The notes beneath the pieces were generated by a model. The model searched no databases and was not told where the DNA came from. It saw only the letters and a list, made by a program, of their open reading frames with translations. From positions 62,001-126,000 of the forward strand of contig CACJSY010000002.1 in NCBI GenBank assembly GCA_902596205.1: 64,000 nt of DNA, read 5' to 3'. This DNA is from an uncultured Pelagibacteraceae bacterium. GTDB lineage: Bacteria; Pseudomonadota; Alphaproteobacteria; Pelagibacterales; Pelagibacteraceae. A program made the position numbers and the translations under genes. Shown here in pieces: positions 1-64,000 of this stretch (positions are counted from its first letter, which is position 1; each line of letters begins with the position of its first letter).

Positions 1-125
1 CTTTGGTATGCACTGACTGGACTGATGAAATGATTAAAAAACATAAAGGTATTTATGATCACTTACGATTAAAACTTCTTACAGGAAAATTTAATAAATG
101 GATGCGAACAAAAGCATATAAATAA
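1..125 (+). CDS. C-terminal fragment of an unrecognised protein (5' end outside window)
   Basis: A reading frame is open from the window edge to a TAA at 123-125, giving about 40 residues that are rich in Lys, Trp and Tyr and end in MRTKAYK. The next gene starts only 4 bases after the stop, so the two may be co-transcribed. The fragment is too short to assign a family and I recognise no motif in it. It is reported only as the probable tail of a gene lying upstream of the window. Confidence 0.5.
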   Translation, partial: LVCTDWTDEMIKKHKGIYDHLRLKLLTGKFNKWMRTKAYK

Positions 126-129
126 ACAT

Positions 130-684
130 ATGAAGCGTTTAATTCTATACCTCTTTCTTATCCTCTTCAGCTTCCAAGTTTCATCCCAGGCAAATGATAT
201 CAAAGACTTTCAGATAGACGGGATAAGTATAGGAGATAGTTTGTTGGATCATTATAATGAAAAAGAAATTTCTAAAGCTCTAGATGTGTATAGTGACAAA
301 AAATATACCCAAAAAACACTTTTAGCAAATCAATCTAGTTCTTATGAACAACTTCAATTTGCTTACAAAAGTTCAGACCGAAAAAAAATTATTGTAGGTT
401 TAGGTGGTGTTATTTTTTTTTCAAATAATATATCTAAATGCAAAAAAGAAATGAAAAAAATTAGCGCGGAAGTAACTAATTTATTTCCTAATACCAATAA
501 AAAAGAATGGGGAAAATCTAAAATGTCAGGAGGTGATTATTTTCCAATAACGTTTAAATTTGCAGATGGTTCTGCCGCAATGGTCGCTTGTTATGAATGG
601 AATAAGGAATCGGGGGTTGAAGACAATTTAAAGGTTACTTTATATTCTGCTGAATTTAGTCAGCATTTAAATAAAAATAATTAA
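130..684 (+). CDS. Secreted hypothetical protein, 184 aa
   Basis: The protein starts with a typical Sec signal peptide: positive residues KR, a hydrophobic core around residues 4-18, and a likely cleavage near SSQA-N at about residue 22. The mature part is mixed alpha/beta with the phrase DGISIGDSLLDHY near residues 30-42 and one Cys pair (around residues 104 and 154). This type of small periplasmic protein with an ISIGDSL-like segment is common in Pelagibacter genomes, but its role is not known to me. It is probably periplasmic. It sits 4 bases after the preceding gene fragment and ends about 100 bases before the 3' side of the tmRNA gene, which is on the opposite strand. Confidence 0.75.
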   Translation: MKRLILYLFLILFSFQVSSQANDIKDFQIDGISIGDSLLDHYNEKEISKALDVYSDKKYTQKTLLANQSSSYEQLQFAYKSSDRKKIIVGLGGVIFFSNNISKCKKEMKKISAEVTNLFPNTNKKEWGKSKMSGGDYFPITFKFADGSAAMVACYEWNKESGVEDNLKVTLYSAEFSQHLNKNN

Positions 685-729
685 TTTCAAATAATTCCCC
701 CCGCAAACGCTATTTTTCTTTCTTCAGTG

Positions 730-745
730 TGTCACCAGTGTGACA
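730..745. other. Small stem-loop beyond the 3' side of the tmRNA gene
   Basis: A perfect 6-bp inverted repeat, TGTCAC/GTGACA around a 4-base loop, lies between the end of the secreted hypothetical gene and the end of the minus-strand tmRNA. There is no T-tract directly after it on the minus strand. On the plus strand a T-rich run begins several bases later. It may be a weak terminator for the plus-strand gene or a processing signal for the tmRNA precursor; the sequence alone does not decide. Confidence 0.35.
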
Positions 746-784
746 AGAATATTTTTTTCGTTATATTCGTTAGCAACTACGCTC

Positions 785-1058
785 TATTCAGATTCAGGAA
801 GGGGCGTTCTGTTGCCAGGTGCCCCGGACCCCGTTACTTAATTAACAAAGTTAATTAAGCTGCAAGTGCAAATTTTTGATTTGCATTTATAAATTAGCCC
901 GTTACGTCGGAACCATCTCGTACGAAAGAATAGCCTTTAGACATCCGTCGATCCTGATTCACCCCCATAAGTTGTAAATGGTGGAGGTGGTGGGTACTGC
1001 CCCCACGTCCGTAATGTTTATTACGAAATTCGTTTATCGTCATAGTTGGAAAACCAAC
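785..1058 (-). ncRNA. ssrA: Transfer-messenger RNA, circularly permuted two-piece form
   Basis: Read on the minus strand. The acceptor piece comes first and ends at an encoded ACCA (982-979), preceded by CACCTCC (989-983) and a T-arm-like segment. Twelve bases later, at 966, the coding piece begins with GGGGGTGAATCAGGATCGAC, close to the standard tmRNA 5' end. GGGGGTG pairs with CACCTCC over seven base pairs and places a G-U wobble at the third pair, the alanyl-tRNA synthetase identity element. A tag frame runs from GCA (884-882) as ANQKFALAA and ends in TAA (857-855); the ALAA ending is typical of proteolysis tags. A 9-bp hairpin (838-858) and GC-rich pairing follow. This order, acceptor half before coding half, is the alphaproteobacterial split tmRNA that rescues stalled ribosomes with SmpB. 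The outer ends are approximate. Confidence 0.92.
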
Positions 1059-1064
1059 ACTATT

Positions 1065-1092
1065 AATATAAAACTCTTATAGAGAGATTCAA
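1065..1092 (-). promoter_or_regulatory. Probable promoter of the tmRNA gene
   Basis: On the minus strand TTGAAT (1092-1087) and TATATT (1070-1065) are separated by 16 bases. The expected start of transcription, about 7 bases after the -10 box, falls at position 1058, exactly where a GTTGG-AAAA-CCAAC type hairpin (1045-1058) opens the acceptor half. The match supports 1058 as the 5' end of the tmRNA precursor. It lies in the spacer shared with the divergent thyX gene. Confidence 0.5.
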
Positions 1093-1106
1093 TAAATTAT
1101 TTCAAA

Positions 1107-2054
1107 ATGAAACTTACACCAGAACAAAAGCAAGAAATTGCGGATCAACAAACCCAAAAAAACACAACTAAACGTGTTACATCTCAAGAGTTAGAAAAGA
1201 TTCTTTATGAAGCTTTACCTGTCTTAGATCATGGTTTTGTGAGAGTGGTTGACTATATGGGAGATGATAGTTCAATAGTTCAGTCAGCAAGAGTATCGTA
1301 TGGAAAGGGAACAAAAAAAGTTTCAACTGATGAAGGGTTAATCAAATATTTAATGAGGCATTGGCATTCGACACCTTTTGAAATGTGTGAAATAAAATAT
1401 CATGTAAAACTTCCAATTTTTATTGCACGTCAATGGATAAGACACAGAACTGCAAACGTTAATGAATACTCAGCAAGATACTCAATATTGGATAAAGAAT
1501 TTTATATTCCAAGCAAAGATCAATTATCGGCTCAATCAACTTCAAACAGACAGGGACGAGGAGATTTGATAACTGGAGACCAAGCTGATGAAGTGTTAAA
1601 AATTTTAAAGGATGATGCTACACGAACTTACGGTAATTATGAAAAAATGCTTAATGAGAGATTTGATGGAACGACTATAGACGAAAATAAAGCTGGACTT
1701 GCAAGAGAACTTGCCAGAATGAACTTAACCTTAAACTCTTATACCCAGTGGTATTGGAAAACTGACTTATTAAATTTGCTTAACTTTTTATTTTTAAGAG
1801 CTGACAGTCATGCTCAATATGAAATTCGTGTCTATGCTGAGGTAATGTTAGAAACTGTAAAAAAATGGGTTCCCATTACACACGCTGCATTTCTAGATTA
1901 CAGAGTTGGGGCTGCCCATGTTTCAGCTAAAGGATTAAAAGTAATAAGATCTATGTTAAATGGTAATAAGATTAATTATGAGAATTCTGGTTTAGGCAAA
2001 AGGGAATGGAACGAGTTAATGGAAACCTTAGAGCTTAAAAATAAATTAATTTAA
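1107..2054 (+). CDS. thyX: FAD-dependent thymidylate synthase ThyX
   Basis: ThyX makes dTMP from dUMP using methylene-tetrahydrofolate, with FAD and NADPH doing the reduction; it is unrelated to ThyA. The signature RHRxxxxNEYSxRY is complete at residues 112-125 ([14 protein letters not shown]). The 315-residue length fits proteobacterial ThyX. A short Lys/Gln-rich N-terminal extension of about 30 residues precedes the conserved domain. The gene diverges from the tmRNA and overlaps the convergent PQQ dehydrogenase gene by 9 bases at its 3' end. No thyA is present in the window. The assignment is firm from the motif. Confidence 0.97.
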
Positions 2055-4208
2055 TTTGAACGCTATCATTTGGTCGCCTAAATTCTCATCATAGCCAAAA
2101 AACTTTCCTCCTCCTGAGTTTACCAATATATACTGCTCCCCTTCATAATAATATGTCATTGGAGATGAAGAGCCAGCAAAGGGTAATTGATATTCCCAAA
2201 TTTTTTCACCTGATTTGGAGTCATAAGCATATAAAAATTTATCTGGGGTTCCAGTCGCAAAAAATAAATTTCCCGCAGTACTCAAAACTCCTCCAAAATT
2301 TTTATCTCCCAAAATTTTCCCTGAACTTGTTTTTCTTGATCCAAATGGAATTGACCAATTTATTTTTCCAGTGTTAATATCTATTGCATTTATTTTCCCC
2401 CATGGTGGAGTAGATGCAGGTAATTTATCTTTGTCTAAAAATAATTGCCACGAGCCCCATTCTCTTAGTAAATTATATTTCTTTAAAATTCCATCATGCT
2501 CATTAAAATAATTTTTAATTTTTTTAAGCTCATCCTCACTCAAATTTGGCATACCTTTCACATATGAATGAGAGTAATTAAAATTTTCCAAATTATCTAA
2601 AGATTTTATTTTATTTGTAAAACTTACACCTATTAAGCTAGGTATATAAGTATCCCCCTCTGTTTCACCTGCATATTTACCTTTACGATTAATTCCATGA
2701 CAGCTTTGGCATTTCATCTCATATAAACTTCTTCCCTTTGCATCAATTAAATAAGGTAATTTTGAATAAACTGTTTTTATAGTTTCACTAGTTATTTTTT
2801 TAGATTTTTTCTGAAAAGGTGAAGCGTAGTCATCTTTTGAAAAAAATGAAAAAAATTTGTCATTTAAATTAACAACTTTATTAAGTAACCTATCATAATA
2901 ATAACTTCTTAGAACCCATGGATAATGATTTGAAGGTATTATAATTTGATTATTAACAAGATCTAAAGTCCCTCCATACCATGAAGGTCCTCCATGCAAA
3001 CCATACATCAATACATCATATTCTAAAGATAATGGTATAAACTCTTTATTAAATTTCGAATTTCTAGTCCTAAATTTTAAATATTCAATATTTTCTTTGT
3101 CGTTTAACGTTTCTAAAAAACTATCAAGATCGTATTTTTGATCTAAAAGTGGTTCAGGTAATAGTATTTTAGTTTGCTCGGACGAGTAGGTCTGGTTATA
3201 ATTAGACTTATCGGTTTTTAATATTTTAAAATTTTCTTTCTTATCAAATAAAAACTTACAAGTATCAATATTAATTGCTAACACATTGCCAGTTTTTGAA
3301 AATGCATATACAGCTCTCTTTATTTGATTAGAAATGTTGACATCAGTAAAAATTGGACTTCCTACCATATCAAAATCCCAGTGATCATGATGGACATCTT
3401 TAAATTTACACTTAATGTCACCTGTATCACCGTTTAATAATATAAGACTATTTGTATAATCAGGATTAATGTCTGTCTTACCCCATAAATGAACTAGATT
3501 ACTTGTAACGATTGCTACTGTGTTAGTTTTTTTATCGTACGAAAAACCAGACCAAACTCTCGCACCATTAAGATTTAAGGACCAATTTCTTTTTCCTTCT
3601 TTAAGAGAAAAGCTTTCAACTTTATTTAAAAAAGCTACAAGAACTTTTTCTTTATACACAATTGGAGAAAGTAATGATTTGGACTCGCCAAAATATCCCT
3701 CTTTACCTAAGTTTTTATTAATTTGACCTGTTGTTTCATCAATTGCAATTACTCCAGATCCCGTTGAGGCAAAAATAGATTTGTATTGTTCCAAATAAAG
3801 AAGACCTCTTTTAGCAGTCGGATTTTTAAGTTTAATTCTCCATTTTTCTTCACCATTACTCGGGTCGAGAGATATTAAATTATCATTTACTGTTGAAATA
3901 ATTACAGACTTGCCAGTAAATATTGGAGTAATCTGACTATTGTTTTTATTTTTTGGTGTAAAACCATTTTTATGAGTCCACGCAATTTTTAAATTTGAAA
4001 TATTACCTGTATTTATTTCCTTTAATTTGGAAAACTTATGTGCTTCAAAATTACCATTACTAAAATTCCAATATTCTTCTTTAGGAAATGTTTCAGAATT
4101 TAACAGCAAAAAAGAAAAAGTTGTAAAAATTAACACCTTAATACTGAATATTTTATTCAGTACTTCAATTAATTTTATATAGACATAAGTCTTTTGCATA
4201 ACATCCAT
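2046..4208 (-). CDS. PQQ-dependent dehydrogenase with an internal cytochrome c domain
   Basis: A 720-residue quinoprotein. An N-terminal hydrophobic segment (about residues 20-38) probably exports it to the periplasm. PQQ beta-propeller repeats such as [13 protein letters not shown] and [11 protein letters not shown] fill roughly residues 50-450. A c-type haem site CQSCH lies at residues 500-504, with a likely axial Met in [10 protein letters not shown]. Further propeller repeats ([32 protein letters not shown]) follow to the C-terminus, so the haem domain is inserted in the propeller. Related family members oxidise sugars or alcohols and pass electrons to the respiratory chain; the substrate cannot be read here. 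The first ATG overlaps the upstream gene by 44 bases; a second ATG (4199) three codons in is equally possible. No PQQ synthesis genes are in view. Confidence 0.85.
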
Positions 4209-5754
4209 CTAATATTAAAGTTATATCATATGAATCTAATTTATATTTTGAAACTATATAATTAGCTCCGAGTTCTTTTGCCGCTTTAAAGTTTAATTTT
4301 ATGTTATTTACATCTTTTGGATGATAAAGAGTGGTGTAAACTCTACTTCCAAAATTATCGTAATAATTTTTATAAAATAAATTTGACTCTAATTCATCTT
4401 CTATAATTTTTCGAAATTTCTTTTTATATGAGAGTGGATAGATTGTATGATAACCATCCATAACATGGATATCATGGTAAACTGAAACCATTGGATCTAC
4501 TCCTACTGAAATTACTCTGTTATTTTTTACAATGCTCTTTATTTTAGAGTAATCATAGTGATAGTAGTAACCTTCAAATGTAAATAAATTTTGATAATTT
4601 TCTATTTTGTAAATTTTGTCTTTAACAAAAGGAACTATTAAAGAATTGATTTGAAATAAGATTATAGCAATAAAAACAAACACTGATAAAATTTTAGTGT
4701 AAAAACTCTTTTCTTTTAAAATATAGATTAACGCAAAAGCGTAAAAAAAAACCTCCGCTCTAGCCATATAATCCCAAGTTAATGTTTTAAATATACTTTC
4801 AGAATTATTTATTAAATTTGCAATACCTTCATACTTTAAAAGATCAAGAAATAAACTAGTTAAAATAATTGCTAATAAAGAAATTTTAATTTTAATATCT
4901 TTTGTTAAAAAAAAACCTAGTAAAATAGGAAGTTTTAAAAAACTAAATGGAAGTCCGCGAATAAAGCCGGAACCAATATTTTCAAAATAGGGAATTCCAA
5001 TTAAAGACTTAAAATAAAAAACCAGCACACTCAAAAAAGGTAAAGATGTTCTAACAAATTCCTCTCTATGTAATTCAACAGCAGAGTTTAAGCCAACAAC
5101 GATAATCGGCCAATTTATTGCTAAAATACAAAGTGAAAATAAGGAAAATATTTTTAAGGAATTTAAAAATTTTGTTCTGTCAAAAAAGAAGAAAAAAATA
5201 ATTAGAATTGGAACAAACATTCCTGTCATTACTACATCAGAATTAATTCCAAAAAATATTATTATGATTAAGTGTTTAATATTTAGTCTCTTTTTATATA
5301 AAACCAAATAAACTAGATAAGGTAATATAGCTAAGCCAAAATCTGTCCAGGTAAATATATTCATCGATGCATACAGACAAGCAACGAATGCACATAAATA
5401 TAAATTTTTATTAACTTTTTTAGCTAGAATAAAAAAACTATAATAAGAAATTACTTTTACTAATATATCTATTATCCAATAAGCTAATTCTGTATTAAAA
5501 AAAGAGTATAAAAACATTGACGGAAATAAAGCTCTTCTTAAATATTCTATTTTTATTTCACCATTTAAAAATATTTTAATAGCATCAGCATCACCTCCCA
5601 AAAACTTTCCAATTATTTTGTTATAAATTATCTCTGCATCTAAAGTGTCGTTATAAAAAAGTGTAATTTTGCCAAATATAATTAGAGGGATTAAATAACT
5701 TAAGGATAATATTGATAGAAATATTAAATGTTCTTTTTTTATCAAGTTATTCAT
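4165..5754 (-). CDS. Polytopic membrane protein, DUF6044/YfhO-like (probable GT-C glycosyltransferase)
   Basis: The protein has 529 residues with about ten to twelve hydrophobic segments and a soluble C-terminal portion. An acidic motif FYNDTLDAE (residues about 33-41) follows the first membrane helix, and the C-terminal part has HVMDGYHTIYPLSYKKKFRK, both reminiscent of the DUF6044 family (Bacillus YkoS-like). Members of that group and YfhO act with a polyprenyl-phosphate sugar synthase to glycosylate surface polymers outside the membrane. The gene starts 7 bases after the stop of a gene encoding just such a synthase-like GT2 (5761-6489), which supports a shared function. The family call is from memory of sequence style, so the activity is an inference. 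Confidence 0.6.
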   Translation of the reverse strand: MNNLIKKEHLIFLSILSLSYLIPLIIFGKITLFYNDTLDAEIIYNKIIGKFLGGDADAIKIFLNGEIKIEYLRRALFPSMFLYSFFNTELAYWIIDILVKVISYYSFFILAKKVNKNLYLCAFVACLYASMNIFTWTDFGLAILPYLVYLVLYKKRLNIKHLIIIIFFGINSDVVMTGMFVPILIIFFFFFDRTKFLNSLKIFSLFSLCILAINWPIIVVGLNSAVELHREEFVRTSLPFLSVLVFYFKSLIGIPYFENIGSGFIRGLPFSFLKLPILLGFFLTKDIKIKISLLAIILTSLFLDLLKYEGIANLINNSESIFKTLTWDYMARAEVFFYAFALIYILKEKSFYTKILSVFVFIAIILFQINSLIVPFVKDKIYKIENYQNLFTFEGYYYHYDYSKIKSIVKNNRVISVGVDPMVSVYHDIHVMDGYHTIYPLSYKKKFRKIIEDELESNLFYKNYYDNFGSRVYTTLYHPKDVNNIKLNFKAAKELGANYIVSKYKLDSYDITLILDGCYAKDLCLYKIN

Positions 5755-5760
5755 ATTTAT

Positions 5761-6489
5761 TTAATTAAAAAATTTTATTCTTATTAATTCAAAAAACATT
5801 TTAAAAGTATCAATAAAGATATTAAGTTTACTATCTTTTCTATGAGTCCAATTTACTGGAATTTCATCGATCTTAATATTGTATATTTGACATATTTTGA
5901 TTATCTCAACATCATGAGAAAAACCATTATTTTTTAATTGTTTAAATATTTTTTTAGCAGCTTTTTTTTCATACAATTTAAACCCACATTGGCTATCATT
6001 AAGATTTGTATTAAATAAAAATTTAACAAAGTTAGAAAAAATAATTCCTAAGAACTTTCTATAAAATTTGTAAGTAATTTTTGAGTCAGGTAAACTTCTT
6101 GAACCAAAAAAAACTTTATCTGATGATGTAGAGAGCAAATTGTATTTTTTTTGCCAAATATTTATTTGGTCAAGTGAAACGGAAATATCAGTATCTAAAG
6201 TTAAAATCCATTTTAAGGTTGATTTTCCAACCCCTATTTTAAGAGCATAGCCCTTTCCATAATTACTTTTAAGTTTTATCAAGCGGTATTTTATATTTTT
6301 TCTTTTATTTTTTTTTATAAAGTTAGCTATCCTAAGACTAGATTCATCTTCACTACCATCATCTATAAATAAATACTCGACTTTTGAAAAAATATTTTTT
6401 TTATTAAATTTTAAAATATCTTTAAAAGTAAAATGAAGTCTTTTTTCTTCGTTATATAAAGGAAATATTACAGATAAAGTATTAGCCAT
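5761..6489 (-). CDS. Family 2 glycosyltransferase, polyprenyl/dolichyl-phosphate glucosyltransferase-like
   Basis: The protein has 242 residues and the full set of GT2 nucleotide-sugar features: VIFPLYNEE at the N-terminus, DDGSED (43-48), the metal-binding DTD (99-101), and the Alg5-like phrases GSRSLPDSKI and DSQCGFKLY. This subgroup transfers a hexose from UDP-sugar to a lipid phosphate at the cytoplasmic face of the membrane. It lacks the C-terminal membrane helices of GtrB/ArnC types. It is followed after 10 bases by a DUF6044-like membrane protein and preceded 1 base away by a second GT2, all on the minus strand, so it most likely supplies a lipid-linked sugar to its neighbour. Confidence 0.88.
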   Translation of the reverse strand: MANTLSVIFPLYNEEKRLHFTFKDILKFNKKNIFSKVEYLFIDDGSEDESSLRIANFIKKNKRKNIKYRLIKLKSNYGKGYALKIGVGKSTLKWILTLDTDISVSLDQINIWQKKYNLLSTSSDKVFFGSRSLPDSKITYKFYRKFLGIIFSNFVKFLFNTNLNDSQCGFKLYEKKAAKKIFKQLKNNGFSHDVEIIKICQIYNIKIDEIPVNWTHRKDSKLNIFIDTFKMFFELIRIKFFN

Positions 6490-6490
6490 A

Positions 6491-7492
6491 TTATTTTGCT
6501 ACTTTTTCTGTTTTTATTGATCTATAGATTTTACGCTCAATAAATTTTCTTAAACCAAAAAAATAAACTATCGTACCAAGACCATAAAATATATTTGAGA
6601 GATAGATTGCAATTAGAACTATTAATTTTTCAATAGTACTTTTGACATATTTATTTATATCCCAAAAAATTATCGGAGCACTTAGTAAAATAAATGTAAA
6701 TATTGTATTAAAAAAAAAATTCACATCTTTAAGTAAAAGTAAAATAAGAAAGATTAAAACACCGAATGGAATGAATGCAAATAATCTTTTCTTAATTGTA
6801 TTCTTTGAAGTAAATATATTTAGGCCATAACAAAATCTTTGAAATAAAAAATATTTAAGTTCCCTATCTTCGTGGTAAACAAATATATTTTTTTTGAAAG
6901 AAATTTTTAAATTTTTAAATTTTTTTTTTAATCTAAAAAATAAATCATGATCTTCACCAATATAAATTTTTTCGTCCATACCATTAACATTATTATATAT
7001 CCTTCTTAAAATTAGAAAATTGGACGAATGTAATAGATCTGTATATTTGTTTATACTTTTGTAATTAATGAAATTATATTTAGCAGTAACAAAATAAGAT
7101 CGTTTACAAAAATGTGTTATTTTTTTCCAAAAATTCTCGTAATTGAATGGTAAGTTAGGACCTCCGGTTACCTGGATATTACTTTTTTTTAATTCATTGT
7201 GCGCATTTTTTAACCAATTTTTTCCAGGTGAAGCGTCACTATCTATAAATGCTAAAATATTTGAATTGAATTTTTTAGCTGCCAAATTTCTTTTTTTTGA
7301 CATTGTTTCTTTTGGTAATTTTATTATGTTTATTTTAAACCTGTACTTTTTAAGTAATAACTTATTTTTTGTTTCATCTAATATTATCGTAACGAAAAAC
7401 TTCTTAAATGACTGTCTCGAAATTCCATCTAGACACCTTAGCAATCTATTATCAATACCTATTGATGGAATTATTATATTAATCTTTGACAT
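6491..7492 (-). CDS. Family 2 glycosyltransferase with C-terminal membrane segments
   Basis: The protein has 333 residues. The N-terminal GT-A fold shows INIIIPSIGIDNRLLRCLDG, a KRNLAAKKF segment and the DSDASPG metal-binding motif near residues 83-89, followed by GEDHDLFFRLK, the typical acceptor-side motif of GT2 enzymes. Two or three hydrophobic helices follow between about residues 235 and 315, with a basic tail. It probably adds a sugar to a membrane-bound glycan intermediate. The gene lies between the radical SAM gene (4-base gap) and the second glycosyltransferase (1-base gap), so a single transcript is likely. Donor and acceptor cannot be inferred from sequence. Confidence 0.85.
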   Translation of the reverse strand: MSKINIIIPSIGIDNRLLRCLDGISRQSFKKFFVTIILDETKNKLLLKKYRFKINIIKLPKETMSKKRNLAAKKFNSNILAFIDSDASPGKNWLKNAHNELKKSNIQVTGGPNLPFNYENFWKKITHFCKRSYFVTAKYNFINYKSINKYTDLLHSSNFLILRRIYNNVNGMDEKIYIGEDHDLFFRLKKKFKNLKISFKKNIFVYHEDRELKYFLFQRFCYGLNIFTSKNTIKKRLFAFIPFGVLIFLILLLLKDVNFFFNTIFTFILLSAPIIFWDINKYVKSTIEKLIVLIAIYLSNIFYGLGTIVYFFGLRKFIERKIYRSIKTEKVAK

Positions 7493-7496
7493 TAAA

Positions 7497-8600
7497 TTAT
7501 TTTTTTAGAATCGATCTCACAAGACTAGGCTGGTATCTCCAGTTAGATAAAACATTGTAGCTTAAAGCACATTCATATGTACAATGACAATTTTGCTTTA
7601 AAATATTATTTTTTATCTTTCTTCTTGTGTCTGTATTCCATAAGTCCATAAAGTTCATGTTAAATTCTCTAAGCTCTCCAATTTTATCATTTTCTAAAAT
7701 CTCACATGGAAAAACTGATCCTGAAGCCGAGATAATTCCAAAAAGAGAGCCAGCATGACAAGGACTTATATATTGCGGGCTCATATACATTTTGCGAACC
7801 ATTTCATTTGCAATTTTATCTTTCTCTCTATGTAACTTTCCTTGAATACTAAATAAATTATAATTTTTAAGTATCTTTTTGTTCGAGTCTTCTTCAATTT
7901 GTTTTGAAAGCCAATTGTAGGCATCAAATATTTTTTGTTTACTTTCTTTTGGAGTTTTAAAAACTCCTTCATCTCTCACCGCAATACATTTAATAGAATT
8001 GAATTTATATTTTTCGACAAATGAACGATAGATTTCTTTTATGTTTTCTGAGTTCTGATCACTAATTGTTATTGCTACTACAGGTGTTATTCTCTCATCA
8101 ATTTTCTTGAGCGCATGATAGGTTTCATAACAATTATCAAATAAATGTTTTACTTTTCTAACAGCATTATGTTTTTCAGGCGCATCATCTATTGAAATTT
8201 GAAAAGTCAATTCGATGTGTTTATATTTATTTATTACATTTTTAGCAAAAGAGATTGTTCTATCCGGAAGACTTCCGTTGGTTGTTATATACATAGATTG
8301 TATTGTAGTATTTTTAATATATAAATCGGCTATCTCATTTATTTCTTTTCTAGCGAATGGCTCACCACCAGTAAAATTTATATTTAAGAGTGATTTACCT
8401 AAATTTTTTGTAAGTTTTGAGATCTCATCTAAGCTTAGTTCATTTGCAAAAGTTTTTGGATCATCGAAATCTATAAAACAAAATGAACATCGGGCATTAC
8501 ATCTATTTGTTAAAAAATGAACTAAACTTATGGGTTCGTTCCTGGTAAAATAAAGATTTTTAAGGACTCTTGTAAGTTTTGCTTTTTTAGTAATCATCAA
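7497..8600 (-). CDS. Radical SAM protein with SPASM-type C-terminal cluster domain
   Basis: The protein has 367 residues. The radical SAM CxxxCxxC motif is at C34, C38 and C41, followed by the GGEP motif (FTGGEPFAR) that binds the SAM amino group. The C-terminal part holds a Cys-rich region (CHAG, FPCE, then QNCHCTYEC) typical of SPASM or twitch domains that bind auxiliary 4Fe-4S clusters. It is cytoplasmic. The nearest general relatives are MoaA/PqqE/HpnH-type enzymes, but the specific substrate is not recognisable. It is the first gene of the glycan-type block and is separated by only 4 bases from a GT2 gene, so it may modify a sugar, lipid or peptide used there. It begins with ATG ATG; either is possible. 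Confidence 0.85.
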   Translation of the reverse strand: MMITKKAKLTRVLKNLYFTRNEPISLVHFLTNRCNARCSFCFIDFDDPKTFANELSLDEISKLTKNLGKSLLNINFTGGEPFARKEINEIADLYIKNTTIQSMYITTNGSLPDRTISFAKNVINKYKHIELTFQISIDDAPEKHNAVRKVKHLFDNCYETYHALKKIDERITPVVAITISDQNSENIKEIYRSFVEKYKFNSIKCIAVRDEGVFKTPKESKQKIFDAYNWLSKQIEEDSNKKILKNYNLFSIQGKLHREKDKIANEMVRKMYMSPQYISPCHAGSLFGIISASGSVFPCEILENDKIGELREFNMNFMDLWNTDTRRKIKNNILKQNCHCTYECALSYNVLSNWRYQPSLVRSILKK

Positions 8601-8634
8601 ATTATTTATATTTTCTTAATATATTAATTATACA

Positions 8635-9432
8635 TTATTTTTTTAAAGACAGCTTAATTTTATTAGCTATGCTTAAAAAGATCTTAGAAACTTCATGTTC
8701 AGGCTCAGAATGAGTTAAAGGATCACCTTTATCTGCTGAACTTCTTAAGTCTTGATGTATAGGTAAATGACCTAAAAATTCCTTATTATATTTTTTAGCA
8801 GTTTCTTCGACTCCACTTTCTCCAAAAATTTTATATTTTTTATTATCATCACCTTTGAAATAGCTCATATTGTCAATTAACCCTAAAATTTTTACCCCAG
8901 TTTTATCAAACATTTGAATTCCTCTTTTTACATCAAGCAAAGCCAAGTCTTGAGGTGTTGAAACAATGATAGCTCCATCAACTTTTACCTCTTGAGCAAA
9001 CGTAAGTTGGGTATCACCAGTGCCTGGTGGCATATCAACTATAATTATATCTCTATCTTTCCATAAAACTTTTTGGGTCATTGTTTTCAATGCACTAATT
9101 ACCATAGGACCTCTCCAGATCATCGGGGTTTGCTCATCTACTAAAAATCCCATCGACATGCACTGAGCATCATATTTTTCTAATGGCAACATTGATTTAC
9201 CATCCTCACTTTTTGGTTTGTCATTTAAATTTAGTAATTTTGGAAGAGAAGGACCGTATACATCAGCATCGAGAATTCCAATTTTTAATCCTAAATTTTG
9301 AAGAGCAAAAGCAAGATTTATTGCTACAGTCGATTTTCCAACACCACCTTTAGCACTTGAAACCAAGACTACAAACTTTGTTCCATTGATCGGGGTTTTA
9401 ACAAATTGTTTTGGTGGAGGTTTTTGGCTCAT
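8635..9432 (-). CDS. apbC: Mrp/NBP35-family P-loop ATPase, iron-sulfur carrier (ApbC)
   Basis: The protein has 265 residues. The deviant Walker A motif KGGVGKST is at residues 28-35, and GILDADVYGPSLPKLL and VDMPPGTGDTQL are the classic Mrp sequences. The family carries and delivers 4Fe-4S clusters in the cytoplasm. The usual N-terminal DUF59 (MIP18) domain of about 100 residues is absent. The CxxC that normally bridges clusters after NMSYF is also missing (NMSYFKGDDNKKYKIFGE). A 10-codon reading frame with its own strong SD overlaps the start by four bases. The gene diverges from hflK across 83 bases. Confidence 0.93.
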   Translation of the reverse strand: MSQKPPPKQFVKTPINGTKFVVLVSSAKGGVGKSTVAINLAFALQNLGLKIGILDADVYGPSLPKLLNLNDKPKSEDGKSMLPLEKYDAQCMSMGFLVDEQTPMIWRGPMVISALKTMTQKVLWKDRDIIIVDMPPGTGDTQLTFAQEVKVDGAIIVSTPQDLALLDVKRGIQMFDKTGVKILGLIDNMSYFKGDDNKKYKIFGESGVEETAKKYNKEFLGHLPIHQDLRSSADKGDPLTHSEPEHEVSKIFLSIANKIKLSLKK

Positions 9433-9461
9433 CTTTTTAATATATTAAACAATTTAGACAT
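9429..9461 (-). CDS. Ten-codon upstream reading frame coupled to apbC
   Basis: On the minus strand an AAGGAG sits eight bases before an ATG that opens MSKLFNILKR and then stops. The TGA overlaps the apbC ATG in an ATGA arrangement. This is the best SD in the spacer, and apbC itself has none, so apbC translation probably depends on termination-reinitiation at this frame. Whether the peptide has a role is unknown. The alternative is a chance frame in AT-rich DNA, but the SD and the exact overlap argue against that. Confidence 0.5.
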   Translation of the reverse strand: MSKLFNILKR

Positions 9462-9480
9462 TTTAGCGCTCCTTCTTAAC

Positions 9481-9510
9481 TTGTTTTTGGGACAAAAGTC
9501 ACTATATAAA
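9481..9510 (+). promoter_or_regulatory. Probable hflK promoter giving a leaderless mRNA
   Basis: TTGTTT (9481-9486) and TATAAA (9505-9510) are separated by 18 bases. The -10 box ends five bases before the hflK ATG at 9516, so transcription would start at or within a base or two of the start codon. No SD precedes the gene. The elements are inferred from consensus only. Confidence 0.5.
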
Positions 9511-9515
9511 GTTAC

Positions 9516-10631
9516 ATGAGCTTTAAAGACAATATTTTAAACAACCAATCCCCTTGGGGAACGCCACCAGGCGGAGATGGAGGAAGAGGTGCTGGAGGAA
9601 ACGGTTCTGGTGCTAGACAAGATCCACCAAATCTTGATGACCTAATAAAAAATTTTCAAAAAACTATAAATAAATTTTCTGGTGGTAAATCTGGTGGCTC
9701 TCGACCAATAATAATCGGTTTAATTATTGTTGCTTTACTGTACGTCGCAAGCGGCCTTTATAGAGTATTACCTGACGAACAAGGAGTAGTTTTAAGATTT
9801 GGTAAATACGTGAATACGACTCAACCCGGATTACATTACCATTTTCCAACACCCTTTGAGAGAGTGCTTACTCCAAAAGTGACAAAAGTAAATCGAGTTG
9901 ATGTAGGTTTTAGGCCAGCAAGTGACTCAGGAAGATCTTCTGGAGTTGGGAATGTTCCAGAGGAAAGTTTGATGTTGACTGGAGATGAAAATATAGTTGA
10001 TATAAATTACTCAGTGTTCTGGGTAATAAAAGATGCTCAAAAATTTTTATTTAACATTCAAAGTCCTGTAGAAACAGTTAAAGCTGCTTCAGAGACAGCA
10101 ATGAGAGAAGTTATTGCAAAGAATAGGATTCAAAATATTTTAACTGAAGGAAGATCAGGTATCGAGGTTGAAGTTCAAGAAATCACACAACAAATTTTAG
10201 ATGAATATGGTTCCGGCATTCAAGTAACTCAAGTACAAACACAACAAGCAGATCCACCTGAACAGGTTATTGATGCTTTTAGAGACGTTCAGGCTGCAAG
10301 AGCTGACAGGGAAAGGTCTAAAAACGAGGCTGAGGCCTACGCAAACGATGTGATACCAAGAGCACGAGGTGAGGCAGAGCAAGTTTTACAACAAGCTGAA
10401 GCTTATAAAAAAGAAGTGGTTGCTAAAGCCGAAGGTGAAGCGAGTAGATTTTTAGCAATATATAATGAGTATAAAAATGCAAAACAAGTAACGCAGGAAA
10501 GAATGTACCTTGAAACTATGGAAAAGGTTTTAGCTGATATAGATAAAGTAATTATAGATAAAGAGTCTGGTTCAGGCGTTGTTCCTTATTTACCTTTGCC
10601 GGAATTAAAAAAATCAGGAGGTAATAATTAA
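9516..10631 (+). CDS. hflK: HflK, SPFH-domain regulator of FtsH protease
   Basis: The protein has 371 residues. A Gly/Pro-rich cytoplasmic N-terminus (PWGTPPGGDGGRGAGG) is typical of HflK. One membrane helix lies near residues 67-85, and a periplasmic SPFH/prohibitin domain follows with the family phrase VLPDEQGVVLRFGKY. A long Glu/Ala/Arg-rich coiled coil covers about residues 255-340. HflK assembles with HflC around FtsH in the inner membrane and tunes membrane protein degradation. Its stop shares a base with the hflC start. It heads the hflK-hflC-DUF2065-degP-miaA run. Confidence 0.97.
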   Translation: MSFKDNILNNQSPWGTPPGGDGGRGAGGNGSGARQDPPNLDDLIKNFQKTINKFSGGKSGGSRPIIIGLIIVALLYVASGLYRVLPDEQGVVLRFGKYVNTTQPGLHYHFPTPFERVLTPKVTKVNRVDVGFRPASDSGRSSGVGNVPEESLMLTGDENIVDINYSVFWVIKDAQKFLFNIQSPVETVKAASETAMREVIAKNRIQNILTEGRSGIEVEVQEITQQILDEYGSGIQVTQVQTQQADPPEQVIDAFRDVQAARADRERSKNEAEAYANDVIPRARGEAEQVLQQAEAYKKEVVAKAEGEASRFLAIYNEYKNAKQVTQERMYLETMEKVLADIDKVIIDKESGSGVVPYLPLPELKKSGGNN

Positions 10632-11506
10632 TGAAAGGAGTTAAATTTATAATTCCAGCAATTATTATTATTGCAGTAACTGCTTTCCAATCTTTGTTTA
10701 TTGTGCAAGAAATAAGCCAAGCTATTGTTCTTCAATTTGGTGATCCAAAGAAAATTGTAACCAAAGCGGGACTTAACTTTAAATTACCATTTATTCAGAA
10801 CGTAGTTTACTTAGATAAAAGAATTTTAAATTTAGATAATGATCCTGAGGAAGTAATTGCAGCTGATCAAAAAAGATTAATCGTTGACGCATTCGCGAGA
10901 TTTAAAATTGTAGACCCTTTAAAGTTTTATATTTCAGTAGGCAATGAAAGAGTTGCTAGATCAAGATTGTCTACAATCATTAATTCTAGAATTAGAGGTG
11001 TTTTAGGTACACAAGAATTGGCTACTCTATTATCTACAGATAGAGCGAGACAGATGCAGATTATTCAATCTCAAGTGAATGAAGAGGCAAAGAATTTTGG
11101 AATTACTATTGTCGATGTAAGAATTAAGAGAGCAGATTTACCTCCAGCAAACAGTGAAGCAATTTACAAAAGAATGCAAACAGAGAGGGAGAGAGAAGCA
11201 AAAGAATTTAGAGCCCAAGGAGCAGAGATTGCCCAAAAAATAAGATCTACAGCAGATAAAGATGTTACAGTTATTTTAGCTCAAGCAAATAAAAAATCAG
11301 AGATTATGAAAGGTGAGGGTGATGGTGAAAGGAATAAGATATTTGCGAATGCGTTTGGTAGAGACCCACAATTCTTTGCTTTTTATAGAGCTATGCAAGC
11401 TTATGAAAAAGCTTTAATTGGAGGAGAAACCTCTCTAGTATTATCACCTGATAGCGAATTCTTTAAATTCTTCGGAAAATCTATCAAACCTGCTCTTAAA
11501 AGGTAA
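10631..11506 (+). CDS. hflC: HflC, SPFH-domain partner of HflK
   Basis: The protein has 291 residues. It has a short N-terminal membrane anchor (about residues 5-24) and then the SPFH domain opening with VQEISQAIVLQFGDPKK. The family phrase DVRIKRADLP occurs near residue 165, followed by the ERER and Ala/Lys-rich coiled-coil segment. With HflK it forms the membrane cage around FtsH on the periplasmic side. The ATG overlaps the last base of hflK, so translation is coupled. Length and order are standard. Confidence 0.97.
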   Translation: MKGVKFIIPAIIIIAVTAFQSLFIVQEISQAIVLQFGDPKKIVTKAGLNFKLPFIQNVVYLDKRILNLDNDPEEVIAADQKRLIVDAFARFKIVDPLKFYISVGNERVARSRLSTIINSRIRGVLGTQELATLLSTDRARQMQIIQSQVNEEAKNFGITIVDVRIKRADLPPANSEAIYKRMQTEREREAKEFRAQGAEIAQKIRSTADKDVTVILAQANKKSEIMKGEGDGERNKIFANAFGRDPQFFAFYRAMQAYEKALIGGETSLVLSPDSEFFKFFGKSIKPALKR

Positions 11507-11521
11507 ATATAAAATATAATT

Positions 11522-11707
11522 GTGGAAGAGTTTATAATAGCAATTGGCTTAATATTTTTTGTGGAGGGTTTGCTTTTAGCCATTTTCCCGTCAAAAATCA
11601 AAAGTATGTTAGAATTAATCAAAAATACACCTGAAAGTAAATTAAGGTCACTAGGCACTATTTTTTTGATTATAGGGTTTATAATTATTTGGTATATAAA
11701 AAATTAA
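11522..11707 (+). CDS. DUF2065 family small membrane protein
   Basis: The protein has 61 residues with two hydrophobic helices (about residues 4-22 and 43-58) joined by a basic loop. It matches the YjeT/DUF2065 small inner-membrane family, which often lies beside hflKC. Its function is not established. It starts with GTG 15 bases after hflC and ends directly against the degP ATG with no spacer. The position suggests a part in the same membrane quality control operon, but that is inference. Confidence 0.8.
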   Translation: MEEFIIAIGLIFFVEGLLLAIFPSKIKSMLELIKNTPESKLRSLGTIFLIIGFIIIWYIKN

Positions 11708-13111
11708 ATGAATTTTCTAAAAAAAATATTATTTACACTCTTTATTCTTAACTTTTCTATAGTTAACGCTAAGCCTGTACCTGAGTCTTTTGCTGATTTA
11801 GCAGAGAAATTAATGCCCTCTGTAGTTAATATATCTACTACGCAAACTGTGAAGACTACAACAAATCAGTTTCCTTTCCAATTTCCACCAGGGTCTCCTT
11901 TCGGTGAAATGTTTAAAGATTTTGAAAGACCTACAGAGAGAAAAGCTTCGTCTTTAGGATCTGGTTTTATTATTCAAGATAATGGAACAGTAATTACTAA
12001 CAATCATGTTATTGCTAACGCAGAGGATATTTTAGTTAGAGTAGGAGATAAAGAATATAAGGCAAAAGTTTTAGGTGCTGACCCTTATATGGATATTGCT
12101 GTTTTAAAAATGGAAACAAATGAAAAATTCACAACTGTTAAATTTGGAGACTCAGATAAAGCGAGAGTTGGGGATTGGGCGGTAGCAATAGGTAATCCAT
12201 TTGGCTTAGGTGGAACAGTAACTGCAGGAATTATTTCAGCAAGAAACAGAGATATTAATTTAACAAGATATGATGATTTTATACAAACCGACGCTTCTAT
12301 TAACCAAGGAAATTCTGGAGGTCCTTTGTTTAATCTTAAGGGTGAAGTAATTGGAATAAACACCGCAATTATTGCTCCAGGTCAATCAGGATCAATAGGA
12401 ATTGGTTTTGCAATACCAGCTAATGCAGCGTCTAATGTTATCAATCAATTAATTGAATTTGGAGAAACAAAGAGGGGTTGGTTAGGTGTTAGAATACAAG
12501 AAGTTACAAAAGAGATTGCAGAGGTAGAAAAACTAAAAAAACCAGAAGGAGCACTAGTAGCAAGTGTTGGACAAAATAGCCCAGCAGATAAAGCTGGAAT
12601 TAAAGCTGGTGATATTATTTTAGAATTTGATGAAAAAAAAATTGATACAATGAGAACACTTCCAAAAGTTGTAGCTAACACAGAAGTTGGAAAAAGTGTT
12701 CAATTAAAAATTTGGAGAGATAAAAAATCTATCACGAAACGTTTAGTTTTAGGAAGACTAGAGTCCTCAGAAGAATTTAAGGAAAAGAAAACTAAAACTG
12801 TTCAAAAAGAAAAAGAAATAGAGTCTTTAAAAATAACAGTAAGAGATGTCACTAAAGATGATATTACTTCAAGAAGATTAAGAAAAAATACATCTGGTGC
12901 GGTTATTCTCGATATTTCAAGTCGAAGTCCACTGGTTAATCTTTTGAGTATAAATGATATTATTATAGAAGTTCAGAAGAAACCTGTAAAAAATTCAATA
13001 GATTTAGATAAAATTGTAGAGAGTATCTTTAAAAAAGGTGAAAAAACATTATTGTTGACTGTAATCAATAGTCAAAATCAAAGACGTTATCTTGGTGTTA
13101 AAATAAATTAA
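11708..13111 (+). CDS. degP: Periplasmic serine protease DegP/DegQ (HtrA family)
   Basis: The protein has 467 residues. A signal peptide (about 1-21, cleavage after VNA) directs it to the periplasm. The catalytic triad is visible as H100 (NNHV), D129 (DPYMDIAV) and S203 (GNSGGPL). A clear PDZ1 lies near residues 255-345 (WLGVRIQEV, SPADKAGIKAGDIIL); a diverged PDZ2 covers the last 90 residues. HtrA proteases degrade or refold misfolded envelope proteins. Its place after hflKC is a common alphaproteobacterial order. The exact DegP, DegQ or DegS subtype is not resolved, but two PDZ domains exclude DegS. Confidence 0.96.
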   Translation: MNFLKKILFTLFILNFSIVNAKPVPESFADLAEKLMPSVVNISTTQTVKTTTNQFPFQFPPGSPFGEMFKDFERPTERKASSLGSGFIIQDNGTVITNNHVIANAEDILVRVGDKEYKAKVLGADPYMDIAVLKMETNEKFTTVKFGDSDKARVGDWAVAIGNPFGLGGTVTAGIISARNRDINLTRYDDFIQTDASINQGNSGGPLFNLKGEVIGINTAIIAPGQSGSIGIGFAIPANAASNVINQLIEFGETKRGWLGVRIQEVTKEIAEVEKLKKPEGALVASVGQNSPADKAGIKAGDIILEFDEKKIDTMRTLPKVVANTEVGKSVQLKIWRDKKSITKRLVLGRLESSEEFKEKKTKTVQKEKEIESLKITVRDVTKDDITSRRLRKNTSGAVILDISSRSPLVNLLSINDIIIEVQKKPVKNSIDLDKIVESIFKKGEKTLLLTVINSQNQRRYLGVKIN

Positions 13112-13113
13112 TT

Positions 13114-14031
13114 TTGTTAAAAAAAATAATTTTATTAGCCGGACCTACAGCATCAGGGAAATCCTTATTAGCTATTCATTTAGCCAAAAAAATAAATGGT
13201 GAAATTATTAATGCAGATAGTATGCAGATTTATAAAGAATTTAAAATCTTATCCTCGAGACCTTCTATAAGTGACTTTCAAAAAATCAAACATCATTTGT
13301 ACGGTATAATTTCTGCAAAGAAATACTTCTCAGCTGGGAATTGGTTACAAGAAGTAAAAAAGAAAATTAATCTTTGTTTGAAAAAGAAAAAAATCCCTAT
13401 TATTGTTGGTGGTACTGGTCTATATTTTAATACAATTACCAAAGGAATAAGTAAAATTCCTGATATCGATCTCAAAACTAGAAATAAAGTTAGAGCTTTG
13501 TTTAAAAAACTTGGACCTAAAAATTTTTTTGAAAAACTTTTAGTTCTTGATCCTAAAGCAAAAGATAAAATTTTACCTACAGACTCTCAAAGATTACAAA
13601 GAGCCTATGAGGTAAAAATTAAAACAAAGAAGTCATTATTTGATTGGATAGTTGAAACGAAATCTGATTTTTTGGATTTTAATGTAAAAAAAATTTATAT
13701 AAATATACCTCGAGAGGAACTACTTTTAAAAATTTCAAAAAGAACTGAATCCATGTTTAAAAAAAATTGTATAGATGAGGTGAAAAAATTCAATTCTCTT
13801 AAGCTTAAAAAAAGCTTATCCGCTAATAAGCTCATTGGTGTTCAAGAAATCAATCAATATATGAAAGGCACCATTACGTTGGAACAATGTATAGAACTAA
13901 TTAACATCAAAACAAGGCAGTACGCTAAAAGACAAAATACTTGGGCTAGAGGACATATGAGGAATTGGAACAAGATTTATTCTAAAAATTTCTCCATTCT
14001 TCTAAAAAAAACATTAAAAGTGACGAGCTAA
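13114..14031 (+). CDS. miaA: tRNA dimethylallyltransferase MiaA
   Basis: The protein has 305 residues. It transfers a dimethylallyl group to A37 of tRNAs that read codons starting with U. The P-loop GPTASGKS is at residues 10-17, followed by the family motif INADSMQIYKEF. IVGGTGLYF and TRQYAKRQNTW are also typical. Translation starts at TTG two bases after the degP stop, since the P-loop spacing leaves no room for a later start. It closes the hflKC-degP run. Confidence 0.96.
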   Translation: MLKKIILLAGPTASGKSLLAIHLAKKINGEIINADSMQIYKEFKILSSRPSISDFQKIKHHLYGIISAKKYFSAGNWLQEVKKKINLCLKKKKIPIIVGGTGLYFNTITKGISKIPDIDLKTRNKVRALFKKLGPKNFFEKLLVLDPKAKDKILPTDSQRLQRAYEVKIKTKKSLFDWIVETKSDFLDFNVKKIYINIPREELLLKISKRTESMFKKNCIDEVKKFNSLKLKKSLSANKLIGVQEINQYMKGTITLEQCIELINIKTRQYAKRQNTWARGHMRNWNKIYSKNFSILLKKTLKVTS

Positions 14032-14034
14032 AAC

Positions 14035-14062
14035 TTGACGCAATCCATTTCTAGGCTAGATT
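14035..14062 (+). promoter_or_regulatory. Probable ilvB promoter
   Basis: TTGACG (14035-14040) and TAGATT (14057-14062) are separated by 16 bases. The -10 box ends six bases before the ilvB ATG at 14069, so the transcript would begin at the start codon. The -35 match is good and the -10 match moderate. There is no SD in the remaining bases, in keeping with a leaderless message. Confidence 0.45.
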
Positions 14063-14068
14063 GTATGA

Positions 14069-15834
14069 ATGCCAAAATTATTAAGTGGAGCAGAAATTGT
14101 TTTTAAAGCGTTGGAGGATCAAAAAGTAGAATATATTTTTGGTTATCCTGGAGGCGCAGTATTGCCAATTTATGACGAATTAAAAAATCACAAATCAATT
14201 AAACATATTTTAGCAAGACACGAACAAGGCGCAGGTCACTCAGCAGAAGGATATGCTAGATCAAGTGGTAAGCCAGGAGTTTTATTAGTTACATCTGGGC
14301 CTGGAGCAACTAATGCTGTAACAGCACTAACCGATGCTTACATGGACTCAGTTCCTCTTGTTTGTATCTCAGGACAAGTGCCAACACACTTAATTGGAAC
14401 TGATGCATTTCAAGAGTGCGACACTACAGGTATAACTAGACCGTGTACAAAACACAATTGGTTAGTGAAAGACGTAAATGATCTTTCAAGAGTTTTGCAT
14501 TTAGCATTCGAAGTAGCGACGACAGGAAGACCTGGACCAGTTTTAGTAGATATTCCAAAAGATATACAATTTAAAAAAGGTAAGTATAAATTTTTTAAGA
14601 ATACACTTAAAAAGAAACTAAATGGAAAAGCTACTCATAAAATATCTAACACAGAACTAGATAAATTTATTGATCTGATTAAAAAATCATCAAAGCCTAT
14701 ATTTTACACAGGAGGAGGAGTTATAAACTCAGGACCAGAAGCTAGCAAATATTTAAGGGAATTAGTTTCGTTAACAGGTTTTCCAATTACTTCAACTTTA
14801 CAAGGATTAGGAGCTTATCCTGGAGATGATCCGCAATTTTTAGGTATGCTTGGAATGCACGGAACTTATGAAGCAAATAACGCGATGCATGATTGTGACT
14901 TAATGATAAATATTGGTGCGAGGTTTGACGATAGGATCACTGGTAAGGTTGATGAATTTTCACCAAGGTCAAAAAAAATTCATGTTGATATTGATCCATC
15001 CTCAATTGGAAAAAATATTAAAGTAGATTTAGCTATTGTTAGTGATGTAACAGAACTTTTAAAATCTTTGATAAAAAGGTTTAAGGAAAAAAATAAAAAT
15101 TTTGTAAATTCTAATAAGCAAAAAACATCAAAATGGTGGGAACAAATTGGAAAATGGAGAGAAAAAAAGTCATTGAACTTTATTAATAGTGATAAGATTA
15201 TAAAACCTCAACACGCAGTACAAAGATTATATGAATTAACAAAAAATCAAGATACTTTTATTACTACTGAAGTTGGTCAACATCAAATGTGGGCAGCTCA
15301 ACATTACAAATTTAATAAACCCAATAGATGGATGACGTCTGGAGGTCTTGGTACAATGGGTTATGGACTCCCGGCAGCTATTGGCGTTCAAATAGCAAAT
15401 CCTGGAAAATTAGTTGTTGATATTGCTGGTGAGGCATCTGTTCTAATGACAATGCAAGAAATGTCTACTGCCGTTCAATATAGATTACCAATAAAAATAT
15501 TTATTTTAAATAATGAGTACATGGGCATGGTTAGACAATGGCAAGAGCTTCTACATGAAAAAAATTATTCTGAAAGTTATACAGCAGCATTACCTGACTT
15601 TGTAAAACTAGCAGAGTCTTACGGTTGCGTTGGTATTAGAGCAAAAACACCTGATGAACTTGACGAAAAAATTAAAGAAATGATCAATATTGATAAACCG
15701 GTAATATTTGATTGCGTAGTAGACAAAGCAGAAAACTGTTTTCCTATGATACCTTCAGGTAAGCCACACAATCAAATGATATTAGGTCCCGAAGAGGAAG
15801 AAGAAATTTCTGATGAAGGGAAAATTTTAGTTTA

Positions 15835-15835
<1 letters not shown>
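14069..15835 (+). CDS. ilvB: Acetolactate synthase, large catalytic subunit
   Basis: The protein has 588 residues. It joins two pyruvates to acetolactate, or pyruvate plus 2-oxobutyrate, using thiamine diphosphate, Mg and FAD, in valine/isoleucine/leucine synthesis. The catalytic Glu is E52 in ARHEQGAGHSAEGYAR. The cofactor motif, normally GDG or GDA, reads GEA in DIAGEASVLM, followed by LNNEYMGMVRQWQ. The Asp that normally helps hold Mg is thus Glu here. The stop overlaps the ATG of the small subunit gene by one base. It probably forms one operon with ilvH and ilvC. Confidence 0.97.
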
Positions 15836-17404
<1,569 letters not shown>

Positions 17405-17506
17405 CCCATTCTGAGTCTAAATCACAAAGTTAAACTACATAATTATTTGCAAATTCTAGCTTTGATTGTAATATAAGTTGCTTTAAATTTTTATAATTAT
17501 TTAGCT

Positions 17507-20114
<2,608 letters not shown>

Positions 20115-20132
20115 TTTATTTTAGATGAATAG

Positions 20133-20978
20133 ATGTCAGTTAGTAGAGATGATTTTAGCATAGCTTTTCGTTCAGCTCTTTTACAAAGAGGAGCAACTCA
20201 AAAATTTTCAATTTTTTCTCTGATTGTTTTAGCAATTATTATTTTTTTTTTAGATGTTTATGGCTTTGCAGTTGTTAAAACCGCTAGAAGTTTAATTAAT
20301 GATGTAGTTTACCGGGTCACTTATTTAGCTTCTGCTCCTACAAGAATGTTTCCAAGTGTTAACAAAGGTATTGCTAGTCACTTTAACTTAAAAAAAGAAA
20401 ATGAAGAATTAAAGCTTGTAATTGAAAAATATAAGGCACTTGATTTAAATTTAGAATATTTAACGAACGAAAATAAAAGTTTGAAAAAAGTTTTAAATGC
20501 AGAGAATATTTCCAATGTTTCAAACATAGTGCTATCGAAGGTCCTAGTTGACAAAAATAGTCCTTTTTTAAAATCTGTTATTTTAAATAAAGGAAGTAAG
20601 GAAGGTATATTAAAAGGTATGCCAGTTACTCAAAATCAATATTTAGTTGGTAGAGTAGTAGAGACAAATTATTTGTCTTCAAGAGTTTTACTTTTAAATG
20701 ATTTAAATAGTAGAATTCCTGTAACTTTAGACTCTGATAATTCTCAGGCCATTCTTGCTGGAGGTGGTACCAATAAACCTAAATTAGAATACTTACCTGA
20801 TGGTTATATATTTGAAGATGGAGTAACAGTATTTGCATCTGGTAAAGATGGAATATTTGCTGCTGGAACGCCGATTGGGAAAACAACGGCAGAAGGAGAA
20901 GTCGATTTATTTGTTGACGCTAATCAACTCTCATTTGTGACAGTAATTTTAACTTATCAAAAAAAGGAAAAATTTTAA
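20133..20978 (+). CDS. mreC: Rod-shape determining protein MreC
   Basis: The protein has 281 residues. It has one N-terminal membrane helix (about 24-46), a coiled-coil segment rich in Lys, Glu and Leu (about 85-130), and the periplasmic beta-barrel domain with LNKGSKEGILKGMPV and NDLNSRIPV. MreC links MreB to the periplasmic wall synthases. It lies 18 bases after mreB and its TAA overlaps the mreD ATG by one base. Confidence 0.94.
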   Translation: MSVSRDDFSIAFRSALLQRGATQKFSIFSLIVLAIIIFFLDVYGFAVVKTARSLINDVVYRVTYLASAPTRMFPSVNKGIASHFNLKKENEELKLVIEKYKALDLNLEYLTNENKSLKKVLNAENISNVSNIVLSKVLVDKNSPFLKSVILNKGSKEGILKGMPVTQNQYLVGRVVETNYLSSRVLLLNDLNSRIPVTLDSDNSQAILAGGGTNKPKLEYLPDGYIFEDGVTVFASGKDGIFAAGTPIGKTTAEGEVDLFVDANQLSFVTVILTYQKKEKF

Positions 20979-21490
20979 TGGCTAAAGGGAATATAATTAA
21001 TAAGTTGTTTGCTGCTGGACCGTTAATCTTATTATACTATTTATCTATTAGTGAAATTGATACTAACTTAGAAAAAATTTTTGAAATATTCTCGTTTAAT
21101 TTACAGATAATAATCATTTATTTTTGGATCATAAAACGTCCTTATTTAATGGGGCCAGGACATATATTTCTTGCAGGACTGATTAATGATGCAATTATGT
21201 CCTTTCCATTAGGTGCAAGTTCTTTATCTTATCTAATAGTTTGTTTTGTGGGAAATTATGTAAGAAATAAAAGTGTAAATACTACAATAGCTTCAGATTG
21301 GTTTACTTTTTTTATAGCTTTAATTTTTTCTAATTTATTGTTTTTTTCACTAATTAATAATTTTACTGAAATTACAATTTCCTACTCCAAAATTGGCTAT
21401 AATACCTTTTTTACTTTGTTTTTATTTCCAGTTTTTTGGCTACTATTTAATCTTTATCAAATAAGTTTTGTGAGAGGACAAGATGCTTAG
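20978..21490 (+). CDS. mreD: Rod-shape determining protein MreD
   Basis: The protein has 170 residues and five or so hydrophobic helices. The pattern GPGHIFLAGLINDAIMSFPLGASSL is the conserved MreD loop. It is an inner-membrane partner of MreC in the elongasome. The identification rests on this loop and on its place between mreC and mrdA. It overlaps mreC by one base and mrdA by eight bases. Confidence 0.92.
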   Translation: MAKGNIINKLFAAGPLILLYYLSISEIDTNLEKIFEIFSFNLQIIIIYFWIIKRPYLMGPGHIFLAGLINDAIMSFPLGASSLSYLIVCFVGNYVRNKSVNTTIASDWFTFFIALIFSNLLFFSLINNFTEITISYSKIGYNTFFTLFLFPVFWLLFNLYQISFVRGQDA

Positions 21491-23420
21491 CCCAGGCTCA
21501 GGTAATACAGTAATAAAATCAAAATTAATAAGTAGAAGAATGTTTTTAATTACAGCAGCTAAAGCTGTTGTGATGGTTGGATTAGTGGGTCGATTAATTT
21601 CTTTACAAATAAATCAGGCAACAAAATATAAGTCTCTATCAGATAAAAATAGGTTTAGAGAATGGAAACTTGCACCAGAAAGAGGAGTTATAAAAGATTT
21701 TTTCAATAAAGAGTTAGCCTCTAATGAACCTCTGTATCAAGTTCATTTGATACCTGAAAATGCAAAGGATCTTGATAATCTTTTTGTAAGACTTAAAGCA
21801 ATTTTGAATATTTCTAGTAAAAAAGTTGCATATTTAAAAAGAGTTATAAAAAAACAAAAGCCATGGGAGCCTATTATCGTTTCGGAAAACTTAGACTGGT
21901 CTGAATTTTCTAAGTTAAACCTTTTTCTACACGAACTAGAGGGGGTTGAACCAATAGTGTCTGTTGCAAGAACTTATCCGGATAATTCTTCAGCTCATGT
22001 GCTTGGATATGTTTCTCAGATAAGCACCAAAGATCTCCAAACAAAAAAATATTTAAAAGAGGTAGCTGTTCCTGGTATGGCTATAGGTAAAACAGGACTA
22101 GAAAGAAAGTTAGATGAAAAAATAATTGGTAAAGTTGGATATCAAAGGTACGAAGTAAATGCGTATGGAAAAAGAATCAGGGAAATCAAGGTAGACACAG
22201 GACAAGTAGGTCAAAGTTTTAAGACAACTTTAGATTATGAAGTACAAAAATTCACAAATGAACTTCTTGTAGATAAAGCTGCTGCTGTTTGTGTTATGGA
22301 TGTTTATAATGGAGACATTGTCTCTTTAGTATCGTCTCCGACGTTTGAGCCTAATGCATTTGTTCATGGTTTAGACAAAAATTATTGGAATAGTTTAATC
22401 AAAGATGAAAAAAAACCTTTAGCCAACAAAGCTTTATCAGGCTTGTACCCTCCAGGCTCAACTATAAAAACTTTAGTAGCACTTAGCGCATTAGAAAATA
22501 AAATTATTAGACCATTAGATACTTTTAGGTGCAAAGGTAAAATCGAACTTTATGGCGAAAAATTTCATTGTTGGGAAAAAGAAGGTCATGGAATAGTAAA
22601 TCTAAGAAAAGGTATACAAAGATCATGTGATGTTTATTTTTATGAGGTAGCAAGAAAATTAGGAGTTGATCGATTAGCAGAAACAGCAAAAAGATTTGGA
22701 TTAGGAAAAAAAGTTTTAAACGATTTTATTGAGGAGAGATCAGGAGTTGTACCAAATACGAAATGGAAGAAAAAATTTATAGGTCAAAATTGGTACCTTG
22801 GTGAAACCTTACACTCGGGTATTGGACAAGGTTATTTTCAGAGCACACCAATTCAACTTTGCTTAATGACAGCGCAAATTGCTAATGGTGGATTTGAAAT
22901 TAAACCTAAAATTTTATCAAATGAAAGTAATGATAATTTAAGAGATTATTTAAAATACAAAAATGAAAATCCTAACCAACCTCTGCCAACTGATCTTCTG
23001 GTTTCAAACTTTAACCTAAAGCCACTTTTTAAAAACCAGGAACATATAAATTTAATTAAAGACGCAATGTTTTCCTCTTCAAATGAGCCTGGTGGGACTT
23101 CTTATAGACATAGAATGGAAAATCCCAAGTTTACGTTCGCTGGTAAAACAGGTTCTTCACAAATAAAAAGATTTACTGAAGCTCAGCGAGAAGCAGAAGT
23201 AAAACAAGAAAGCTTACCTTATAAAGATCGAGATCATGCATTATTCGTAGCGTTTGCTCCTTACAAAGATCCACAGTATGCGATAAGTGTTTTAGTCGAA
23301 CATGGAGGCTCTGGCGGTAAAGCCGCAGCACCTATCGCAAAGAAAGTAATAAAAAAAGTTCTTGAGAGGCATGAATTAAGAAGAAGAGTTGTAAAGGATT
23401 CAACTGGGGAGTCTGTATAA
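21483..23420 (+). CDS. mrdA: Penicillin-binding protein 2, peptidoglycan transpeptidase
   Basis: The protein has 645 residues. A single N-terminal membrane anchor (about 18-38) is followed by the PBP dimerisation region (RGVIKDFFNKELASN) and the transpeptidase domain. The active-site SxxK is S326-TIK in YPPGSTIKT, the second motif is SCD in QRSCDVYFYEVA, and the third is KTGSS in FAGKTGSSQ. PBP2 crosslinks peptidoglycan during elongation with RodA. Its ATG overlaps mreD by eight bases and its stop overlaps the rodA ATG by one base. Confidence 0.96.
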   Translation: MLSPGSGNTVIKSKLISRRMFLITAAKAVVMVGLVGRLISLQINQATKYKSLSDKNRFREWKLAPERGVIKDFFNKELASNEPLYQVHLIPENAKDLDNLFVRLKAILNISSKKVAYLKRVIKKQKPWEPIIVSENLDWSEFSKLNLFLHELEGVEPIVSVARTYPDNSSAHVLGYVSQISTKDLQTKKYLKEVAVPGMAIGKTGLERKLDEKIIGKVGYQRYEVNAYGKRIREIKVDTGQVGQSFKTTLDYEVQKFTNELLVDKAAAVCVMDVYNGDIVSLVSSPTFEPNAFVHGLDKNYWNSLIKDEKKPLANKALSGLYPPGSTIKTLVALSALENKIIRPLDTFRCKGKIELYGEKFHCWEKEGHGIVNLRKGIQRSCDVYFYEVARKLGVDRLAETAKRFGLGKKVLNDFIEERSGVVPNTKWKKKFIGQNWYLGETLHSGIGQGYFQSTPIQLCLMTAQIANGGFEIKPKILSNESNDNLRDYLKYKNENPNQPLPTDLLVSNFNLKPLFKNQEHINLIKDAMFSSSNEPGGTSYRHRMENPKFTFAGKTGSSQIKRFTEAQREAEVKQESLPYKDRDHALFVAFAPYKDPQYAISVLVEHGGSGGKAAAPIAKKVIKKVLERHELRRRVVKDSTGESV

Positions 23421-24544
23421 TGTTACAACCTAGATCAATTCAATCCAAATTAGGTATAAGAGATAAAATTTTATCCTTAGATTATGTTTTAGTAGTTGCA
23501 ATTTTGGTTTTAGGGATAATTAGTATGTTTGCTATGTACTCAACAGACGGAGGTGAATTTAAGTATCACACCAATAGTCATATTTTAAGATTTTTTGTTT
23601 TTTTCGGAATGTTTTTTATAGTTTCATTTATATCAATAAGATTTTGGCATGAAACAAGTTATATAGCTTATGTTGTAATATTTTTATTATTACTTGGTGT
23701 AAAATATTTTGGATTAACCTCATCAGGATCTAAAAGATGGTTAGATCTTTATTTTATGAATTTACAACCTTCTGAATTAATGAAAGTTGGGCTCATTTTA
23801 TTTCTAGCGAAATATTATCATCGAATATCGATTGAAAGTATAAATAGTTTTAGATATTTAATTTTACCAGTAACAGTTCTTATTGCACCGATAATTTTAG
23901 TAGCGACTCAACCAGATCTAGGAACGTCAATTTTAATCGCAGCTGGCGGAATAGTTGTAGCCTGGTTAGCAGGAGTAAGAGCTAAATTTTTTGTTTTTTC
24001 AGGTTTAAGCATGATAGCTCTATTGCCTATAGCTATCTCATTTTTGAAACCTTATCAAAAATCTAGAATTCTTACTTTTCTTAATCCAGAAAGAGATCCA
24101 TTAGGTGCAGGATATCAAATAATTCAATCAAAAATAGCTATCGGTTCAGGTGGATTGTTTGGAAAAGGGTTTTTGAACGGTTCTCAAAGTTATTTGGATT
24201 ATTTACCTGAAAAACATACTGATTTTATCTTTACACTTTTTTCTGAGGAATTTGGTTTTTTTGGATCATTGTTCATCTTATTGCTTTATGCATTAATCAT
24301 CTCAAGGATAGTTAAAATAGGCAACATCACAAGAAGTAATTTTGGGAAGCTATACTGTTATAGTTTTGCGACAGCTTTCTTTCTTTACGTAGTGGTTAAT
24401 ATGATGATGGTATTAGGCTTGTTACCCATCGTAGGTTCCCCTTTGCCAATCATGTCATACGGCGGTTCCTCAATGATGGCAATGATGTTAGGGCTTGGAA
24501 TAGCTATGTCTTGCAAGATATATAAAGACGTTCCAGTGAACTAA
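23420..24544 (+). CDS. rodA: Peptidoglycan glycosyltransferase RodA (SEDS family)
   Basis: The protein has 374 residues and about ten membrane helices. SEDS signatures are LQPSELMKVGLILFLAKYYH, TQPDLGTSILI, GAGYQIIQSKIAIGSGGLFGKGF and the C-terminal PIMSYGGSSMMAMMLGLGIAM. It polymerises lipid II into glycan strands with PBP2. It overlaps mrdA by one base. A 69-base spacer follows before the bactofilin gene. Confidence 0.96.
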   Translation: MLQPRSIQSKLGIRDKILSLDYVLVVAILVLGIISMFAMYSTDGGEFKYHTNSHILRFFVFFGMFFIVSFISIRFWHETSYIAYVVIFLLLLGVKYFGLTSSGSKRWLDLYFMNLQPSELMKVGLILFLAKYYHRISIESINSFRYLILPVTVLIAPIILVATQPDLGTSILIAAGGIVVAWLAGVRAKFFVFSGLSMIALLPIAISFLKPYQKSRILTFLNPERDPLGAGYQIIQSKIAIGSGGLFGKGFLNGSQSYLDYLPEKHTDFIFTLFSEEFGFFGSLFILLLYALIISRIVKIGNITRSNFGKLYCYSFATAFFLYVVVNMMMVLGLLPIVGSPLPIMSYGGSSMMAMMLGLGIAMSCKIYKDVPVN

Positions 24545-24613
24545 TTTAAACCTAAAATGATCAAAATTTATTTAAATAAATGCTTGTATAAAAGTTAAAT
24601 AGGTGATTAGTTT

Positions 24614-25078
24614 ATGAAAAATTATATGTTTGGTGATAAAAAAATAAAGATAAAAGACTCAGAAAGATCGCTAATAAGCGAAACTGTAAGCATCGAGGGA
24701 ACTATAAATAGCTCTGGAGCTATTGATATAGCCGGCTTAGTCAAAGGTCCAGTTTACTCAAAAGAATTAATTATCAGAGACACGGGCTCAATCACGGGAC
24801 ACATAGAAGCTGACGATGTTGAAATACATGGACATTTAGATGGAAAAGTTTCAGCTCAAAATATTGTTATCGGAGCTACTGGAACAATTAAAGGTGACAT
24901 AGAGTTTGGTAACAATTTAAGAACAGAAAATGGAGCTGATATAGATGGTTATATCAAAAAAACAAATAGCTCTAAATCTAAGCTAACTGGTGACTTCTTA
25001 TTTAAGAAAAAAGATAAAAAAGAGTCAGTTGATACAGAAGAAAGACCTGACGTAGTTAACAAAGAAGCTATCGCCTAA
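24614..25078 (+). CDS. Bactofilin-family cytoskeletal protein
   Basis: The protein has 154 residues. The core (about 25-115) is a run of short beta strands with a Gly every few residues (GTINSSGAIDIAGLVKGPVYSKEL, DVEIHGHLDGKVSAQNIVIGATGTIKGDIEFG), the right-handed beta-helix of bactofilins (DUF583). The N- and C-terminal tails are charged and probably disordered. Bactofilins polymerise without nucleotide and help place wall enzymes. Its location directly after the mre-rodA run fits a role in cell shape. It ends about 45 bases before the next gene. Confidence 0.9.
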   Translation: MKNYMFGDKKIKIKDSERSLISETVSIEGTINSSGAIDIAGLVKGPVYSKELIIRDTGSITGHIEADDVEIHGHLDGKVSAQNIVIGATGTIKGDIEFGNNLRTENGADIDGYIKKTNSSKSKLTGDFLFKKKDKKESVDTEERPDVVNKEAIA

Positions 25079-25123
25079 TCTACCGCACTACTATTTTTCA
25101 AAAGATTACAATATAATTTCCTT

Positions 25124-26383
25124 GTGGAAAATTATAAATGTAAATCAGTTGGGATTGTTGGATCAGGCATTCAAGGTGTATGCACTGGCCTTCAATTAAT
25201 TAAAAAGGGTATCCCTGTAACTATTTTTGATAGACATGATCCATTATCAAATGAGTTCAAACCAGCGTCCTATGGTAACGCAGGTCATTTCTCACCATAC
25301 GCTGTTCTTCAATTTAATCGTCCAGATGTTTTATATGATGTACCAAAGATGTTAGTGAGTTCCTACGGACCTTTAGCTTTGAAATGGAATTATATACCTC
25401 AAATGTTTAATTGGTTCTTACACTATTTCAAAAACTGTAATAAAAAATCAATGATGCATACTGCTAAGTACATGCATCAAATTTTAAGTCTCTCAAATGA
25501 TGCTTATGAGGAAATTTTTCAAGAAATTGATACATCAGGTTTAGTTGAGAAGAGAGGTATTATTTATATTTGGACAAATAAGAATCTTAAAAGTAGAAAA
25601 TTAGAAATAAAAGTAAGAGATGAACTTGGAATTAAACAAAAACTTTTAACGCAAAAAGAAGTTTTAGATTTGGAACCAAATTTACAACCAGTTTTTGATG
25701 CTGGTGTTATTTATGAAAGTGCAATGCACGCCAGAGATCCCCATGGCATATTGAAAAAAATTTTTAAACTTTTCTTAGAGAGAGGAGGAAGGTTTATTCA
25801 ATCAAATGTCAAAGCATTAGAGCAAGTTAATGTCGATCAAACAGTGATAAAAACCGAGAGAGATACGTATAAATTTGAAAAAACTGTAGTAGCCTCAGGC
25901 GCTTTTTCTAAAACTTTGACAGACCAATTAGGTGAAAATATTCCTTTAGATACAGAACGTGGATATCATGTTCATTTTAAAGACCAGGACAAACTTATTT
26001 CAAGACCAGTTATATTTTTGGATCGTGGTTTTGGCATGACACCAATGAATCAAGGTTTAAGAGCAGTTGGCACTGTAGAGTTAGGAGGTTTAGAAAATCC
26101 TCCATCAAAAAAAAGGATCGAATATATAATTAAATGTGCACAAGAACTTTTACCTCAACTTGGAAAACATGAGGATGAATGGTTAGGTTTCCGACCCACT
26201 TTACCAGACTTTTTACCTATTTTAGGCCCGTCTTTAAAAAATAAAAATATTATATACGCATTCGGCCATCAACATTTAGGCTGGACATTAGGCGCTATAA
26301 CAGGCAAAATTATTTCTGGAATTGTTGCTGGAGAAAAAACTAATTTGGATTTATCTCCATACAGCTCAAAAAGATTTAATTAG
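25124..26383 (+). CDS. FAD-dependent D-amino acid dehydrogenase-like oxidoreductase (DadA family)
   Basis: The protein has 419 residues. An N-terminal Rossmann motif GIVGSGIQGVCTGLQLIKKG binds FAD. The DAO fold shows ASYGNAGHFSPYA, VVASGAFSKTL and the C-terminal GFRPTLPDFLPILGPS and GHQHLGWTLGAITGKII, all standard for DadA-like enzymes that oxidise D-amino or secondary amines and pass electrons to quinones. The substrate is not certain. It begins at GTG with a TATAAT (25112-25117) six bases upstream, suggesting a leaderless transcript. It is followed by a transporter and a hydroxyacid dehydrogenase in the same direction, which may form one catabolic unit. Confidence 0.85.
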   Translation: MENYKCKSVGIVGSGIQGVCTGLQLIKKGIPVTIFDRHDPLSNEFKPASYGNAGHFSPYAVLQFNRPDVLYDVPKMLVSSYGPLALKWNYIPQMFNWFLHYFKNCNKKSMMHTAKYMHQILSLSNDAYEEIFQEIDTSGLVEKRGIIYIWTNKNLKSRKLEIKVRDELGIKQKLLTQKEVLDLEPNLQPVFDAGVIYESAMHARDPHGILKKIFKLFLERGGRFIQSNVKALEQVNVDQTVIKTERDTYKFEKTVVASGAFSKTLTDQLGENIPLDTERGYHVHFKDQDKLISRPVIFLDRGFGMTPMNQGLRAVGTVELGGLENPPSKKRIEYIIKCAQELLPQLGKHEDEWLGFRPTLPDFLPILGPSLKNKNIIYAFGHQHLGWTLGAITGKIISGIVAGEKTNLDLSPYSSKRFN

Positions 26384-26390
26384 GAATTTT

Positions 26391-27281
26391 TTGTCAAAAA
26401 ATTATTTAGCTTATACTTTTCTTACTTTAGCGGCATTATTTTGGTCAGGAAATTTTATTATCGGGAAATTTGCAACTTTATTTGAAATCCCACCATTAAC
26501 ATTAAATTTTTTAAGATGGGTTATGGTGTGGATTATATTGATACCTTTCACGATTAAAGAAATTTTAGCGAAGAAAAATTATATTAAAGAAAACTTTTTA
26601 GTAATAAGTTTTATGGGCATATTGACAATTAGTACTTTTAATTCAGTTGTTTATTTTGCTTTAAATTTTACACAAGTAATAAATGCCGTTTTAATGTTAG
26701 CTGCTATCCCACCAATGATAATAATTTTTTCATCGATTATGAATATTGAAAAAACAAATATATTTCAAATATCTGGATTAATCTTATCAATATTTGGAGT
26801 AGGAACAATTATTTCAAATGCAGATATTCAAAAGATAATCTCCCTAAGTTTTAATAAAGGCGATATATGGATGTTAGTTTGTGTTTTGAGCTGGTCATTA
26901 TATTCGACTTTACTTAAAAAAAGTAAACTTGAATTATCTCAATTTTCTTTAATTCAAATAATGGTTACTGTAGGATTAATATTTTTGATTCCACAATTTT
27001 TCTATGAACGATCAATGGGATTAAATGTAAATATAAATAAAGCTTTTATCTTAATTCTATCTTATGTAGTTATATTTCCCGCTATTGCAGCGTATTATTG
27101 TTGGCAGAAAGCTATTGAACTTATTGGACCTAACAGATCGTCTATGTTTATTCAGCTAATGCCACTTTTCAGCGCATTAATGGCAATAATAATTTTTAAA
27201 GAAAAATTTCAATTATTTCATTTTATTGGAGCAACTTTTATAATTTCTGGTATTTATTTATCAAATAGAAAAACCCAATGA
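26391..27281 (+). CDS. DMT-superfamily EamA transporter
   Basis: The protein has 296 residues with ten hydrophobic helices arranged as two EamA repeats. AALFWSGNFIIGKFA at the N-terminus and AAYYCWQKAIELIGPNRSSMFIQLMPLFSALMAII near the C-terminus are typical. Family members export amino acids or other metabolites. I place the start at TTG 26391, just after the upstream stop with an AGGAA before it; an ATG at 26322 in the same frame would overlap the upstream gene by 62 bases and add a non-membrane extension. It overlaps the next gene by four bases (ATGA). Confidence 0.85.
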   Translation: MSKNYLAYTFLTLAALFWSGNFIIGKFATLFEIPPLTLNFLRWVMVWIILIPFTIKEILAKKNYIKENFLVISFMGILTISTFNSVVYFALNFTQVINAVLMLAAIPPMIIIFSSIMNIEKTNIFQISGLILSIFGVGTIISNADIQKIISLSFNKGDIWMLVCVLSWSLYSTLLKKSKLELSQFSLIQIMVTVGLIFLIPQFFYERSMGLNVNINKAFILILSYVVIFPAIAAYYCWQKAIELIGPNRSSMFIQLMPLFSALMAIIIFKEKFQLFHFIGATFIISGIYLSNRKTQ

Positions 27282-28228
27282 TAAAAGTTGCAGTGCTAGA
27301 TGATTATCAAGATGCTTTCAGACAGATTATTGAAATTGAAAAATACAAAAATAAGTATGACTTTAAAATCTTTAATGAGCCTTTTGTAAATGAAAACGAA
27401 GCTATTTTAGCTTTAGAGAATTTTGAAGCATTATTTATTATGAGAGAGCGAACTCCACTTACAAAGACATTACTAGAGAGTTTGCCTAATCTAAAGTATA
27501 TTATGACATCAGGTATGAGGAATAACTCTATTGATTTTGAAACAACTAAGAAAAAAAATATCATAGTTTGCGGGACTGAAATCAACTCGAATCCTGCAGC
27601 AGAAATTACTTGGGCTTTAATTTTAGGTCTTTTGAGAAATATAAAACAAGAAATTGATAATATGTTCCAAGGTTATTGGCAGACAACCATTGGATTTGAG
27701 TTGAAAGGTAAAATGTTAGGTTTAATTGGTCTTGGAAAAATTGGAACACAGGTAGCTAAGGTCGCAAAAGTTTTTGGAATGGAAGTTTGTGCTTGGAGTG
27801 AAAACTTAAATTTATCACATGCCAATGAATTAGGAGTTTTGCCAATGAGCAAAGAAGATCTAATAAAAAATTCAGATATTATTTCTGTTCATGTAGTTTA
27901 TGGAGACAGATATAAAAATCTTATAACTAAAAAAGAATTAAGCATGATGAAAAAAACAGCTTTTTTAATTAATACATCGAGAGGATTTATTATTAATGAG
28001 GATGATCTTGTTGAAGCTCTTAAAGATGAAAAAATAGCTGGGGCTGGTTTAGATGTTTATGACAAAGAACCTCTTCCGCAAGACCATAAATTGAGATTTC
28101 TTCCTAATGCTTTGATACTGCCTCATATTGGTTATGTGACAGCTGAAAATTACTCTAAATTTTATCTGCAAATGATAGAAAATCTTGAAAGTTGCCTTAA
28201 AAATAAGCCCCTAAGAAAAATTTCCTAG
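27278..28228 (+). CDS. D-2-hydroxyacid dehydrogenase, NAD-dependent
   Basis: The protein has 316 residues. The Rossmann motif GLGKIGTQVA is near residue 150, the substrate-side Arg lies in NTSRGFIINEDDLVEAL, and the catalytic His in LILPHIGYVT. DVYDKEPLP is also typical of the SerA/GyaR family. It probably reduces a 2-oxoacid or oxidises a D-hydroxyacid; the specific substrate is unknown. The start overlaps the EamA gene by four bases, so the oxidase, transporter and dehydrogenase at 25124-28228 probably act in one pathway. Confidence 0.88.
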   Translation: MIKVAVLDDYQDAFRQIIEIEKYKNKYDFKIFNEPFVNENEAILALENFEALFIMRERTPLTKTLLESLPNLKYIMTSGMRNNSIDFETTKKKNIIVCGTEINSNPAAEITWALILGLLRNIKQEIDNMFQGYWQTTIGFELKGKMLGLIGLGKIGTQVAKVAKVFGMEVCAWSENLNLSHANELGVLPMSKEDLIKNSDIISVHVVYGDRYKNLITKKELSMMKKTAFLINTSRGFIINEDDLVEALKDEKIAGAGLDVYDKEPLPQDHKLRFLPNALILPHIGYVTAENYSKFYLQMIENLESCLKNKPLRKIS

Positions 28229-28339
28229 TTTTGCACTTCCATTATAGGTTGTATTCTATATAAACTCAATTTGGGTGATTCGTTTGTTTTATAATGAATA
28301 AATCTCTGCTTAAAATAGGGATAATTATAAAAGGGGAGT

Positions 28340-28741
28340 ATGAAAAAAATATTTGGTTTACTGATCTCGTTAATTCTTTTAAATGGGTGCGCCGAGTCAG
28401 TAGCTCTGTTGGGTAGCTCAGTTGGAGGAGTCTCTAATGGAAAAATTATTCAATCCTCTCTAAATTCAGCTATAAGTTATGGAGTTAAACAACAAACAGG
28501 AAAATCTCCTTTAGAGCACGCAATTGCTTATGCCGAAGAAAAAAATCCTGAAAAAAAGAAAGAGCCTTGCTTGTCTTTTCTTGAAAAAACCAATTCAGAG
28601 ATTTGTGCGATTGTAAAAAAACAATTAGATTTAACTAAATCTAAGATTTTAAATAAAAGAAGAAATAAACCTCTCAAAGATTTAACCTCATCATTACAAC
28701 CTAATATAGATAAAAGTTCGAAAATTAAGTATTTAGATTAA
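28340..28741 (+). CDS. Small lipoprotein, first of a tandem pair
   Basis: The protein has 133 residues. A lipobox LLNGC puts the lipidated Cys at about residue 17. The mature N-terminus AESVALLGSSVGGVSNGKIIQSSLNSA is nearly identical to that of the next gene, and both contain SPLEHAIAYAEEKNPEKKKEPC; the C-terminal halves differ. The function is unknown. It is expected in the outer or inner membrane leaflet facing the periplasm. An SD GGGGAG precedes the ATG, and TATAAT (28290-28295) is a likely -10 box. No family name is recognised. Confidence 0.8.
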   Translation: MKKIFGLLISLILLNGCAESVALLGSSVGGVSNGKIIQSSLNSAISYGVKQQTGKSPLEHAIAYAEEKNPEKKKEPCLSFLEKTNSEICAIVKKQLDLTKSKILNKRRNKPLKDLTSSLQPNIDKSSKIKYLD

Positions 28742-28831
28742 TTTTTCAAAAAAATAAGCCTGTGGATAAATCTAAAAATAGCACTACAAGTTGTAATCTT
28801 TAAAATCTTAAAAATATAATTGTCTTTTTTT

Positions 28832-28850
28832 TATACCTGAATCAGGTATA
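28832..28850. promoter_or_regulatory. Perfect 19-base palindrome upstream of the second lipoprotein gene
   Basis: TATACCTGA and TCAGGTATA form a perfect 9-bp inverted repeat around one base. It ends 26 bases before the start codon at 28877. No T-tract follows, so it is not an intrinsic terminator. It may be an operator for a dimeric repressor or part of the 5' leader. The first paralogue has no such palindrome upstream. Confidence 0.5.
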
Positions 28851-28876
28851 CAGACCGGAAATCATAACAACAATTT

Positions 28877-29353
28877 ATGTATAAAGTATTTTTTTTAATA
28901 TCGTTCACTTTTTTATTAAACGGATGCGCCGAGTCAGTTGCGCTGTTAGGTGGTTCAGTTGGAGGAGTCTCTAATGGAAAAATTATTCAATCCTCTCTTA
29001 ATTCAGCAATTAGTCTCGGAGTTAAACAACACACAGGGAAATCTCCTTTAGAGCACGCAATCGCTTATGCCGAAGAAAAAAATCCTGAAAAAAAGAAAGA
29101 GCCTTGCATCTCTTTTATTGAAAAAACAAGATCTGAATTTTGTTCAGTAGTAAATAGAAAAATAGCATTAACAAGCAACGTAATTAAAAAGAAGACTTTA
29201 GAAGTTGTGAAAAAGTATCCTAAAAATATAGAGACAATAGATGTTATATCAGAAGAGGAGAAAATTTTAAAAAAGGTTTTCTTGCAAGAGAAAAAATCCC
29301 CAAGACAACTTGCAATCGATTTACAATCTAAAATAAAAAAATCAATAAACTAA
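28877..29353 (+). CDS. Small lipoprotein, second of a tandem pair
   Basis: The protein has 158 residues. A signal sequence with lipobox LLNGC is followed by AESVALLGGSVGGVSNGKII and the same SPLEHAIAYAEEKNPEKKKEPC block as its neighbour. The C-terminal 70 residues are longer and different, Lys/Glu-rich and probably helical. The close DNA match in the first half shows recent duplication or gene conversion; the tails show divergence. The start codon is ATG at 28877 after a 19-base palindrome. It ends one base short of the convergent rhodanese gene. Confidence 0.8.
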   Translation: MYKVFFLISFTFLLNGCAESVALLGGSVGGVSNGKIIQSSLNSAISLGVKQHTGKSPLEHAIAYAEEKNPEKKKEPCISFIEKTRSEFCSVVNRKIALTSNVIKKKTLEVVKKYPKNIETIDVISEEEKILKKVFLQEKKSPRQLAIDLQSKIKKSIN

Positions 29354-29743
29354 TTAGGAATAATCGACAGGTAAGTTTGATTTTTTCCAGCCAGGGTCCT
29401 GGCTATTACCGCTATACCCGTCAGAAACATTTAGAACGGAATAACCTTCATTTTCTAAAAGATTTGCGGCTATCATAGATCTTCCTCCAGCAGCACACAT
29501 CACCAAAATTTTTTTATCTTTACCAATTTTTTTTTTCACGTTTACTATAAAATTTTGATCTGGAACTTGCCAATTTGTTAAGTCATGACTTACTGTAACA
29601 AAATAAGTTTTGGAATTTAAATCTTCTGCTTTAGGTTTTCCCAAAGATTTCCATTCGTTATCAGTTCTAACATCTAGTAAAACTGTATTGGAATTTTCTT
29701 GAATAAAATCTTTTATTTCTGATGATTTGATTTGTTTAATCAT
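29354..29743 (-). CDS. Rhodanese-like sulfurtransferase
   Basis: The protein has 129 residues and a single rhodanese domain. VLLDVRTDNEWKSLG opens the domain, and the active-site loop CAAGGRS carries the catalytic Cys in VMCAAGGRSMIAANLL. Single-domain rhodaneses transfer sulfane sulfur between thiols. It is 40 bases downstream of metY on the same strand with a hairpin between them, and may share the SAM-controlled transcript. It is cytoplasmic, with no signal peptide. Confidence 0.88.
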   Translation of the reverse strand: MIKQIKSSEIKDFIQENSNTVLLDVRTDNEWKSLGKPKAEDLNSKTYFVTVSHDLTNWQVPDQNFIVNVKKKIGKDKKILVMCAAGGRSMIAANLLENEGYSVLNVSDGYSGNSQDPGWKKSNLPVDYS

Positions 29744-29751
29744 TCTTTATC

Positions 29752-29776
29752 TTGCCCCACTTTTTCAGTGGGGCAA
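29752..29776 (-). other. Stem-loop between metY and the rhodanese gene
   Basis: A perfect 9-bp inverted repeat, TTGCCCCAC/GTGGGGCAA with a 7-base loop, lies in the 40-base spacer. On the minus strand the stem is followed by AGATAAAG with no U-tract, so a full intrinsic terminator is unlikely. It may stabilise the metY message, act as a partial terminator, or be a processing site. Confidence 0.6.
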
Positions 29777-29783
29777 ATATAAT

Positions 29784-31076
29784 TTAAGCAGCTAAAGCTT
29801 GTTTGATGTCCGCAATAATATCATCTGGGTGTTCGATACCTATAGACAGTCTTACGTAGCCTGGTGTAACACCTGCAGCTGCTAATGCTGCATCGTCTAA
29901 CTGACTATGCGTTGTAGTTGCAGGGTGTATCGCTAAACTTCTTGCGTCACCTATATTAGCAACGTGGTAAAGCATCTTTAAGTTATCAATAAACTTTGCA
30001 CCAGCATCCTTAGTACCTAAGTCCATTCCAACTAATGAGCCGTATCCACCTTGCATATATTTCTTAGCTCTCTCTTTAATCTCACCTTGGTGATTAGTAG
30101 GGTAGATTACATTCTTAACTTTCTTCTGTGTTTCTAAGAAAGTAACAACTTTTTCTGCATTGCTACAATGTTGTTTCATTCTTAGAGCTACTGTTTCCAA
30201 ACCTTGAATAATTTGGAAAGCATTAAATGGACTTAAAGGAGCGCCCAAGTCTCTCAATAAAACCACTCTCGCTCTTATCACAAAAGGAATGTTGGCTCCT
30301 GTTAACTGAGGAACTGCATCTGCCCAAACGGCACCACCATAACTTTGATCTGGTTCGTTTATTAATGGTTGTCTTTTTCTGTCTTTGATCCAGTCAAAGT
30401 TTCCACCATCAACAATTATTCCACCAATTGAAGTTCCGTGACCACCAATATATTTAGTCAAAGAGTGCATTACGATTGCAGCACCATGCGCTAAAGGTTT
30501 ACAAATTACGGGTGATGCAGTGTTATCGATAATTAAAGGTATGCCTTTTTTTCTACCAATATCTGCAACTTCTTTGATTGGGAACACTCGAAGGTAAGGA
30601 TTTGGACAAGACTCACCATAGTAAGCTCTTGTTTTATCATCAGTTACTTTCTCAAAGTTTTTAGGATCCGCAGGATCTGCAAATCTAACTTCAATACCTT
30701 GTTGTCTTAAAGTATTTTTAAACAAGTTAACTGTACCTCCGTATAAGTCAGTTGAAGCAACAATATTGTCTCCAGCTTGTGCTAAGTTTTGAACACACAT
30801 TGCTGATGCTGCTTGACCTGAACCTACCGCTAATGCAGCTACACCACCTTCAAGTGCTGCAACTCTTTTCTCTAACACATCAACTGTTGGATTCATTATA
30901 CGTGTATAAATATTACCAAATTCTTTTAGACCGAATAAATTTGCAGCATGTTCTGCATTTTTAAATTGGTAAGAAGTTGTTTGGTAAATTGGAACTGCTA
31001 CGGCTGTAGTCGTAGGATCTGCCCTGTAATCGCTACCATGTAAGCCAATAGTTTCCGGATGTTTAAAATCAGCCAT
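29784..31076 (-). CDS. metY: O-acetylhomoserine sulfhydrylase (PLP-dependent)
   Basis: The protein has 430 residues. It makes homocysteine from O-acetylhomoserine and sulfide, or methionine from methanethiol. The PLP lysine is K208 in MHSLTKYIGGHGTSIGG, and NIYTRIMNPTVDVLEKRVAALEGG is the family phrase. The length and the GGHGTSIGG motif indicate the MetY/OAH type, not MetB/MetC. A GGGGGAAAATCA leader gives a usable SD seven bases before the ATG. The 290-base leader holds a SAM-II/SAM-V riboswitch pair, so expression falls when SAM is high. Confidence 0.95.
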   Translation of the reverse strand: MADFKHPETIGLHGSDYRADPTTTAVAVPIYQTTSYQFKNAEHAANLFGLKEFGNIYTRIMNPTVDVLEKRVAALEGGVAALAVGSGQAASAMCVQNLAQAGDNIVASTDLYGGTVNLFKNTLRQQGIEVRFADPADPKNFEKVTDDKTRAYYGESCPNPYLRVFPIKEVADIGRKKGIPLIIDNTASPVICKPLAHGAAIVMHSLTKYIGGHGTSIGGIIVDGGNFDWIKDRKRQPLINEPDQSYGGAVWADAVPQLTGANIPFVIRARVVLLRDLGAPLSPFNAFQIIQGLETVALRMKQHCSNAEKVVTFLETQKKVKNVIYPTNHQGEIKERAKKYMQGGYGSLVGMDLGTKDAGAKFIDNLKMLYHVANIGDARSLAIHPATTTHSQLDDAALAAAGVTPGYVRLSIGIEHPDDIIADIKQALAA

Positions 31077-31116
31077 TGATTTTCCCCCTTACTGTTTCTC
31101 TAATTGTCTCGTTCAT
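31069..31116 (-). CDS. Second short reading frame in the metY leader
   Basis: On the minus strand an ATG overlaps the stop of the preceding short frame in an ATGA arrangement, and the frame reads MNETIRETVRGKING. Its TGA lies inside the first codons of metY, so the two overlap by eight bases. The metY SD lies within it. The layout suggests that ribosomes pass from the first short frame through this one to metY. Translation of the peptide is an inference from layout alone. Confidence 0.4.
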   Translation of the reverse strand: MNETIRETVRGKING

Positions 31117-31163
31117 TTTTTTCTCCATTTTAGAGAAGAATGAACGGAGTAAATTCTGCTCAT
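31113..31163 (-). CDS. First short reading frame in the metY leader, under the SAM-V control region
   Basis: An AAGGAG (31172-31167) lies three bases before an ATG that opens the 16-residue frame MSRIYSVHSSLKWRKK. This SD directly follows the SAM-V aptamer core, so SAM binding would hide it. The frame ends in ATGA together with the next short frame. The spacing between SD and ATG is short but workable. The peptide may be a leader peptide that couples SAM sensing to metY translation. Confidence 0.45.
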   Translation of the reverse strand: MSRIYSVHSSLKWRKK

Positions 31164-31164
31164 C

Positions 31165-31222
31165 TTCTCCTTTTTAGTACTTTGGCAAATGCCAGGTGTA
31201 CAATACGGTTCAAATACCCGGT
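31165..31222 (-). promoter_or_regulatory. SAM-V type riboswitch (second aptamer of the metY leader)
   Basis: On the minus strand CCGGGT (31221-31216) pairs with ACCTGG (31197-31192), with the loop reading TATTTGAACCGTATTG. A GTAC in the loop (31201-31198) pairs with GTAC downstream (31180-31177) as a pseudoknot, followed by TAAAAAGGAG. The loop sequence closely follows the SAM-II core seen in marine metX leaders. The position over a ribosome binding site fits the SAM-V class known from SAR11, where SAM binding blocks translation. Assignment between SAM-II and SAM-V is by position and by the adjoining SD. Confidence 0.8.
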
Positions 31223-31240
31223 TTAATTTTAGATTTTTCC

Positions 31241-31269
31241 AAAAAAAAACCACCGACTAAAGCGGTGGT
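31241..31269 (-). terminator. Intrinsic terminator, expression platform of the SAM-II riboswitch
   Basis: On the minus strand ACCACCG (31269-31263) pairs with CGGTGGT (31255-31249) with a 7-base loop, followed by at least eight T residues. The stretch CGCTTTAG across the 5' arm and loop (31264-31257) is the exact complement of CTAAAGCG in the aptamer core (31290-31283). The two pairings exclude each other, so SAM binding would free the terminator to form. Confidence 0.85.
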
Positions 31270-31279
31270 CAGATTGACA

Positions 31280-31335
31280 TTGCGCTTTAGCAGGATTTAT
31301 TAAGCGCCCGCAAGTTGCTTTAACTCAGCGCTAAA
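31280..31335 (-). promoter_or_regulatory. SAM-II riboswitch (first aptamer of the metY leader)
   Basis: On the minus strand the P1 stem is AGCGC (31332-31328) with GCGCT (31307-31303). The loop has TGAGTTAAAGCAACTTGC. GCGG (31311-31308) pairs with CTGC near 31290-31293 as the pseudoknot, and the invariant GCTAAA follows. The arrangement superimposes on the known SAM-II aptamer. It is placed right after a promoter and right before an intrinsic terminator, so it controls transcription elongation into metY. Confidence 0.88.
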
Positions 31336-31337
31336 TA

Positions 31338-31367
31338 ATACTATCAAAATTCTCAATTAATTGTCAA
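31338..31367 (-). promoter_or_regulatory. Promoter of the metY riboswitch transcript
   Basis: On the minus strand a perfect TTGACA (31367-31362) is followed after 18 bases by TAGTAT (31343-31338). The predicted start falls near 31331, the first base pair of the SAM-II P1 stem, so the aptamer would sit at the very 5' end of the mRNA. The promoter lies in the gap after the VOC gene. Confidence 0.6.
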
Positions 31368-31370
31368 TGA

Positions 31371-31766
31371 CTAATTTTTTAATGTTTTAAGCTCTAAAAC
31401 ATTGCCATGAGGATCTTTGATGAAGAAAGTCTCCTGCTCCTCTTTTTGGTCTTTAAATCGAGTGTAAGGCTTATCTAAATAATCAATATTATTTTTCTTT
31501 AAATTTTCTTTTATTTTTTCAAAGATTTTTGGATCTAAATGAACTCCAAAATGAGGGACTGGTACTGACCCCATATCTACGTCATGTCTTTCTGAAGGTA
31601 ATTTCATATTAGTTTTGTGTAAAGTTAGCTCATTACCCCAAAAATCAACATCAACCCATTTACCTTCTTCTCTATTACCTAACTTACATTCTAAGATTTT
31701 TTCATAGAAATGCACCGAGTCTGTCAGATCTCCAGCTGGTACTGCTAAATGAAATGGTCTACTCAT
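31371..31766 (-). CDS. VOC (glyoxalase/bleomycin-resistance fold) family protein
   Basis: The protein has 131 residues. It starts [26 protein letters not shown], the usual first beta-alpha unit of the fold, and ends with [14 protein letters not shown], where a metal-ligand Glu is normally found. His, His and Glu residues that could hold a metal are present. Members include dioxygenases, isomerases and lyases, so the reaction is not known. It lies between the divergent cysE gene and the metY leader on the metY strand. Confidence 0.82.
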
Positions 31767-31820
31767 GCGTTTTATATATATTTTTCTTTAAATTTATCAA
31801 GTAGACATTATATAAGTATT

Positions 31821-32399
31821 ATGAGCGATTACATAGAGTCTATAAAAAAAAGAGATCCTGCGGCAAAATCTATAGTGAGTATCATCCTCACTTATCCTGG
31901 AGTTAAGGCAGTTTTTTTTCATCATATATCTAACTTCTTTTACAAGGCAGGATTTGATCTTATTGCAAGGATTATTTCACAGACTGTAAGATTTTTTACA
32001 GGTATTGAAATTCATCCAGGTGCTAAAATCGGAAAAAATTTATTTATTGACCACGGCATGGGAGTTGTTATTGGCGAGACTTCTGAAATTGGAAATAACG
32101 TAACAATTTATCATGCGGTAACTTTAGGTGGTAGCTCACCAAGTATAGATAGCGAAAAGCAACGTCATGAAAAAAGACACCCGACGATAGGTGATGATGT
32201 AGTTATTGGTTCTGGAGCTCAAATAATCGGTCCTGTAAAAGTTGGAAAAGGAGCAAGGATAGCTGCAAATGCTGTTGTGGTTAAGGATGTTCCTGAAAGC
32301 GCAACCATGGTTGGTATACCAGCTAAAGCGGTGAAATTAGAAAACCAAGGAAAATTTAAACCTTATGGTGTCGATGACAAAGTAAAAGATGAGCGCTAA
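31821..32399 (+). CDS. cysE: Serine O-acetyltransferase
   Basis: The protein has 192 residues from the ATG at 31821. It acetylates serine with acetyl-CoA, the first step of cysteine synthesis. The left-handed beta-helix shows [41 protein letters not shown], with the catalytic His in DHG and the later RHP. An upstream in-frame ATG at 31749 would overlap the divergent VOC gene, and the extra residues do not match the family. A TATAAG box lies four bases before the chosen start. It overlaps msrB by 11 bases, so sulfur-related genes are grouped here. Confidence 0.93.
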
Positions 32400-32763
32400 A
32401 GATTGGGATCCTAATTTAACACCAGAACAAAATTATGTTTTAAAACAGGAGGGAACAGAGTCTCCTGGAAGCAGCCCATTAAACAATGAAAAGAGAGAGG
32501 GTTCTTATCACTGTGTTGGTTGTGGAACAAAGTTATTTGAGTCGAGCACAAAGTATGAAAGTGGGTCTGGTTGGCCATCTTTTTTTGAGTCGTTACCAAA
32601 TGTTTTTGAAGAAAAAAAAGATATGCACATTGGTTATCCAAGAACAGAGTATCATTGTAAAAAATGTGGTGGTCATCACGGACATGTTTTTGATGATGGA
32701 CCTAAACCTACAGGAAAGAGATATTGTAATAATGGTGTTTGTTTAATATTTAAACCAAAATAA
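32389..32763 (+). CDS. msrB: Peptide methionine-(R)-S-oxide reductase
   Basis: The protein has 124 residues. MsrB repairs oxidised methionine. Two zinc-binding CxxC pairs are present (CVGCG and CKKCG), with the conserved [27 protein letters not shown] and the catalytic Cys in KRYCNNG. No signal peptide is present, so it is cytoplasmic. The start overlaps cysE by 11 bases and the stop overlaps the next ATG by one base. Confidence 0.95.
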
Positions 32764-33500
32764 TGTCTACAAAAAATTCTAAATTTCTCGACCTAAGTAA
32801 AAGATATCCTTTTCTAAAAAAATTTTATTTATTTTACAATATTTATATTAGAAATTTTAAATTTTTATTTAAAAGTTCTCAATTCGGAGAAGAAAAAAAA
32901 ATATTAGAATTATTTGATAAGGACTTTAAAGGAGTATACGTAGATCTAGGGTGTTTCCATCCCACTAGATCAAATAATACTTTAGAGATGTTTAAAAAAG
33001 GCTGGTATGGTTTAAATATTGATTTAAATCCTTTAACTATTGATTTATTTAATTATGCGAGACCATCTGATATAAACATCTGTTCAGCAATATCTAATAA
33101 AAAAACTAAAAAAAAACTCTTTTTTTTGGGCGATTTTGACTCAAAAAATACTTTGGATTCAAATCACAAAAATTGGTTAAGCAAACATTTCAAAATCAGC
33201 AAAAAAGATTTTAAAATTAAGAATATTAAAACGAACACTTTAAATAGTTTATTTAAAAAATATGATTTTTATAAAATAGATTTCATGAATATTGATATAG
33301 AGGGACATGAACTTGAAGTTATAAAATCAGTGGATTTTAAAGAGTTTGATATTAAAGTGATATGTGTAGAAATACTGGATTACAATAAGAGCTCAAAAAA
33401 CAAAAAGAAAAAATTAATATCGTATCTAAAAAAAAAAGGATACTTTCAAAAAGGGAAATCAGAAATTAATTATATTTTTCAAAAAAAACAACAAAACTAA
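32763..33500 (+). CDS. FkbM-family SAM-dependent methyltransferase
   Basis: The protein has 245 residues, very Lys-rich. The Rossmann core opens with GVYVDLGCFHPTRSNNTLEMFKKGWYGLNIDLNP, and the FkbM signature DFMNIDIEGHELEVIKSVDF lies near residue 175. Family members methylate sugars or other small hydroxyl compounds, often in surface glycan synthesis. The stop codon of msrB overlaps its ATG. The base composition is poorer in GC than its sulfur-metabolism neighbours, much like the 4165-8600 block, so it may be a more recent arrival. The substrate is unknown. Confidence 0.85.
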   Translation: MSTKNSKFLDLSKRYPFLKKFYLFYNIYIRNFKFLFKSSQFGEEKKILELFDKDFKGVYVDLGCFHPTRSNNTLEMFKKGWYGLNIDLNPLTIDLFNYARPSDINICSAISNKKTKKKLFFLGDFDSKNTLDSNHKNWLSKHFKISKKDFKIKNIKTNTLNSLFKKYDFYKIDFMNIDIEGHELEVIKSVDFKEFDIKVICVEILDYNKSSKNKKKKLISYLKKKGYFQKGKSEINYIFQKKQQN

Positions 33501-33633
33501 TCAACTTTTGATTTTAAAATTATCCACACACTTTAAAGGTTTTTGAATACAACCTATGAAAGTCATAGAATCAGATTGCGATGTCCTCTAGACCAAGGCT
33601 GCATAAATTTGTAAGACTGTCATTTCACCCACC

Positions 33634-34194
33634 ATGAAGAAAAACATTATTTCCCTATTTATAAGTTTATTCTTTTCTCTTTTTACATCACATTTAAATG
33701 CATCAGACCAACTCTGGAATTTAGCGCAAGAAGGAAACAAAATTATTTTAATTAGGCATTCATTAGCTCCAGGTGGAGGGGACCCACCAGGATTTAAAAT
33801 TAATGATTGTAAGACACAAAGAAATTTAAATCTAACAGGCATAAAACAATCAAAAAAAATTGGTAAATTATTTAAACAAAATAAAGTTCCCGTAGACCAA
33901 GTTTTAAGCAGTCAATGGTGTAGATGCAAAGACACCGCTAAATATGCATTTGGAAATTATAAGGAATTTACAGCATTAAATTCTACATTCCAGTCTCCAT
34001 ACAACAGGAACGAGGGAAAACAATTAAAAGAACTTTATAATTTTGTGAAAAAATGGGACGGAAAAGGTAAAAATTTAATATTGATTACTCATTACAGTAT
34101 TATTACTGCTGTAACAACTGCAGTCCCAAGTTCAGGAGAAATAGTTATAGCTGATAAAAATTTTAAAGTTTTAGGAACAATTCAAACTGATTAA
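33634..34194 (+). CDS. Secreted histidine phosphatase superfamily protein
   Basis: The protein has 186 residues. A signal peptide (about 1-23) precedes the mature domain. The phosphoglycerate-mutase-like motif is LIRHSLAPG (RH with the phosphorylated His), and the second catalytic His is in LITHYSIITAV. SQWCRCKDTA is the usual third element. It is likely a periplasmic phosphatase of unknown substrate. The 133-base spacer before it contains a TTATCCACA sequence and a short CTATGA-AAG-TCATAG palindrome. Confidence 0.82.
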   Translation: MKKNIISLFISLFFSLFTSHLNASDQLWNLAQEGNKIILIRHSLAPGGGDPPGFKINDCKTQRNLNLTGIKQSKKIGKLFKQNKVPVDQVLSSQWCRCKDTAKYAFGNYKEFTALNSTFQSPYNRNEGKQLKELYNFVKKWDGKGKNLILITHYSIITAVTTAVPSSGEIVIADKNFKVLGTIQTD

Positions 34195-34535
34195 TTAAAA
34201 ATATAGTAAAGTATTGCAATAATTATAATATATTCAATAACGGTTTTTATTCTTATTAAGTTATCTTTATTTTCAAACTTTGAATTAATAAATAAGCTTA
34301 TTCGACCAAAAGTTAATTGAATAAGCGCAATGATAAAGACTATTCCTATCACAACGTAATAGAATTCAAAATTTTTAAAACCATAAAAACAAGCAGCTAT
34401 AAAAGTTAACCAAGAAATGTTTGAAACAAATAATGTAATTAAGAACCCTGATCCTTTTTTAAATAAACTTTGTGTTTTTATAAAAGTATAAGACCAAAGA
34501 AGAGTAAATAGAAAACCAAGGTATTTTATTATCAT
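34191..34535 (-). CDS. Small membrane protein of unknown function
   Basis: The protein has 114 residues and four hydrophobic helices (about 2-18, 28-50, 54-73 and 93-112) with a basic stretch FENKDNLIRIK between the last two. I recognise no family. It lies tail to tail with the histidine phosphatase gene, overlapping its stop by four bases, and is divergent from ccdA across 50 bases. It probably sits in the inner membrane. Confidence 0.65.
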   Translation of the reverse strand: MIIKYLGFLFTLLWSYTFIKTQSLFKKGSGFLITLFVSNISWLTFIAACFYGFKNFEFYYVVIGIVFIIALIQLTFGRISLFINSKFENKDNLIRIKTVIEYIIIIAILYYIFN

Positions 34536-34550
34536 GAGTTAATATTGTAA

Positions 34551-34579
34551 TTGCGGTAAAGATCAAAGGCAAATATAAA
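34551..34579 (+). promoter_or_regulatory. Probable ccdA promoter giving a leaderless mRNA
   Basis: TTGCGG (34551-34556) and TATAAA (34574-34579) are separated by 17 bases. The -10 box ends six bases before the ccdA ATG at 34586, so the predicted transcript begins on the start codon. No SD is present. Confidence 0.45.
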
Positions 34580-34585
34580 GTTTAT

Positions 34586-35299
34586 ATGATCGTAAAGTTA
34601 GTTTTTGCTTTTGGAGCTGGATTTATAAGTTTTTTAACTCCATGTGTATTGCCTATTATTCCAGGCTATATTTCCTACATTACTGGAAAAAATTTAGATG
34701 AAATTGAGCAAGACAGACGAAGTGTTCTTATTAAAACTATTTTATTTTCTTTAGGATTTTCACTTATATTTATTATTCTAGGTGCAACTGCTTCAGCTGT
34801 GGGAAATATATTATTATTTTTATCTAATGAATTAAGAATTGCAGCAGGAATTTTGATTATTCTTTTCTCTTTTCAAATGTTAGGTATTTTTAATTTTAGT
34901 TTCTTAAATCAAGAAAAAAGAATTGAAACTCAAAGCTATAAAAATAATTATGCTTTTCCATTATTAGTTGGTGCAGCTTTTGCTTTTGGATGGACCCCAT
35001 GCATTGGTCCCGTGTTAGGATCTATATTGGCTCTATCTGCAACAGAAGCTTCTGTTAGTACTGGAGTATTATTACTTTCATTTTACTCTTTAGGATTAGC
35101 AATCCCTTTTATTTTATCCGGCTATTATATGAGTAGATTTTTAACTACTAGAAAGGGTTTTAGTAAATATTATGGAAGAGTTACTAAAACTGGAGGAGTG
35201 ATTTTATTATTAACTGGAATATTAATTGCCACTAATCAAATTCAAGTTATTAGTTATTATATTTTGACAATCTTCCCGATCCTCACTACGCTTGGTTAA
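34586..35299 (+). CDS. ccdA: Cytochrome c biogenesis thiol transporter CcdA
   Basis: The protein has 237 residues and six helices. The two redox Cys lie in the paired motifs FLTPCVLPIIPGYISYI (helix 1) and GWTPCIGPVLGSI (helix 4). CcdA carries electrons from cytoplasmic thioredoxin across the inner membrane to keep apocytochrome thiols reduced. This is consistent with the c-type cytochromes elsewhere in the window. The stop overlaps the next ATG by one base (TAATG). Confidence 0.93.
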   Translation: MIVKLVFAFGAGFISFLTPCVLPIIPGYISYITGKNLDEIEQDRRSVLIKTILFSLGFSLIFIILGATASAVGNILLFLSNELRIAAGILIILFSFQMLGIFNFSFLNQEKRIETQSYKNNYAFPLLVGAAFAFGWTPCIGPVLGSILALSATEASVSTGVLLLSFYSLGLAIPFILSGYYMSRFLTTRKGFSKYYGRVTKTGGVILLLTGILIATNQIQVISYYILTIFPILTTLG

Positions 35300-36207
35300 T
35301 GACTGATATTTGTGTATTAGGAAATTTCGTAGCTGATAATACTTTCTATTCTGAAAAATTACCTACTAAAGGGCAAACTGTATTTGGTTCAGGCTTTCAA
35401 GTTGGACCTGGTGGCAAAGGATCTAACCAGGCAATTGCAGCAGCTAGGTTGAAAAGTAAAGTTAGTTTTTTAGGAAAAGTTGGTGACGATGAATATGGGA
35501 AAATGGCGATTGAGTTATATAAAAAAAATAATTTAAATCACAAAACAGTTTTTGTTTCCAATGAACATCCAACAGGAGTCGCTGGTATCATGGTTAATCA
35601 AACCGATGGCACAAACGCTATTATTGTTTACCCAGGCGCTTCTATGGAAATAACTATAGATGAGGTAAATAAATTTTCGAATTTAATTTCAAATTGCAAA
35701 GTTTTTTTAACTCAATTAGAAATCAAAACAGATGTGACTTTACACGCTTTAAAATTAGCAAAAAAAGGTAACGCAATTACTATTTTAAATCCAGCACCGG
35801 CTATAAAAATTGAAGATGAATTTTTCAAATATATCGATTTTTTTACTCCTAATGAAACTGAGGCGGAATTTTATTTTGGAAAAAAAATAGAAAATTATGA
35901 TCAAGCAAAAGAAGCAGGTGATTTTTTCATTAAAAAAGGTGTGAAAAACTCAATAATAACTCTAGGAGATAAAGGAATTTATTTTACAAATCAAAGTTCT
36001 AACTTTGCAATGCCAGCTCTAGATCTTAAGAACAAGGTAAAAGATACTACAGGAGCAGGTGATGCTTTTAGTGGGGCTTTAGCTTCTGGATTAGAGAAAA
36101 AAATGGATATTAAAGAATGTTTAAAATTTGCAATAAAAGTTTCAGGAATTTCTACTACCAAAAAAGGCGCTGCTGATGCAATGCCTTTTGCTAATGATAT
36201 AAAATGA
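35299..36207 (+). CDS. rbsK: PfkB-family sugar kinase, probable ribokinase
   Basis: The protein has 302 residues. It opens with VLGNFVADNTFYSEKLPTKG and GPGGKGSNQAIAAARL and closes with the catalytic TTGAGDAFSGALASGL, the full PfkB signature 1 and 2 set. The spacing and the GGKGSNQA phrase favour ribokinase, which makes ribose-5-phosphate from ribose and ATP. No ribose transporter is adjacent. The gene overlaps both neighbours by one and four bases. Other PfkB sugars cannot be excluded. Confidence 0.88.
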   Translation: MTDICVLGNFVADNTFYSEKLPTKGQTVFGSGFQVGPGGKGSNQAIAAARLKSKVSFLGKVGDDEYGKMAIELYKKNNLNHKTVFVSNEHPTGVAGIMVNQTDGTNAIIVYPGASMEITIDEVNKFSNLISNCKVFLTQLEIKTDVTLHALKLAKKGNAITILNPAPAIKIEDEFFKYIDFFTPNETEAEFYFGKKIENYDQAKEAGDFFIKKGVKNSIITLGDKGIYFTNQSSNFAMPALDLKNKVKDTTGAGDAFSGALASGLEKKMDIKECLKFAIKVSGISTTKKGAADAMPFANDIK

Positions 36208-36995
36208 TAAGGGATAAAGTCTTATTTTTAATTTTTTTGATCTTACCAAATTATTCTTTAGCATGTGATAAGGAAGATTTTTTAACTTTTGTTTCTGCTG
36301 AAAAAAACAAGTGTGTAGCACTCCAGCCTATTGGTGAAATAAAGCAAAATAAAAAAAACTTAATTATATTTTTACATGGTGATTTATCTTCTGGCGTAAA
36401 ACCTCCTGGAAAAAAAGGATATTGGAAATTAGGAAATGAATTGTTGTCAGAAAATGTTAACTTTTTCTTTCTCGCAAGACCTGGGTATACTCTTGACTCA
36501 GGTCGAAAATCTTATGGAAGCTATCAAGAAACTAGAAAAGCAAAGACTAATTATAAATGGGAGAAATTAGAGTTAGTTGCAAAAGCAGCCCAAAATCTCA
36601 AAGAACACTACAGAGCTAATAATTTAATTATGATTGGTCATTCTGGAGGCGCATTTTCTACAGCAACAATAAATAACCGAGTTCCAAAATTAATTGATAA
36701 AACAATATTAATTTCTTGCCCTTGTAATTTTGAGAAGTGGAGAAAAATGAAGGAAGAAAGTGTTTATAAACTTAAAACCTCACCTCATAGAAATATAAAT
36801 GGGATTTCCAAAGACTCTCATACAATCCTTATTGTTGGGAAAGATGACACAAATACATTTCCAATTTTATCAAAGAACTATCATGAAATGTTAATTACAA
36901 AGGGACTTAAAAGTGAACTTTATATAATTGAAGGCAAACACGCATCAGGATCTTTAGTTAATGCTTCAAAAATAATTACAAGATTTATTAATTAA
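36204..36995 (+). CDS. Secreted alpha/beta hydrolase
   Basis: The protein has 263 residues. An N-terminal signal segment (VLFLIFLILPNYSLA) suggests export. The fold shows IIFLHGDLSSG (oxyanion strand), the nucleophile GHSGGA near residue 148, and a late His in EGKHASGS. A Cys pair in ISCPCNFEKW is unusual. It may be an esterase or peptidase; no substrate is evident. The ATG overlaps the rbsK stop by four bases, and the stop overlaps the convergent grxC end by four bases. Confidence 0.8.
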   Translation: MIRDKVLFLIFLILPNYSLACDKEDFLTFVSAEKNKCVALQPIGEIKQNKKNLIIFLHGDLSSGVKPPGKKGYWKLGNELLSENVNFFFLARPGYTLDSGRKSYGSYQETRKAKTNYKWEKLELVAKAAQNLKEHYRANNLIMIGHSGGAFSTATINNRVPKLIDKTILISCPCNFEKWRKMKEESVYKLKTSPHRNINGISKDSHTILIVGKDDTNTFPILSKNYHEMLITKGLKSELYIIEGKHASGSLVNASKIITRFIN

Positions 36996-37246
36996 GAAAG
37001 GAGTTTATCTAATTCACCAGTTCTATTGGCTTCTTGAAGTTTATCATTTCCTCCAATGTAATGATCACCGATAAAAATTTGAGGAATAGTTCTTACACCA
37101 TTCGTTCTTTGAAGCATTTCTTTAGCATTAGCTGGATCTGCCCAAATATCAATTTCCTCTATCTCAACATTTTTTGTTTTTAACAAAGCTTTTGCTGCTG
37201 CGCAAAATGAACAAGGATTACCAGTATACATTGTGACTTTTTTCAT
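36992..37246 (-). CDS. grxC: Glutaredoxin 3
   Basis: The protein has 84 residues, the usual size. The dithiol site is CSFC in GNPCSFCAAAKALL, where many homologues have CPYC. The GSH-binding strand TIPQIFIGDHYIGGND is intact. It reduces disulfides with glutathione in the cytoplasm. It lies two bases downstream of a small TIGR03643-type gene on the same strand. Confidence 0.93.
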   Translation of the reverse strand: MKKVTMYTGNPCSFCAAAKALLKTKNVEIEEIDIWADPANAKEMLQRTNGVRTIPQIFIGDHYIGGNDKLQEANRTGELDKLLS

Positions 37247-37248
37247 AA

Positions 37249-37545
37249 TTAATATATATCAGTTATTTTTATTTTTTCTCTAAGTTTTTTTCTACCTAAT
37301 TGAAACTTTTTTCTGTGCTTGATGCTAGTATTATGTACTCTTTTTCTCCATAGCCTGAAAGAACCTGGTTTTAAATTTTTTCTCATTATCTTAATAACTT
37401 GAGACTCATTTTTTCCAGTTTTCTCTTTTATTTCTTCAAAAGTAATTCTATCGGCCCATGCAGCCCAAATAATCCAATTATCATCCTTTTCCTTTGGCTC
37501 AGGGTTTTTAACTTTTGTTTGAGGGATAAAACTTTTTTTCTTCAT
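37249..37545 (-). CDS. Small basic protein, TIGR03643-like
   Basis: The protein has 98 residues, strongly basic at the C-terminus. The central part IIWAAWADRITFEEIKEKTG followed by ESQVIKIMRKNLKPGSFRLWRKRV matches my memory of the TIGR03643 family: a short helix-turn-helix-like domain with the conserved PGSFRLWR phrase. It may bind nucleic acid, but no function is established. It starts 13 bases from the divergent LysE gene. Confidence 0.72.
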   Translation of the reverse strand: MKKKSFIPQTKVKNPEPKEKDDNWIIWAAWADRITFEEIKEKTGKNESQVIKIMRKNLKPGSFRLWRKRVHNTSIKHRKKFQLGRKKLREKIKITDIY

Positions 37546-37558
37546 AAATTTATATATA

Positions 37559-38185
37559 GTGACTAATCAAATGTTTCCAACAGACTATATAATATTTTTA
37601 CAAATCATTTTATTTTTATTTATTTCTCCAGGTCCGCCTAGAGTTGTAATAGTTTCACATACACTAAACTATGGATTAAACAGATCTGTTTGGACTGCAT
37701 TTGGAGATATATCTGCAAATACTATCCAAGCTATTTTAGTAGTTTTTTTAATTGGTTCTTTTTTAAGGGATAATCCTCAAGTTCTTTACTACTTAAAATG
37801 GGCAGGAATATTTTATATTGTGTATTTAGCCTATGATACTTTAACGTCTAAAATCAGAAGTTTTAGTTCTAAAGACCAAAATTTAAAATCAACATTATCG
37901 TTTTATAAAGATGGATTTTTAGTTGCTGGTTTAAGCCCAAAGGCAATTTTATTCTTTGGAACAATTTTTCCAACTTTTATTAATTTCGGATCAAATATTA
38001 TTTCACAGTTTTTAATATTATTAATTACATACGTTGTTTTAGATTTTTTAACGTTAATGACTTATGGATTAGCAGCTGAGAAAATTTCAGTTTGGTTAAG
38101 AGGTAAACCAAAGCTATTAAATACAATTTCTGCGTGTGTTCTTCTTATTTTAGCAGTTTACATTGCTGCGACACAGAATTTTTAG
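37559..38185 (+). CDS. LysE/RhtB-family amino acid exporter
   Basis: The protein has 208 residues and about six helices. The motif FISPGPPRVVIVSHTLNYGLNRSVW is a variant of the usual SPGPN..... signature, with PP in place of PN. Later, DGFLVAGLSPKAILFFGTIFPTFI is the conserved second repeat. The family exports amino acids. The start is GTG at 37559; ATG at 37571 is an alternative and would leave a little more room for a promoter. Substrate is unknown. Confidence 0.82.
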   Translation: MTNQMFPTDYIIFLQIILFLFISPGPPRVVIVSHTLNYGLNRSVWTAFGDISANTIQAILVVFLIGSFLRDNPQVLYYLKWAGIFYIVYLAYDTLTSKIRSFSSKDQNLKSTLSFYKDGFLVAGLSPKAILFFGTIFPTFINFGSNIISQFLILLITYVVLDFLTLMTYGLAAEKISVWLRGKPKLLNTISACVLLILAVYIAATQNF

Positions 38186-38198
38186 TTAATTCTTACTG

Positions 38199-38268
38199 TT
38201 GTCAAAAACTTCATTTCTTGTTTTAATTATTTAATTTAATTAATTAATTAACAACAAGAAGGGAAATA
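38199..38268 (+). promoter_or_regulatory. Promoter and shared leader motif before the first binding-protein gene
   Basis: TTGTCA (38199-38204) and TTTAAT (38222-38227) are separated by 17 bases. The leader then reads TTAATTAATTAACAACAA followed by GAAGGGAAATA and the ATG at 38269. The same order (promoter, AATTAATTAAC, GGGAAATAAT) recurs before the genes at 45140 and 55008. The predicted 5' UTR is about 35 bases. It may be a common stability or translation element for abundant binding proteins. Confidence 0.6.
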
Positions 38269-39510
38269 ATGAATAAAATAGCAAAACTATTTATTACATC
38301 TATTTCAGCTATAACTTTAGCACTTGTTTCTTTCACTTCATCTTTTGCAAAAGTTGAAGGTGATTACATTGTGCTAGGTTCTGCAATATCTCTTACAGGT
38401 AAATACTCTTCAAATGGAGTTCATACTCAAAACGGTTACAACATGGCCGTTGATAGAATTAACAAAATGGGTGGAGTAGAAGTACAAGGTAAGAAATATA
38501 AGTTTGAGATCATTTACTATGATGATGAGTCAAACCCAAAAAGAGCCGCTCAGTTAGCTGAAAGACTAATTAAACAAGATGGCGTTCATTACATGCTTGG
38601 ACCATACAGTTCAGGTTTAACGAAAGCCATTGCACCAGTAACCGAGAAATATAAAATTCCTATGGTTGAAGCGAATGGTGCATCTAGATCTTTATTTACG
38701 AAAGGATACAAATATTTGTTCGCGGTGTTATCACCAGCTAACCAATACCTTGAAGTAGCTATCGATTTAGCGGTAGAAAAAAACGGTGGTAAAGGAGTAA
38801 AAATTGCTCAAGCATTTGAACAAGATGCTTTCTCACAAGACGTGAGACTTGGTATTTTAGATGCAGCAAAAAGAACTGGATCTGAGATCATCATCGATGA
38901 CAAACTACCAAAAGAACTTAACGATATGGCAGCGACATTGGCTAAAGTAAAAGCTACTAAGCCAGATGTGCTAGTTGTATCAGGTCACACTAAAGGTGCG
39001 TTAACTGCAATCAGGCAAATTTCTGAAATGAAAGTTGATGTTCCTATGTTAGCGATGACACATTGTGATGCTGCTAAACTTTCTAAACAACACGGAAAGA
39101 AATCAGAATACGCATTGTGTGCTTCTCAGTGGCACAAAAATTTATCTTACAAAGATAAATTCTTTGGTTCTGGCAAGAAATACGCTAAAGACTTCCAAAA
39201 AGAATTTGGATATGACCCGCCATATCAATCAGCAGAGTCTTCTGCAGCACTATTAGTATTTAAAGATGCGTTCGAAAGAGCAAATTCTTTTGATAGAGAT
39301 GCAGTTAGAGATGCGCTAGTTGATACAGAAATGCAAACTTTCTATGGAAACATTAAATTTGGACCTGGTGGCCAAAACGTTGCTAAGCCAATGATCTTGT
39401 TCCAAGTAAGATGTAAAGGCGATGATTGTGAGAATAGAGTAGTAGCTCCTACAAAATGGGCTTCTGATAAGTTCTATCATCCAATCCCGAAATGGTCTGA
39501 AAGAAGCTAA
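38269..39510 (+). CDS. Branched-chain-type ABC transporter substrate-binding protein
   Basis: The protein has 413 residues. A signal peptide (about 1-27, ending SFA-K) exports it to the periplasm. The type I periplasmic binding fold opens with IVLGSAISLTGKYSSNGVH and NGYNMAVDRINKMGG, and YYDDESNPKRAAQLAERLI and GPYSSG are typical of the Liv/Urt group. The ligand is not certain: amino acids, amides or related compounds. A strong terminator-like hairpin follows before the permease genes, which would leave more of this product than of the permease. Confidence 0.9.
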   Translation: MNKIAKLFITSISAITLALVSFTSSFAKVEGDYIVLGSAISLTGKYSSNGVHTQNGYNMAVDRINKMGGVEVQGKKYKFEIIYYDDESNPKRAAQLAERLIKQDGVHYMLGPYSSGLTKAIAPVTEKYKIPMVEANGASRSLFTKGYKYLFAVLSPANQYLEVAIDLAVEKNGGKGVKIAQAFEQDAFSQDVRLGILDAAKRTGSEIIIDDKLPKELNDMAATLAKVKATKPDVLVVSGHTKGALTAIRQISEMKVDVPMLAMTHCDAAKLSKQHGKKSEYALCASQWHKNLSYKDKFFGSGKKYAKDFQKEFGYDPPYQSAESSAALLVFKDAFERANSFDRDAVRDALVDTEMQTFYGNIKFGPGGQNVAKPMILFQVRCKGDDCENRVVAPTKWASDKFYHPIPKWSERS

Positions 39511-39528
39511 TAACTTCTGAATAATTTG

Positions 39529-39560
39529 AAAAGCCCCTAGTTTTCTAGGGGCTTTTCTTT
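39529..39560 (+). terminator. Intrinsic terminator or attenuator between binding protein and permease genes
   Basis: A perfect 12-bp stem AAAAGCCCCTAG/CTAGGGGCTTTT with a TTTT loop is followed by CTTTT. It sits 18 bases after the stop of the binding-protein gene and 19 before the permease start. The genes downstream have no clear promoter of their own, so partial read-through is likely, giving more binding protein than membrane components. Confidence 0.85.
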
Positions 39561-39578
39561 TATAAGTTTTGAAATTTT

Positions 39579-40472
39579 ATGGACTTTCTGATTTTTAAAG
39601 CTCCAATGTTAATGGTCCAGGCCTCACTGGACGGAATACTTTTAGGGATTTTATTTGCACTAATTGCTTATGGTATGGCTCTTCAATGGGGAGTAATGAA
39701 TATCATCAATATTGCACAAGGAGATTTAGTAATTCTTGGAGGATATATTGCATACACTATGTATCTTGCTGGAATTCATCCAGCTTGGGGAGTAATTGTT
39801 TCTCCAATCATAATGTTCTTTGTTGGTTGGGCACTCTACAAATTAGTAATTAATAAAGTTGTAGATAGGGATTTATTTATTTCAATATTAGCAACGTTTG
39901 GTATCGCTATTGTATTCCAACAGTTAATGAATTTTATTTTTGGAGCAGACGTAGTTGTGGCACAGTCTGAATACGGAACAACAATGTTATTTGATAACTC
40001 AGTAACCCTACCCAATTCAAAAATATTCTCAGCTTTTATAAGTGTTTTATATGCAGTTGCATTAGTAATTTATATGAAAAAATCTAGACTTGGACGAGCT
40101 ATAAGAGCAACAGCGCAAAACGCAAGAGCTGCAAAAATTTTAGGTGTAGATACTGAAAAAGTTTATGCTGCAACTTTTGGTATCAATGCAGCGTTATGTG
40201 GAATTGCAGGTGCTTTAATTTCAATAACTCTCACACTTCATCCTTATGTAGGGCTTCCATATACAGTTAGATCTTTCATGATAGTGATAGTAGCAGGTCT
40301 TGGTAATTTACCAGCAGTAGCAGTTTCAGGAATGGGATTGGGACTATTTGAAGAGTTTGCTGATTATATTTTAGGAACAGAGTTTAGAATTGGAGCAGTA
40401 TTTTTACTCTTAGTCTTAATATTAGTTTATAGAAGATTTAAACTTTCAAAGAAAAGGGAATATTTAAAATAA
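39579..40472 (+). CDS. Branched-chain-type ABC transporter permease (LivH family)
   Basis: The protein has 297 residues and eight or so helices. Family phrases are LIAYGMALQWGVMNIINIAQGDLVILGGYIAY, RAIRATAQNARAAKILGVD (cytoplasmic loop contacting the ATPase) and YTVRSFMIVIVAGLGNLPAVAVSGMGLGLFEEF. It is one of two inner-membrane permeases of this system. It is joined directly to the next gene: the next ATG follows the stop with no spacer. Confidence 0.93.
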   Translation: MDFLIFKAPMLMVQASLDGILLGILFALIAYGMALQWGVMNIINIAQGDLVILGGYIAYTMYLAGIHPAWGVIVSPIIMFFVGWALYKLVINKVVDRDLFISILATFGIAIVFQQLMNFIFGADVVVAQSEYGTTMLFDNSVTLPNSKIFSAFISVLYAVALVIYMKKSRLGRAIRATAQNARAAKILGVDTEKVYAATFGINAALCGIAGALISITLTLHPYVGLPYTVRSFMIVIVAGLGNLPAVAVSGMGLGLFEEFADYILGTEFRIGAVFLLLVLILVYRRFKLSKKREYLK

Positions 40473-41537
40473 ATGAATAAAGTAAAACAAAAAGATTTAA
40501 TATTATATTCAGGTTTAATTATCTTAGGTTTAGCTGCACCTTATTTATTCTCAGCATTTAAAGTTCAACTTACATATCTTTGTGTCTTGATTGTTCTAGC
40601 AATGACTTGGAACTTACAAGGCGGAGAGATGGGCTATAATACTTTTGGAAATATTCTTTTCTATGGTTTAGGGATGTATCTAACTGCCTCGGTTCAAGTG
40701 GGAATGTTTTTTCCATTAGCAGAGTGGACAGAAAGCGGCGGAGAAAAAACGTTTGTGCATACCACTGCACAATATTTTCAAGGAATAGGAGTCGGATTAT
40801 TAGTTTCAGCAATTGTCCCAGCTATTGTTGCTGGCGCTATAGGTTACGCTATTTTAGGTTTAAGAGGCCACTACTTTGCTATTTGTACTTTAGGACTTGG
40901 AATTGCGGCAGGTGAAATTGCTGGCGGAATAGAAATTATCGGAGCCGGGCAAGGTTTCACTACACCACCTTTTCCTGCAGAAATAGTTGACACCGAAGCT
41001 AGAGGAAAGTTTTTCTACTTTTTAAGTTTTGCATTATTAATTGGAACATTTGTTTTTGTTAAATATATTTACGGTTCTAGATTTAGATTAATTTTAAATG
41101 CAATTAGAGACAATGAAGATAAAGCGGAAGCAATGGGCATTCAAACTATGAAATATAAAATTGTAGGTTGGATGTGTTCAGCATTTTTCTGTGGTCTTGC
41201 CGGTGGAATCATGGGTGGACTAATTGGATATATAGACTCAACTGACGTAGCATTTGATGGAAGAGAGATGGGAGTATTTATGGTTCTTATGGCAATTCTT
41301 GGTGGTAAAGGAACTTTATGGGGGCCAGTAATTGGTGCAACTTTATTCCATTTTTTCAAAGAAGGTCTTTGGACATTAATATTAGGTTGGCAGTATGTTG
41401 CATTAGGAGTTTTAATCGTTGTGATCGTTGTATATTTCCCTGAAGGATTAATGGGTTGGTTGAGAGAAAAATATCCTGAGAGATTTGGTGAAGTAATTGA
41501 TGATAAAGATCGGAAAGCACAGGTTGAGTTAAAATGA
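40473..41537 (+). CDS. Branched-chain-type ABC transporter permease (LivM family)
   Basis: The protein has 354 residues. It shows the LivM order: MTWNLQGGEMGYNTFGNILFYGLGMYLTA, then LRGHYFAICTLGLGIAAGEI, and RLILNAIRDNEDKAEAMGIQTMKYK as the coupling loop. GKGTLWGPVIGA and YFPEGLMGWLREKYPERFG close the protein. It pairs with the preceding permease. It overlaps the ATPase gene by four bases. Confidence 0.93.
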   Translation: MNKVKQKDLILYSGLIILGLAAPYLFSAFKVQLTYLCVLIVLAMTWNLQGGEMGYNTFGNILFYGLGMYLTASVQVGMFFPLAEWTESGGEKTFVHTTAQYFQGIGVGLLVSAIVPAIVAGAIGYAILGLRGHYFAICTLGLGIAAGEIAGGIEIIGAGQGFTTPPFPAEIVDTEARGKFFYFLSFALLIGTFVFVKYIYGSRFRLILNAIRDNEDKAEAMGIQTMKYKIVGWMCSAFFCGLAGGIMGGLIGYIDSTDVAFDGREMGVFMVLMAILGGKGTLWGPVIGATLFHFFKEGLWTLILGWQYVALGVLIVVIVVYFPEGLMGWLREKYPERFGEVIDDKDRKAQVELK

Positions 41538-42268
41538 GTATTTTAGAAGTTAAAAATGTGAGCAAATCTTTTGGCGGTGTGCAAGCAAACGTAGATATTT
41601 CAGTCTCTGTAGAGCAGGGATCGATTGTTGGTTTAATAGGACCTAATGGTTCAGGGAAAACTACTTTATTTAATTCAATAGTTGGAACTCATCCCATAGA
41701 TGAAGGCTCTATTGTTTTTAATAATACTGAAGTTTCTGAAATGCCAGTGCCAGCAGTTGCTAAACTTGGTTTATTAAGAACCTTTCAACAAACAAGAATT
41801 TATTCAAAACTGAATTGTGTAGAAAATATGCTGATAAGTCACAAAGCTAGTGACTCCGGATTTATTTTTGCAAAAGTACCTGCAGAACTTACTGAGAAAG
41901 CAGAAAATCTTTTGAACTTTGTTGGTCTTTACCAAAAGAGAAATTTGAGGGCAGGCGATCTATCATTCGGACAACAAAAATTACTAGAGTTAGCAATGGC
42001 TTTAATGAATGAACCTAAAATGCTTTTACTTGATGAGCCTACAGCTGGAATTAATCCTACTTTAATTAACGGAATTATAGATAGATTGATAAAAATTAAT
42101 AAAGATTATGGAATTACTTTATTAGTTATAGAACACAATATGAAAGTGATTATGAGTCTAGCTCAAAGAATTTTCTGTTTAGCACACGGTAAAATGTTAG
42201 CAGAAGGTTCTCCAGATCAAATAAAAAATGATAAGCGTGTTGTTGATGCTTATTTAGGAGCTCAGTAA
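41534..42268 (+). CDS. ABC transporter ATP-binding protein (LivG type)
   Basis: The protein has 244 residues. Walker A is GPNGSGKTT, the signature is LSFGQQKLLELAMALM (a variant of LSGGQ), and Walker B is MLLLDEPTAG. IVVIEHNMKVIMSLAQRIF is the switch region type found in LivG. It powers the import through the two permeases. Its start and stop overlap both neighbours by four and one bases. Confidence 0.94.
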   Translation: MSILEVKNVSKSFGGVQANVDISVSVEQGSIVGLIGPNGSGKTTLFNSIVGTHPIDEGSIVFNNTEVSEMPVPAVAKLGLLRTFQQTRIYSKLNCVENMLISHKASDSGFIFAKVPAELTEKAENLLNFVGLYQKRNLRAGDLSFGQQKLLELAMALMNEPKMLLLDEPTAGINPTLINGIIDRLIKINKDYGITLLVIEHNMKVIMSLAQRIFCLAHGKMLAEGSPDQIKNDKRVVDAYLGAQ

Positions 42269-43053
42269 TGGCAAATCAATATGATGTTTTAGGTAAAGCA
42301 CCTGGTTTAGAGGACTTAAATAAACTATCTCCAAATGATGTTCATCTAACTATCAGGGGTTTAAATGCTGGTTATGGTAAGATGGAGATACTTCATAATT
42401 TTGATTTAACAGTTAGTAAAGCACAATCATTATGCTTAATAGGACCTAACGGAGCAGGAAAATCAACAATACTTCATTCAATTTATGGTTTCACAAATAT
42501 ATTTGATGGAAAAATTGAGTTAGAGGGAAATGAAATTACAAAATTAACCCCGGCACAAAAATTAAGCAAAGTAGGTATCGCTTATATCTTACAAGATAAC
42601 TCAGTGTTTCCAGATATGACAGTAGAGGAAAATCTTTTAATGGGTGGATATATTAAAGATAAACAGGATGAGGCATATGAAGAGGCAGAGAGAATTTTTC
42701 AAAAATATGAAAGATTAAGAAATAGAAGAAACCAACCTGCAAAAGTTTTATCTGGTGGCGAAAGAAGATTATTAGAAATCTCCAGGGCATTAGTAATGAA
42801 ACCATCTGTATTATTAGTGGACGAACCATCAATTGGTCTAGAACCAAAATATATAAATATGGTTTTTGAAATTTTAGAAGATCTTCAAAAAGCCGAAAAG
42901 AAAACAATCATACTTGTAGAGCAAAATGCAAAAAAAGGATTAGAATTTTCTGACATTGGTTATGTTTTAGTTTCTGGGCAAACTGCTATCGCAGGCAAAG
43001 GTGATGATCTTTTAAAAAATCCAGACGTAGGAAGATTATTCCTTGGTGGATGA
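42268..43053 (+). CDS. ABC transporter ATP-binding protein (LivF type)
   Basis: The protein has 261 residues. A 20-residue N-terminal extension (ANQYDVLGKAPGLEDLNKLS) precedes the ATPase core. Walker A is GPNGAGKST, the signature LSGGERRLLEISRALV, Walker B VLLVDEPSIG. EQNAKKGLEFSDIGYVLVSG is typical of LivF. The extension is not usual for LivF and is worth noting. The stop overlaps the azlC start by four bases. Confidence 0.93.
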   Translation: MANQYDVLGKAPGLEDLNKLSPNDVHLTIRGLNAGYGKMEILHNFDLTVSKAQSLCLIGPNGAGKSTILHSIYGFTNIFDGKIELEGNEITKLTPAQKLSKVGIAYILQDNSVFPDMTVEENLLMGGYIKDKQDEAYEEAERIFQKYERLRNRRNQPAKVLSGGERRLLEISRALVMKPSVLLVDEPSIGLEPKYINMVFEILEDLQKAEKKTIILVEQNAKKGLEFSDIGYVLVSGQTAIAGKGDDLLKNPDVGRLFLGG

Positions 43054-43751
43054 TTAATTTAAAAGTATTTCTCAAAGGATTACAATCTCTAAAAGGTACT
43101 AGAAGTCCGGCTATTCCTCTAGCTGCTTGTTTCATCGCTCTTGGAGCTTTATTAAAAGATGCAGGATTTAATATTCAACAAAGCGCTGCATCAAGCTTAT
43201 TTACTTATGCTCTACCCGGTCAATTAGTTATGGCCGAGTCACTTCTCGTAGGAGCTTCAATTATAAATATTTTTATAGCTGTATGGTTAGTTAATTTCAG
43301 ACTTTATCCTATGACAGTTTCTTTATTTCCTTTACTTGACCATAAGTCTCAACCTAAATGGAAGTATTATTTATCTTGTCATTTCTTAGCTGTTACCTCT
43401 TGGTTAATTGCTAAAGATGGTTACAAAAAAATAAATAAAAAAAATCGGATAGATTTTTGGATTGGGATTGGAATAGGAACCTGGTCTACAGCTATATTGA
43501 TGACAGTAATTGGATATTTATCTGCAGACTATCTCAATAAAGAAATGTTAATTGGTCTCGCTATAGTCAACCCTGTTTATTTTTTTTGTATGTTGATAGG
43601 TGCAATGAAAAATTTAAGCATCTCTATCGCTGTGATAGCAGGCACTATGTTAGGTCCTTTAATTTATATAATTTCAACAGAATGGGCTTTATTATTTGCC
43701 GGTCTTATCGCAGGAACTATTGCTTTTCTATTTGGAGGAAATAATGGCTAG
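43050..43751 (+). CDS. azlC: AzlC-family branched-chain amino acid exporter subunit
   Basis: The protein has 233 residues and about six helices. AIPLAACFIALGALLKDAGFNIQQSAASSLFTYALPGQLVMAESLLVG is the conserved AzlC opening; the next segment IFIAVWLVNFRLYPMTVSLFPLL is also standard. AzlC and AzlD together export branched-chain amino acids (and azaleucine). It overlaps the LivF-type gene by four bases, so import and export proteins are on one transcript. Confidence 0.9.
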   Translation: MINLKVFLKGLQSLKGTRSPAIPLAACFIALGALLKDAGFNIQQSAASSLFTYALPGQLVMAESLLVGASIINIFIAVWLVNFRLYPMTVSLFPLLDHKSQPKWKYYLSCHFLAVTSWLIAKDGYKKINKKNRIDFWIGIGIGTWSTAILMTVIGYLSADYLNKEMLIGLAIVNPVYFFCMLIGAMKNLSISIAVIAGTMLGPLIYIISTEWALLFAGLIAGTIAFLFGGNNG

Positions 43752-44070
43752 TAGTCAAATTATAATTCTTGCGATTATAGCTACATCAGTTGCAACTTTC
43801 ATTTCTCGTTTCATGGGTGCACTTACTTCCGAGAAAGTAAGTGTAAAGTCAAAAGTTTTTCAATGGTTTAATTGTGTTGCTTATTCAACTTTAGCAGCTT
43901 TATTAGGAAGGATGATTATTTTTCCAGCTGGCGTGCTTGCGGAGTCAGATTTGGTTATTCGATTAATAGTTTTAATAACTTGTGTTGCTTTATTTATAAT
44001 GACAAAAAAAAATTTAGTAATTCCAACAATTATCTCTGCAATTCTTTTAGGAGTTTTGACTAACTTTTAA
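43744..44070 (+). CDS. azlD: AzlD-family branched-chain amino acid exporter subunit
   Basis: The protein has 108 residues and four helices. IIILAIIATSVATFISRFMGAL is the family opening (start at 43744), with WFNCVAYSTLAALLGRMIIFP in the middle. An upstream ATG at 43696 in the same frame would add 16 residues that overlap azlC and do not fit the family. Its start overlaps the azlC stop by eight bases. It pairs with AzlC. Confidence 0.88.
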   Translation: MASSQIIILAIIATSVATFISRFMGALTSEKVSVKSKVFQWFNCVAYSTLAALLGRMIIFPAGVLAESDLVIRLIVLITCVALFIMTKKNLVIPTIISAILLGVLTNF

Positions 44071-44073
44071 ATT

Positions 44074-44145
44074 ATGTTAAAATTTTTAATGGAACCAATT
44101 TTAGTTGTATTTATTGCTTTGTGGATTGTAGGAATGATAGGTTAG
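44074..44145 (+). CDS. Possible 23-residue membrane peptide
   Basis: A short frame three bases after azlD reads MLKFLMEPILVVFIALWIVGMIG and stops seven bases before glaH. It would be a single hydrophobic helix with a Lys near the N-terminus. No SD is visible and there is no homology I recognise. It is listed because it fills the gap exactly and has a good membrane helix. Chance in AT-rich DNA is possible. Confidence 0.35.
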   Translation: MLKFLMEPILVVFIALWIVGMIG

Positions 44146-44152
44146 TTTAATT

Positions 44153-45049
44153 ATGAGTTTTTCAATATCGGATCATCAAAACTCTAACAGAGTTCGTGTT
44201 ATCAAATTTAAGGAAAGTGACTTAGATAGATTAGTTTTTCCTTTTAAAAAACATTCAATCTTATCTTTAGAATACAAACCTTTCTCAAGATTTAGTTTGG
44301 CTAAAAGTTTAGACGAGGTATTTGAGAATAAATTGAGCAAAACTCTTAGTGAAATACTTAACGATCGTAAAACTGGAACTGCAATTATTGAGCCTGAGAT
44401 TCATAATAAAAAATTTGATAAAGATTTTCTAGTCAAGTTGTCCACGGGTCTTGCTTATTTAGTTGGAAACCCAAATTTTGACTCAATGACGGGCAAATAC
44501 TACGCAAGATTTCATGTAAAACATCAGGATAGTAGTGATTCCTATCTTAGAAAAGCTTATACAAATTTAGATCTTCATACGGATGGAACTTACGTAAAAG
44601 AAAAAACTGATTGGTTAATAATGACAAAAATGGAGGAAAATAATGTAAGCGGAGGGGAAAGTGTTATCCTTCATTTAGACGATTGGGAACATCTAGAAGA
44701 TTTAAGCAAAGATCCTATAGGACAACAAAATTTCACCTGGGGGTCTCCAAAAAGTAAAAATGTAGAATATAAAGTTGAACATCCAGTATTTTCAAAAGAT
44801 AAAAACGGTAAGCCAATTATTTCATATATTGATCAATTTCCTGAGCCAAAAAATATGGATCAAGGTTTATTTCTTCAAAAACTTTCTGATGCGTTGGAAG
44901 AAAGTAAAAATAAAATTAGTTTTCCATTACCAGTAGGATCTACAATTTTTTCTAATAATTACTTCTGGTTACATGGTAGAAAAGCATTTAAAGAACATTC
45001 TGGTTTATCTAGGGAATTATTAAGGATTAGAGGAACTTTCTTTCATTAA
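44153..45049 (+). CDS. glaH: Glutarate 2-hydroxylase, Fe(II)/2-oxoglutarate dioxygenase (CsiD/GlaH)
   Basis: The protein has 298 residues. Its sequence follows E. coli CsiD throughout: ALEYK-like LSLEYKPFSRFSLAK, NFDSMTGKYYARFHVKHQDSSDSYLR, HLDDWEHLEDL and YIDQFPEPKN. The iron ligands are H142, D144 (DLHTDGTY) and H274 (WLHGRKAF); RELLRIRG carries the Arg for 2-oxoglutarate. CsiD turns glutarate into L-2-hydroxyglutarate, part of lysine and cadaverine breakdown. The usual oxidase partner LhgO is not adjacent. The tctCBA genes directly downstream suggest glutarate uptake. Confidence 0.92.
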   Translation: MSFSISDHQNSNRVRVIKFKESDLDRLVFPFKKHSILSLEYKPFSRFSLAKSLDEVFENKLSKTLSEILNDRKTGTAIIEPEIHNKKFDKDFLVKLSTGLAYLVGNPNFDSMTGKYYARFHVKHQDSSDSYLRKAYTNLDLHTDGTYVKEKTDWLIMTKMEENNVSGGESVILHLDDWEHLEDLSKDPIGQQNFTWGSPKSKNVEYKVEHPVFSKDKNGKPIISYIDQFPEPKNMDQGLFLQKLSDALEESKNKISFPLPVGSTIFSNNYFWLHGRKAFKEHSGLSRELLRIRGTFFH

Positions 45050-45076
45050 TTATAATCATTCTTTAAATATATCTTG

Positions 45077-45139
45077 TTGACTCTTAATAGTATTTTTATT
45101 TTAATAACTTAATTTAATTAATTAACAGAGGGAAATAAT
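45077..45139 (+). promoter_or_regulatory. Promoter and shared leader motif before tctC
   Basis: TTGACT (45077-45082) and TTTAAT (45100-45105), with 17 bases between them, match the consensus well. The leader reads TTTAATTAATTAAC then AGAGGGAAATAAT before the ATG at 45140. Its order and spacing match those before 38269 and 55008. Confidence 0.65.
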
Positions 45140-46120
45140 ATGTTTAATAATTTGAAAAAATTAATTAGCTTAGTTTTCGCAACTGTTCTTTTAACTTCAA
45201 TCTCATCAACTAGTTTTGCAATCGATAAATTACATTTCATTATCGGTGGTGGTGCTGGCGGTGGTTGGGATGGAACTGCTAGAGGAACTGGTGAAGCTTT
45301 AACAAAAGCTGGTTTTCTAAAAAGTGCTTCATATGAAAATATGTCAGGCGGTGGTGGAGGAAAAGCTCTATCATATATAATTAACACTAAGCCAGAAGGC
45401 ACAGTATTAGTTCAATCAACACCTTTAGTATTAAGATCAATCACTAGACACAAAGGATATGTAAAAGGATCTGGCGTATTATCTTATAAAGATGTTAAGC
45501 CAATTGCTGGTGTAATCGGTGACTACGGCGCAATCGCAGTTGCTAAAAATTCACCATACAAAAACTTTAAAGATGTAGTGGATGCTTACAAAAAAAATCC
45601 TAAGTCAGTTAAAATGGCTGGTGGATCTGTAAGAGGAAGCATGGACCATTTAATTGGTGCACTTGCATTTCAAGAAGCAGGCGCAAATCCTAACGATGTA
45701 GTTTATGTACCTTACGATGCAGGTGGTAAAGCTTTAGCTGGCCTTTTATCAGGAGAAACTCAAATTCTTTCAACTGGTTTGGGTGAAGTAATGGGCGCTA
45801 GAGATCAAGTAAGAATTATTGGTATTACAGCTCCTGAAAGAGTAGGTGATGCTCCAGAAGTTCCAACTTTAAAAGAACAAGGATTTGATGTTCAGTTTGT
45901 TAACTGGAGAGGTTTCTTTGCTCCTAAAAGTATGCCGAGCGGAGATGTTAAGAAGATTGCTAAAATGTTAGGTGATGTTCAAAAAACTCCAGAATGGGAA
46001 ACAGTTAGAAAAAGAAACGCTTGGGTTAATATTTATAATCCAGGAAGCAAATTCGACAGTTTCTTAAAAAAGCAAACTAAAGAAATGACAAAATTAATGA
46101 AAAAACTAGGTGTTATCTAG
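45140..46120 (+). CDS. tctC: Tripartite tricarboxylate transporter binding protein (TctC)
   Basis: The protein has 326 residues. A signal peptide (about 1-27, cleavage after SFA) exports it. The opening FIIGGGAGGGWDGTARGTGEAL and later VYVPYDAGGKALAGLLSGETQ are typical of the TctC/Bug family that binds dicarboxylates and related acids. It delivers substrate to TctA/TctB. Its place right after glaH suggests glutarate or a related C5 dicarboxylate, which is an inference. Confidence 0.9.
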   Translation: MFNNLKKLISLVFATVLLTSISSTSFAIDKLHFIIGGGAGGGWDGTARGTGEALTKAGFLKSASYENMSGGGGGKALSYIINTKPEGTVLVQSTPLVLRSITRHKGYVKGSGVLSYKDVKPIAGVIGDYGAIAVAKNSPYKNFKDVVDAYKKNPKSVKMAGGSVRGSMDHLIGALAFQEAGANPNDVVYVPYDAGGKALAGLLSGETQILSTGLGEVMGARDQVRIIGITAPERVGDAPEVPTLKEQGFDVQFVNWRGFFAPKSMPSGDVKKIAKMLGDVQKTPEWETVRKRNAWVNIYNPGSKFDSFLKKQTKEMTKLMKKLGVI

Positions 46121-46143
46121 TTCATTAATTTATTGAAAGAGCA

Positions 46144-46614
46144 GTGAAAATAAATTCAGTTAAACTTATTTCGCTGCTCTTCTTTATTATATCAGCATTT
46201 TATTTATATACTGCCCATCAAATACAAGTTTTTGCTTTTGATGAAGGCGCTCCTTTTAATGCTAAAACTTTTCCAATTTATTTAGGTTATGCAGGAATGT
46301 TTTTTTCTGGTCTTAAAATTGTCCTGCCAGACCAGAAACCAGTTCAAGTTGATCCAACATATTTAGAATTTAAAAAAACAATTTTATTAGTTCTCACAAT
46401 GATTGTCTATGGAGCCACAATACTTAAAGTTGGTTTCTTTTTGTCAACTTCACTTTTTTTAATTTTTTCATATTATTTTTTGGGAGAAAGAAGATGGAAA
46501 TATATTATAATATTTTCTTTCCCTTTTGTTGCAATATTTATGTACCTATTGCACGGAGTATTAGCAGTATACCTTAGAGATCCATTACTTAAATATTTAG
46601 GAATTATGGGATGA
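46144..46614 (+). CDS. tctB: Tripartite tricarboxylate transporter small subunit (TctB)
   Basis: The protein has 156 residues and four helices. It has the usual TctB layout: an N-terminal helix, an acidic/aromatic loop (FAFDEGAPFNAKTFPIYLGYAG), a second helix, then two helices near the C-terminus. It begins at GTG 46144, 23 bases after tctC. It overlaps tctA by four bases. The call is mainly from position and topology, since TctB is weakly conserved. Confidence 0.85.
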   Translation: MKINSVKLISLLFFIISAFYLYTAHQIQVFAFDEGAPFNAKTFPIYLGYAGMFFSGLKIVLPDQKPVQVDPTYLEFKKTILLVLTMIVYGATILKVGFFLSTSLFLIFSYYFLGERRWKYIIIFSFPFVAIFMYLLHGVLAVYLRDPLLKYLGIMG

Positions 46615-48113
46615 TAGAAGGAATACTCATCGGATTAAAAACTGCTTTATCTTTTCAGAACCTTCTTATGGTAATGATAGGATGTTTTGCTGGAACTATT
46701 ATTGGGATGCTACCCGGTTTAGGTCCAATGACAGCTATTGCTTTAATGATACCAATTACTTATGGTTTTGATCCTGCAACAGGTTTAATTTTGATGGCCG
46801 GAGTATACTACGGCGCTGTATTTGGTGGCTCTACCTCCTCTATTTTAATTAATGCGCCTGGTGTTCCGGGAACAGTTGCAACATCTTTCGATGGCTATCC
46901 AATGGCCCAACAAGGTAAAGCGGGTAAAGCTTTAGCTATTGCCGCATACAGCTCTTTTGCAGGAGGAACTATTTCAGCAATATTTTTGTTAATTGCGGCG
47001 CCAAGTTTGTCAAAAGTAAGTTTATCTTTTAGATCTCCAGACTATTTTGGTTTAATGATTTTAGGATTAACTGCTGTAGCTGCCTTTTCTTCTAAAGGTA
47101 ATTTTTTAAAAGCAATGATGATGTGCGTATTAGGCTTAATGTTGGCATCCGTAGGTCAAGATACTCTGTCTGATATTCCAAGATTTACCTTTAATAATAT
47201 GAATTTGTCAGATGGTATTAGTTTCGTATTAGTAGTTATGGCTACATTTGCAATGAGTGAAGCTTTAACTATTATTATAAAGGGAAATGATCCCTCTAAA
47301 GCTGCAAAACAAATTTCTTTAACGGACTTAGGATCTATAAAGGTAAGTAAAGAGGAGACTAAACAAATGGCAGTTACGATTCCTCGTTCATCAATTCTAG
47401 GATTTATTGTTGGAGTATTACCTGGAGCAGGTGCAACAATAGCATCTTTTTTAGCTTATGGTATGGAGAGAAACTTCGTTAAAAATGAAGAGAAAGAAAA
47501 GTTTGGTAAAGGAAGTGTGCAAGGTTTATCCGCACCAGAAACCGCCAATAACGCTGCCTGCTCAGGATCTTTTGTACCATTACTTACTCTAGGCATACCC
47601 GGTAGTGGAACTACAGCAGTAATGCTTGGTGCTTTATTAGGCTTTGGTATTCAACCAGGGCCAAGATTGTATGAGACTAATCCAGATATATTTTGGTCAG
47701 TTATAATGTCGATGTATATTGGAATGGTAGTTCTATTAATCTTAAATCTTCCATTAATCCCTTACATCGCAAGAATACTTGCAGTGCCAAGAACATTTTT
47801 AATACCAATGATTTTATTTTTTTCTGTGACCGGTATCTATTTAATGTCATTTAACAATTTCGATATTTTTTTAATGATTGGGATAGCAGTTGTTGCAACA
47901 ATTTTAAGACTTTATGATTTCCCTATGCCGCCTCTAATTTTAGCTTTTGTCTTAGGAGGTTTGATGGAGGAAAACTTAAGGAGATCTCTTCTTATTAGCG
48001 ATGGTTCTTGGACTTTTCTTTGGGATAGGCCACTTACATTATGTATTATGATCACGATTCTGCTCATAGTGTTTTGGCAAATTTATAATAGCTTTAAGCT
48101 CTCAAAAAAATGA
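46611..48113 (+). CDS. tctA: Tripartite tricarboxylate transporter large subunit (TctA)
   Basis: The protein has 500 residues and about twelve helices. GTIIGMLPGLGPMTAIALMIP and GVYYGAVFGGSTSSILINAPGVPG are the TctA signatures, with the second half repeat GVLPGAGATIASFLAYGMER and LTLGIPGSGTTAVMLGALLGFGIQPGP. It is the main transmembrane channel driven by ion gradient. It overlaps tctB by four bases. The order tctC-tctB-tctA is standard. Confidence 0.95.
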   Translation: MIEGILIGLKTALSFQNLLMVMIGCFAGTIIGMLPGLGPMTAIALMIPITYGFDPATGLILMAGVYYGAVFGGSTSSILINAPGVPGTVATSFDGYPMAQQGKAGKALAIAAYSSFAGGTISAIFLLIAAPSLSKVSLSFRSPDYFGLMILGLTAVAAFSSKGNFLKAMMMCVLGLMLASVGQDTLSDIPRFTFNNMNLSDGISFVLVVMATFAMSEALTIIIKGNDPSKAAKQISLTDLGSIKVSKEETKQMAVTIPRSSILGFIVGVLPGAGATIASFLAYGMERNFVKNEEKEKFGKGSVQGLSAPETANNAACSGSFVPLLTLGIPGSGTTAVMLGALLGFGIQPGPRLYETNPDIFWSVIMSMYIGMVVLLILNLPLIPYIARILAVPRTFLIPMILFFSVTGIYLMSFNNFDIFLMIGIAVVATILRLYDFPMPPLILAFVLGGLMEENLRRSLLISDGSWTFLWDRPLTLCIMITILLIVFWQIYNSFKLSKK

Positions 48114-48247
48114 GAATGTGGTAAAAATACAACTAAAAAAGTTAGTAAAATGAGCCTTTTTAGTAAAATTATGACTATTTTAAGATTGACCCCAAAGTCC
48201 ATTATGATAGTTGTCCTATAACGTTAATTTATAAATTAAGGTAAAAT

Positions 48248-48901
48248 ATGAAAAAAGCAATTTACGTATTAATGATAAGCATGCTGACTTTTGTTGGTAA
48301 AGCTTACGCAGAAATATCTTACGGAGTTTCTGCATCATTAACTCAAATTGATGCAAGCGGTACTGAGACAGAAGGCGGAGAAAAAAATTCTGCTGATGCG
48401 GACAACTTAGTTGTTATTCCGTCATTATTCGTAGAATATGGTTTCGGCGACATTTCAGTAGGTTTAGATTACATCCCATTAAGTGCTGATGTAAGTAATA
48501 AAACTAAATCAAGAACTGATACAGAAACTTCTGTAACAGGAAACGCAGCGACAGTAGCTACGTCTAGAACTCAAAAAGCTCAGGCAGAACTAACAAATCA
48601 TACAACATTATATGCAAATTATATGTTGACTGACACTATGTTTTTAAAAGCAGGTGTTGCTTATGTAGAATTAGATGCAACTGAGTCTTTAGGAACTGGA
48701 TCTAAATACGGTACAGAGGATATCTATGGTACTGTAATTGGAGTAGGTGCTAAGCAAGATAATATAAGAGTTGAATTACTTTATACTGACTATGAAGATA
48801 TTTCGTTAACATCTTCTGTAGCAAGAACTGGAGTAACAACTAATAACAAAATCGATGCAGAACTGGATACACTTCAGTTTAAATTATCTTACGCATTTTA
48901 A
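48248..48901 (+). CDS. Outer-membrane beta-barrel protein
   Basis: The protein has 217 residues. A signal peptide (cleavage after AYA, about residue 21) is followed by alternating hydrophobic/polar strands, Gly and aromatic residues, and it ends in KLSYAF, the terminal Phe expected of Bam substrates. A Thr/Ser-rich loop (SRTDTETSVTGNAATVATS) is probably extracellular. It may be a small porin or OmpW-like protein; no family is certain. The 134-base spacer upstream is AT-rich and holds no clear RNA; the downstream hairpin ends the transcript. Confidence 0.78.
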   Translation: MKKAIYVLMISMLTFVGKAYAEISYGVSASLTQIDASGTETEGGEKNSADADNLVVIPSLFVEYGFGDISVGLDYIPLSADVSNKTKSRTDTETSVTGNAATVATSRTQKAQAELTNHTTLYANYMLTDTMFLKAGVAYVELDATESLGTGSKYGTEDIYGTVIGVGAKQDNIRVELLYTDYEDISLTSSVARTGVTTNNKIDAELDTLQFKLSYAF

Positions 48902-48921
48902 TTTAAGTTAAATAAAAAATT

Positions 48922-48957
48922 AAGCCCACTATATTAATTTATAGTGGGTTTTTTTTA
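48922..48957. terminator. Bidirectional intrinsic terminator
   Basis: CCCACTATA (48925-48933) pairs with TATAGTGGG (48940-48948) around a 6-base loop, followed by T8 on the plus strand. On the minus strand the same stem is followed by CTTAATTTTTTATT. It lies between the convergent outer-membrane gene and doxX gene, serving both. Confidence 0.85.
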
Positions 48958-49341
48958 TAATCTAACGTATTTTTTTTCTTTGTCTATTGCCCAATCTTTC
49001 GTTCCATTTGCAACAATAAATAAGAAGCCACCTGCTAATCCTAAATTTTTAAGAAAACTAATAGTCTGCATTTGGTCAACAAAATCAAAATGAAATACAA
49101 ACGCAGTTGCAATACAAAAGATAGCAAGTAGACCTGCTGATATTCTTGCTTGGTATCCTATTATTACAAATAACGGTAAAATTATCTCGATAGCTATTGT
49201 TGGATATAATAAAAATCCTGGCATTCCAAATCCTTCCATCCAACTCATCGTCCCATCAATACTAAATATTTTATCGTAAGCTGAGACAAGAAATAAAGCT
49301 GAGATCAAAATTCTCCCTAGAAGGTCTAATAAATTTGCCAT
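48955..49341 (-). CDS. DoxX-family membrane protein
   Basis: The protein has 128 residues and four helices. LLDLLGRILISALFLVSAYDKIFS and AIEIILPLFVIIGYQARISAGLLAIFCIATAFVFH are the DoxX/SURF4-like pattern. The family is often annotated as thiosulfate:quinone oxidoreductase-related or as a generic redox-linked membrane protein; the function here is unknown. It ends inside the terminator shared with the convergent gene. Confidence 0.8.
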   Translation of the reverse strand: MANLLDLLGRILISALFLVSAYDKIFSIDGTMSWMEGFGMPGFLLYPTIAIEIILPLFVIIGYQARISAGLLAIFCIATAFVFHFDFVDQMQTISFLKNLGLAGGFLFIVANGTKDWAIDKEKKYVRL

Positions 49342-49392
49342 ACGATTTTGTACTTGATTGAAACCTTTGAGTCAAAAACAGAACAGATTAAT

Positions 49393-50472
49393 TTAGGCTT
49401 TTTTTGAAACAATTTTCAATATCACTGGAACAGCAAATAAAATCATTAATAATCTAATTATATGGTGAAAAGAAACAAATTCAGGATCAAGATCGAAAAA
49501 TATAGCAATAACTGCCACCTCATAAATTCCTCCAGGGCAATACGAAAGGAGTAAAGTAAAAAAATTTTTATCAATTACTAGCCCGGCTACCACTGCAGCA
49601 ATAACACCTAATATTACTAGTAGGAATGTAGCAATAAAACTATGTAAAGCATTTCTTCCAATTTCACCAAAAGTCTTATCAGCAAATCTGCATCCTACCG
49701 ACGATCCTAAAATCAACAAACAATAATCAATGATATCTGGAGAAACTTCATAACTCGCTACTTCTGTAATTTGAAGAAATCCACTAGCAACTAACGTCCC
49801 AGTTAATAAAGCTGCTGGTACTTTTACTCTTTCAAAAATCAAAACTAAGAAGATTGAAGATGCTACTAAAATTAACAATTGAGATAAATTTTGATTAGCC
49901 GCTAAGTCTTGAGTAATTTTTATATTTTCTACACTATAAAAACTATTAACAATAAAAGGAAAAACAGTAATGATTATAATTAGTCTAATTAAATGAGAAG
50001 TTGCTACTTGACTTAAATCACTCTTTTCATCTTCAGCTAAAATCATTAACGGCCCTAAAGCACCTGGAGCTGCCGAAAAAATAGATGTTTTTTTCTCATA
50101 TTTAGAAAACTTTTCTAAATATTTTGAAACGATTAGAACACTTAAAATTATATAAATTAACATAATAAAAGAAGTCCAAATCCAATCTTGCATTTGACTG
50201 AATAAATCTTTGTCTATGTAATTACCAATATAAAGACCAAGAATTATTAATATAGAAGATAATACCAATCTCGGCATTTTAGTTTTAAGACCCATTAATG
50301 AAGCCAAAGAAGTTATTAGCATTGGTCCCAAGAACCAAGCTAAAGGAATATTAAAATATTCAGCTATTATTGCACTTGGTATTGATATTATGATGACAGA
50401 TATAAACGGTATTGAAAATATCTGTTTAAAATTTTCTTTATTAAAAGGAATAGCTTGGTTATTCTGCATCAT
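49393..50472 (-). CDS. AbrB-family membrane protein (PF05145 type)
   Basis: The protein has 359 residues and about ten helices. The duplicated AbrB repeat is visible as IPLAWFLGPMLITSLASLMGLK and, in the second half, VPAALLTGTLVASGFLQITE, with AAPGALGPLMILAED and CPGGIYEVAVIAIFFDLDPEFVS as the typical loops. The family was once named after ammonia monooxygenase or AbrB, but it is unrelated to the Bacillus regulator; function is unclear, possibly transport. Its start is two bases from the divergent ProC-like gene. Confidence 0.82.
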   Translation of the reverse strand: MMQNNQAIPFNKENFKQIFSIPFISVIIISIPSAIIAEYFNIPLAWFLGPMLITSLASLMGLKTKMPRLVLSSILIILGLYIGNYIDKDLFSQMQDWIWTSFIMLIYIILSVLIVSKYLEKFSKYEKKTSIFSAAPGALGPLMILAEDEKSDLSQVATSHLIRLIIIITVFPFIVNSFYSVENIKITQDLAANQNLSQLLILVASSIFLVLIFERVKVPAALLTGTLVASGFLQITEVASYEVSPDIIDYCLLILGSSVGCRFADKTFGEIGRNALHSFIATFLLVILGVIAAVVAGLVIDKNFFTLLLSYCPGGIYEVAVIAIFFDLDPEFVSFHHIIRLLMILFAVPVILKIVSKKA

Positions 50473-50474
50473 TC

Positions 50475-51239
50475 ATGATTTTAGGATTTATTGGAACTGG
50501 TAAAATTTCATCATCAATTATTTTTGGTATTTTTAAATCAAAGCTAAAAATTAAGAGAATTTATATATCTTCAAGAAATAGAAACATAGCTAAAAAACTA
50601 TCTAAAAGTTACGTAAAAATAAAAATATTGAACAATAATCAAGATATAATAGATAAATCCTCAGTAGTATTATTGGGTGTTACGCCAAACGTTGGTTATA
50701 AAATATTACCTAAATTAGAATTTTCGAAAAATAAAAAAATAATAAGTCTTATTTCAACAATTAATTTGGATAAACTTAAAAAAATTACAAAGAGCAAGAA
50801 TATTGTAAGAGCCATACCTTTACCTCCAATTGAAATTAAAAAAGGACCAGTTATTGTTTGCCCGCCAAGTAAATTTGCTAAGAATATTTTTAAACATGTA
50901 GGGCAAGTTCTAGAAGTGAGAAATGAAAAACTAAGCTATAAGTTTTGGTCTACTGCTTCTTTAATGGCAACATATTATGAGATACTTAATACAAGCTCTA
51001 AATGGTTAAATAAAAAGGGTATTAACAAAAAACTAGCCGATACATATGTAGCTGAATTATTTTTGTCCTTAAGCCAGGATGCTCTAAATAAATCATCTCA
51101 AGGATTTAAAAAACTAGTAGCGGACTCACAGACACCAAAAGGCTTAAATATGCAGGTTCTTAATGAATTGAAAAAAGGAAAATTCTTTACTAAGTTCACT
51201 AAAGCTCTTGAAAATGTAAATAAAAGAGTAAGTAAATAA
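50475..51239 (+). CDS. ProC-like NAD(P)-dependent reductase
   Basis: The protein has 254 residues. The N-terminal Rossmann motif GFIGTGKISSSIIFG is followed by VVLLGVTPNVG and NIVRAIPLPPI, as in pyrroline-5-carboxylate reductase, though the C-terminal PGGTT-like segment reads DSQTPKGLNMQVLNEL. It is thus a ProC-related enzyme that may act on another imine or amino acid. The start codon lies two bases from the divergent abrB start and only three bases separate it from the Liv permease that follows. Confidence 0.7.
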   Translation: MILGFIGTGKISSSIIFGIFKSKLKIKRIYISSRNRNIAKKLSKSYVKIKILNNNQDIIDKSSVVLLGVTPNVGYKILPKLEFSKNKKIISLISTINLDKLKKITKSKNIVRAIPLPPIEIKKGPVIVCPPSKFAKNIFKHVGQVLEVRNEKLSYKFWSTASLMATYYEILNTSSKWLNKKGINKKLADTYVAELFLSLSQDALNKSSQGFKKLVADSQTPKGLNMQVLNELKKGKFFTKFTKALENVNKRVSK

Positions 51240-51242
51240 ATC

Positions 51243-52154
51243 ATGGAATATTTTATACAACAATTAGTAAATGGGATTACCTTAGGTTCTATCTACGGAC
51301 TTATCGCGATAGGTTACACCATGGTCTATGGAATTATTGGAATGATTAACTTTGCTCACGGAGATATTTTTATGATTGGAGCTTTTGTTGCTTTAATTTC
51401 GTTTATAATCTTTGGTTTAACTGGTGTGGCATTGCCAATTATTTTACTTTTAGTTTTATTAATAGCTATGTTTTTCACGGCTTGCTATGGATGGACAGTT
51501 GAAAAATTAGCTTACAAACCATTAAGAGGATCTTTCAGATTAGCTCCACTTATTTCTGCATTAGGTATGTCAATTGTTTTACAAAATTACGTTCAAGTAG
51601 CTCAAGGGGCTAGAGTAAAGCCTATGCAGCCTTTGATAAGTGGTGGTTTAGAATTTTTTAAGAATTCTGAGTTTATTGTTACAGTAAGTTATCTTCAAAT
51701 TTTTATCGTTATCTTAACAATAATTTTAATGGGTATTTTTACTTATCTTATTACAAAAACAGATTTAGGTAGAGCTCAGAGAGCTTGCGAACAAGATAGA
51801 ACAATGACTGCATTGTTAGGAATTAATGTAGACAGAACAATATCAATAACGTTTATTATTGGTTCCTCATTAGCATCAGTAGCTGGAATGATGTTTGTTC
51901 TTTATTACGGTGTAATTGATTTTTACATTGGGTTCTTAGCTGGAATAAAAGCTTTTACTGCAGCAGTGTTAGGAGGAATTGGATCATTGCCCGGAGCAAT
52001 GTTAGGTGGCTTGTTGATCGGACTTATAGAAACCTTCTGGGCTGGATATGTTTCACTTGAATATAAAGATGTTGCAGCTTTCAGTGTATTAATTGTAGTT
52101 TTAATTTTCTTTCCAACTGGATTTCTTGGAAAACCTGATATCGAGAAAGTTTAA
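51243..52154 (+). CDS. livH: Branched-chain amino acid ABC transporter permease LivH
   Basis: The protein has 303 residues and about eight helices. GSIYGLIAIGYTMVYGIIGMINFAHGDIFMIGAFVAL is the strict LivH opening; RAQRACEQDRTMTALLGINVDRTISITF is the coupling loop and GGIGSLPGAMLGGLLIGLIETFWAGYV the closing part. It starts three bases after the ProC-like gene and overlaps livM by one base. Its sequence is closer to classical LivH than the permease at 39579. Confidence 0.96.
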   Translation: MEYFIQQLVNGITLGSIYGLIAIGYTMVYGIIGMINFAHGDIFMIGAFVALISFIIFGLTGVALPIILLLVLLIAMFFTACYGWTVEKLAYKPLRGSFRLAPLISALGMSIVLQNYVQVAQGARVKPMQPLISGGLEFFKNSEFIVTVSYLQIFIVILTIILMGIFTYLITKTDLGRAQRACEQDRTMTALLGINVDRTISITFIIGSSLASVAGMMFVLYYGVIDFYIGFLAGIKAFTAAVLGGIGSLPGAMLGGLLIGLIETFWAGYVSLEYKDVAAFSVLIVVLIFFPTGFLGKPDIEKV

Positions 52155-53422
52155 TGGAAAAGAAAGATATCATTCAGTCATTTAAAGATAGTTTATTTAC
52201 AGGCTTAATTGCATTAGCTTTGTTCGGCCCAATAGTTGGTCTTAGAACTGCATCTAAAGGAGAAGGTTTATTTATCACTCCTCAATGGGGAATAGTTTTT
52301 TTATTAGTTGGACTTTGTATTTTAGGAAGATTTTTAATTAATTTAAATTCTGCTAGAAAAACTGAAATTACTTTTTTTTCAAAGTTTACATCTAAGTTTT
52401 CAGCGATAACTGAAGATAAAGCAAAACATTTTGCAATTACTGCAATTTTATTTTCTGCAGTGTTTCCATTTCTACCTTTTACCGACAGATACTTTATGGA
52501 TGTTGCTATAATGATTTTAACTTACATCATGCTTGGTTGGGGTTTGAATATCGTAGTTGGTTTAGCAGGTCTTCTCGATTTAGGTTATGTAGCCTTCTAT
52601 GCAGTTGGTGCCTATTCATATGCATTAATCGCAACTACTTTTGGTTGGTCTTTTTGGATTTGTTTGCCTTTAGCAGGAGTGTTTGCTGCTTTTTTTGGAA
52701 TTTTACTTGGCTTTCCTGTTTTAAGATTAAGAGGAGATTATCTTGCGATTGTTACTTTAGGATTTGGAGAAATTATAAGAATAATTTTAATTAATTGGTA
52801 TGAAGTAACAAATGGTCCTGATGGAATTACAGGAATACCACGACCATCTTTTTTTGGATTACCTTTTAAAAGATCTCCTGATGAAGGGGAAACAAGTTTT
52901 CATTTGTTTTTCAATCTTGAATATTCAACAATGCACCGAATAATATTTCTATACTATTTAATTTTAGTATTAGCCTTAATTACTAATTACTTTACGCTGA
53001 AGATAAGAAAACTTCCTGTTGGTAGAGCCTGGGAGGCTTTAAGAGAAGATGAGATCGCCTGCAAATCTTTAGGTGTAAATCCTACTAATACAAAACTTAC
53101 TGCTTTCGCGATCGGTGCTATGTTTGGTGGTTTTGCTGGTTCATTTTTTGCAACACGACAAGCATTTATAAGTCCAGAAAGTTTTACATTCATTGAGTCC
53201 GCAATCATTGTTGCTATTGTTGTATTAGGTGGTATGGGTTCACAAACCGGAGTAGTTCTTGCATCAATTTTCTTAATAGGAATTACAGAAATGTTCAGAG
53301 ACTTAGAGCAATATAGGATGATCGCTTTTGGTGGAGCTATGGTTTTAATTATGGTGTTTAAACCTAAAGGAATTTTAGCGAACAGAAAACCAACTATTCT
53401 TATGCACGGAGATAAGAAATGA
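52154..53422 (+). CDS. livM: Branched-chain amino acid ABC transporter permease LivM
   Basis: The protein has 422 residues, longer at the N-terminus than the other LivM in the window, with two extra helices before the core. The core has GWGLNIVVGLAGLLDLGYVAFYAVGAY, FPVLRLRGDYLAIVTLGFGEIIRII and GRAWEALREDEIACKSLGVNPTNTKLTAFAIGA. The long form is typical of classical LivM. It overlaps livH by one base and livG by four bases. Confidence 0.96.
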   Translation: MEKKDIIQSFKDSLFTGLIALALFGPIVGLRTASKGEGLFITPQWGIVFLLVGLCILGRFLINLNSARKTEITFFSKFTSKFSAITEDKAKHFAITAILFSAVFPFLPFTDRYFMDVAIMILTYIMLGWGLNIVVGLAGLLDLGYVAFYAVGAYSYALIATTFGWSFWICLPLAGVFAAFFGILLGFPVLRLRGDYLAIVTLGFGEIIRIILINWYEVTNGPDGITGIPRPSFFGLPFKRSPDEGETSFHLFFNLEYSTMHRIIFLYYLILVLALITNYFTLKIRKLPVGRAWEALREDEIACKSLGVNPTNTKLTAFAIGAMFGGFAGSFFATRQAFISPESFTFIESAIIVAIVVLGGMGSQTGVVLASIFLIGITEMFRDLEQYRMIAFGGAMVLIMVFKPKGILANRKPTILMHGDKK

Positions 53423-54210
53423 GCAACCTATTATCAGTAGAAAATTTAACAATGAAGTTTGGTGGTTTGACTGCAATTGATGATTTAAGTTTTGATGCAA
53501 AAAATAATCAAATAACTTCTATAATTGGACCTAACGGTGCAGGAAAGACTACGGTATTTAATTGTCTAACAGGATTTTATAAACCTACTAATGGTCAAAT
53601 GTTCTTACATAAAGAGGATAGCAAAATTTCATTAAGAAAATATACAGACTTTAAAATTGCTTATGTAGCAAAGGTAGCTAGAACTTTTCAAAATATTAGA
53701 CTGTTCCCAGCAATGTCAGTTCTTGAGAATTTGTTAGTTGCTCAACACAACGAATTAATGGTTGCCTCAGGCTATTCTTTATTTGGCTTACTTAATCTTA
53801 AAACCTATAGAGACAAAGAACAGCTAGCAGTTGATAAAGCAAAATACTGGTTAGATATTATTGGTTTAACGCACCGAGCTGATGATAATGCAGGAGACCT
53901 ACCTTATGGTGATCAAAGAAAATTAGAAATTGTTCGTGCAATGTGTATTGAACCAAGGTTATTGTGCTTAGATGAACCAGCTGCAGGATTGAATCCAAAA
54001 GAGTCTGCTGAATTAAATAAATTATTAAAGTTTATTAAAACAGAGAAACAAACAGGAATTTTGTTAATTGAACATGACATGAGTGTAGTGATGGGAATTT
54101 CAGATCATGTTGTTGTTTTGAACTATGGTAAAAAAATATTTGAAGGTACGGCTGATCAAACTAAAAATAGCAAAGAAGTTATTGAGGCTTATCTTGGAGT
54201 TGATGAATAA
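53419..54210 (+). CDS. livG: Branched-chain amino acid ABC transporter ATPase LivG
   Basis: The protein has 263 residues. Walker A is GPNGAGKTT, the signature region PYGDQRKLEIVRAMC, Walker B LLCLDEPAAGLNP, and the switch IEHDMSVVMGISDHVVVLNYGKKI. This order with DQRKLEI is specific to LivG. It overlaps livM by four bases and livF by one. Confidence 0.96.
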   Translation: MSNLLSVENLTMKFGGLTAIDDLSFDAKNNQITSIIGPNGAGKTTVFNCLTGFYKPTNGQMFLHKEDSKISLRKYTDFKIAYVAKVARTFQNIRLFPAMSVLENLLVAQHNELMVASGYSLFGLLNLKTYRDKEQLAVDKAKYWLDIIGLTHRADDNAGDLPYGDQRKLEIVRAMCIEPRLLCLDEPAAGLNPKESAELNKLLKFIKTEKQTGILLIEHDMSVVMGISDHVVVLNYGKKIFEGTADQTKNSKEVIEAYLGVDE

Positions 54211-54929
54211 TGCTTAAAATTTCTAATGTTGAAACTTTTTACGGAAAAATCCAAGCTCTTAGAGGTGTAGATCTTGATGTAAATGACGGTGAAATTGTTT
54301 CTTTGATTGGTTCTAACGGAGCAGGTAAATCAACTCTGCTAATGACGATTAGTGGCGTGAATAAAGCTAAAAGAGGAAATATTGTTTTCAACGGTGAGAA
54401 TATTGAAAACAAACAGCCCCACAAAATTGTTGATATGGGTATTTGCCAAGTACCAGAGGGAAGAAGAATTTTTTCAAGATTAACTGTAGAAGAAAATTTG
54501 AGATTAGGGGCTCATGCCAACGAAAAAGGAAAGTATTTTGAAAATGATATTAAAGAAGTTTATGATTTATTTCCTGTATTAAGCGATAGAAAAACTCAGA
54601 GAGGTGGAACACTTTCTGGAGGAGAACAGCAAATGTTAGCTATTGGAAGAGCTTTAATGAGTAAACCCAAAGTGCTTTTATTAGATGAACCTTCACTAGG
54701 AATAGCACCTAAATTAGTTAATCAAATATTTGTTTCAATAAAAAATATTAATAAGGAAAAAAATGTTACTATTTTTTTAGTTGAACAAAATGCCAAAAAA
54801 GCTTTAGAGCTTGCAGACAGAGCATATGTTTTAGTTAATGGCAAAGTGACCATTAAGGGTTCTGGTCAAGAGTTGCTCAAAAATAAAGACATACAAGCCG
54901 CTTATCTCGAAGGTGGGGCAAAAAATTAA
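54210..54929 (+). CDS. livF: Branched-chain amino acid ABC transporter ATPase LivF
   Basis: The protein has 239 residues. YGKIQALRGVDLDVNDGEIVSLIG leads to Walker A GSNGAGKST; CQVPEGRRIFSRLTVEENLRLGA is the LivF hallmark, followed by signature LSGGEQQMLAIGRALM and Walker B VLLLDEPSLG. The TAATG overlap with livG couples the two. A 78-base spacer with a promoter separates it from livJ. Confidence 0.96.
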   Translation: MLKISNVETFYGKIQALRGVDLDVNDGEIVSLIGSNGAGKSTLLMTISGVNKAKRGNIVFNGENIENKQPHKIVDMGICQVPEGRRIFSRLTVEENLRLGAHANEKGKYFENDIKEVYDLFPVLSDRKTQRGGTLSGGEQQMLAIGRALMSKPKVLLLDEPSLGIAPKLVNQIFVSIKNINKEKNVTIFLVEQNAKKALELADRAYVLVNGKVTIKGSGQELLKNKDIQAAYLEGGAKN

Positions 54930-54941
54930 CTTTTTTTCATA

Positions 54942-55007
54942 TTTACAAGTTTGTAATTAAGGTGTTCAATATCAATAATTAATTAATTAACAACAAAGGG
55001 AAATAAT
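54942..55007 (+). promoter_or_regulatory. Promoter and shared leader motif before livJ
   Basis: TTTACA (54942-54947) and TTCAAT (54965-54970) lie 17 bases apart. The leader reads AATTAATTAATTAACAACAA then AGGGAAATAAT before the ATG at 55008. It is the third copy of the motif seen before 38269 and 45140, and the closest match is to the 38269 copy. Confidence 0.6.
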
Positions 55008-56111
55008 ATGTTAAGAACGTTCAATAAACTTCTTTCATTAATTGCCGGAACATTAATGCTTGCAACAGTATCAGCTAAAGCTGACGTTGTTGTTGCTTCT
55101 GCTGGACCTATGTCAGGTCAGTATGCTTCATTTGGTGCTCAGTTAAAAGCTGGTGCTGAAATGTGGTTAAAGCACGTTAATAAAAAAGGTGGAATTAATG
55201 GCGAGAAAGTTAAATTAGAAATCGGAGACGATGCTTGCGACCCTAAACAAGCTGTTGCTGTAGCCAACAAATTTGCTGGTCAAGGTGTAGCTTATGTTGC
55301 AGGTCACTTCTGCTCTGGTTCTTCAATTCCAGCTTCTGCGGTTTACAATGAAGAGGGAATTATTCAAGTTTCACCAGCTTCAACAAATCCAGCGTTAACG
55401 GATAAAGGTGGAAAATATACTTTTAGAGTTTGTGGTAGAGATGATCAGCAAGGTGAAGTTGCTGGTAAATTCTTAGCTGACAACTACAAAGGTAAAAAAG
55501 TAGCTATACTTCATGACAAAACTGCTTACGGAAAAGGTTTAGCAGACGCAACAAGAAAAAACATGAAGAAAGCCGGCCTTAAAGAAGCTATGTACGAAGC
55601 TTATACTGCAGGTGAAAAAGATTACTCTGCTTTAGTTTCGAAACTAAAATCTAATAACATCGATGCAGTTTATCTTGGTGGTTACCATACAGAAGGTGGT
55701 TTAATCGTAAGACAAATGAGAGACCAAGGTATGAAAACTAAATTAATCAGTGGTGACGCTTTAGTTACAGCTGAGTATTGGGATATTACTGGTGATGCAG
55801 GTGAAGGTACTTTAATGACTTTCTCTCCAGATCCAAGAAATAATCCTGCAGCTGCAGATGTTGTAAAAGAATTTAAAGCTGCTGGTATTGAGCCAGAAGG
55901 TTATGTTCTTTACTCATACGCTGCGTTACAAGTATTTGAACAAGCTGCTAACCAAGCTGGAACAAATGATCCTGCTAAAGTTCTTAAAGTAATGAGAAAA
56001 GGTAAGTTTGATACTGTAATAGGTTCATTAAGCTTTGATAAAAAAGGTGACGTGAGCTTACCAGGTTACGTATTTTATGAGTGGAGCAAAGGTAATTACA
56101 AAGAACTGTAA
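55008..56111 (+). CDS. livJ: Branched-chain amino acid binding protein LivJ/LivK
   Basis: The protein has 367 residues. A signal peptide (cleavage after AKA, about residue 25) exports it. VVVASAGPMSGQYASFGAQLKAGAEMWLKHVNKKGGINGEKV and GDDACDPKQAVAVANKFAGQGVAYVAGHFCSGSSIPAS are very close to LivJ/LivK, including the two Cys that form a disulfide in that family. It has its own promoter after livHMGF, so binding protein is made separately. A strong terminator follows. Confidence 0.95.
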   Translation: MLRTFNKLLSLIAGTLMLATVSAKADVVVASAGPMSGQYASFGAQLKAGAEMWLKHVNKKGGINGEKVKLEIGDDACDPKQAVAVANKFAGQGVAYVAGHFCSGSSIPASAVYNEEGIIQVSPASTNPALTDKGGKYTFRVCGRDDQQGEVAGKFLADNYKGKKVAILHDKTAYGKGLADATRKNMKKAGLKEAMYEAYTAGEKDYSALVSKLKSNNIDAVYLGGYHTEGGLIVRQMRDQGMKTKLISGDALVTAEYWDITGDAGEGTLMTFSPDPRNNPAAADVVKEFKAAGIEPEGYVLYSYAALQVFEQAANQAGTNDPAKVLKVMRKGKFDTVIGSLSFDKKGDVSLPGYVFYEWSKGNYKEL

Positions 56112-56131
56112 TTCAATTGCTTAACTAATTT

Positions 56132-56160
56132 AAAAGGGGGCTTAGGCCCCCTTTTTTATT
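56132..56160 (+). terminator. Intrinsic terminator after livJ
   Basis: AAAAGGGGGC (56132-56141) pairs with GCCCCCTTTT (56146-56155) around a TTAG loop, and the tail continues TTATT. It ends the liv transcript 16 bases before the csaA start. Confidence 0.92.
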
Positions 56161-56175
56161 TATAGAAAGGAATTT

Positions 56176-56511
56176 ATGGAAATAACTTATGATGATTTTA
56201 AAAAAGTGCAGATTAAAGTTGGTACTGTCTTAGAAGTAAAAGTGAATGAAAAAGCAAGAAAACCTTCATTAATAGTTAAGGTAGATTTTGGAAAAGAAAT
56301 AGGTATTAAGCAATCCTCAGCTCAGATTACTCACTATTACACCCCAGAAAATTTAGTTGGCAAACAAGTTATTGGAGTTTGTAATTTTCCGACAAAGAAT
56401 ATAGCTGGTGTTGTATCAGAAGTATTAGTGCTTGGAGCTATAGAAAAAGACGGAAAAGTTGTCCTAGTGCACCCGTCTCAGAAAACTGATAATGGTTTAG
56501 ATATTGCTTAA
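56176..56511 (+). CDS. csaA: CsaA-type tRNA-binding/chaperone protein
   Basis: The protein has 111 residues. The OB-fold tRNA-binding domain shows IKVGTVLEVKVNEKARKPSLIVKVDFG and KQSSAQITHYYTPENLVGKQVIGVCNFPTKNIAG, which is the CsaA pattern. CsaA homologues bind tRNA or unfolded proteins and are linked to secretion in Bacillus. An SD GAAAGGAA precedes the ATG. The next gene begins directly after the stop. Confidence 0.92.
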   Translation: MEITYDDFKKVQIKVGTVLEVKVNEKARKPSLIVKVDFGKEIGIKQSSAQITHYYTPENLVGKQVIGVCNFPTKNIAGVVSEVLVLGAIEKDGKVVLVHPSQKTDNGLDIA

Positions 56512-56949
56512 ATGAGTTCTGAAACATTTAATTGGAGTTGTAGACATACATGGTCAAGAAGTGCCAAAAATACATTTTGGTGTTTACTTGGATGTTCTAT
56601 TGGTGATTTTGGAACTATTTTATTTTTTCAATTAACTAAAATTCCCTTTCCTGTTTTAGCAATAATGGTTCTAGCGATAATCAACGGAATTATTACTAGT
56701 ATAATTTTAGAAACAATTATCTTATTAAGACAAAATTTTTCTTTAAAATTAGCCTTTAAAACAGCTGTTGGAATGAGCTTAATCTCAATGGTAAGCATGG
56801 AAATTGCTATGAATGCTACTGATTATTTTCTTACAGGAGGAGCTATTTTAACTTGGTGGGTTGTGCCGATAATGTTAGTTGTTGGATTTGTTACGCCTTG
56901 GCCATATAATTATTGGAGACTAAAAAAATTCAACGAAGCTTGCCATTAA
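56512..56949 (+). CDS. DUF4396 domain membrane protein
   Basis: The protein has 145 residues and four helices. The Cys-rich N-terminus SCRHTWSRSAKNTFWCLLGCSIGDFG and the later SLISMVSMEIAMNATDYFL and WWVVPIMLVVGFVTPWPYNYWRLKK match the DUF4396 family. The Cys/His pattern in the first 25 residues and the EIAMNATDY helix could bind a metal. It is found with copper-related genes elsewhere, which is suggestive here because a DUF411 gene is nearby. Function is unproven. Confidence 0.78.
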   Translation: MSSETFNWSCRHTWSRSAKNTFWCLLGCSIGDFGTILFFQLTKIPFPVLAIMVLAIINGIITSIILETIILLRQNFSLKLAFKTAVGMSLISMVSMEIAMNATDYFLTGGAILTWWVVPIMLVVGFVTPWPYNYWRLKKFNEACH

Positions 56950-57476
56950 GTAATCTTTTTTAAGATTTTATCCTTAAAAACAAAATGATGAATAATTACT
57001 GCAAGTATATGCAGACTTACAAGTGCTAATAATAAGTAATTAGCGTAAATGTGAACTTGGTAATAAGCATCAGCTAAAACAAAATTATCTTTCTCAAATC
57101 CATATTTAAAAAATATAAAACTAAGTGTTTCTCCCATATAAAGTTTCTTAAGAATTCCAGAGATAGTTATAGTAAAAATACTTAAATAAAGTAAAAAATG
57201 ATTAGCCTTTCCAATGAAGACTTGGCCTTTAAAAAAACTTCTAGTTTCAGATGGACTTGGGTTAAAAAATTTCCAAATTAACCTAAACAATGTAAGATAG
57301 AAAACGGTTATTCCTATCAGGATATGTATATTTTCAAGTTCAATTCTTTCATCAGAAAATTCAAGCCCCACTAAATAAAATCCAAAAGGAACCTGAGCTA
57401 TTAAAACAATAAATGTTACCCAGTGGAACAATTTGGCCAATAGGCCGTACTCACTTTTGCTGTTAAAAATCTTCAT
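56946..57476 (-). CDS. Cytochrome b561 family protein
   Basis: The protein has 176 residues and four helices. LLAKLFHWVTFIVLIAQVPFGF (first haem His), NIHILIGITVFYLTLFRLIWKF, NHFLLYLSIFTITISGI and YQVHIYANYLLLALVSLHILAVIIHHFVFKDKIL give the haem-binding His residues expected for a b561/CybB protein. It carries electrons in the inner membrane. It overlaps the convergent DUF4396 gene by four bases and is divergent from the DUF411 gene by 18 bases. Confidence 0.9.
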   Translation of the reverse strand: MKIFNSKSEYGLLAKLFHWVTFIVLIAQVPFGFYLVGLEFSDERIELENIHILIGITVFYLTLFRLIWKFFNPSPSETRSFFKGQVFIGKANHFLLYLSIFTITISGILKKLYMGETLSFIFFKYGFEKDNFVLADAYYQVHIYANYLLLALVSLHILAVIIHHFVFKDKILKKIT

Positions 57477-57494
57477 ATTAAATTATAATTAAAT

Positions 57495-57977
57495 ATGTCG
57501 TATAAAAGAAAAATATTCAAACTAACTTTTTTTACAGTATTATTATTCTCTGTTTTTTATATCTTTAATTTTGTCACAGATAAAAAAGATGCTCTTGCTA
57601 ATATTAACACCAAACAAGTTGTCGAAGTTTTCAAAACTCCTTCGTGCGGATGTTGTTATGGTTATGTGTTATTTTTAGAAGAAGAAAAATTTAAAGTTAA
57701 ACAAACAGATATGAGAAGTCTTCATACAATAAAACAAAAATATAATATTCCAGTCGAAATGCAATCTTGCCATACTACTATTATGGGTAAATACTTTATT
57801 GAGGGACATGTCCCTTTTGAAGCGGTTGAAAAATTATTAAAAGAGCAACCCGATATTGATGGTATAGCTTTGCCCGGAATGCCGATTGGCACACCAGGAA
57901 TGCCGGGTGATAAAGACGAACCATATGTTATTTATCAACTTAAAGATGGGAAATCTTCAGTATTCATGACAATATAA
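57495..57977 (+). CDS. DUF411 metal-binding protein
   Basis: The protein has 160 residues. An N-terminal helix (about 8-26) is a membrane anchor or signal. The DUF411 signature is VEVFKTPSCGCCYGYVLFLEEEKFKVK, with the second part SCHTTIMGKYFIEGHVPFEAVEKLL and the late GMPIGTPGMPG. The Cys and His residues are thought to bind copper. It is followed five bases later by a cytochrome c'-like gene. The link to copper handling is from the family, not from this locus. Confidence 0.88.
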   Translation: MSYKRKIFKLTFFTVLLFSVFYIFNFVTDKKDALANINTKQVVEVFKTPSCGCCYGYVLFLEEEKFKVKQTDMRSLHTIKQKYNIPVEMQSCHTTIMGKYFIEGHVPFEAVEKLLKEQPDIDGIALPGMPIGTPGMPGDKDEPYVIYQLKDGKSSVFMTI

Positions 57978-57982
57978 AGTTT

Positions 57983-58432
57983 ATGATCCAAAAAATAAAA
58001 ATAATAAAAACACTTATTTTTATTTTTTCCATAAGCTTTTCTTTTTCTGCTAATGCTATGACTGTAGAAGAAATCATAAAAGGCAGAAAAGCTATGTTTA
58101 GCGAAAACTATCAAAACGCAAAAAAAATATCTATATTACTGAAATCTAAAAGAATTGAAGAGGCTAAACCTTTAATGAAAAAAATTTCAGATAATTATAT
58201 AAAATTATTAGATTATTTTCCTGAAAATGCAAAAGAGGGGTTTAAAACAGGAGCACTACCGAGCATTTGGGAAAATAAAGATGAATTCAATGCTTTAATG
58301 AAAAAAGCATCAGATGATATGATTAAACTTGCTAAAGCAATTGAAACTGCAGAAGACCTAAGAGCGGTGCAAAAAGAACTGATGTGGAGTAACTGCACAG
58401 CCTGTCATAGTAGATTTAGAGCGCCTCATTAA
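57983..58432 (+). CDS. Cytochrome c'/c556-type periplasmic cytochrome
   Basis: The protein has 149 residues. A signal peptide (cleavage after ANA, about residue 21) is followed by a mainly helical chain. The haem site CTACH is at residues 138-142, very close to the C-terminus, as in cytochromes c' and c556. AMTVEEIIKGRKAMF gives the first helix with a Met that could be the axial ligand. The role may be electron transfer or NO/peroxide handling. It is directly after the DUF411 gene. Confidence 0.85.
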   Translation: MIQKIKIIKTLIFIFSISFSFSANAMTVEEIIKGRKAMFSENYQNAKKISILLKSKRIEEAKPLMKKISDNYIKLLDYFPENAKEGFKTGALPSIWENKDEFNALMKKASDDMIKLAKAIETAEDLRAVQKELMWSNCTACHSRFRAPH

Positions 58433-58438
58433 GTTAAA

Positions 58439-59026
58439 ATGCAACTTTTTCCATTAATATTATTTGGTATTGCGACCGCGTTTTCTCCTGGCCCAAATAA
58501 CATTATGACATCTTATACAGCTTTTAATTTTGGCTTTAGAAAAGCAATTCCTACGATGCTTGGAGTTATTATTGGATGGACGCTTTTAATTATTCTTTTG
58601 CAACTTACTTCCGGGGCTATTTTTCAAAAGTATGCATTTATTCAAACCACAATTAAAATATTAGGATCAGTTTATCTATTATATATGGCTTACAAATTAT
58701 CCTTCGCAGGACAATCAAGAGATAAAAAAATTGATCCAAAACCAGTGACTTTTTTAAATACTTTTTGGTTTCAATTTGTAAATCCTAAAAGCATTATCGT
58801 TGGCTTAACTTCAATTTCATTATTTATTGACACGCAAAACAATTATTTAAGAGACTCGATTGTTTTAACATTTGTGTGGTTTTTAATGGCTGTTGGAAGC
58901 CAAACAGCTTGGTGCTTAATGGGAAAATACATGAGAAAATTCGCCACAAGTGATAAATTTATAAAGAATTTTAATTATACAATGTCTTTTTTACTTATCG
59001 TTTGCGTAATTTTGTTCTATGTATAG
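58439..59026 (+). CDS. LysE-family transporter
   Basis: The protein has 195 residues and six helices. FGIATAFSPGPNNIMTSYTAFNFGFRKAIPTMLGVIIG is the complete LysE/RhtB motif, and FLNTFWFQFVNPKSIIVGLT the second half. It probably exports an amino acid. It starts six bases after the cytochrome gene and ends three bases before aconitase, so it is in the same run but may be unrelated in function. Confidence 0.9.
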   Translation: MQLFPLILFGIATAFSPGPNNIMTSYTAFNFGFRKAIPTMLGVIIGWTLLIILLQLTSGAIFQKYAFIQTTIKILGSVYLLYMAYKLSFAGQSRDKKIDPKPVTFLNTFWFQFVNPKSIIVGLTSISLFIDTQNNYLRDSIVLTFVWFLMAVGSQTAWCLMGKYMRKFATSDKFIKNFNYTMSFLLIVCVILFYV

Positions 59027-59029
59027 CGC

Positions 59030-61705
59030 ATGAAATTTAATAGTAAAAATTCCTTTAAATCACTAGATAATATTTCATCATCTGGAGCAGAATATAAAAT
59101 TTTCAATTTAAAAAAAGCTGAAAAGAATGGATTAGAAGGAATTTCAAAACTACCAAAATCCCTGAAAGTTTTATTAGAAAATTTACTAAGATATGAGGAT
59201 AATTTAACTGTAGACAAGAAGCAGATCTTGGCAATTAAAGATTGGCTTAAAAACAAAAAATCAAATACAGAAATAGCTTACAGACCTGCTCGTACTTTAT
59301 TACAGGATTACACAGGAATTCCTGCAATTGCAGACCTTGCAGCAATGAGAGATGCTGTAAAAGATAAAAATAAAAATCCAGATAAAATTAATCCATTATC
59401 TACAGTAGATTTGGTTATAGATCATTCAGTTATGGTCGATGAATATGCTTCAGGAAAATCATTTAATCAAAATGTTGAAAGAGAATTTTCAAGAAACGGT
59501 GAAAGATATTCTTTTTTAAAGTGGGGGCAAAAAGCATTTGATAATTTTAGAGTTGTACCTCCTGGAACAGGAATTTGTCACCAAGTGAATTTAGAATATT
59601 TATCAAAAGTTGTTTGGTCATCAAAAAGTGGAAGTGATTTATATGCTTATCCAGATACATTGGTTGGAACCGATAGTCATACAACAATGGTGAATGGTTT
59701 ATCAGTTTTAGGTTGGGGTGTTGGTGGAATAGAAGCAGAAGCTGCAATGTTAGGTCAGCCTATTTCAATGTTAATTCCAGAAGTCGTTGGAGTTGAACTT
59801 AAAGGAAAATTAAAAGAAGGAACAACTGCAACAGACCTAGTTTTAGTCATTGTTGAAATGCTAAGAAAAAAAGGTGTGGTCGGAAAATTTGTAGAATTTT
59901 ACGGTGAAGGTTTAAAAAATTTAACTTTAGCTGATAGGGCAACTATTGCAAACATGGCTCCTGAATATGGAGCTACATGTGGTTTCTTCCCAGTTGATGA
60001 TGAAACTCTAAAATATTTAAAATTATCTGGTAGAGATCAAAAAACAATAGCTTTAGTCGAGAAATATTCAAAAGAACAAGGACTTTGGGCAAGCAATGAT
60101 GTTGTGTTTACTGATACTCTTTCATTAAATGTTAGTAGTGTAGTGACAAGCATTTCTGGACCTAAAAGACCACAGGATAAAGTTTTATTAACCGAGGCTT
60201 CAACTGCTTTTGTAAAAGTTTATAAAGAAAATACAAAAAGAGATAAGGTTATCGAAGCTAAAGTTGAAGGTGCTGACTTTAATGTTAAAGATGGCGATAT
60301 AGTAATTGCAGCAATAACATCTTGTACAAATACCTCTAACCCAAGTGTAATGATTGGCGCAGGTCTTTTAGCGAAGAAAGCTCATGAAATAGGACTAAAA
60401 GTTAAACCATGGGTAAAAACCTCTTTAGCTCCTGGTTCGCAAGTTGTTACTGATTATTTAGAAAAAGCAGGTTTAAATAAATATCTAGATGAACTTGGTT
60501 TTAATTTAGTAGGCTATGGCTGCACTACTTGTATTGGTAACTCCGGACCTTTAAATCAAAATATATCAGATGCTATTAATAAAAATGATCTTTACGCCGT
60601 TTCAGTTTTATCTGGAAATAGAAACTTTGAAGGAAGAATTAATCCAGATGTAAAAGCTAATTACTTAGCCTCACCCCCGCTTGTTGTTGCTTATGCTTTA
60701 GCAGGTAACATGAATTTTGATATGTATAAGTCTGCACTTGGAAAAGATAAAGATGGTAAAGAAGTTTTCTTAAAAGATATTTGGCCGACTAATAAAGAGA
60801 TTGAAGATTTAATGTTAACCTCTTTAAATGCAGATATGTTTAAGCAAAGATATTCAAATGTTTCAGAAGGACCTAAAGAATGGCAAGCTATTAACACAAC
60901 AGATAGTGATATTTATAATTGGGAAGCAAATTCTACATATGTAAAAAGACCACCATTCTTTGATGATTTACCCGATAAACCAGAAGGATTTAAACCAATT
61001 AATGATGCTAGGATTCTTTTACTATTAGCTGACTCAGTAACAACAGATCATATTTCACCAGCAGGAAGTATTAAAAAAGAAAGTCCAACAGGTGATTATT
61101 TTATGAAGCACCAAATACAACAAAAAGATTTTAATTCATATGGTGCAAGAAGGGGAAATCATGAGGTAATGATGAGAGGAACTTTTGGAAATATTAAAAT
61201 TAGAAATGAAATGGCTCCAGGCACTGAAGGTGGATTTACAACGTTACAGCCAGATGGAAAAGTAATGAGCGTTTACGAAGCTGCAATGAAATACAAAAAA
61301 AGAAACAATGATTTAGTTGTAATTGCTGGTAAAGAATACGGAACAGGTTCATCTAGAGATTGGGCAGCAAAAGGAACTAAACTTTTAGGAATTAAAGCTG
61401 TTTTAGCAGAGAGTTTTGAGAGAATTCATAGATCGAATTTAATAGGAATGGGTGTTTTACCTCTTCAATTCAAAGAAGGTTTTGATCGAAAGAAACTAAA
61501 TATCACTGGAGCAGAATTAGTTTCAGTTATTGATATTGATAAAGGTGTAAAGCCAAGACAAGAGATAACCTGTGAGATTAAATATCAAGACGGAACTAGT
61601 AAAAAAATTCAAATGCTTTGTAGAATTGATACCGCTAATGAAGTTGAGTACTATAAAAATGGAGGAATTTTGCAGTATGTTTTAAGAAACATGCTTGCCA
61701 ATTAA
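59030..61705 (+). CDS. acnA: Aconitate hydratase A
   Basis: The protein has 891 residues, the AcnA length. It interconverts citrate and isocitrate in the TCA cycle with a 4Fe-4S cluster. The cluster Cys are C432 (TSCTNTSNPS), C498 and C501 (GCTTCIGNSGP). GTDSHTTMVNGLSVLGWGVGGIEAEA and SRDWAAKGTKLLG are standard. It is followed with no gap by a PrpD-type gene. It is 3 bases after lysE. Confidence 0.97.
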   Translation: MKFNSKNSFKSLDNISSSGAEYKIFNLKKAEKNGLEGISKLPKSLKVLLENLLRYEDNLTVDKKQILAIKDWLKNKKSNTEIAYRPARTLLQDYTGIPAIADLAAMRDAVKDKNKNPDKINPLSTVDLVIDHSVMVDEYASGKSFNQNVEREFSRNGERYSFLKWGQKAFDNFRVVPPGTGICHQVNLEYLSKVVWSSKSGSDLYAYPDTLVGTDSHTTMVNGLSVLGWGVGGIEAEAAMLGQPISMLIPEVVGVELKGKLKEGTTATDLVLVIVEMLRKKGVVGKFVEFYGEGLKNLTLADRATIANMAPEYGATCGFFPVDDETLKYLKLSGRDQKTIALVEKYSKEQGLWASNDVVFTDTLSLNVSSVVTSISGPKRPQDKVLLTEASTAFVKVYKENTKRDKVIEAKVEGADFNVKDGDIVIAAITSCTNTSNPSVMIGAGLLAKKAHEIGLKVKPWVKTSLAPGSQVVTDYLEKAGLNKYLDELGFNLVGYGCTTCIGNSGPLNQNISDAINKNDLYAVSVLSGNRNFEGRINPDVKANYLASPPLVVAYALAGNMNFDMYKSALGKDKDGKEVFLKDIWPTNKEIEDLMLTSLNADMFKQRYSNVSEGPKEWQAINTTDSDIYNWEANSTYVKRPPFFDDLPDKPEGFKPINDARILLLLADSVTTDHISPAGSIKKESPTGDYFMKHQIQQKDFNSYGARRGNHEVMMRGTFGNIKIRNEMAPGTEGGFTTLQPDGKVMSVYEAAMKYKKRNNDLVVIAGKEYGTGSSRDWAAKGTKLLGIKAVLAESFERIHRSNLIGMGVLPLQFKEGFDRKKLNITGAELVSVIDIDKGVKPRQEITCEIKYQDGTSKKIQMLCRIDTANEVEYYKNGGILQYVLRNMLAN

Positions 61706-63211
61706 ATGAGAGATATAAGAGTAAAAGTTCATCCATCGAAATCAAATCTAAAAAAAAAAGATCAATTAGCCTGGAAAATAGCAGAGATAGCTTCAGATAA
61801 AGCAAAAATAGATAATCGTGCAATTGATATGGTTATCAATAGAATAATTGATAATGCATCAGTTGCAATCGCTTCGTTTAATAGAGGACCTGTTATTTCA
61901 GCGAGAGCAATGGCTTTAGCTCACTTTAGAAAATCAGGAGCAACTGTCTTTGGTTTAAATCCAAAAATTAAAGTAGATTGTGAATGGGCTGCATGGGCTA
62001 ACGGAACTGCTGTAAGAGAATTAGATTATCACGATACTTTTTTAGCAGCAGATTATAGTCACCCAGGTGACAATATTCCTGCCATACTAGCAGTAGCACA
62101 ACAAAAAGGTTGCAATGGTAAAGATTTAATTAAAGGAATACTTACAGGTTACGAAGTGCAAGTAAATTTAGTAAAAGGTATTTGCTTACATGAACATAAA
62201 ATTGATCATATAGCTCATTTAGGTCCTAGTGTAGCAGCTGGTTTAGGAAGTTTATTAAATTTAAAAGCTGATCTGATTTATCAATCTATCCAGCAAGCAT
62301 TACATGTTACAGTTTCAACAAGACAATCTAGAAAAGGAGAAATCTCTAGCTGGAAAGCATTTGCACCAGCTCATGCCGGTAAGCTTGCAGTAGAGGCAGT
62401 AGATAGATGTATGAGAGGTGAGGGTGCACCATCACCTATTTACGAGGGAGAAGATAGTGTTATCGCCTATGTTTTGTCAGGACCAGATAAAGAATATGTA
62501 GTCCCATTACCAGATATTAATGAGCCTAAAAGAGCAATTTTAGAAACCTATACTAAAGAGCATTCAGCAGAATACCAATCTCAAGCTTTAATTGATCTAG
62601 CGAGAAGCTTACATAAAAAGATTTCTAGTGTTAGTGACATCGATAATATTGTAATTGAAACAAGTCATCATACTCACTACGTGATCGGTACTGGAGCAAA
62701 CGATCCTCAAAAAATGGATCCAAAAGCAAGTAGGGAAACTTTAGATCATTCCATAATGTATATTTTTGCAGTAGCTCTTGAAGATGGAGCATGGCATCAT
62801 TTGAAATCCTATACGCCTCAAAGGGCGCAAAGAAAAAGCACAGTTGAGCTTTGGCAAAAAATTTCAACAAGAGAAGACGCAAGATGGACAGAAAAATACC
62901 ACGATCCTAATCCTGAAAATAAATGTTTTGGTGGAAAAGTAATTATAACAATGAAAGACGGATCTACAATTTCAGAGGAAATAAATGTTGCTGACGCTCA
63001 TCCAGCAGGCAAAAGACCTTTCACACGAAAAGAGTATATTAATAAATTTAAAACTTTAACTGATGGAATCATCTCTAAAAAAGAGTCAGATCGATTTTTA
63101 AAATGTGTGCAAAATCTTCCTAAATTAAAAGCTAAAGATTTAGTGGGTTTAAACGTAGAGGTAAAAAGTTCAATAAAAGACAAATCTAAAAGCAGTAAAG
63201 GTATTTTCTAA
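61706..63211 (+). CDS. prpD: MmgE/PrpD family protein (probable 2-methylcitrate dehydratase)
   Basis: The protein has 501 residues. [61 protein letters not shown] and [34 protein letters not shown] are the PrpD signatures. PrpD dehydrates 2-methylcitrate to 2-methylaconitate in propionate use; the adjoining aconitase could carry out the next, hydration step. prpB and prpC are not in the window. The ATG follows the acnA stop without a spacer. Confidence 0.9.
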
Positions 63212-64000
63212 TTATTTTATTTTTCTAGCAAGATCGTTGGCGCTTAACCATGCGTTTTCAACTTTTGGTCCATTAAACCAATCTCCACAAACACCTAAAT
63301 TAATTTTTTTATACCAAATACTAAGGTAAGGTGTTTTTTCATAATTATATGAATATTTCCAACCATGAATTTTTTTAAAGATAATTTTATCTTTTTTAAA
63401 TCCTGTTAACTTTATAAAGCGTGAAATCAGCTGATTCATAATTGATTTATCAGTTTTATATTTGTTAATAGTTTTTTTTGACCACTTAAGCGAAGCCTGA
63501 ATAGTCCATAAATTTATATTTGATTTAAATCTTTTTTTACTATTTTCATTAGCAGCCCACGCTAAAATGTCGTCATTAAATTTTATTGAACTAATAGGAA
63601 GGTTTTTTTGATTTTTAAAAGCTATCATAACTGTAATATTAGGTTGCATTTGAACTTTAAGTTTTAATATTTTTTCATCTAAATATTGTTTTGCTAACTT
63701 TTTTAATTGAGGAAAAGGGCAAGTAATTATTAACGATTTAAATTGATGTTTAGATTTATTTTTCAAAGTAATTTCCCAAAAATATTTTTTAAAGTTAATT
63801 CTTTCAATTGGTGAGGCAAATGACTGTTTGATATTTTTTAAATTATATTTAACTAAATCATTGTTAGCTCTTCTACCTATATATTTCGATGAAAAACTTT
63901 TTTTCTCAAATGTAAAGTCTAAGTGATTATCATCCCAATTTTTTAATTTTTTTTTTCTAAAAAGCTTATTTATGTATTTCGTAAAAAGTTTTGATTTCGG
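63212..64000 (-). CDS. Renalase-like FAD-dependent oxidoreductase, C-terminal part (runs off the window)
   Basis: A minus-strand frame is open from the window edge (64000) to the stop at 63212, about 262 residues; the N-terminus with the FAD Rossmann motif lies outside. The C-terminal phrases SLIITCPFPQLKKLAKQYL, ILAWAANENSKKRF, and IWYKKINLGVCGDWFNGPKVENAWLSANDLA match the renalase/amine oxidase type, where the last segment contacts FAD. An ATG at 63766 is inside the domain and is not the start. Stop codons of this gene and prpD are adjacent. Confidence 0.8.
   Translation of the reverse strand, partial: PKSKLFTKYINKLFRKKKLKNWDDNHLDFTFEKKSFSSKYIGRRANNDLVKYNLKNIKQSFASPIERINFKKYFWEITLKNKSKHQFKSLIITCPFPQLKKLAKQYLDEKILKLKVQMQPNITVMIAFKNQKNLPISSIKFNDDILAWAANENSKKRFKSNINLWTIQASLKWSKKTINKYKTDKSIMNQLISRFIKLTGFKKDKIIFKKIHGWKYSYNYEKTPYLSIWYKKINLGVCGDWFNGPKVENAWLSANDLARKIK

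Follow-up and report, generated by a model that had tools for sequence, protein, structure and literature searches.

How can a SAM-V riboswitch control metY when the SD at the end of its aptamer does not belong to metY? The question arises on the minus strand of the window, by which we mean the whole stretch of 64,000 nucleotides that was analysed. The SAM-V aptamer lies at 31164-31228 (RF01826, 75 bits against a gathering score of 41, model positions 1-66 of 66) and metY at 29784-31076. The identity of metY, which codes for O-acetylhomoserine aminocarboxypropyltransferase, is firm according to its family matches (TIGR01326, 566 bits with a cut-off of 495.1; PF01053). Two chained mini-frames are found between the aptamer and the gene, exactly as a sequence-only reading of this DNA had claimed. 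Mini-frame 1 (ORF1, 31113-31163) has its ATG at 31163 and codes for the 16 residues MSRIYSVHSSLKWRKK; its TGA overlaps the ATG (31116) of mini-frame 2 (ORF2, 31069-31116), which codes for the 15 residues MNETIRETVRGKING. Counted from the A of the metY ATG (31076), the stop codon of ORF2 starts 5 nt further downstream and thus lies inside metY. Each start has an SD of its own, which is GGAG for ORF1 (SD1, 31170-31167) and ORF2 (SD2, 31126-31123) and GGGGG for metY (SD3, 31088-31084). In the predicted fold, the metY start region (31065-31088) consists of SD3 and a hairpin, AAAATCA/TGATTTT, whose loop contains the metY AUG.

The same reading had stated that the SD adjoining SAM-V serves the 16-residue frame rather than metY. 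This is borne out, the order being SD1 with ORF1, then SD2 with ORF2, and then SD3 with metY, and the signal has to travel to metY in steps. SAM-V has been described as acting directly on the RBS (PMC6061858, PMC9481103, PMC10907184; these and the other PMC sources are cited here for extracts of their texts), and a review files it under direct occlusion (PMC10907184). That description concerns RF01826 as well: the aptamer ends in an SD on the 3′ side, and an OFF state with SAM is assumed (6FZ0; PMC6061858, PMC10907184). There, the occluded SD is taken as that of the gene, whereas in the window the SD of the regulated gene is not the one at the aptamer, and SD1 would be a switching strand with a second SD beyond it. 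Compared to shuffled sequences, the bulk fold of the 131-nt stretch is only mildly more stable (z −1.95; 9 of 200 shuffles were equally stable).

This leader arrangement is not peculiar to the genome of the window. RF01826 matches were obtained in 131 of the 169 genomes of the genus and in 253 of the 397 genomes of the family; in the order, 37 of 117 genomes have a match, all but two of them within Pelagibacteraceae, the family of the window. All 133 SAM-V places of the genus (131 genomes) were retrieved and classified, with a leader counted as relay type when more than 26 nt separate the gene start and the end motif of the aptamer (a definition which takes in L173). Relay-type leaders account for 89 places (69 metY, 18 bhmT, 2 metE-like), and the gene is directly behind the aptamer at the other 44 (42 metY, 2 mmuM-type). 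For other genera of the family, 84 more places were collected in a way that favoured the best-scoring ones, and these comprise 7 relay leaders (6 bhmT including L173, 1 metE-like), 70 direct ones, and 7 that were unresolved or not located. For representatives, gene labels are based on family matches (L016 and L150 match S-methyl_trans, PF02574, and L162 weakly matches PF01717); the other labels come from N-termini, and the name bhmT is taken from papers on HTCC1062.

For energy computations, a set of 97 distinct leaders was used (52 metY, 42 bhmT, 3 metE-like). This set is devoid of L315 and L332, which are no SAM-V leaders, of L156 (a direct gene with a short frame), of the single place L154/L331 (no gene start found), and of L173 and L294 (no SD2 motif found by the script), and L229 and L235 (no 90-codon frame there; their leaders are the same as L023 and L020). 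The place L154/L331 (G332 C7) carries SAM-V with segments 1 and 2 (see below), with no segment 3 and no gene start found behind, and is possibly a remnant of gene loss. L173 and L174, from two other genera, have very long leaders with about 130-140 nt from SD1 to the gene start; L174 has a long 1:2 hairpin in its fold and a weak second SD, and in L173 a second SD was not found.

The comparison of these relatives shows that ORF1 is not conserved while the aptamers are. The ORF1 stretch reads as RSFFSRK, VHSSPE, or SFILLQ, which are three frames of one RNA, and in some relatives ORF1 ends after 2-4 codons. It has 2 codons in L011 and 55 codons in L049; the two are neighbours on the metY tree, with a branch length of zero between them. 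Because the same RNA is read in different frames, we consider the RNA to be conserved and not the peptide. What is conserved is an RNA in three parts: SD1, which may or may not be followed by a start; an anti-SD strand; and SD2 together with the next start. In the window, these are segment 1 (31158-31170, with the SD1 end inside the SAM-V match and AUG1 at 31163-31161), segment 2 (31132-31145, the anti-SD strand GTTCATTCTTCTCT), and segment 3 (31110-31127, with AUG2 at 31116-31114). Segment 2 is predicted to pair with segment 3 or, when SD2 is held open, with segment 1. Across the 97 leaders SD2 reads GGAG in 95, and this second SD, be it that of the gene or of ORF2, is 44-127 nt beyond SD1.

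When the genomes of 84,980 species were scanned for the pattern SD1-antiSD-SD2, 111 stretches were obtained. The script recognized 103 of them as SAM-V relay leaders and two more (L229, L235) were assigned by reading, while six have no SAM-V at the match. Among the 80 of the 111 for which titles were listed, 76 are from Pelagibacteraceae or Pelagibacter, and the other four are stretches without SAM-V. The three-part pattern had no match in the viral collection.

SAM binding was mimicked by forbidding pairing, in folding computations that leave aside the SAM-V pseudoknot, Mg2+, and kinetics; on these terms, opening SD2 in the 97 leaders costs a mean of 0.95 kcal/mol for metY, 1.51 for bhmT, and 1.70 for metE-like leaders as long as SD1 is free; when SD1 is blocked, the respective means are 9.14, 9.00, and 9.07 kcal/mol. 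The rise has a mean of 7.86 and a minimum of 2.22 kcal/mol, and SD2 is predicted to close in 97 of 97 leaders. In 3880 linker shuffles the mean difference was 1.00, and the value of the own leader was reached by only 7 of them; for 75 distinct leaders from the Rfam search the mean difference is 7.74. Partial blocking is of relevance because, in the published structure with SAM, a short helix is believed to take up no more than a portion of the SD (PMC6061858). With 1, 2, or 4 nt of SD1 blocked, the median is 4.1, 7.1, or 9.4 kcal/mol, and the 2-nt block yields more than 3 kcal/mol in 95 of the 97 leaders. Stability is, on average, the same for both alternative helices (−9.09 vs. −9.08 kcal/mol, standard deviation of the difference 1.78), which is indicative of a balanced switch. 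When the 12 nt of segment 1 were swapped between seven leader clusters (a loose clustering, with 54, 24, 14, 2, 1, 1, and 1 leaders), the SD2 opening cost increased from 1.28 (7 own combinations) to 5.30 kcal/mol (42 foreign ones), and the switch fell from 6.12 to 2.79. Segment variation is small within the metY clade. At the level of computation, there are thus two mutually exclusive helices which share one strand, and one of them hides the SD in use. Since blocking SD1 raises the cost of SD2 by 7.9 kcal/mol, compared to 1.0 in shuffles, SAM-V most likely acts by strand exchange and not via the first peptide.

The switch of the window itself (SD2 opening at 2.06 kcal/mol with SD1 free and at 6.87 kcal/mol with SD1 blocked, a difference of 4.82) is the weakest among the 52 metY leaders. 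With 2 nt of SD1 blocked, the SD2 opening cost is 4.09. In the lowest-energy fold with nothing blocked, the hairpin between segments 2 and 3 is already formed (−27.6 vs. −26.6 with SD2 held open); co-transcriptional folding would be expected to favour the 1:2 helix first.

The sequence-only reading had seen a different route, in which the riboswitch could act on metY via two coupling steps, as each junction permits re-initiation. On this route, SAM-V would gate ORF1, and ribosomes translating it would melt the SD2 hairpin and pass to ORF2, from which metY would be reached. AUG1 is well spaced from SD1, and free SD1 opens about as easily as SD2 (1.18 kcal/mol in the 97 leaders), so that a ribosome could start ORF1. 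A 30S subunit on SD1 would close SD2 (mean 9.84 kcal/mol), and elongation through segment 2 could therefore help. In 49 of the 97 leaders, no more than 6 nt separate the ORF1 stop from the next start, a share over the naive third, with relatedness included in this count. However, the predicted closure of SD2 upon SD1 blocking extends to all 97 leaders, among them 16 with an ORF1 that continues out of frame, 6 with an in-frame fusion, and 7 with an ORF1 stop ahead of SD2. A further 19 have no ATG 4-13 nt after SD1, and among bhmT leaders this applies to 17 of 42. Together with the reading of one RNA in three frames and a lack of codon selection, this makes the two-step route unlikely in our view.

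The second mini-frame, in contrast to the first, is retained. Its stop codon begins 5 nt past the A of the metY ATG in each of the 52 distinct metY leaders, so that each ORF2-metY pair has the stop overlapping or close to the next start, as is characteristic of a coupled pair. The ORF2-to-metY distance is 40 nt in 50 leaders and 37 nt in two, which is a whole-codon difference, and the SD1-to-SD2 distances of the same 52 leaders depart from 48 by 1, 2, 4, and 15 nt. Opening of the metY start region costs a mean of 6.90 kcal/mol in the 52 relay leaders (6.95 with SD1 blocked), compared to 1.76 in 60 direct leaders. For the start region of ORF2, the cost is 2.83 kcal/mol as long as SD1 is free and 10.70 once it is blocked. 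As the metY start is independent of SD1 and the ORF2 start depends on it, ORF2 could be the sole SAM-responsive entry. Coupling from ORF2 to metY is plausible because the ORF2 stop position is kept and the metY start region is structured whatever the state of SD1. What speaks against this view is that SD3 taken alone opens at about 2 kcal/mol and does not respond to SD1 (1.88 kcal/mol when SD1 is free vs. 2.02 when it is blocked), so that any repression of metY would depend wholly on the putative coupling from ORF2. Of the two coupling steps that had been suggested from the sequence, the one from ORF2 to metY fits these data, and re-initiation from ORF1 is unsupported. The outcome which that reading had named as a refutation, frames lost with the aptamers retained, was observed for ORF1 but not for ORF2.

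That the two frames might be true small peptides with a function of their own had also been considered. A frame and stop position kept in all 52 metY leaders would be expected for a functional ORF2. Yet substitutions show no clear synonymous excess in ORF1 (8 synonymous, 15 non-synonymous, and 2 stops; expected 5.9, 18.0, and 1.2) or in ORF2 (7 synonymous and 17 non-synonymous; expected 5.8 and 17.5), and codon-level conservation was found in neither, in a sample of 43 of the 62 distinct metY leaders (those of a single length) which show little divergence and provide low power. Thus, neither ORF1 nor ORF2 looks like a selected peptide. Moreover, both frames are absent where metY is directly behind the aptamer (42 of the 133 places of the genus), and ORF2 is absent in bhmT leaders. 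We consider functional peptides to be highly improbable.

We therefore return to strand exchange and favour, with a probability of about 0.73, a combined model in which a strand-exchange SAM-V platform is followed by ORF2 as a coupling frame to metY; the first step is rated higher than the model as a whole and the coupling step lower. Computation has established the complementarities and how they recur, along with frame statistics and folding energies; we infer the direction of the effect, the blocking of segment 1 by SAM in cells, and the coupling from ORF2 to metY. Without SAM, segment 1, with its SD at the SAM-V end, would pair with segment 2 and leave SD2-AUG2 free. With SAM, SAM-V would grip the base of segment 1, and segment 2 would pair with segment 3, hiding SD2 and AUG2. 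In bhmT and metE-like leaders, SD2 would be the SD of the gene itself. In metY leaders it would drive the 15-codon ORF2, and the ribosomes on ORF2 would melt the hairpin at the metY start and terminate shortly inside metY, which would be translated by coupling. The likeness of segment 1 to SD2-AUG2 would follow from their shared partner, segment 2, and would have created an accidental start codon and with it the 16-residue ORF1, which is probably a by-product. Short frames behind riboswitches should thus be viewed with caution, as they can be shadows of an RNA strand which resembles a ribosome site.

Parts of this model have counterparts in known systems. In strand-exchange or antisequestor platforms, for example those of TPP riboswitches (PMC10907184, PMC2258182), mutually exclusive helices likewise hide or free an SD, but in the SAM-V leaders the switching strand would itself be an SD, with or without a start codon. 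A riboswitch-controlled short frame with termination-reinitiation into the gene is known from the B12 riboswitch and translated uORF before ppe2 of M. tuberculosis (PMC11260477); the aptamer differs, and an SD1/SD2 exchange is not described in the extracts of that paper. Neither a relay nor strand exchange is described for SAM-V in the extracts of the literature surveyed, a scope which is without Poiata et al. 2009, a cited SAM-V paper that might mention the bhmT structure.

A tree was obtained for 123 metY fragments, of which 68 are of the relay type and 55 of the direct type. A single change is sufficient for the relay on this tree (support 97/91), and midpoint rooting places relay metY among direct genes. 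When linkers were clustered, the metE-like leaders L123 and L124 and the bhmT leader L116 grouped with metY leaders, while the other bhmT leaders, L008, and L162/L163 formed further clusters. This clustering across genes suggests that the element has moved between genes. Judged from these sequences, it seems to have arisen more than once or to have diverged beyond recognition.

Genome G192 was taken as that of HTCC1062, as three of its four SAM-V places are inside SAM-V intergenic regions tabled in PMC2704228. Its bhmT has a relay leader, in which the SD2 opening cost increases from 0.10 to 6.00 kcal/mol; the direct arrangement is found at its other three SAM-V places, which are named metY, mmuM, and osmC in the papers. 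The bhmT, metY, and mmuM genes of HTCC1062 are reported to rise under sulfur limitation (PMC5069961), which is compatible with either mechanism. About 20% of marine metagenomic reads have been reported to match HTCC1062, a model strain, most closely (PMC2704228), and the SAM-V-associated metY, bhmT, and metE-like genes decide how such cells make methionine. If much of the genus and bhmT of HTCC1062 use strand exchange, the real output step has been missed by studies restricted to the aptamer.

A corresponding exchange is predicted for SAM-II leaders. In another alphaproteobacterial order, the SD1/anti-SD/SD2 exchange recurs before metY-type genes (labelled by family match for L349 and by N-terminus for the others) at L349, L381, and L383-L393, which are 13 of the 14 SAM-II places that exceed the cut-off; the remaining one, L382, was not located by the script. 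The mean SD2 opening cost of these 13 leaders increases from 0.71 to 5.92 kcal/mol, and most of their predicted folds have a terminator-like hairpin inside the 1:2 loop. Four weaker SAM-II matches of that order (L394-L397) precede another gene. SAM-II leaders generally, when scored in a similar way with the first 20 nt blocked, seldom show such a response: 6 of 53 exceed 2.5, and one of them (L349) is itself of the relay type. The others above this value are L335, L350, L399, L400, and L402. In L335, L399, L400, and L402, there is a metA-like frame with an internal downstream start that responds to blocking of the aptamer tail (3-5 kcal/mol).

The SAM-II riboswitch of S. meliloti metA is known to require its SD, although translation starts 74 nt downstream and AUG1 is unused in the native leader; the downstream RBS is inactive in isolation, and the authors propose a standby site (PMC9373788). 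By analogy, SD1 of the SAM-V leaders could be a distant standby site that captures the 30S subunit for a start at AUG2. The S. meliloti data speak for such a role of a riboswitch SD, but a standby site does not predict the complementarity of SD1, anti-SD, and SD2 or their balance, and SD2, with its nearly invariant GGAG, is strong by itself. We regard this explanation as improbable for the SAM-V leaders. Conversely, strand exchange, which is not among the explanations offered in the extracts of that paper, may directly explain the SD requirement, the unused AUG1, and the start at 74 nt in S. meliloti. It may also explain the inactive isolated RBS if this is likewise hidden in the isolated construct. 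In this way, the need for an SD located 74 nt away from the actual start codon would have an explanation that can be tested. More broadly, the SD at the aptamer side in the SAM-II/SAM-V superfamily might often be a switching strand which frees a distant second SD, a feature shared by SAM-V of Pelagibacteraceae (metY, bhmT including that of HTCC1062, metE-like) and SAM-II of the other alphaproteobacterial order, with S. meliloti metA as a further case and, in metY, a short frame without peptide-level selection as a relay by coupling. We give this generalization an even chance.

Upstream of SAM-V, the window carries a divergent SAM-II-like aptamer (31267-31341, minus strand; RF00521, 18.3 bits, under the gathering score of 36) and a terminator-like hairpin, ACCACCG/CGGTGGT followed by a T run (31241-31269, minus strand, read from the sequence). 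Tandem SAM-II/SAM-V riboswitches have been reported (PMC9481103, PMC2704228, PMC11508383), and in the extracts of those papers SAM-V acts on the RBS itself or no further platform is given. A SAM-II match was absent at E 0.5 in 18 of 20 related loci scanned. The SAM-II-like element (31341-31241) has an antiterminator/terminator arrangement, with CTAAAGCG (31290-31283) being complementary to CGCTTTAG (31264-31257) in the terminator, as seen in the sequence. The neighbours of metY on the minus strand code for a rhodanese-domain protein and a glyoxalase-superfamily protein (29354-29743 and 31371-31766). At positions 797-1096 of the window, also on the minus strand, there is an alphaproteobacterial tmRNA (220.2 bits), to which the permuted tmRNA model matches as well.
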